Shown piece by piece: positions 1-28,687 of a DNA stretch of 28,687 nucleotides (the first letter of the stretch is position 1; each line of letters begins with the position of its first letter). The translations under genes and the position numbers were made by a program. The notes below the pieces were generated by a model. It saw only the letters and a list, made by a program, of their open reading frames with translations. It was not told where the DNA came from and did not search any database. The DNA is taken from contig JASEIO010000018.1 in the NCBI GenBank assembly GCA_030017475.1, forward strand, positions 1-28,687. The letters run 5' to 3'. The stretch is from a bacterium. GTDB lineage: Bacteria > UBA9089 > JASEIO01.

Positions 1-1
1 T

Positions 2-110
2 TCCTGATTCTATCTACCATAGCCTTTTGTGTCAAAAAATTAATCAAGAATAACTTGATTTCTATAAAATATACTAAATAATATATTCACCCTTGTCAAG
101 AAAAATCTTA
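2..110 (-). repeat. Left copy of terminal inverted repeat with outward promoters
   Basis: This stretch matches the reverse complement of 28557-28660. The 37 or so bases nearest the window edge (2-38) are almost identical to the right copy, and the inner half matches with indels. Read on the minus strand it holds two sigma70-type promoters that fire out of the window. The first has TTGACA (99-94) and TAGTAT (76-71) with 17 bases between. The second has TTGACA (35-30) and TAGAAT (12-7), also with 17 bases between. The match stops a few bases past the second -10 box, near the expected transcription start. A small inverted repeat (AATCAAG / CTTGATT) lies between the promoters. Confidence 0.8.
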
Positions 111-206
111 TAACTCCGATATAAGAATGGCATAGAAAGGAGTTTCCCTTTTTTAAAATTTAAAAAATTATCTTTGAGGAGATTAAGACCGCTGTATAGA
201 AAATGA

Positions 207-235
207 TTGACATTTTCCTTGATTAGTATTAATAA
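207..235 (+). promoter_or_regulatory. Putative sigma70 promoter for the amidohydrolase operon
   Basis: There is a perfect TTGACA at 207-212, a 17-base spacer, and TAATAA at 230-235 as a moderate -10 box. It is the only good promoter-like sequence between the left repeat and the first plus-strand gene. Transcription would start near 242. Confidence 0.5.
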
Positions 236-290
236 AATATGGTAAAGTAGAAACTCAATGAAAGGAATGTATTCGTAAAAAAAGATTGCT

Positions 291-318
291 AAGTCCTTTT
301 TGCTACAGAAAGGGACTT
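291..318 (+). other. Stem-loop in the leader of the first gene
   Basis: AAGTCCTTTT (291-300) can pair with AAAGGGACTT (309-318) through a 10-bp stem that includes one G-U pair, closing an 8-base loop. No T-run follows, so it is not a standard terminator. It ends 28 bases before the start codon and could influence leader stability or translation. I recognise no riboswitch class. Confidence 0.35.
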
Positions 319-346
319 AATCAAGATTAAGGTAAGGTGTAAAGTC

Positions 347-1498
347 ATGATTGCTATAACCAATGGTAAGGTGTTAACCATAACGCGTGGGACTATTGAA
401 AATGGAACTGTGTTAATTAAAGGTGAAAAGATAATTGAGATAGGAAGGGAGGTGAAGATTCCAGAAGACGCTGAGATAATTGATGCAAAATCGAAATTTG
501 TCCTTCCAGGATTTGTAGATGCCCATACCCATTTGGGAATATATGAGGAGGGAGTTGGGGAAGGAGGAGAGGATACAAATGAAAATGTTGAACCAATAAC
601 CCCAGAACTCAGGGCCTTAGATGGGATAAATCCAAATGACCTTGGTTTCAGAGATGCAATAGAAGCTGGTATTACAACCTGTTTGGTTGAACCAGGGTCG
701 GCAAATGTTATTGGGGGTACGGCTTGTGTTATAAAGACCTATGGAAATATTATAGATGAGATGGTCATTCGGAAAGAGGCAGGGATAAAGATTGCTTTAG
801 GTGAGAATCCAAAAAGGGTTTATAAGGGTAAAGATAAGTCACCAGCTACCAGAATGGGAATTATGGCTCTTTTAAGAAATACCTTTGTAGAAACTGAAAA
901 TTATATGAATAAGCAAGATAAAGAGAGGAAGATAAAATTTGAGGTCCTCTCCCGCCTTTTAAAAAAGGAAATTCCTGCGCATATTCATGCACATAGGTCA
1001 GATGATTTGATGACTGGAATAAGAGTGGCTTCGGAATTCGGACTGAAAGCTGTTCTGGTTCACTGCACTGAAGGATATAAGATAGTAGAAGAGATTAAAA
1101 AGAGGGAAATCCCTGTTTGTATAGGTCCTTTATTCTTATCCAGATCTAAGATTGAGTTAAAAGAAAGGTCGTTGGAGACACCAGGGATTTTATCCCGGGC
1201 TGGAATAAAGGTAGCTATTACCTCAGATCATCCAATACTTCCAATCCAATTCTTACCTCTTAGTGCAGGAATAGCAGTTAGAGAAGGAATGGATGCGGAT
1301 GAATCTTTAAAGGCAATCACTATAAATGCCTCGGAAATATTAGGAGTGGATGACAGAATTGGCTCTATTGAAGTTGGAAAGGATGCCGATTTGGTTATCT
1401 TATCTCATCATCCATTTGAGATCCAATCGAAAGTGGAAATGGTAATCGTAAACGGAAAGGTTGTTTATAAGAGAAATGAAAGCCAAAGATGTTTATAG
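347..1498 (+). CDS. Amidohydrolase family protein (imidazolonepropionase/adenine deaminase-like superfamily)
   Basis: A 383-residue metal-dependent hydrolase of the amidohydrolase superfamily. It shows the N-terminal beta-sandwich strand with LPGFVDAHTHLG near residues 53-64, giving the first HxH metal motif. IPAHIHAHRSDD near residue 210 gives the next histidines, VHCTEG a further one, and ITSDHP near 310 the catalytic Asp. The C-terminus closes with GSIEVGKDADLVIL and VIVNGKVVYKR, the usual end of the sandwich domain. Substrate cannot be told from sequence; related proteins act on cyclic amides and amino-acid derivatives, and most homologues are annotated only as amidohydrolase. The ATG follows AAGGTAAGGTG at a good distance. 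Its 3' end overlaps the start of the next gene by 23 bases, which suggests cotranscription. Confidence 0.85.
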   Translation: MIAITNGKVLTITRGTIENGTVLIKGEKIIEIGREVKIPEDAEIIDAKSKFVLPGFVDAHTHLGIYEEGVGEGGEDTNENVEPITPELRALDGINPNDLGFRDAIEAGITTCLVEPGSANVIGGTACVIKTYGNIIDEMVIRKEAGIKIALGENPKRVYKGKDKSPATRMGIMALLRNTFVETENYMNKQDKERKIKFEVLSRLLKKEIPAHIHAHRSDDLMTGIRVASEFGLKAVLVHCTEGYKIVEEIKKREIPVCIGPLFLSRSKIELKERSLETPGILSRAGIKVAITSDHPILPIQFLPLSAGIAVREGMDADESLKAITINASEILGVDDRIGSIEVGKDADLVILSHHPFEIQSKVEMVIVNGKVVYKRNESQRCL

Positions 1499-2105
1499 AT
1501 TAATCAAACAAAATGAAGGCCTTAGGATAGAGTTTAAAGCCCGAATATCTTCTTCCCAAAGGATAGCCAAAGAAATGGTTGCCTTTGCTAATACTAAGGG
1601 AGGATATATTCTTGTAGGGGTGGATGACAATGGAAAGATTATAGGAATAGATGGAATAGAAAGACAGAAAGGTCTCCTGATAACTGCTGCCAAGGATTAT
1701 TGCATCCCTGCAATATATCCAATTGTAGAAACAGTTAATTTAAATGGTCTTATGGTTATAGTAGTAAGGATAGAAGAAGGACAGGAAAAGCCATATAGGT
1801 TAATGGCTGGAGGAAGAGGTGAATTGGTTTATATTAGAGCGAAAGATAAGAATTTGATGGCTAGCAAAGAGGTAATTAAGGTTCTAAGAGATAGGGGTTA
1901 TAGAAGAAGTTCAAAGGTAAGACTCGATAAGAATGCCAGGAAGTTAGTTGAATATCTCTCGACGAAGGAAAGAATTACTCGAAAAGGCTTTACCAAATTG
2001 GTGAACATTTCAGATAGAAGGGCTGGAAGGATTCTTGTAAGGTTAGTAAAAGAAGGGGTGTTAAAAATACATACCCTTGAAAAGACCAATTTTTATACAT
2101 TATGA
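1476..2105 (+). CDS. AlbA_2 (Schlafen-type) domain transcriptional regulator with C-terminal winged helix
   Basis: A protein of about 209 residues. The N-terminal half carries the AlbA_2/Schlafen-type signature: EFKARISSSQRIAKEMVAFA, then NTKGGYILVGVDDNGKIIGI, then VIVVRIEEGQEKPY and GELVYIRAKDKN. These proteins are often annotated as ATP-binding or helix-turn-helix regulators (COG2865 type). The last 55 residues (KARKLVEYLSTKERITRKGF and following) look like a winged helix DNA-binding domain. I place the start at the ATG at 1476; a TTG at 1461 is possible but has no spaced ribosome binding site. It overlaps the amidohydrolase gene in another frame and shares ATGA with the next gene. It may regulate its own operon, but that is inference. 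Confidence 0.75.
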   Translation: MKAKDVYRLIKQNEGLRIEFKARISSSQRIAKEMVAFANTKGGYILVGVDDNGKIIGIDGIERQKGLLITAAKDYCIPAIYPIVETVNLNGLMVIVVRIEEGQEKPYRLMAGGRGELVYIRAKDKNLMASKEVIKVLRDRGYRRSSKVRLDKNARKLVEYLSTKERITRKGFTKLVNISDRRAGRILVRLVKEGVLKIHTLEKTNFYTL

Positions 2106-2401
2106 AGATATGTCATCATTGCAAAAAAGAATTGAATATTACGGATCGGATAGGGAGAGGGGATACTTGTCCATATTGCCAAAGCGACCTACATTGTTGT
2201 CTTAATTGCAGATTTTACGATGAGTATGCTTCCAACAAATGTCGTGAGTCACAATCTGAATTTGTTTCAGATAGGGAAAGGAGTAATTTCTGCGATTACT
2301 TTGTGTTTATAGAGCAAGATATGGAAACAAAAAGGGAAGATGAAGCTGAAAAAGCAAGGACAAGATTTGAGCAGTTGTTTAAAGGTAGGAAGATAGGTTA
2401 A
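2102..2401 (+). CDS. Cys-rich putative zinc-ribbon protein, function unknown
   Basis: A 99-residue soluble protein. CHHC near the N-terminus and CPYC around residues 23-26 look like the two knuckles of a zinc ribbon. A second cluster follows (CCLNC at 32-36, C47, NFCDYF near 62-67), which could bind another metal ion. The last 30 residues are charged and probably helical. The ATG overlaps the stop codon of the upstream regulator gene as ATGA, so translation is likely coupled. I recognise the NCRFYD...NFCDYF arrangement as a recurring uncharacterised bacterial pattern but know no assigned function. Confidence 0.7.
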   Translation: MKICHHCKKELNITDRIGRGDTCPYCQSDLHCCLNCRFYDEYASNKCRESQSEFVSDRERSNFCDYFVFIEQDMETKREDEAEKARTRFEQLFKGRKIG

Positions 2402-2507
2402 AGCCTTAAGAAGTCAGTTTGGTTTAGGGGTTTTAATTGAAATAATAGAAGAGGCAGAAGAGTATGCTTACAACTTAGCCTTATCGAGAAAGATTAAAAG
2501 GTTATGA
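2399..2507 (+). other. Open frame without a normal start, coupled to the prepilin peptidase start
   Basis: The 102 bases between the zinc-protein stop and the prepilin peptidase ATG are open in one frame for about 35 codons, with a coding-like ending (EEAEEYAYNLALSRKIKRL). Its TGA overlaps the next ATG as ATGA, which is typical of coupled genes. I find no ATG, GTG or TTG in frame. It may therefore be a remnant, a gene with a rare start, or chance. Confidence 0.25.
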
Positions 2508-3268
2508 TTCCTTTATTAATATTTATCTTGGGAGCCTGCTTTGGATCCTTTTTAAATGTGTGTATCTATCGTATTCCAAAGAAGTTATCCATTTTCACCC
2601 CAAGGTCTTTCTGTGTAAATTGCAAAACCCCTATTAAGCCATGGGAAAACATCCCTTTTATAAGCTATATTCTCCTAAGAGGAAAATGTTCAACTTGTAA
2701 GGCTAAAATCTCTCCTCGATATTTTATAGTAGAACTTTTAACCGCTATTATCTATCTTTTGGTATTTAGAAGATTTGGATTTGGCTTACCGCTAATGACC
2801 TATCTATTCTTCTCTTCCCTTCTTATAATTATTACCTTCATTGACTTAGAACATCAACTAATCCTTAACAAAATCACTCACTCTGGAATAATCTTAGGAT
2901 TATTGGCAAGTTTCCTCTTACCTAATTTATCACTCTTTCAGAGTCTATTGGGAGGTCTTATGGGGGGGTTGGTAATCTATTTCTTACATCTACTTAGCCT
3001 ACTCCTTTTCAGAAAAGTTGGAATGGGTGGTGGAGATTTAAAATTGGCTATATTACTTGGTGTCTTCTTAGGATGGAAGAATCTATTATTGTCACTTCTT
3101 ATTGCCTCATTCACTGGTGGAATTGTAGGGAGTATCTTAATATTCCTAAGGATAAAAAAAAGGACAGATTATATCCCTTATGGTCCTTATTTATGCCTCG
3201 GAGCAATGGTTGTATTACTCTGGGGGGAAGATATCATTAGTTGGTACAAAGGATGGTTGTTCGGGTGA
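2504..3268 (+). CDS. pilD: Prepilin peptidase (type IV leader peptidase, A24 family)
   Basis: This is a 254-residue polytopic membrane protease that cuts prepilin leader peptides and, in many members, N-methylates the new end. The sequence shows ACFGSFLNVCIYRIP at the N-terminus. A cytoplasmic zinc-type region has two CxxC pairs (C37/C40 and C62/C65), and about seven to eight hydrophobic segments follow. The two catalytic aspartates are D114 in FIDLEHQLI and D178 in GMGGGDLKL. The length is normal for the full-length family. No pilin or secretion genes lie nearby, so its substrates are encoded elsewhere. It ends 38 bases from the convergent isomerase gene, and I see no strong terminator between them. 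Confidence 0.93.
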   Translation: MIPLLIFILGACFGSFLNVCIYRIPKKLSIFTPRSFCVNCKTPIKPWENIPFISYILLRGKCSTCKAKISPRYFIVELLTAIIYLLVFRRFGFGLPLMTYLFFSSLLIIITFIDLEHQLILNKITHSGIILGLLASFLLPNLSLFQSLLGGLMGGLVIYFLHLLSLLLFRKVGMGGGDLKLAILLGVFLGWKNLLLSLLIASFTGGIVGSILIFLRIKKRTDYIPYGPYLCLGAMVVLLWGEDIISWYKGWLFG

Positions 3269-3306
3269 ATTATCATAGAACTAACTTCATCTTTTAATCC
3301 TTTTTA

Positions 3307-4314
3307 TTATAAAAATGGACCTAATCTCTTTTTAAGATCTTCAACCATTTCCACTGGAGTGGGATCAACCCCGTATTCTAATGCCAAATAATATGAGACA
3401 AAATCAAAAAAGTAGATAGTACTAAATATCTTCTCCAAAATGCTACTACCTTGCATATCCATACTATAGAAATTCAAACCTTTCTCTTTGAGAATATCTT
3501 TGAAAATTTGCACCCTCTTTTTAATTCTCGGATGTTCATCTGGATCCTCTACTATGATAAAATAATAATTACCTTTAATATTAGTGAAACCAACCATCTC
3601 ATTATGATTCATTTCTGGAAATGCATTAAAAAATGCCTGTATTTTTGAATTTTCATTAAACTTTATTTTTATTATCCTTGCTAATGATCGTTCGTATATA
3701 TCCGAGGTATATATAATAAGTATATGATCAACCAAGTCCTTTGTAAGTTCTTTTGCCTTTTCTTCTAAGTTAAGTTGTCCCAAAAATCTTCCCAAATCCC
3801 TCAGTTCCTTTTCTCTATCTGTAATAATCCCTGAGTTAACCAAAACCGAAACAAATATTCCAAAGAAATAACCAACAGACCATCTTGGTTGAAAGTTTTC
3901 AGATTCCTTAATTATTCTGCTCATTGGGATATTGTGTTTTTTACTCAATTCTTCTAATTTGCCTCCTGAAGTAACAACCACAATTTTACATCCCTTTTCT
4001 AATGCATCATAAAAAGATGCTATTGTCTCTTCTGTATTTCCTGAAAAGGAAGAGGCAAATAGAAGCGTATTTTGATCAACTGGAGTTGTAATTGAATAAT
4101 TTCTAGAAAGTTCAATCGGAATATCAATATCATTAAGATAAGTTTTTAATATATCTCCTGGGAAGGCACTTCCTCCCATTCCTGTAATAACTATCTTATC
4201 AATTTTACCCTCAATCTTTATATCCTTAGCGAATTCTATGGATTTTTCAAATTGTTTGGGAAAATCTCTCAATGCCTGATACATATTTGATCTGTCTATC
4301 CCTTTATCTGACAT
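3307..4314 (-). CDS. Bifunctional phosphoglucose/phosphomannose isomerase (SIS domain)
   Basis: A 335-residue protein with two SIS subdomains, predicted to interconvert glucose-6-P or mannose-6-P with fructose-6-P. Diagnostic segments are TGMGGSAFPGD, SSFSGNTEETIASF (the phosphosugar-binding serine motif), FQPRWSVGYFFG, and PEMNHNEMVGF, which carries the family's catalytic Glu/His region. These match the archaeal/bacterial phosphoglucose/phosphomannose isomerase family rather than classical Pgi. The ATG at 4314 follows a strong AGGAAGGAAGG ribosome binding site. It is the last gene of a four-gene minus-strand run. It is a soluble cytosolic enzyme linking glycolysis to sugar-nucleotide synthesis. 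Confidence 0.9.
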   Translation of the reverse strand: MSDKGIDRSNMYQALRDFPKQFEKSIEFAKDIKIEGKIDKIVITGMGGSAFPGDILKTYLNDIDIPIELSRNYSITTPVDQNTLLFASSFSGNTEETIASFYDALEKGCKIVVVTSGGKLEELSKKHNIPMSRIIKESENFQPRWSVGYFFGIFVSVLVNSGIITDREKELRDLGRFLGQLNLEEKAKELTKDLVDHILIIYTSDIYERSLARIIKIKFNENSKIQAFFNAFPEMNHNEMVGFTNIKGNYYFIIVEDPDEHPRIKKRVQIFKDILKEKGLNFYSMDMQGSSILEKIFSTIYFFDFVSYYLALEYGVDPTPVEMVEDLKKRLGPFL

Positions 4315-4346
4315 AGAATCCTTCCTTCCTTAAAATAAATCAATTC

Positions 4347-5420
4347 TTAATTTTCCAATTCCTTTAGTTCAGTAATCTTTATTGCTTGCAAGGCCAATCC
4401 TTTCGCCCTTTTAATAAACTTAAGACTTAAATTGTAGTCCTTTTGGTTCATTGCCTGTTGAGCCATTTCAAAAAACATATCTGCCTTCCTAAATGTCTCC
4501 TTTGCTGGATCAATCCCTGATTTTTCAACCACTTTTTTAACCCTAGATAGAAATCCTTTAAGATCCTCCATCTCCTTTTCCACTTCTAATAATTCTAACA
4601 TTTGCGGCTTCTCTATCCTTTCTTGGATAATCTCTTTTTCCACAACATCTTCCTTTTTTATCTCTTTAAGTGGAATCCTTTCCTCCTCCTTTTTTCTAAA
4701 AGAGACCTGAACCCCTTTAACCTCCACTGAAACTTTCGAAACCTCTAAATCAGTCAATTGTTCAATCCTTTTTTTAATACTATCTTGAATCTCTTTTACT
4801 AACTCCTTTATATCCATATCTTCAAAAACAATTACTGGAACTTTAACCTCTACCTTTTTATCCTCGATCTCGATATGCACGGCTTTACTAACCTGGGGCC
4901 TTTCTAAAATCTTAGGTACCCCAGCTATAATCTCTTCAGGTATCCCAACTACCCCTTCTACTTCAAGCGCAGCCACTCCTGCGATTGTAGAAATAACCTC
5001 TGGAGATATCTTTAGCATCTCCATTTCCTCTTCCTTTTTTCTACCTTGAAGGATCTGAATTCCTTCTACCAAGACATTTACCAACCCAACCTCTAACCCA
5101 AGTTCATGCTCTATTTTGTCCTTAACTCTCATCTTGATCCTTTCCACAACCGTAGGAATAGAAAAGCCATAATAGATGACTACAGGAACATCGATTATTA
5201 ATCTATCATCCTTTACCTCTACCTTTACCCTCTTTCCTACTTGAGACTTTGGTAACAGCTTAGAAACCCCTGTAATAACTTCGGAAGGTATACCAGCTAC
5301 TCCAGAAACCTCTAATGCGGCTAACCCTGCAGTTGTAGAAATGACATCCTCTGCTATCTTTGCCTCTATTTGTCCTGATATAGAAAGTACTAATAGAATT
5401 GAATGGAAAATGGCTTTCAT
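4347..5420 (-). CDS. Tandem Asp23/Gls24 domain protein with C-terminal helical region
   Basis: A protein of about 357 residues holding two Asp23/Gls24 family domains in one chain. Domain 1 spans about residues 20-126 (KIAEDVISTTAGLAALEVSG). Domain 2 spans about 136-241 (ISPEVISTIAGVAALEVEG). Each ends in the expected strand-helix-strand (VLVEGIQIL, VEVKGVQVS). A charged linker follows, then a helical hairpin tail (residues 310-345) resembling a single TPR. The first 19 residues are hydrophobic (KAIFHSILLVLSIS), unusual for this normally cytosolic fold; this could be a short anchor or a start misplacement. I use the ATG at 5420, where a TTG at 5423 is also in frame. It sits five bases after cvpA. 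In Firmicutes, Asp23 proteins work with membrane anchors in envelope stress; a similar role here is inference. Confidence 0.8.
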   Translation of the reverse strand: MKAIFHSILLVLSISGQIEAKIAEDVISTTAGLAALEVSGVAGIPSEVITGVSKLLPKSQVGKRVKVEVKDDRLIIDVPVVIYYGFSIPTVVERIKMRVKDKIEHELGLEVGLVNVLVEGIQILQGRKKEEEMEMLKISPEVISTIAGVAALEVEGVVGIPEEIIAGVPKILERPQVSKAVHIEIEDKKVEVKVPVIVFEDMDIKELVKEIQDSIKKRIEQLTDLEVSKVSVEVKGVQVSFRKKEEERIPLKEIKKEDVVEKEIIQERIEKPQMLELLEVEKEMEDLKGFLSRVKKVVEKSGIDPAKETFRKADMFFEMAQQAMNQKDYNLSLKFIKRAKGLALQAIKITELKELEN

Positions 5421-5425
5421 CAAAT

Positions 5426-5929
5426 TTATCCAGGCAATACACCTCGTAAAATCTTGGAGAATTCTTGAGGAAGAATCTTAAGGAGAAGTTTAATAAAATG
5501 AAAGGTATAGGGAACAAAAAAAGAGTCATCCAATAATTTTTTAGTACCACCAACTGGGAATGCAGAAATGACCATTACAATAACACCTATTATAAGAAAA
5601 CCTTTAATCATACCAAAAATTAATCCCCCTACCCTATCCACCCAACCTAATGACAAAGATCGTATCAATCTACCAGTTAATAGACCAATAAGACTAATAA
5701 TTACATATACCACCAAAAATACGATTGAAAAACCAATTATCTTTGCTAAATTTGAATTGGAGACAAATCTCTGCAATACTATCCCTATAACTACGTAATT
5801 TCTACTTGCAATAACTATTCCCACAATTATAGATAGAACGGGAAAAACCTCTCTTATTATACCTCGAAATAGACTCAAGACTATACTAAGTCCTAAAATT
5901 ATCAAAAATATTGCATCAAACAGATTCAT
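5426..5929 (-). CDS. cvpA: CvpA family membrane protein
   Basis: A 167-residue protein with four hydrophobic segments and the CvpA-family pattern: FDAIFLIILGLSIVLSLFRG at the start, RLIRSLSLGWVDRVGGLIFG before the last membrane segment, then GFLIIGVIVMVI. The family was named after colicin V production in E. coli, but its general role is unclear and probably concerns the envelope. Its ATG lies inside the last codons of the upstream acetyltransferase gene (14-base overlap), and the Asp23 gene follows immediately. The three genes are thus probably translated from one mRNA. Confidence 0.88.
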   Translation of the reverse strand: MNLFDAIFLIILGLSIVLSLFRGIIREVFPVLSIIVGIVIASRNYVVIGIVLQRFVSNSNLAKIIGFSIVFLVVYVIISLIGLLTGRLIRSLSLGWVDRVGGLIFGMIKGFLIIGVIVMVISAFPVGGTKKLLDDSFFVPYTFHFIKLLLKILPQEFSKILRGVLPG

Positions 5930-6383
5930 CTTTTATCTCATAGATTAAAGAAATCTCTTTACAATCAGGAAATTCTGGACATTTGACACAATCTGACCAG
6001 ATCTTTTTAGGCAAATTGGATTTGTCAATTATTACAAATCCATGGGTTTTAAAAAACTCAGGTTCATAGGTCAATGTAAAAATTCTCTTTACACCCAACT
6101 CCTTTCCTTCTTTGATGCAGGTCTTTAAAAGCTCTCTCCCAATCCCAAGTCGGGTAGAATCCTCTCTCACAGCTAATGATCTTATTTCAGCTAAATCTTC
6201 CCATGTAATATGTAAGGCACAGCAACCAAGAATTCTTCCATCCGCTTCAGCAATAAAAAAATCCCTTAAATTTTCGTATAATTCATTAATAGATCTTTTT
6301 AGCATCTTCCCTTCCCCAGCATACTGGTTAATCAATTTATGGATTAATATTACATCATTAAGGTGTGCCTTTCTAATTACCAT
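5916..6383 (-). CDS. GNAT N-acetyltransferase, ArgA-like short form
   Basis: A 155-residue GNAT acetyltransferase. It contains IRKAHLNDVILIHKLINQYA at the N-terminus, EIRSLAVREDSTRLGIGREL as the acetyl-CoA pyrophosphate-binding motif A, and FFKTHGFVIIDKSNLPKKIW. The C-terminal WSDCVKCPEFPDC cysteine segment recurs in short single-domain proteins annotated as amino-acid (glutamate) N-acetyltransferase in arginine synthesis (COG1246). That function is likely but not proven; no arg genes are in the window. The ATG follows GAGGTAAGGG. A strong terminator on the same strand lies only about 30 bases upstream, so this gene needs its own promoter or depends on readthrough. Confidence 0.8.
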   Translation of the reverse strand: MVIRKAHLNDVILIHKLINQYAGEGKMLKRSINELYENLRDFFIAEADGRILGCCALHITWEDLAEIRSLAVREDSTRLGIGRELLKTCIKEGKELGVKRIFTLTYEPEFFKTHGFVIIDKSNLPKKIWSDCVKCPEFPDCKEISLIYEIKDESV

Positions 6384-6784
6384 GCCCTTACCTCTAAAAC
6401 CACATAAATATTTAAAAAAGCCACGGATCTATCTTTATCCGTGGCAATAATCGCACTTTCCGGGAGGAAGACTTCTTCCCCATTTTGTAATCCATTCGTA
6501 TCCAATAGATCTCCCAGATTAATTACATCTATACAGGATCATCCTTCTCTTCTTCATCGAGTTTATCTTGTCTTCTAATTGTGATCTTCCCTCCACTTAT
6601 ATACATTCTACCTCATTCTGGATTGCATCCGCAACCTAAATCCTAATCCTTATGATATCACTTTATTGTTGGTTCTTTCGTCCCAGTCTCTACTTTCCTT
6701 AAATGCCTCTTCCAAATAACAAACACCAAAGCTACAGATTCTTCTTCTCCTATAACCTCTGTTTTACCAGAAGAAGCCTCCCCC
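6377..6784 (-). pseudogene. Possible decayed coding region between the 72-residue gene and the acetyltransferase
   Basis: No intact gene spans these 400 bases, but the minus strand has successive protein-like pieces in shifting frames. After the 72-residue gene comes a 45-codon piece starting at a TTG inside that gene's end. A 25-codon ATG frame follows (6606-6529: MYISGGKITIRRQ...DEEEKDDPV). Last is a 42-codon frame (TTG 6505, preceded by GGGAG, ending 6377) with LPESAIIATDKDRSVAF, whose stop overlaps the acetyltransferase ATG. Together they read like one frameshifted gene or several tiny ORFs. I recognise no family. The terminator at 6414-6445 lies inside the last piece, which argues against simple coding. 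Confidence 0.3.
6414..6445 (-). terminator. Strong Rho-independent terminator
   Basis: On the minus strand, GCCACGGAT and ATCCGTGGC form a perfect 9-bp GC-rich stem around an 8-base loop, followed directly by six T residues. It would end transcripts coming from the 72-residue gene promoter before the acetyltransferase gene. Confidence 0.85.
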
Positions 6785-7003
6785 TTATGCTTCAAGGTTT
6801 ATATTTCTACCTATCCCTTGTTCCCTTAATAGATCTTCTCTTTCACCTATCATTTGTACTGGTTGATCTTGTTGAATGGGAACTGCTGGCCCAAATGTCT
6901 CTTGTCTTTCTCTCCTTACATCCGTTGGTTCACCTATTTTCATCCCATCTCGGATAGCTGATACGTCAGCAATCGGATTTCCCCCAACTGGCTCAATAGG
7001 CAT
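6785..7003 (-). CDS. Small Pro/Arg/Glu-rich protein, 72 residues, function unknown
   Basis: The product is predicted to be a mostly disordered soluble protein, rich in Pro, Gly, Arg, Glu and Gln, with no Cys and no membrane segment. It starts MPIEPVGGNPIADVSAIRDG and ends REQGIGRNINLEA. The support is strong for so short a gene: AAGGAGG lies seven bases before the ATG at 7003, and a near-consensus promoter sits just upstream (7051-7023). An ATG further upstream (7051) would fall inside that promoter, so I reject it. It is divergent from bioB. I recognise no family; some small flagellar or secretion accessory proteins begin similarly, but that resemblance is weak. Confidence 0.6.
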   Translation of the reverse strand: MPIEPVGGNPIADVSAIRDGMKIGEPTDVRRERQETFGPAVPIQQDQPVQMIGEREDLLREQGIGRNINLEA

Positions 7004-7022
7004 ATCAAACCTCCTTAAGGGA

Positions 7023-7051
7023 ATATTAACATACCTTATAAAATTTGTCAA
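7023..7051 (-). promoter_or_regulatory. Sigma70 promoter for the 72-residue gene
   Basis: On the minus strand, TTGACA (7051-7046), 17 bases, then TAATAT (7028-7023). An ATTTTTC stretch precedes the -35 box, exactly as in the distal promoters of both terminal repeats. The ribosome binding site AAGGAGG (7017-7011) and the ATG follow. Confidence 0.75.
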
Positions 7052-7058
7052 GAAAAAT

Positions 7059-7088
7059 TTGACATCCTATCTCAATCTTTGATATATT
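7059..7088 (+). promoter_or_regulatory. Sigma70 promoter for bioB
   Basis: TTGACA (7059-7064), an 18-base spacer, then TATATT (7083-7088). Its -35 box lies only seven bases from the opposite-facing -35 box at 7046-7051, making a compact back-to-back pair. The expected transcription start (about 7094-7096) falls on the second in-frame ATG of bioB, so the message would be leaderless. Confidence 0.6.
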
Positions 7089-7089
7089 A

Positions 7090-8067
7090 ATGAGGATGTC
7101 AGTTTCAAAAATCACTAAAGGTGTTTTGAAGGATCGCGATATTGACTTTGATACAGCAATTGGATTATTGGATGAAGGATTACTTGACTTAATAAAAGGG
7201 GCAAATGAAATAAGGGAACATTACAAAGGTAAAATCGTTGACCTTTGTTCAATAATAAATGCAAAATCTGGCAGATGTAAAGAAGACTGTATATTTTGTT
7301 CACAATCTATTCATTATAAGACAAATATAGATGTCTATCCATTTGTAGGGGTTGAAAAGGTATTGAAGGCAGCAAGAAATGCAAAGGATATGGGTGCTAA
7401 TAGATTTGGAGTGGTTATAAGTGGTAAAGGGATAGGTGGGACAAAAGAGCTACGTTCAATCTGTGAGACTATTAGTAAGCTGAAAGAGATAGATATCTTT
7501 AGATGTGCCTCTTTAGGAATATTAACTTTGGATATTGCTCACGCTTTGAAAGATGCGGGATTAGAGGGTTATCATCATAATTTAGAAACATCCAAAAGCT
7601 ATTTTAGAAACATTTGTACTACCCACAGATTTGAAGAGAGACGAAAGACAATTGAGATAGCAAAAGAGGTTGGATTTAGGGTATGCTCCGGTGGAATATT
7701 TGGCTTAGGAGAGACTATGGAGCAGCGAATTGAGTTAGCTTTCATATTAAAAGAATTAGACGTTGACTCTATTCCCATAAATATCTTAAATCCAATTCAA
7801 GGAACCCCTGTTGAATCCCAGCCACCAATTCCTCCATTAGAAATTTTAAGGATTATAGCTATATATAGATTTATCCTACCCAAAAAGGACATTAAGGTTT
7901 GTGGTGGACGAGAATATGCCCTTCGTGACCTGCAAGCCTTGATGTATTTAGCAGGAGCAAATGGAACCTTAATTGGAAACTACTTAACCACCCCTGGACG
8001 TCCACCAAAAGAAGACATTCAGATGATTAAAGATTTAGGGTTAGTACCAAAAAGGAGCTGTAAGTAA
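7090..8067 (+). CDS. bioB: Biotin synthase (radical SAM)
   Basis: A 325-residue radical SAM enzyme that inserts sulfur into dethiobiotin as the last step of biotin synthesis. The sequence shows CSIINAKSGRCKEDCIFCSQ with the CxxxCxxC motif (C63, C67, C70) for the 4Fe-4S/SAM cluster. Other family blocks are YHHNLETSKSYF, CSGGIFGLGET, and NILNPIQGTPVE, and the C-terminal CGGREYALRD block carries the arginine region associated with the second cluster. The length is normal. The first ATG (7090) overlaps the region between the promoter -10 and the expected transcript start. The ATG at 7096 may be the true start, read from a leaderless mRNA. No other biotin genes are nearby. Confidence 0.95.
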   Translation: MRMSVSKITKGVLKDRDIDFDTAIGLLDEGLLDLIKGANEIREHYKGKIVDLCSIINAKSGRCKEDCIFCSQSIHYKTNIDVYPFVGVEKVLKAARNAKDMGANRFGVVISGKGIGGTKELRSICETISKLKEIDIFRCASLGILTLDIAHALKDAGLEGYHHNLETSKSYFRNICTTHRFEERRKTIEIAKEVGFRVCSGGIFGLGETMEQRIELAFILKELDVDSIPINILNPIQGTPVESQPPIPPLEILRIIAIYRFILPKKDIKVCGGREYALRDLQALMYLAGANGTLIGNYLTTPGRPPKEDIQMIKDLGLVPKRSCK

Positions 8068-8106
8068 TAAGGTTTTAAACCCATTTCCCTCTCACTTATC
8101 ACTTAC
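8060..8106 (+). other. Imperfect inverted repeat at the end of bioB
   Basis: GTAAGTAATAAG (8060-8071, covering the bioB stop) pairs with CTTATCACTTAC (8095-8106), with one mismatch across a 23-base loop. No proper T-run follows, so this is at best a weak terminator or an mRNA 3'-end structure. Confidence 0.3.
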
Positions 8107-8135
8107 GCAGGCATTGATTTTACTTTTGATTTTTA

Positions 8136-8164
8136 TTGACAAACTTAACCCTATGTGTTATAGT
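8136..8164 (+). promoter_or_regulatory. Near-consensus sigma70 promoter of the rplU operon
   Basis: TTGACA (8136-8141), a 17-base spacer, then TATAGT (8159-8164). It lies just upstream of the rplU ribosome binding site, leaving a leader of only about 20 bases. That is too short for a structured L21-type leader. Confidence 0.85.
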
Positions 8165-8190
8165 CTAATATGCTAAAGGTGGTGATCTAA

Positions 8191-8499
8191 TTGTATGCAG
8201 TGGTAGAAACCGGAGGAAAACAGTATAAAGTAGAAGAAGGAGATAAGATCAAAGTGGAGAAGCTTGAGGCTTTAAAAGGAGAGGAGATAGAATTGACGAA
8301 AGTTTTGATGATAAAAAAGGATGGGGATGTTATAGTCGGAGAGAAAACAAAAGGGATAAAAATAAAGGCAAAGGTTTTAGGACATGGAAAACATAGAAAA
8401 ATTAGGATCTATAAATTTAAAAGAAGGAAAGGATACAAACGAAAGATTGGACATCGCCAACTTTATACCGAACTGTTGATAAAAGAGATACATGCATGA
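8191..8499 (+). CDS. rplU: 50S ribosomal protein L21
   Basis: A 102-residue large-subunit ribosomal protein with the L21 signature: MYAVVETGGKQYKVEEGDKI at the start, then GHGKHRKIRIYKFKRRKGYK and GHRQLYTELLIKEI. The start is a TTG at 8191, chosen because an extended ribosome binding site (AAAGGTGGTGATC, 8175-8187) sits just upstream and the protein aligns from that residue. It is the first gene of an eleven-gene operon. Its stop overlaps the prp start, giving tight coupling. Confidence 0.97.
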   Translation: MYAVVETGGKQYKVEEGDKIKVEKLEALKGEEIELTKVLMIKKDGDVIVGEKTKGIKIKAKVLGHGKHRKIRIYKFKRRKGYKRKIGHRQLYTELLIKEIHA

Positions 8500-8828
8500 T
8501 AAAGGTTAAAATAGAGCGGGATAAAAATGGGCATATTATTAAATTTTATGGCGTAGGACATGCCAGATTCCGCAAAAAGGGAGAGGATATAGTTTGCGCT
8601 TCGGTGTCCGTACTTTTACAAACCGCAAGGCTTGGTCTAAAGGATTATCTACATCTAAATGTGGAGGCTATAAAAAGAGATGCCTTTTTAGATGTATCAA
8701 TTGAAGGAGGTGATTCACGAGAGAAGGCTGATATTATTCTCGAGACAATGGTTTTAGGATTAAAGGCCATTGAAAATAGTTATCCAGGGTATCTTAAAGT
8801 AATAGACAGTAAAAAAAATGGAGATTAG
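8496..8828 (+). CDS. prp: Ribosomal-processing cysteine protease Prp (YsxB family)
   Basis: A 110-residue member of the Prp family, encoded between L21 and L27 as in Firmicutes. The catalytic pair is present at the canonical positions: H22 in YGVGHARF and C34 in GEDIVCASVSVLL. In Staphylococcus, Prp removes a short N-terminal extension from L27 that would block the peptidyl transferase centre. Here the L27 gene next door has no such extension, so the protease has no obvious substrate. It may cleave another protein, act non-catalytically in L27 or ribosome assembly, or be an evolutionary leftover. It overlaps rplU by four bases. Confidence 0.92.
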   Translation: MIKVKIERDKNGHIIKFYGVGHARFRKKGEDIVCASVSVLLQTARLGLKDYLHLNVEAIKRDAFLDVSIEGGDSREKADIILETMVLGLKAIENSYPGYLKVIDSKKNGD

Positions 8829-8865
8829 GGTTCTTCAATCTCCATACTTGAAAGGGGTGATTTAA

Positions 8866-9120
8866 ATGGCTCATAAAAAGGGGCTAGGGTCTTCTCGAAA
8901 TGGAAGAGATAGTGCATCAAAACGATTGGGAGTAAAAAGAGGAGATGGTCAGTTTGTTACTGGTGGTACAATCTTGGTTAGACAAAGAGGAACGAAGTTT
9001 TTCCCTGGCTTTAATGTAGGAAGAGGCAGAGACGATACCTTATTCGCTAAGGTTTCAGGGTATGTAAGTTTCTCTGGTGGTAGAAATTCAAGGAAGAAGA
9101 TTAGTATTGTTCCGGCATAA
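8866..9120 (+). CDS. rpmA: 50S ribosomal protein L27, without N-terminal extension
   Basis: An 84-residue protein beginning [20 protein letters not shown], with [20 protein letters not shown] and the [20 protein letters not shown] core. The start is certain. An in-frame TAA (8863-8865) lies directly before the ATG and AAAGGGGTGA is well spaced upstream, so no Prp-cleavable leader can exist. The N-terminal AHKKG, which reaches the peptidyl transferase centre, is thus produced directly, as in E. coli. It sits between prp and obg. Confidence 0.97.
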
Positions 9121-11464
<2,344 letters not shown>

Positions 11465-11479
11465 TCTCAAGAGGTATAG

Positions 11480-12727
11480 ATGGATCATATAATTGAGCTT
11501 GCAAGAAAGGCAAAGGATGCATCTCGGACTTTAGCGAATATATCGAGTGAAGTAAAAAATAAAGCCCTGCTCCTAATGGCTGAACATATTAGGGAAAATA
11601 GGGATAGGATAATTAAAGAGAATGAGATCGATGTAAGGGATGCAAAAAGGGCTAATTTATCGAGTGCCTTTATAGATAGGCTGACTCTTTCTGAGCATAG
11701 GATAGAAGGGATGATAAATGGATTGAAGGATGTGGCAAGTTTACCTGATCCAGTTGGTGAAATTATTCGGATGTGGCGTAGACCAAATGGATTGCAGGTA
11801 GGTAAAATGAGAGTTCCATTAGGGGTAGTTATGATAATCTACGAGTCCCGTCCAAATGTGACTGTCGAGGCAACCTCCTTGTGTCTAAAATCTGGAAATG
11901 CAGTAATACTTCGAGGAGGTAAAGAGGCGTTCCGCTCCAATCGAGTGATTGCTAAGATTTTGAGAGATTGCTGTAGAGAGGTTGGCATCCCTTCGGAAAG
12001 TGTATCGTTTGTAGAGACAACAAGTAGAAAGGCAGTAAAGGAATTGATAAAATTCGATGATTGTATAGATGTAATCATTCCGAGAGGTGGAGAAGAGATG
12101 ATTAGAGAGATAAGGAATGAGGCACGGGTTCCGGTAATAGCCCATGGCAAAGGAAATTGTCATGTTTATATAGATAAGGATGCGGATTTACAGATGGCAT
12201 TAGATATTGCCTATAATGCAAAGGTACAAAGGCCAGGTGTATGTAATGCTATGGAGACTTTACTTGTCCATAAGGACAAAGCGCGGGAATTTTTACCTAA
12301 AATCGTTCGGATGTTAAAAGATGCCAAAGTTGAAATTAGAGGATGTAAAGAGACTAAAAAGATTGTAGGAGATATAAGGGATGCAACTGAATCGGATTGG
12401 TTTACAGAATACCTTGATCTAATTCTTGCAGTTAAGGTAGTAGATTCGATCGATGATGCAATCTCTCATATAGCTAAATATGGCTCTTGTCATACAGAGG
12501 CAATTGTTACATCCTCTTATGAAAATTCACAAAGGTTTCTGCGGGAGGTTGACGCAGCAGCAGTATTTGTCAATGCCTCAACCCGCTTTACAGATGGCGG
12601 GGAATTTGGATTAGGGGCAGAGATAGGAATATCTACACAGAAATTACATGCCCGTGGTCCAATGGGATTAGAAGAACTAACCTCTACAAAGTTTATAATA
12701 TTTGGTGAAGGACAGATCAGGGAGTAA
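11480..12727 (+). CDS. proA: Gamma-glutamyl phosphate reductase
   Basis: A 415-residue NADPH-dependent reductase, the second enzyme of proline synthesis. It belongs to the aldehyde dehydrogenase fold. Family blocks are GKMRVPLGVVMIIYESRPNV, LKSGNAVILRGGKEA, VIIPRGGEEMIR, and QRPGVCNAMETLLVH with the catalytic Cys at 255. The C-terminus has FVNASTRFTDGGEFGLGAEIGIS and KLHARGPMGLEELTS. The length is normal. AAGAGGT precedes the ATG. It directly follows proB, so the two proline enzymes are made together. Confidence 0.97.
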   Translation: MDHIIELARKAKDASRTLANISSEVKNKALLLMAEHIRENRDRIIKENEIDVRDAKRANLSSAFIDRLTLSEHRIEGMINGLKDVASLPDPVGEIIRMWRRPNGLQVGKMRVPLGVVMIIYESRPNVTVEATSLCLKSGNAVILRGGKEAFRSNRVIAKILRDCCREVGIPSESVSFVETTSRKAVKELIKFDDCIDVIIPRGGEEMIREIRNEARVPVIAHGKGNCHVYIDKDADLQMALDIAYNAKVQRPGVCNAMETLLVHKDKAREFLPKIVRMLKDAKVEIRGCKETKKIVGDIRDATESDWFTEYLDLILAVKVVDSIDDAISHIAKYGSCHTEAIVTSSYENSQRFLREVDAAAVFVNASTRFTDGGEFGLGAEIGISTQKLHARGPMGLEELTSTKFIIFGEGQIRE

Positions 12728-12730
12728 AAA

Positions 12731-13321
12731 ATGGCTGAACCTAAACAGCCAAAGATCGGGATATTAGGTGGTACATTCAATCCTATCCATTATGGACACC
12801 TGATTGCTGCAGAATGCGCCTTGGTAGAGTATAGGCTACAGGGCGTTATATTCGTACCCTCATTTAATCCACCCCATAAAGAGGAAGAGGTGCTTAATGC
12901 AAGACATAGGTATCTAATGACCATCTTAGCTACATCAAACCACGCTCGCTTTACTGTCTCAGATATTGAGATTAAAATGGGTGGAAAGTCTTATACCAAA
13001 AATACCTTAGAGGAATTCAAAAAGATCTATGGTGATATGATTAGGCTTTGCCTGATTATTGGAACAGATGTTATTCCGGAAATAGACACCTGGAAGGATA
13101 TAGAGACATTACCTTCCTTATGTGAGTTTATTGTAGTATCTCGGCCAGGATACCCCTTTTCGTTTAATGAGATATTAAAGGATGCATATAAACTAAAGAT
13201 ACCAGGGGTAGATATCTCATCGAGCGATATTAGAGAAAGGGTGAAAAAGGGGAAGTCTATCAAATATCTAATTCCCGAAGAGGTTCGAGACTATATCTAT
13301 AAATATAGACTTTATAGATAG
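12731..13321 (+). CDS. nadD: Nicotinate-nucleotide adenylyltransferase
   Basis: A 196-residue nucleotidyltransferase that makes deamido-NAD from nicotinate mononucleotide and ATP. The sequence shows GILGGTFNPIHYGHL with the HxGH nucleotide-binding motif, PSFNPPHK, LIIGTDVIPEIDTWKDIE and the C-terminal VDISSSDIRERVKKGKSIKY block. LIPEEVRDYIYKYRLY completes the usual end. The ATG is three bases after the proA stop, and AGGGAG inside the end of proA serves as ribosome binding site. A nadD-yqeK-(LCP)-rsfS order is common in bacteria and supports the call. Confidence 0.96.
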   Translation: MAEPKQPKIGILGGTFNPIHYGHLIAAECALVEYRLQGVIFVPSFNPPHKEEEVLNARHRYLMTILATSNHARFTVSDIEIKMGGKSYTKNTLEEFKKIYGDMIRLCLIIGTDVIPEIDTWKDIETLPSLCEFIVVSRPGYPFSFNEILKDAYKLKIPGVDISSSDIRERVKKGKSIKYLIPEEVRDYIYKYRLYR

Positions 13322-13350
13322 GATGGAGATAAGGGAGGAGATATCCTCTT

Positions 13351-13935
13351 ATGGATATAGAAAAGATAAGGAAAGAATTGAAGAAAATGCTTTCTTCGAA
13401 AAGATACGTTCATTCTTTAGCTACAGAAGAGATGGCCGCTTTTTTAGCCAAACAACATAATTATGAATCCCACAAGGTAAGGATTGCCTCCCTTTTACAT
13501 GATTGCGCTAAAGATCTTCCCTTGGATACCCAGAAAGATTATATTATGCGTTATGAAATTGTTTTAGATGAGATTGAGTTGAAAGAACCTAAATTGTGGC
13601 ATGCTGCCATTTCGCAAGAATTGGCCAAACGTAAATTTAATATCTATGATTCGGAGATCCTACAGAGTATTCGAATCCATCCAACAGGGGATAAGGACAT
13701 GACATCTGTAGATAAGATAGTGGTATTGTCTGATTACCTGGAACCAAATAGAAATTTCAGGGATAATGAGAAGATAAAAGTGATTGCTATGAAGGATCTA
13801 AATCAAGCCACAATTTTGGTATTAACCTCTAAACTTTTACATGTGATAAAGAAGGGTAGTCTTATCCATCCAAGAACAATCGAAGCGAGAAATGATCTAT
13901 TGTCCATCAGAGATTTCGCAAACAATTCCGCTTAA
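13351..13935 (+). CDS. yqeK: YqeK family HD-domain nucleotide hydrolase
   Basis: A 194-residue HD-domain metal-dependent phosphohydrolase. Visible motifs are HSLATEEMAAFLA (first His), RIASLLHDCAKDLP (the HD pair), KLWHAAISQELAK, RIHPTGDKDMTSVDKIVVLSDYLEPNR (His, Asp and the EPxR end). In this family the enzyme cleaves diadenosine tetraphosphate symmetrically. It follows nadD by about 30 bases with a strong AGGGAGGAG ribosome binding site, its usual neighbour order. It is cytosolic. The call is secure at family level; Ap4A activity is inferred from the family. Confidence 0.92.
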   Translation: MDIEKIRKELKKMLSSKRYVHSLATEEMAAFLAKQHNYESHKVRIASLLHDCAKDLPLDTQKDYIMRYEIVLDEIELKEPKLWHAAISQELAKRKFNIYDSEILQSIRIHPTGDKDMTSVDKIVVLSDYLEPNRNFRDNEKIKVIAMKDLNQATILVLTSKLLHVIKKGSLIHPRTIEARNDLLSIRDFANNSA

Positions 13936-13986
13936 CCGGAAGTCTCTGTTTTCGGAATGTGTGCTACAGCAGGAAAGAGGGTATAA

Positions 13987-14898
13987 TTGATTCCCATTCA
14001 GCAAAAAGTTTGTAAAAGAAGAAGAAAGACCTCTTCAAAGATTAATTTAAGGGAGATGATCTTAAATCTTAAGAGATTGCATGGAACAATAGTCTTCTTA
14101 GCCGTTTTTTTATTAGTCGGGATTTTTATTTACAAAAATAGCGGCGCAGTAAATAGGATGCTTTTCTTAGATAAAAGGATAAATGTGCTTACTTTATGTG
14201 TAGATAAAATCGCATGTGGAAGACAGATTGATACCATATCTTTAGTAAGTCTTTCTCCAAGAACAAATCAGGTGCATGTTTTGTTTATCCCTATGGATAC
14301 TATGCTTAAAGTGCATTACAAAGATCTGACTAAGCCTATGAAGATCAATCACATCTACTTAAGGGGAGGTCCAGTTTTACTTGGGTCATGTATTGAAAAA
14401 ACCTTGGATACCAAAATCCCTTTCTATGCCATATTGGATTATTCGGGCATAAAGAAGATAGTTGATATATTAGGTGGAGTCCGAGTGGATGTAAAAAAAG
14501 GGATGAGATACATTGATAAAACAAAAGGTGTATATATTAACATTCCAAAAGGACAACAGTACCTTTGTGGAGAAAAGGTAGTTCAATATATCCGTTTCAT
14601 CCCAAAAGAAGATGGAGAGAGAGTTAAACGCCAACAAGAGATAATTAATGCTTTAACTAAAAAGGTATCTAAACAAGATCTATTTAGATCAAAGAGGTTG
14701 GTCAGGATTATAAAGAGATATATAAAAACAAACCTTTCTCTTCGTGATACTATAACCTTATGTAGCTTAGGTAAAAAGGTAGATGGCAAGATCTCTATCT
14801 TTACAATAGAAGATCAACCAGTGTATGCCAATGGAATAGACTATTGGAAGATAAATTTGGTTAAAGCAAAAAAATTATTGAAAGAATTAAACACATAG
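13987..14898 (+). CDS. LytR-CpsA-Psr (LCP) family protein
   Basis: A protein of about 303 residues with a basic N-terminus, one membrane helix (about 33-50) and an extracytoplasmic LCP domain. Segments include RQIDTISLVSLSPRTNQVHV, KINHIYLRGGPVLLGSCIEK, FYAILDYSGIKKIVDILGGV and LCGEKVVQYIRF with ERVKRQQEI. LCP enzymes move polyprenyl-linked glycans onto cell-wall or other acceptors. The usual IPRDT block reads IPMDT here (M103), so one commonly conserved Arg is missing, while R79, D82, R203, R212 and R215 look conserved. The start is TTG at 13987 behind AGAGGG; an ATG at 14056 is an alternative that would shorten the basic tail. It lies between yqeK and rsfS, as is common. Confidence 0.85.
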   Translation: MIPIQQKVCKRRRKTSSKINLREMILNLKRLHGTIVFLAVFLLVGIFIYKNSGAVNRMLFLDKRINVLTLCVDKIACGRQIDTISLVSLSPRTNQVHVLFIPMDTMLKVHYKDLTKPMKINHIYLRGGPVLLGSCIEKTLDTKIPFYAILDYSGIKKIVDILGGVRVDVKKGMRYIDKTKGVYINIPKGQQYLCGEKVVQYIRFIPKEDGERVKRQQEIINALTKKVSKQDLFRSKRLVRIIKRYIKTNLSLRDTITLCSLGKKVDGKISIFTIEDQPVYANGIDYWKINLVKAKKLLKELNT

Positions 14899-14949
14899 CC
14901 CCAAATCATCAGTTGTCAGTTTTTAACAATCAACTAATAACCAACAACT
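14899..14949 (+). repeat. Short TCAGTT/CAACTA-type intergenic repeat
   Basis: The gap between the LCP gene and rsfS is made of small direct and inverted copies of AGTTG/CAACT words (AGTTGT near 14912, ACAACT near 14944, with further copies between). A related low-complexity string with two TCTGACA copies lies at 15838-15860. Such strings recur in intergenic DNA of some uncultured bacteria. I see no function. Confidence 0.35.
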
Positions 14950-14962
14950 AAAAGGAGGTAAA

Positions 14963-15328
14963 TTGACCATTTCATCTAAAGAGATAGCTTTTGTAATACA
15001 GGATGCAGCATCTTCTAAAAAGGCTCGAGATATTGTAATTTTAGATATGCGTAATCTAACATATTTTACTGATTATTTTATCATCTGTTCAGGAGAATCA
15101 AAAGTTCAAGTTAAAGCGATTGCTGAGGAAATAGAAAAAACTTTAGACAAGAAGGATATTAAACTGGACCATATTGAAGGTTATGAAGAGGCTAATTGGA
15201 TTCTTTTAGACTACGGCGATGTTATTGCCCATGTCTTTTATGATGAAACAAGATTTTACTACGACTTAGAAAATCTATGGGGTGATGCAAAGAGGGTTAC
15301 AAGAAAGATAGTAGAAAAGGGGGTATAG
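14963..15328 (+). CDS. rsfS: Ribosomal silencing factor RsfS (Iojap family)
   Basis: A 121-residue protein that binds L14 on the large subunit and blocks subunit joining when nutrients are scarce. Family blocks are DIVILDMRNLTYFTDYFIIC, SGESKVQVKAIAEEIE, HIEGYEEANWILLDYGDVIA and HVFYDETRFYYDLENLWGDA. The start is a TTG at 14963 with AAAGGAGGT just upstream; the protein aligns well from there. It is the tenth gene of the rplU operon and is followed after three bases by the GGDEF-like gene. Confidence 0.95.
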   Translation: MTISSKEIAFVIQDAASSKKARDIVILDMRNLTYFTDYFIICSGESKVQVKAIAEEIEKTLDKKDIKLDHIEGYEEANWILLDYGDVIAHVFYDETRFYYDLENLWGDAKRVTRKIVEKGV

Positions 15329-15331
15329 AAA

Positions 15332-15829
15332 ATGGTAATGTTTGGCGATATACACGATAAGGAAACTCAATATACGTATTTTAAAGAATGGGTAAGAGGA
15401 GAGATGAGAAGATCAGAACGATATCATCGTCCATTTTCTATAGTTGCCTTGGAAATTGGCTCTTCTAAAACTCAGGGTGATACAGAGGATATTATCTCTG
15501 AGGACATTATCTTTAAGATAATGGTTAAACTTCTAAGATATAAACAAAGGGCATCAGATTTTGTGGCTAGATTTGGAACCTCTGGCTTTATTATGATACT
15601 TCCTGAAACAGATAAAAAAGGGGCTTCTACTTTTACAGAAAGGATTAAGGTTCATCTAAAAGATTTTCTTTTAGATGAGGAAGGATTTGGAGATAAAGAC
15701 ATAGTAATAAGTAAAGGAATAGCAACCTTTCCCGAGGATGGTATGACAAATGATGAGTTATATAAAGTAGTCAATGAGGCCTTAAATGAATCCAAGAAGA
15801 AAGTAAGAGGTGATCCGAACACAAGGTAA
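15332..15829 (+). CDS. Degenerate GGDEF-domain protein
   Basis: A 165-residue protein that is almost entirely one GGDEF-like fold. RPFSIVALEIGS replaces the usual metal-binding DxDxFK strand. RASDFVARFGTSGFIMILPE aligns with the GGDEF hairpin, but the signature reads GTSGF (residues 82-86). TFTERIKV and VISKGIATFPEDGMTNDELY match the C-terminal part of the fold. With the signature and the metal Asp lost, it is not expected to make cyclic di-GMP. It could bind a nucleotide or another protein. It follows rsfS by three bases and ends about 30 bases from the convergent end of the chemosensory operon. There is no sensor or receiver domain. Confidence 0.75.
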   Translation: MVMFGDIHDKETQYTYFKEWVRGEMRRSERYHRPFSIVALEIGSSKTQGDTEDIISEDIIFKIMVKLLRYKQRASDFVARFGTSGFIMILPETDKKGASTFTERIKVHLKDFLLDEEGFGDKDIVISKGIATFPEDGMTNDELYKVVNEALNESKKKVRGDPNTR

Positions 15830-15857
15830 CCCAACTACTGATTTCTGACATCTGACA

Positions 15858-18800
15858 TTAGTACCTTACCAGGCGAGTTTTATAAAATGAAACCTTTTTA
15901 TTATGCCCATACCTTTTCTCATAATTAAAAACTGGGGGATGGATAGTTAGGGTTTCTAAATCAACTAAACCTGCCTTTTTAATATAGGCAATCTCTTTAT
16001 CTTTATCTCCTTTTATACCATAGTAAGTTCCTAAAAGTTGTTTTACTCTTTTGTCCTTTGGATCTAAATCCTCTGACTTTTTCATACACTCAATAGCCTG
16101 ATCAAACCTTCCTGTATTTCCATAAATAATACCTAAATTATACCAGGTTTTAAAATTGGTTTCATCTATCTCAATCACCTTTCTAAAGCACTTAATCGCC
16201 TTTTGGAAGTCATTCCTTTTCGTATTTACAACCCCTAAATTATACCAGATCTCTGAATCATCCGGATCAGTAACAATCGCCTTACTAAAACACTCCATTG
16301 CACTTGTATAATTATCCCTATCTATATAACATACCCCAAGATTATTCCATGCCTTGGTATCATTTTCATCTATCTTTAATGCCCTTTCAAAACAATCAAT
16401 TGCCTTTATAATCCATCTATTTTTAAAATAGCAGATTCCTAAATTGAAAAGGCTATCTGAATCATAGGGATTTATACTAACTGCCTTTTCAAAATAGGAG
16501 AATTCTTCCTCTAACATCCCCTTTTTCCCATAAATAATACCTAAACCTGCATAGGCTTCCAAATCTTCTTTATCTATCTCCACTGTCTTATTAAAACAAG
16601 CTATAGCTTCATCAAATCGCCCTTGTTTTTCATATATCACCCCTAAATTGTACCAGGTTGATCCATCTTCTGGATCTAATTCAACGGCCCTTTTGAGATA
16701 TTCCGCTGCCTTCTCTAATTCATCCCTTTCTTCATATATAATCCCTAAATTATTTAAGGCATAAGTGTCTGTCTCATTAATATCTATAGTTTTTAGAAGG
16801 CTTTTCTCTGCCTCATCGTATTCTTTTAGCTTACTATACAATACCCCCAAGTTATTCCATGCCTTATAGTCAAACTCATCTATCTCCGTTGTCTTCTTAA
16901 AACAAGAGATTGCATGTTCTATATCATGTTCCTCTTTATATAAACAACCTAAGTTATACCAAATTGTAGCCCCCTTTTCTTCTATCTTCTCTAAGATTTT
17001 AATTGCCTCGTCAAGCCTTCCAGATCTTTCATATAAAACTCCCAGGTTATTCAAGGCCTTATCACTTTTATCTACCTCCAGGGCCTTTTTAAAACAAAGA
17101 ATAGCCTTATCAAACTCTCCCTCTTTTTCGTATAAGTCTCCTAAATTATATAGAACCTCTACATCTTTTAAACCTAATGCATAAGCCTTTTCAAAACATT
17201 CCTTTTGTTTTTCATGCCTTCCTTTCTTTCCAAAACATACCCCTAAATCATACCAAAACGAGGGATTAAATCCTTGTAGTTCCTTTGCCTTTTTGATAAA
17301 TCTTTCCTCTTTCGTAAGATCTCCTTTCTTTCCAAAAGAGATGCCTAAAGCCCCCCAGGCTATAGCGCATTCTGGATCTAATGTAACTGCCCTTACATAG
17401 CACATAATCTCTTTATCTTCTAAGTCCTTATCTCCATAAACTCCACCAATCTTATACCAATACAGTGCATTTGTGGGATCATATGTGATTGCCTTTTTAA
17501 AACAACGTATCTCCTCCGTAATATCTCCTATCTCTCCAAAACATTCTCCTAAGGTATACCAGATTGTAGGATCATCTTTGGTTATATCCAAGGCCTTTCT
17601 TAATGCCCAAATTGCCTTATTTATATTTGTCTTCTTTTTATAACAGATCCCCAATCCATGCCAAAATGTTACGTTTTTAGGCTCAATATCAATTGCCTTC
17701 TTAATATAATCTATTTCTTTGTCGGGTTTCCCAAGCCTACCAAGACAGACTCCTAAATTATACAAGATCTTTGCATCATCTTTATTCATTTGTAAGGCCT
17801 GCGAAAAGGCATCTTTGGCCTTGTATAACCTGTTCTTCTTCATATATAAAAGACCCAAATTATACCAAACCTTCGGATCATTGGCATAGAATCCATTTGC
17901 CTTTTCAAAACATGTAATTGCCATATCCACATTGTTTGAGGTACTATAGGCATAGCCAAAATTATAAAGAACTCTGGCAAAGGAACCATCTTTCTCCATA
18001 CATTCGAATCTCTTAATGGCATAATCTGCAAGTTCTTGCAGATCTCGTCTTTTTTCACAAAGATTGCTAATTACCCATAAAATAGTCGGATTATCCTTCT
18101 TTTCCTTCAATAAAGAAACATATCTTTCCCTTTGATCCTGGTTTAATTCATCATATCTTTCAGCTAAAGATATTATCCCTTCCGTTTCACCAAGATCAAG
18201 TAATATATCAGGAAGAACCCTTTCTCTTTCATAAGGGGATGTATTTTCAGATTTTCTTACAACGATCTTCAATCCATCTTGAGTATTCAGGATTCTAATT
18301 TCCTGAAAGTTTGGAGAGATTCTACAGATTGAATCATAATAAAGAATCTGTTTATCAATAAGTCGTTGCACAACATCTGACCTTCCACCATAGTACTCTA
18401 CCCCTTTTTTTAGAACATCTTCTGTTGCCCCATCAAGATAGGACAATAATTTTAAGGCAAATTTTGAGTAATTGTCCATTGAGTCATACATCTCTTGATA
18501 AAATTTATCTACACTTAAAGGCAGATCCTTTATCCTATGCAGGGCCTCTTTATCTCTCTTTTTCATTTCTGTATAAACTGCTACAAGATGGGTAAAGGGT
18601 ATCTTCTTGTAGGTTGAGAGGATCCTTCTATAATCCTCATCCTCAAAATAGGGAAGAAACATTTCAATATCTTCATGCTCTAAAAACGAAGGTAGGTTCT
18701 CTATCTTGAAATTTAGACCCTTCAATAAATTGGGATCAAAACGTTCGGTTTCAGCAGTACACCAAATTGGGATACTAGGGAACCTTTGTTTTATCTTGCT

Positions 18801-20405
18801 CAATAGAAGACATATCCCTTCGATTTTATCAATATCATCAAATATAAGAACATAATCCTTCTTTATGCTCAGCCTTTTAAACAATGCCTCGACTTCAGGT
18901 ATCTTCTCCTTAATGGATATCCAGATGGCTTGATATCCTGCTTCGCATGCCTTATAACTCAAAAAGGATAAGAGGCTTGTTTTTCCAGTTCCGGAAGGAG
19001 ATAAAAATAGATAATCTCTAAACTTAAATCTTTCCATAAAATCCCGTATCTTCTGAGTTAAGATATAACAATTTTTAACCTCCTCCTTATTTAATATTGG
19101 TTTAGCAATCAATCTATCCTCTACCTCCCCTGATAAGGTCCCAAAATCCTTGTAACTCCAATCTTCTTCTAATCTTATAGGGACCTTTTCCTGAGCGATT
19201 CTTCTTTTCAAATAATATGAGTCAAGGTATACCTCCCTTACCTTTTTGATTAAGGTTTGCTGTCTTCTTTTATAGAAATCCACTACCTCTCTTATTCTCC
19301 TATCCTTTTTAAGATCATCTAAAAGGGTGATTATTTCTCCCAATTTTATAAATCTCCATTCATCAATAGTTAATATATTCTCTGGAAAGGAGACATTTTC
19401 CAAAAGAGAATCGAGATCCTCTCGGGATAGGGTAGGATAATTATGTACCAGTTTCTCTAACCTCTTTCCAAGAACTGAGGATAGTGAAATCTTCCACCAA
19501 AGGAAGATCTTATCTTCCCACGCTTGTATAATCGCCCTTTTATCCTTTCCTTTTTCGTATGAATCCTTGAAGTCTCTAAAATCAGGTAAGGTATTTTCAT
19601 AAATAAATGGGGAGATGTCCACTTTTTGTTTATCTAAGTCTAAAATAATAAGCGCCTCTTGGTATATAGGAACTGAAAGCTCTTTTCCTCTATAAATGAT
19701 TCTTGATCCTCCAGCACTCGAAACATTTGTGTATAATATCGTATGTCCGGATTTAAGTAAGGATGAAATATGATGATTTAAACCTTTTTCAAATTTAGGG
19801 GTTATAGGGGTATAGGCTAAGATAATTATAAATCGAGATTTACGGAAATCTGCACTTTTTACATATCTATCATAATCATCTATAAAATCATCTGATAGAA
19901 ACACTGAAAAGGCAAGATCATCCTCAATCAATCTCCAACCTTTTCCAGGTTTTATCTTCCCCTTTTCCCAAATGGACAGAGAGGACTTCTCAATGAGGCT
20001 AATCTCACCTTGATGGAATATGGTACTTATATTCCTTCCGAGGCGTGGGTTGATATCTAAGGACTTATAAATCCCTTCATCTTCTTTACAGGTTATGTGA
20101 CTACCCGAAATTACAGTTATTCCTTTATCTGCATAATCCTTAATTAATGGTAAGGAATCCGAAGGTATAGAATACTCTGGAAAGGCAATTAATGTGATCT
20201 CCCTTTTCTTACAATATGATAGGATCAAATCAAGCCTTGCATTTAACAACCCTATATAGCTCTCTTTTAATCCCTTTCTTTCGTCCTTTATATCCTCTAT
20301 CTTAAAAATCTCTTTCTCTTCAAGGGATAAAATCCCTTCTAAATAATCTACCCCTTGCGCATAAAAGGATGGGTTAAAATCCATTTGACAAACTGCGACC
20401 TTCAT
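15858..20405 (-). CDS. Nitrilase-fold/STAND-type ATPase/TPR giant protein
   Basis: A 1515-residue multidomain protein. Residues 1-270 have a carbon-nitrogen hydrolase (nitrilase) fold: MKVAVCQMDF, LIAFPEYSIP with catalytic-type E77, and IEKSSLSIWEKGKIKPGKGW with K140. At the expected Cys-x-Asp site it reads FLSDDFID, so S171 replaces the nucleophile. Residues 280-440 are mostly helical. A P-loop ATPase covers about 460-620: Walker A SPSGTGKTS (469-477), Walker B YVLIFDDIDKIEG with D523/D524, and IWCTAETERFDP as a sensor-like strand. A winged-helix/helical stretch to about 800 leads into roughly 20 TPRs (808-1484). The layout matches STAND-type signalling ATPases, where TPRs sense a ligand and the N-terminal domain acts. 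The ATG overlaps the REC-PAS stop as ATGA, tying it to the chemosensory operon. No membrane segment is seen. Confidence 0.8.
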   Translation of the reverse strand: MKVAVCQMDFNPSFYAQGVDYLEGILSLEEKEIFKIEDIKDERKGLKESYIGLLNARLDLILSYCKKREITLIAFPEYSIPSDSLPLIKDYADKGITVISGSHITCKEDEGIYKSLDINPRLGRNISTIFHQGEISLIEKSSLSIWEKGKIKPGKGWRLIEDDLAFSVFLSDDFIDDYDRYVKSADFRKSRFIIILAYTPITPKFEKGLNHHISSLLKSGHTILYTNVSSAGGSRIIYRGKELSVPIYQEALIILDLDKQKVDISPFIYENTLPDFRDFKDSYEKGKDKRAIIQAWEDKIFLWWKISLSSVLGKRLEKLVHNYPTLSREDLDSLLENVSFPENILTIDEWRFIKLGEIITLLDDLKKDRRIREVVDFYKRRQQTLIKKVREVYLDSYYLKRRIAQEKVPIRLEEDWSYKDFGTLSGEVEDRLIAKPILNKEEVKNCYILTQKIRDFMERFKFRDYLFLSPSGTGKTSLLSFLSYKACEAGYQAIWISIKEKIPEVEALFKRLSIKKDYVLIFDDIDKIEGICLLLSKIKQRFPSIPIWCTAETERFDPNLLKGLNFKIENLPSFLEHEDIEMFLPYFEDEDYRRILSTYKKIPFTHLVAVYTEMKKRDKEALHRIKDLPLSVDKFYQEMYDSMDNYSKFALKLLSYLDGATEDVLKKGVEYYGGRSDVVQRLIDKQILYYDSICRISPNFQEIRILNTQDGLKIVVRKSENTSPYERERVLPDILLDLGETEGIISLAERYDELNQDQRERYVSLLKEKKDNPTILWVISNLCEKRRDLQELADYAIKRFECMEKDGSFARVLYNFGYAYSTSNNVDMAITCFEKANGFYANDPKVWYNLGLLYMKKNRLYKAKDAFSQALQMNKDDAKILYNLGVCLGRLGKPDKEIDYIKKAIDIEPKNVTFWHGLGICYKKKTNINKAIWALRKALDITKDDPTIWYTLGECFGEIGDITEEIRCFKKAITYDPTNALYWYKIGGVYGDKDLEDKEIMCYVRAVTLDPECAIAWGALGISFGKKGDLTKEERFIKKAKELQGFNPSFWYDLGVCFGKKGRHEKQKECFEKAYALGLKDVEVLYNLGDLYEKEGEFDKAILCFKKALEVDKSDKALNNLGVLYERSGRLDEAIKILEKIEEKGATIWYNLGCLYKEEHDIEHAISCFKKTTEIDEFDYKAWNNLGVLYSKLKEYDEAEKSLLKTIDINETDTYALNNLGIIYEERDELEKAAEYLKRAVELDPEDGSTWYNLGVIYEKQGRFDEAIACFNKTVEIDKEDLEAYAGLGIIYGKKGMLEEEFSYFEKAVSINPYDSDSLFNLGICYFKNRWIIKAIDCFERALKIDENDTKAWNNLGVCYIDRDNYTSAMECFSKAIVTDPDDSEIWYNLGVVNTKRNDFQKAIKCFRKVIEIDETNFKTWYNLGIIYGNTGRFDQAIECMKKSEDLDPKDKRVKQLLGTYYGIKGDKDKEIAYIKKAGLVDLETLTIHPPVFNYEKRYGHNKKVSFYKTRLVRY
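15950..17990 (-). repeat. Array of about 20 TPR-coding units
   Basis: This part of the giant gene encodes about 20 consecutive 34-residue TPRs, almost all with the same WYNLG-xx-Y-xxxG-xxxxAIxCFxKAxxxxxxD pattern. The DNA also repeats: on the plus strand, CCTAAATTATACCA or one-base variants occur at the start of many units (for example near 16130, 16230, 16640 and 17850). This suggests expansion by unit duplication. One or two units deviate, such as the short one ending KILEKIEEK. Confidence 0.85.
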
Positions 20406-21220
20406 ATTTTTCGAAATACCTCCACTCCACCAACTATCTTTCCTTCTGTATCCCTTAATAGACCTAAACTACTTAAAACAGTAATCTCAGTCCCTTGTTG
20501 GGTTTTAATCCTCATCTCTATATTAGTTACTTCCCTCTCCTTTGATAATGCCTCTTCAAATATACATCTCTCCTCACACAGATTACCCTTTAAGATAGAT
20601 TTACACACCTTTCCCCCAACCTCTTCCCTTTTGTACCCTGTGATCTCTTCTGCCTTTTGATTAAAGTTTGTTATCTTCTTCTGGTCATCGATAGTTATCA
20701 ATCCTTCAGTAACATTGTTTATGATCGATTCAAGTTTTATCCGCTCCATTGTAGATCTATAGAGTTCTCTATCCAATAGATTCCCTATACTTGAGAGGAT
20801 CTCAATTGGATCTTGATGGAGTTCCGCCTTTTCTACCCTTTTTGGCGACCTATCTTTAGTAATCTCTTCAACAAGGTCAATTATTGCCTGAGGATCAAAC
20901 TCGGTTTTAGTGATATACCTGTCTGCTCCTGAATGTAGTCCCCAAAGCTTATATTGGGGATCATCCTTTGAGGTAAGCATAATTATGGGGATTTGTTGAG
21001 TTTGCTCATCCGCCTTTATCAATCGACATACCTGATAACCGCTTATCCTTGGCATCATAATATCAAGGAAGATTAAGCTTGGGGATTCTTTATAGACCTT
21101 GGTGATAGCCTCAATCCCATCAGAGGCAGTGATAACCTCAAAGCCTGATTCCTCAAGTATCGATTTCATTACCTCAACCACTGTCTGTGAATCATCAACC
21201 ACCAAAATCTTCTCTCTCAT
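20402..21220 (-). CDS. Response regulator with REC and PAS domains
   Basis: A 272-residue protein. The receiver domain (1-120) has D9/D10, phospho-acceptor D53 in LIFLDIMMPRISGYQ, the MLTSK strand and K105 in YITK. After a short linker a PAS domain fills 160-272 (IINNVTEGLITIDDQKKITN through GGVEVFRKI). It carries a C-x8-C-x3-C pattern (C206, C215, C219), also seen in PAS domains of some sensor proteins, that could bind metal or sense redox state. There is no DNA-binding, GGDEF or kinase output domain; the protein ends with the PAS fold. AGGAGGGG precedes the ATG. Its stop overlaps the giant ATPase gene. It is the best candidate for the diffusible output of this CheA pathway (inference). Confidence 0.9.
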   Translation of the reverse strand: MREKILVVDDSQTVVEVMKSILEESGFEVITASDGIEAITKVYKESPSLIFLDIMMPRISGYQVCRLIKADEQTQQIPIIMLTSKDDPQYKLWGLHSGADRYITKTEFDPQAIIDLVEEITKDRSPKRVEKAELHQDPIEILSSIGNLLDRELYRSTMERIKLESIINNVTEGLITIDDQKKITNFNQKAEEITGYKREEVGGKVCKSILKGNLCEERCIFEEALSKEREVTNIEMRIKTQQGTEITVLSSLGLLRDTEGKIVGGVEVFRKI

Positions 21221-21234
21221 TTCCCCTCCTTTAT

Positions 21235-22596
21235 CTACCTTAACCTTTTTAAGCCTCTTTTGCAGGCCTCTATTAATATCCCATTTATAAAGCCACCCGA
21301 AAAGTCTAAGACTTCATTTTTTGGTCTTTTTTCCAATAACTTGATTGCACTATTATATTCAGAACAGGCCTCTCGATGATCTCCTATATTTCCATATATA
21401 CTCGCTAAATTGAAATGGGTTAAAGGAAACTCTGGGTCTAACATAGCCGCCTTTTTCAATTCATCTATTGCTTGATACATCAATCCTTTTTTTTTATATA
21501 TTATCCCTAACAAAAAATGGGCCTTGCCTGATAATGGATTGATCTCTAAAGCCTTTTTACATTCCTCCACTGCCTGCTCAAACCTTCCCTTATCTGTATA
21601 CACCCTGGCTAAGGTAAAATGGACACGATCATCATTTCGGTTAAAGGCTAAACACCTATTCAATTCAAGTATAGCCTTATCAAAATCCTCCGCCTTGTAG
21701 TAATTAATTGCCTTTTTATAAATCTCTTCTGTATCTTCTCTTTTATAATAGGCTTCTAACTCTAACTTCTCTTTACGATATATAAAGGCCTGTCCAAGTT
21801 TTACAACCTGGAATTTATTAGGAATATGGTATAGGCTTTCGGAGTGACCAACAAATAGATAACCTCCAGGATTTAATGATTGAAAGAAATTGTGGATTAC
21901 CCTTTGGGTTGACTCCTTTTTAAAATAGATGGTTACATTTCTGCAAAAGATAACATCCCACGCACCCATGATCGATAAAGGATAAGGTTCTTTGATAAGA
22001 TTGAAGTAACGAAATGTAACCATATCTCTGATTTCATCCCGCAGTCTATATCTATCGTTTTCCTGTTCAAAGTATTTCTCGATATATCTCTTCGGAGCCT
22101 TTCTAATTGACCTTTGAGAATAGACACCCTTGGCTGCTATTTCAAGGGCACGGTTGTTTACGTCTGTAGCCAATATCTCTATCTTCCAATCTTTAAATCT
22201 AAACGCATCTCGCAGGATCATTGCGATTGTATATGGCTCCTCCCCTGTAGAACAGCCAGCACTCCAGATTCTTAACTCCCTCTCCTTTTTTTCATTCACT
22301 ATTTCTGGAATGATATAATCCTTTAAGGCATCGAATTGGTTCGGCTCCCGGAAGAAATATGTCTCTGTAATGGTAATTAAAGACAATAACTCATTGAATT
22401 CCTCTTTCCCTTTTGGATGGAATTTTAGAAAGTTATAATAATCATTAAAGTCTTTAAAACACATATCTCTTGTAATCCTTGCAATTAAGGCAATTCGTAA
22501 GGAGTCAAGGTTTGAATTATCGATATAGATACCGCTATTTTTTGAGATAAACTCTTGAAACCTTTCAAATTCCTGTTTGTTTAATTCGGTTCTCAT
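21235..22596 (-). CDS. cheR: CheR methyltransferase with C-terminal TPRs
   Basis: A protein of about 453 residues. The N-terminal CheR part has FISKNSGIYIDNSN, LLSLITITETYFFREPNQF, the SAM-binding IWSAGCSTGEEPYTIAMIL, ILATDVNNRALEIA and DVIFCRNVTIYF. It should methylate glutamates on the MCP signalling domain. About three to four TPRs follow (KAINYYKAEDFDKAILELNR through ASIYGNIGDHREACSEYNSA). CheR-TPR fusions are known from chemosensory systems with alternative functions. I take the ATG at 22596, which overlaps the cheB stop as ATGA; an in-frame GTG at 22605 is possible. The receptor has no C-terminal tethering pentapeptide, so TPRs may supply docking. Confidence 0.93.
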   Translation of the reverse strand: MRTELNKQEFERFQEFISKNSGIYIDNSNLDSLRIALIARITRDMCFKDFNDYYNFLKFHPKGKEEFNELLSLITITETYFFREPNQFDALKDYIIPEIVNEKKERELRIWSAGCSTGEEPYTIAMILRDAFRFKDWKIEILATDVNNRALEIAAKGVYSQRSIRKAPKRYIEKYFEQENDRYRLRDEIRDMVTFRYFNLIKEPYPLSIMGAWDVIFCRNVTIYFKKESTQRVIHNFFQSLNPGGYLFVGHSESLYHIPNKFQVVKLGQAFIYRKEKLELEAYYKREDTEEIYKKAINYYKAEDFDKAILELNRCLAFNRNDDRVHFTLARVYTDKGRFEQAVEECKKALEINPLSGKAHFLLGIIYKKKGLMYQAIDELKKAAMLDPEFPLTHFNLASIYGNIGDHREACSEYNSAIKLLEKRPKNEVLDFSGGFINGILIEACKRGLKRLR

Positions 22597-23633
22597 GATA
22601 AACACTCTTTGGTTATTTCCTGAGATATACGATCTATAGGAAGGATTCTATCCACTACCTTTAGATCAATTGCTGCCTTTGGCATGCCAAAGACAACACA
22701 TGTTTCCTCTGATTGTGAAATAGTAACCCCTCCCTTTTCTTTAATTGCCTTCAAGCCTTCGGCTCCATCTTTACCCATTCCAGTCAATATTACCCCAATC
22801 GATCTATCCCGAAAAACCGAAGCAACAGATGGTAATAAAACGTCTGCTGAAGGCCGGTGTCCAAAAACAGGTGGTTTTTTATTTAGTTCTATCCTCCCTT
22901 CTTCAGAAACTAACATATGGAACCTATTAGGGGCAATTAAGGCAGTACCTGGGTCTAATCTATCCCCTTCTTTTGCCTCTTTGACCCTTATCTTGGATTC
23001 TCTATCCAACCATTCCACTAAACCTTGGGTAAATCCATCGGCAATGTGCTGAACGATTGTTATACAACCTGGGAAATCCTCGGGAAGGGAACTTAAGATC
23101 TCTAAAAGTGCTGAAGGACCGCCTGTTGATGCTGCCATACCAATAACCTTAAATTTAACCCCTTCTTTCGTAATCTTTGGGGGTAAAGTGGAAGGCCTCT
23201 TTCTCCCTTTTAAATGGGTGATTACTTCTATCTGGCTAAGTAACTTCACCCTTTTTATAAGATCCTTTCCAATAGAAGAAATCCCCATCCAGTTTTCTGG
23301 AGCAGGTTTCTCCACCACATCTAAAGCCCCTGCCCTTAACGACTCAAATGTCAGATCCATATCTTCTTTAATTACTGAGGCTGTAACTACCAATATAGGA
23401 GTTGGGAAATAGGCCATTATTTGCCCAATTGCCTCTAATCCATTCATATGAGGCATATGGATATCCATAGTTATTAAATCTGGCCGAAGTCTCTCAGTCA
23501 TCTCCACAGCCTCTATCCCATTTTTTGCCTGCCCTACAATCTCTATATCTTTATCTGAGCTTAATATAGTAATGATCATCTCCCGAGCCACTAAAGAATC
23601 ATCAACTACCAAAACCCTTATTTTATCAGACAT
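22593..23633 (-). CDS. cheB: CheB protein-glutamate methylesterase
   Basis: A 346-residue protein with a receiver domain (1-120, D57 in LITMDIHMPHMNG) and a C-terminal methylesterase. The catalytic triad is visible: S169 in GMAASTGGPS, H196 in IVQHIADGFT and D289 in LTGMGKDGAEG. SEETCVVFGMPKAAID is the usual C-terminal block. It removes methyl groups from the chemoreceptor and should be activated by CheA phosphorylation, giving adaptation together with CheR. It is coupled to cheR by an ATGA overlap and lies about 50 bases after cheA with GGTGG before the start. Confidence 0.96.
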   Translation of the reverse strand: MSDKIRVLVVDDSLVAREMIITILSSDKDIEIVGQAKNGIEAVEMTERLRPDLITMDIHMPHMNGLEAIGQIMAYFPTPILVVTASVIKEDMDLTFESLRAGALDVVEKPAPENWMGISSIGKDLIKRVKLLSQIEVITHLKGRKRPSTLPPKITKEGVKFKVIGMAASTGGPSALLEILSSLPEDFPGCITIVQHIADGFTQGLVEWLDRESKIRVKEAKEGDRLDPGTALIAPNRFHMLVSEEGRIELNKKPPVFGHRPSADVLLPSVASVFRDRSIGVILTGMGKDGAEGLKAIKEKGGVTISQSEETCVVFGMPKAAIDLKVVDRILPIDRISQEITKECLS

Positions 23634-23684
23634 TTATCCACCATTTTTAAGAAGACAGATTTAAAGATTCTGCCCTCTGACATT

Positions 23685-25703
23685 CTAAATAAGTCTTTCA
23701 ATTGTATCCAATAGATCCTCTTGCGAAAATCTTGATTTAACAACATAGGTCTGTGCCCCAACCTCCGCACCCTTTTCCCTATCTTCTTCCTTTTCTCTGG
23801 CTGTGACTATAACCACAGGGATATCTTTATATCTATCGTCACTTTTTAACCTACGGGTCAATTCAAATCCATCCATTCTTGGCATTTTGATATCAGTCAC
23901 TATCAAATCAAAGGACCTTTCTTTTACCTTATTCATAGCCTCTTCGCCATCCGAGGCCACCTCTACTTCATATCCAGCTCCCTCTAAAATACCCTTTTCA
24001 AGTTCTCGAGTGGTCAAGGAATCCTCTACTACCAGTATTCTTCTTGTTCCAACTTTTTTGGATCCTTCTTTTACCCCAAACCTAACACGGGACTTAAGCA
24101 GTCTCGCTGATTTCACCAAATCAGGGATATGTAATATAATCACTACCTCTCCTCCACCTAAGATGGTTGAAGAGGTCACAAATTCCTGTTTTCTTAAGAT
24201 CTTATCGAGGCTTTTAATCACTACTTCTTGTTCTGAGATTACCTCATCTACCAAAAAACCGATCTTTTGCTCTTGAAATGTTATAATCACCACATTCAAT
24301 TTATCATCCCTTTCTTCTGATTCAAAAACATCTTCTAATCCAAGGATATCTTTTAACCTAACCAAAGGTAAGGTCTCTCCCCTTACTTGAATTGCCTGAT
24401 AGGTCTCAATGGTCTTTATCTCCTCTTTCTGAATCTTCAATATCTCTACAACAAGGGATGTAGGGATACCAAAAACTTGACCATTTAGGCTTATCAAAAG
24501 AACCCTCGTTATAGCTAAGGTTAAAGGTAGGCTTAAGGTAATGCGGGTGTATATACCAGGTTCTGAATCTATAGAGATAGTGCCTTTTAGGTCTTCAATG
24601 TTTCTTTTCACCACATCCATTCCTACTCCTCTACCAGCCAAATCATTCACAGTTTTAGAGGTAGAGAATTCGGGTTCGCATATTAAATAAAGCAGATCCT
24701 TTCTCGACATCTTTTCCAAATCCTCTTTGTTAATCAATCCCTTTTTTATGGCCACCTCTTTTACCGAATCTATATCTATCCCCCTTCCATCATCTTCTAT
24801 ACTAATTATTATGTGATCCCCTTCTTCATAGGCAGAGAGAATAATCCTCCCTTTTTCAGGCTTTCTTAGTTTCAATCTTTCATCCTTCGATTCAATCCCA
24901 TGGGAGATGGCATTTCTAACCAAGTGAATCAAAGGGTCATTGATATATTCTAATATCTTCTTATCCAGATTGGTTTCACCCCCTCTTATCTCAAGCTCTA
25001 CCTCTTTATCATACTCCTTAGCCAAATCCCTTACTGCCCTTGGAAATAGATCAAATATAATGGATACTGGCATCATCCTCATCTGTAATGCCACTTGTTG
25101 TAAATCATCTATAATCAAATCCATACGTAGGATATCTTCCTTTAGTTTGGAAAGAGGGTTTTTTGGATCACTTAAATTACCTATCATCTGTTTAAATCTG
25201 TTTTGATTTATTACTACCTCTCCAATTAGATTTACTAATCTATCAAGATGCTCAAGTTTTACCCTAACTGTTTCTTCAATAATTCTAACATCCCTAACCT
25301 TCTCCTCTTTTTTTCTTGGTTTTACCTCTATCCCTTCTCCCCTTTTTACCTTATCAAAGCAGTGGCAGATAAAGTCTGCCTTAGCTAATCTTCCTTCTAA
25401 AAGCGCATTGATAGTATCAAAGGATTCAAATAATAGATCGAATAGTTGTCCATTTAATTCCAATCTTCCTTCTTTTACCTCCTGAAATATGTCCTCCATC
25501 CCATGTGCTATCTTATCTATATCTAAAAATCCCACCATTCTTGCAGAACCTTTTAATGTATGACAAACCCTTATAATCTCCGATAAGGTAGTTGCATTTC
25601 TTGGCTCCTTTTCTAATACCAAAAGAAAGGCATTTAAATCTTGAAGGTGTTCCTTTGCCTCTTCTTTAAATTTACTGACAAACAAAGATCTATCAAATTT
25701 CAT
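23685..25703 (-). CDS. cheA: Hybrid CheA histidine kinase with C-terminal receiver
   Basis: A 672-residue kinase. The HPt domain (1-110) has H48 in [16 protein letters not shown] charged linker of about 25 residues replaces the P2 CheY/CheB-docking domain. P3 dimerisation follows ([20 protein letters not shown]). The ATPase P4 has the N box [12 protein letters not shown] (N264), [14 protein letters not shown] and GRGVGMDVV. The CheW-like P5 covers about 390-535, and a receiver domain (555-672) has D604 in [11 protein letters not shown] and K656. Missing P2 plus fused REC resembles FrzE, WspE and ChpA-type kinases of non-flagellar pathways. I take the ATG at 25703, behind GAAGAGG; an upstream TTG (25760) would start inside the mcp-cheA stem-loop. 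Confidence 0.95.
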
Positions 25704-25731
25704 CTCAAAACCTCTTCTATAAAATTTATTA

Positions 25732-25768
25732 CCCATCTTTTTCGCACCTTCAGGGTGCAAAAGATGGG
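25732..25768 (-). other. Stem-loop between mcp and cheA
   Basis: Immediately after the mcp stop, CCCATCTTTT-GCACC pairs with GGTGC-GA-AAAGATGGG around a 5-base loop: about 15 bp with a two-base bulge. No T-run follows, so it is not a classic terminator. It could protect the upstream mRNA from 3' decay, be a processing site, or limit readthrough into cheA. Confidence 0.6.
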
Positions 25769-25771
25769 TTC

Positions 25772-27025
25772 TTACAGGGTAAATTCAGAGATGGCCTTTT
25801 TTAACTCCAAAGATAAAACATTTAACTCTTCTGCTGAAGAGGTTGTCTCCCGAGATGAAGCAGCTGACTGCTTGGCTACTTCAACTACCTCTTTTATGGT
25901 AGCTACTACCTGTTCTGAAGCAGACCTTTGTTGTTGTGTAGCAATCGATATCTGCCTTGCAGAGACACTTGTCTTTTCAATTGAATGTAGGATCTCCTCC
26001 AATGCCCTCCCTGCCCTTTCTGCCAATTCTACTCCTCTTTCTACTGTTTTAATACCCTCTTCAGAGCTTAAAACCAGGGCATTGGTTGCATGCTGGATCT
26101 CAGTTATTATATCTCTTATCTCCTTGGTTGAAGAAACGACCGATTCAGCAAGTTTCCTTACCTCCACTGCTACAACAGCAAATCCTTTTCCTGCCTCTCC
26201 AGCCCTTGCAGCTTCAATGGCAGCATTTAAGGCCAGTAGATTTGTTCTATCAGCTATCTCATCAATTATCTTGATCACCTCTCCAATACTTTGTGACTTT
26301 CTACCTAAATCGAGAATGCGTTTAGAAAAATCTATAGTATTTGCCTTTATCTCTTTCATCCCTTTTATTTCATTTTCTACCTGTTCCTGACCAACCTTAG
26401 CGGTAGCTAAGGTTCTCTCAGCATTTTCAAATACTGAATTGGCTGATTCAGCAATCTGGCGTGAGGTATTAGCTAACCCCTCTATGGTAGCTGATGCTTC
26501 AGATAAAGAGGCAGCTTGTTCTGCACTGCCGCTTGCTTGTTGGTTAGAGGCAGCTAAGATTTGGGATGATGCAGAACTTATCTGAAAACCAGCATCTTGA
26601 ATCTTCTTTCCTAAAGAACGGAGAGAGGAAATCATTTGGTTTAAACCCTCACCCAAACGTCCCATTTCATCCGAAGAGGTAACCTCTATCTTTTTGGTTA
26701 AGTCTCCTTTGGATGCAGCAGTTACCACTTCTAAAAGTTGCTTTACCTTTTCCCCGAGATATATCTTCTGGTTTTCTAATTCAAGTGCACTTTTTCTTCT
26801 TTTTTCTTCAGCCTCTTTTAATGAATCTATCATTTGCTTCAATACCTTTCTGTATAAAAATACAGTTATTCCTAAACCTATAACGATAAAGAGAATAGAG
26901 ATAGCTAATTTAATACCTGCTTCGACTTTAGAAATGGAAAATATAGCTAAAACTACCATAAATGCAATAATTATAATAGGACCAGAAAATAGTGCCTTAA
27001 GTGGGGCTATCTTTTTCTCTTCCAT
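25772..27025 (-). CDS. Methyl-accepting chemotaxis protein without a periplasmic sensor domain
   Basis: A 417-residue receptor. Two membrane helices (about 14-32 and 38-58) are separated by only about five residues, so there is no extracellular ligand-binding domain. A HAMP-like region follows ([33 protein letters not shown], to about 140). The long coiled-coil signalling domain has its tip at [20 protein letters not shown] and [16 protein letters not shown] (258-292). Possible methylation Glu/Gln pairs flank the tip. The C-terminus (ISEFTL) has no CheR-tethering pentapeptide. The input must come from the membrane, the cytoplasm or a partner protein. GGGAGGG precedes the ATG. Confidence 0.95.
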
Positions 27026-27063
27026 TGTTTTCCCTCCCTCTTGAAGATTAAAGGAAAATTTAG

Positions 27064-27513
27064 CTACGGATTCACAAGTTGAGCGATTTCCTCTTTTTTT
27101 AATACCCTATTTAAATCTAAGAGGAAGATAAGGTCTTTTTCTAACTTCCCAATTCCCCATATATAATCTACTTTTAAATTCTTTAAGATCAGGCGAGGTA
27201 TAGGTCTAATTCCATCCAATCCTAAATTCCCTACTCCCTGGATAGAGGTAACTTGCACACCTATGTCCCTTCCATTTATATCAATTACAAGGATGGAGGT
27301 TTCTCTTTTCGGAGATACTTCAGCACCAAGTCTTTTCTCTAAATCTATAACTGGAAGATATTCCTCTTTAAATTTTACTATTCCGTCTAAAAACGAAGGC
27401 AAATCACTCAAGGCCTCAATTTGACCACCTTTTAGTATTTCCTTTACCTGGGAGATATCCACTCCAAAACTCTGTTCTTCCAGTTTGAAAACCACTATCT
27501 CTAACCCTTCCAT
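27064..27513 (-). CDS. cheW: CheW-like coupling protein (second)
   Basis: A protein of about 149 residues forming one CheW domain: [80 protein letters not shown] and the C-terminal [15 protein letters not shown]. CheW bridges CheA P5 and the receptor tip. I use the ATG at 27513 because GGGGA lies six bases upstream; the ATG at 27519 and a TTG at 27549 are alternatives. It differs strongly from the first CheW, so the pair may play different parts (one with the receptor, one modulating CheA), which is inference. Confidence 0.88.
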
Positions 27514-27552
27514 CCTCATTCCCCAATTTAATAAGTAATTATCTCGCAAGTT

Positions 27553-28038
27553 TTAGGTTATGGAAGCTATAATATTTTTAATATTAAGAACATTGAAAAG
27601 TCTTCCAGAAATCTCTATTTCTCCATCTATATAATCCTTTTTACCCTTTTCAATCGTCAATAAAGGTGGTTGAATATTGGCTATTTCAATCTCCATTACA
27701 TCTATTACAGAATCTACTGTTATTCCCAATACCTCGGTATCTACCTCCACAATAATAATCCTTCGAGATCCTTTAAGGCATTCCACTTCTAACCCTAATA
27801 TCTTCCTAATATCTATAACAGAGATAATATCTCCCCTTAAATCTATTACCCCTAAAATAAATTCCGGAGTACGAGGGACATGTGTAATCCCAGTCATATT
27901 CAAGATTTCTCTAACATATTGAACATCCAAGATGTAAAATTCTGTTGCTAAAGAAAAGGCTACCATTTGCACCTTTTTCTCTTCCATTCCCTCTTTTCCT
28001 TCTTCTACTTTTTTTAAAATCTCTTCACTTTTTCTCAC
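27553..28038 (-). CDS. cheW: CheW-like coupling protein (first)
   Basis: A 161-residue protein. A charged N-terminal helix of about 22 residues precedes one CheW domain: MVAFSLATEFYILDVQYVRE, ILNMTGITHVPRTPEFILGV, IDLRGDIISVIDIRKILGLE, IIIVEVDTEVLGITVDSVID and LFNVLNIKNIIAS. The PRTPEFILGVIDLRGDI block is highly typical of CheW. The start is a GTG at 28038 behind AAAGGAG. It is the first gene of the chemosensory operon, with its own near-consensus promoter immediately upstream. Confidence 0.93.
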   Translation of the reverse strand: MRKSEEILKKVEEGKEGMEEKKVQMVAFSLATEFYILDVQYVREILNMTGITHVPRTPEFILGVIDLRGDIISVIDIRKILGLEVECLKGSRRIIIVEVDTEVLGITVDSVIDVMEIEIANIQPPLLTIEKGKKDYIDGEIEISGRLFNVLNIKNIIASIT

Positions 28039-28057
28039 TGTTTTCTCCTTTGTTTAC

Positions 28058-28086
28058 ATAATAGCATAAAAATATCCATCAGTCAA
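28058..28086 (-). promoter_or_regulatory. Near-consensus promoter of the chemosensory operon
   Basis: On the minus strand, TTGACT (28086-28081), a 17-base spacer, then TATTAT (28063-28058). The ribosome binding site and GTG of the first cheW follow within about 20 bases. A sigma70-type promoter, rather than a flagellar sigma28 one, fits a pathway that is not part of the flagellar regulon. A small palindrome (CTTGC TTC GCAAG, near 28093-28105) lies just upstream of the -35 box and could be an operator. Confidence 0.8.
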
Positions 28087-28165
28087 GATATATCTTGCTT
28101 CGCAAGAAATATGAAAATCTTACCTTCGATCATTGATTATCACCTCGTATAATATGTTTATCAGG

Positions 28166-28208
28166 GTGGTTGTTGCAACCACAAGTCAATTGTCTCTTTC
28201 ACAATTGA
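28166..28208. repeat. Two adjacent perfect hairpins upstream of the chemosensory promoter
   Basis: The first is 7 bp with a 3-base loop (28166-28172 with 28176-28182). The second is 8 bp with a 7-base loop (28186-28193 with 28201-28208). Neither is followed by a T-run long enough for a terminator. They could be the border structure of a lost insertion or a regulator-binding region. Confidence 0.45.
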
Positions 28209-28556
28209 AGATTTGACCTAAAAGATATCGGGACGGTTCATTTTTATCGTTTTTCCTATGATTTCTTTTGGACTTCATGTTGTCCATCTTTCTTTTGGCA
28301 ATATATACGATTTTGTTCTAATAAAATCATTCCTATCTTTTCAAACAAATACTTGCTCAAGCTGCATGAGACTATACTCCAAAAATTTTACCATTATCTA
28401 CTTTTGATCAAATTTAATCGCAATTTTACTACCTCTACTCTAAAAATCACTCCATATTTTAACCGCAAGCCTTCACACTAAAATGAATCACCTCAAAATA
28501 TCTTCAAATCACCTCCCTGCCGCATATTATAAAAAAGTTGCGGAATCGCTGAATAT

Positions 28557-28660
28557 TAAGATTTTTCTTGACAATATTTAGTATATTTGATAGAAATAAA
28601 GTTCAGTGAGTATTCTTGATTAATTTTTGACACAAAAGGCTATGGTAGATAGAATCAGGA
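28557..28660 (+). repeat. Right copy of terminal inverted repeat with outward promoters
   Basis: This is the reverse-complement counterpart of 2-110. The last 37 or so bases before 28660 are nearly identical to the left copy. It carries TTGACA (28568-28573) with a weak TAGAAA -10, and a better second promoter, TTGACA (28627-28632), 17 bases, TAGAAT (28650-28655), pointing out of the window. The similarity ends just after the second -10 box. Confidence 0.8.
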
Positions 28661-28673
28661 GAGAGTGGTTTTG

Positions 28674-28687
28674 ATGAGGGGATTAAG
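28674..28687 (+). CDS. Possible start of a gene cut by the window edge
   Basis: An ATG at 28674 follows the repeat promoter, with GGAGAG (28658-28663) about 10 bases upstream, and reads MRGL before the window ends. Four codons are too few to identify anything; it may not be a gene. Confidence 0.25.

Follow-up and report, generated by a model that had tools for sequence, protein, structure and literature searches.

STAND proteins are familiar as immune receptors and transcription regulators, and the locus described here raises the question of what such a protein might be doing as the last gene of a chemosensory operon. The first-pass annotation of the window (the whole stretch of DNA analyzed, 28,687 nucleotides of contig JASEIO010000018.1, in which no tRNA or Rfam family was found) had placed a 1515-residue nitrilase-STAND-TPR chain at 15858-20405. 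Both the coordinates and the chain length are right, and we add that the gene lies on the minus strand. Its parts are as follows.

15858..20405, minus strand: probable pseudo-nitrilase, STAND ATPase and TPR protein of 1515 aa, a single uninterrupted open frame
19506..20405, minus strand: degenerate nitrilase (CN-hydrolase) fold, about residues 1-300, from a profile-profile match with controls
18006..19148, minus strand: nSTAND3-like P-loop ATPase, about residues 420-800, from a profile match and Walker motifs
18978-19001, minus strand: Walker A of the STAND protein
18834-18851, minus strand: Walker B of the STAND protein
15951..17978, minus strand: 20 TPRs in register, residues 810-1485, from the repeat register and Pfam TPR_1

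Single-sequence searches recognized only the TPRs and a weak P-loop in this protein, and homolog profiles show more; single-sequence structure prediction gave mean pLDDT values of 39 and 46, and the models were not used. For residues 1-300, no nitrilase match was obtained by single sequence in Pfam, NCBIfam or the PDB, nor did a PDB search with a profile of three homologs return a match. Aligned to the genuine nitrilases of the same phylum, however, the three-homolog profile gave an hhalign probability of 95.8% (E 7e-9) over 196 collinear columns, and all reversed and column-shuffled controls stayed at or below 6.1% with less than half the score (maximum among 100 column-shuffled profiles, 6.1% and a score of 27, versus 66.5 for the real alignment). 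The carbon–nitrogen hydrolase fold proposed for this region is thus borne out at the profile level; what had been missed is the loss of the catalytic Cys. The window protein shares with the nitrilase superfamily (PF00795) a collinear fold signature and the catalytic Glu (Glu77) and Lys (Lys140), but the Cys that completes the Glu-Lys-Cys triad, and that is retained in genuine nitrilases of the same phylum, is replaced by Ser171 in the window protein, by Ser in its paralog in the same genome and by Gly in the copy of a second genome (G010), and none of the family models exceeds its cut-off. Because the Cys column reads Ser, Ser and Gly while Glu and Lys remain, we read the N-terminal domain as a pseudo-nitrilase that is, judging from these residues, very probably catalytically dead. 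An active nitrilase was rejected because the Cys is lost. It is also very improbable that the domain is an amidase or nitrilase working through another nucleophile: in its favor, Glu77, Lys140 and the following Glu147 are invariant across the three nitrilase-bearing copies, but the nucleophile column itself is not conserved, and the genuine nitrilases of the phylum have kept their Cys.

The ATPase is as first described: Walker A, SPSGTGKT, spans residues 469-476, and the two Asp of Walker B are at 523-524. Both motifs, the latter of the hhhhDD type typical of STAND proteins, are conserved in the six complete relatives counted (six in four genomes, the window protein included), among which the Gly-x-Gly-Lys of Walker A and the first Asp of Walker B are invariant. 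The nSTAND3 model (PF20720) matches the window protein at E 7e-5 and 23.0 bits, below the 27.2-bit cut-off, and the 43% identical paralog in the same genome at 31.8 bits, above it. By eye, the sensor motif [ST]-x-R appears as TAR, STR or SAR in four of the six and is lost in the window protein; for the winged-helix motif GxP, what is seen is x-x-P-h in most of them. A tree of the six ATPases is deep and weakly supported, such that the ancestral arrangement is not readable from it. The estimate of about 20 TPRs agrees with the 20 counted in register over residues 810-1485 (Pfam TPR_1, E 5e-128), beneath which no tandem repeats were found at the DNA level. Effector position, NTPase and superstructure-forming repeats therefore follow one another as in STAND NTPases; this is a genuine and uncommon type of protein, and its switch anatomy is well supported.

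The neighboring genes, which share the strand of the STAND gene and are separated by no more than about 50 bp, form the run cheW-cheW-mcp-cheA:REC-cheB-cheR:TPR-REC:PAS that the STAND gene closes, as had been noted.

20402..21220, minus strand: REC-PAS response regulator (Pfam Response_reg and PAS), with a 4-bp overlap with the STAND gene
21235..22605, minus strand: CheR methyltransferase with TPRs (45% to CheR of genome G007)
22593..23633, minus strand: CheB methylesterase (49% to CheB of G007)
23685..25760, minus strand: CheA with C-terminal REC
25772..27025, minus strand: MCP with HAMP and no recognized sensor domain, the sole MCP of the genome
27064..27549, minus strand: CheW
27553..28038, minus strand: CheW

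CheA probably begins at residue 20 of its open reading frame, with the ATG of MKFDRS, given that CheA of genome G004 aligns from MKFD on. The overlap previously reported between the STAND start and the REC-PAS stop is present, with the ATG at 20405-20403 and four shared bases, ATGA (context ATATGA); since the ATG sits within the stop of the preceding gene, the two genes are probably coupled translationally. The operon has the hallmarks of alternative cellular function (ACF) pathways such as Wsp, in which CheR-TPR, hybrid CheA and multidomain regulators, REC-PAS among them, occur (PMC3447774): it contains all three, together with two CheW, an MCP and CheB as in Wsp and other ACF clusters. It differs at the output, which in Wsp is the REC-GGDEF protein WspR (PMC3447774) and here is REC-PAS followed by the STAND gene. 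This is the only che cluster of the genome, which encodes three CheW domains, one MCP and one CheB, and the MCP comprises HAMP and signaling domains. Convergent with the STAND gene, at 15332-15829 on the plus strand, lies a GGDEF-family gene whose product has a degenerate GTSGF in place of GGDEF. Outputs other than the STAND protein are possible, because the genome encodes type IV pilus-type (PilB/PilT-type) ATPases and nine further GGDEF domains (ten with the degenerate one).

Comparison with related operons bears on whether the STAND gene belongs functionally to this one. The che loci of four relatives were read, and each has a Wsp-like REC-GAF-GGDEF regulator next to cheB; CheA, CheB and CheR of the window are 45-49% identical to those of the orthologous clusters. 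Through the REC domain and the linker the window regulator matches its counterpart at 46%, and PAS follows; the output-carrying portion of the operon has thus changed in the window lineage. The strongest case for a functional link is that the STAND gene is coupled exactly at this changed slot, a suggestive argument that comes from one genome, and the comparison suggests that the gene may have been recruited to the che operon in this lineage specifically.

The distribution of the family points in another direction. Among the 386 genomes searched, the STAND-TPR module occurs in four, all of one small and poorly known phylum, and the nitrilase-bearing form is confined to three copies in two of these four. 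The six complete loci are (i) the window gene, behind the che operon; (ii) the paralog on contig C45 of the same genome, between ribH-nusB and a DUF2225 gene; (iii) the nitrilase-bearing gene on C283 of G010, whose 1871-aa product has a longer TPR tail; (iv, v) genes without the nitrilase domain on C15 of G009 and C208 of G010, after ribH-nusB-DUF2225; and (vi) a gene on C33 of G018 (L012:3111-6335), which has no nitrilase domain and ends in an HD domain (PF13487). The partner at the N- or C-terminus of the STAND-TPR chassis thus varies between pseudo-nitrilase, none and HD domain. The HD domain in G018 has an HD-GYP-like motif by eye, and its gene adjoins a GAF histidine kinase and an NtrC-type regulator. 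In three genomes a DUF2225 gene accompanies the STAND-TPR gene behind ribH-nusB (L010:12479-17713, L013:6218-9925, L014:8605-12479), and the two may possibly form a functional pair. A scan of genome contigs returned only a TPR-level match, in an Aminicenantes genome. Only the window locus, one of six, adjoins che genes, and no MCP or CheB was found in G009, G010 or G018. The family is therefore independent of chemotaxis proteins in these three genomes, and is not a dedicated Che output; the idea that this protein type serves as the output of chemosensory operons largely gives way before a survey in which five of six loci lie away from che genes. For the window gene itself, coupling to the che system is plausible and only suggestive, being found in one genome and not conserved in relatives.

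These loci also speak for a quite different role, namely that the protein is an independent sensor, of Avs-like immunity or of stress, that merely uses the transcription of the che operon and has no part in Che signaling. We regard this as a serious possibility, if somewhat short of an even chance. STAND proteins combine an N-terminal effector, a central NTPase and a C-terminal sensor, and Avs5 joins nSTAND3 to TPRs (PMC12931631). The window protein resembles Avs5 (AVAST type 5) in carrying an N-terminal module, nSTAND3 (PF20720) and C-terminal TPR/Sel1-like repeats in one chain, and thus has the Avs arrangement of nSTAND, C-terminal repeats and N-terminal effector, in layout only; in Avs5, by contrast, the effector is an active one of Sir2 type and a role against phages has been tested (PMC12931631), whereas the window protein has a dead nitrilase fold, a che operon context and no defense neighbors. 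A dead effector domain is ill-suited to simple abortive infection, no defense genes are present in the window, and no defense-specific PADLOC match was obtained. Origin from a defense island or mobile element was rejected, the PADLOC matches being TPR-driven or marginal and searches of plasmids, phages and viral contigs returning nothing. Moreover, both the overlap with REC-PAS and the coincident change in the regulator slot would have to be accidental if the sensor were independent.

Contig ends in two of the genomes also bear on this role, insofar as they point to several copies with an identical 5′ part. In G009, the start of C17 (L081:1-141) is the end of C32 (L082:8711-8851), with exactly 141 bp in common; the shared segment is the end of the STAND module, after which the contigs enter different TPR arrays. 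The assembly seems to branch where the STAND module meets the TPRs, which is what two genes with a common 5′ part and different tails would give. In G010, the first 55 bp of the C283 gene, counted from its ATG, recur at one end of each of contigs C20 and C279 (L101:1-55, L102:6110-6164 and L011:5804-5858), and the DNA is unrelated right up to the ATG; upstream lie a comEC-like gene on one contig and formate-dehydrogenase-like and acetyltransferase-like genes on the other. This suggests a minimum of two loci, or variants among strains. Because assemblers leave such overlaps at branches, an identical 5′ part seems to be present in more than one locus or in strain variants. The contig ends raised the idea of a hypervariable TPR arm, which is weakened by the long TPR tails of G009 and G010, two genera, being 61% identical over 1042 residues with no gaps.

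MalT carries a C-terminal superhelical TPR-like sensor and offers a second point of comparison. The likeness of MalT and other STAND regulators (PMC10427625) to the window protein lies in the STAND ATPase; the difference is the DNA-binding domain with which MalT ends, the window protein having none. A ligand-responsive regulator or scaffold of this kind, whose TPRs would gather partners (those of CheR too) and whose nitrilase fold would hold an amide- or nitrile-type ligand uncleaved, is improbable. Its pocket could still bind something, given that Glu77, Lys140 and Glu147 remain invariant despite the loss of the Cys, and the family chassis does carry different partner domains, such as the HD domain in G018; yet binding in the pocket and contact with CheR are both conjecture, and the absence of a DNA-binding domain argues against MalT-like regulation.

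The reading that we tentatively prefer, at a little under an even chance, is that a tripartite STAND switch of the Avs5/MalT layout was recruited as the last member of an ACF/Wsp-like operon, where it probably works with REC-PAS. What we infer for such a protein, namely the switch mechanism, a contact with REC-PAS and any phenotype, would run as follows. The superhelix of 20 TPRs would bind or hold a protein ligand; the presence of ligand on the TPRs would free the ATPase, allowing ATP binding and oligomerization; and oligomerization would cluster the nitrilase-fold modules, which would bind a partner, the pseudo-nitrilase acting by binding. REC-PAS, phosphorylated by CheA, would be the partner of the STAND protein, and is the simplest candidate in the operon because it has no enzymatic output of its own. 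In the literature searched, such a partner is not described for any Che pathway, in keeping with what the first-pass annotation had supposed, nor was a nitrilase-STAND-TPR combination or a described case of STAND or NACHT proteins with chemosensory systems found; an eLife survey of STAND-type conflict systems leaves nitrilases and chemotaxis unmentioned (PMC7159879).

A more specific form of this recruitment, which we consider unlikely, is that the STAND switch replaces the c-di-GMP output of the array, with phosphorylated REC-PAS licensing the switch and the phosphorelay thereby setting the threshold of an NLR-like receptor. If true, this would connect two large fields of signaling and offer an NLR-like protein whose control by a phosphorelay could be tested. 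Should the connection to che fall away, an nSTAND3-TPR protein with a pseudoenzyme of nitrilase fold in the effector position would remain new and worth recording.
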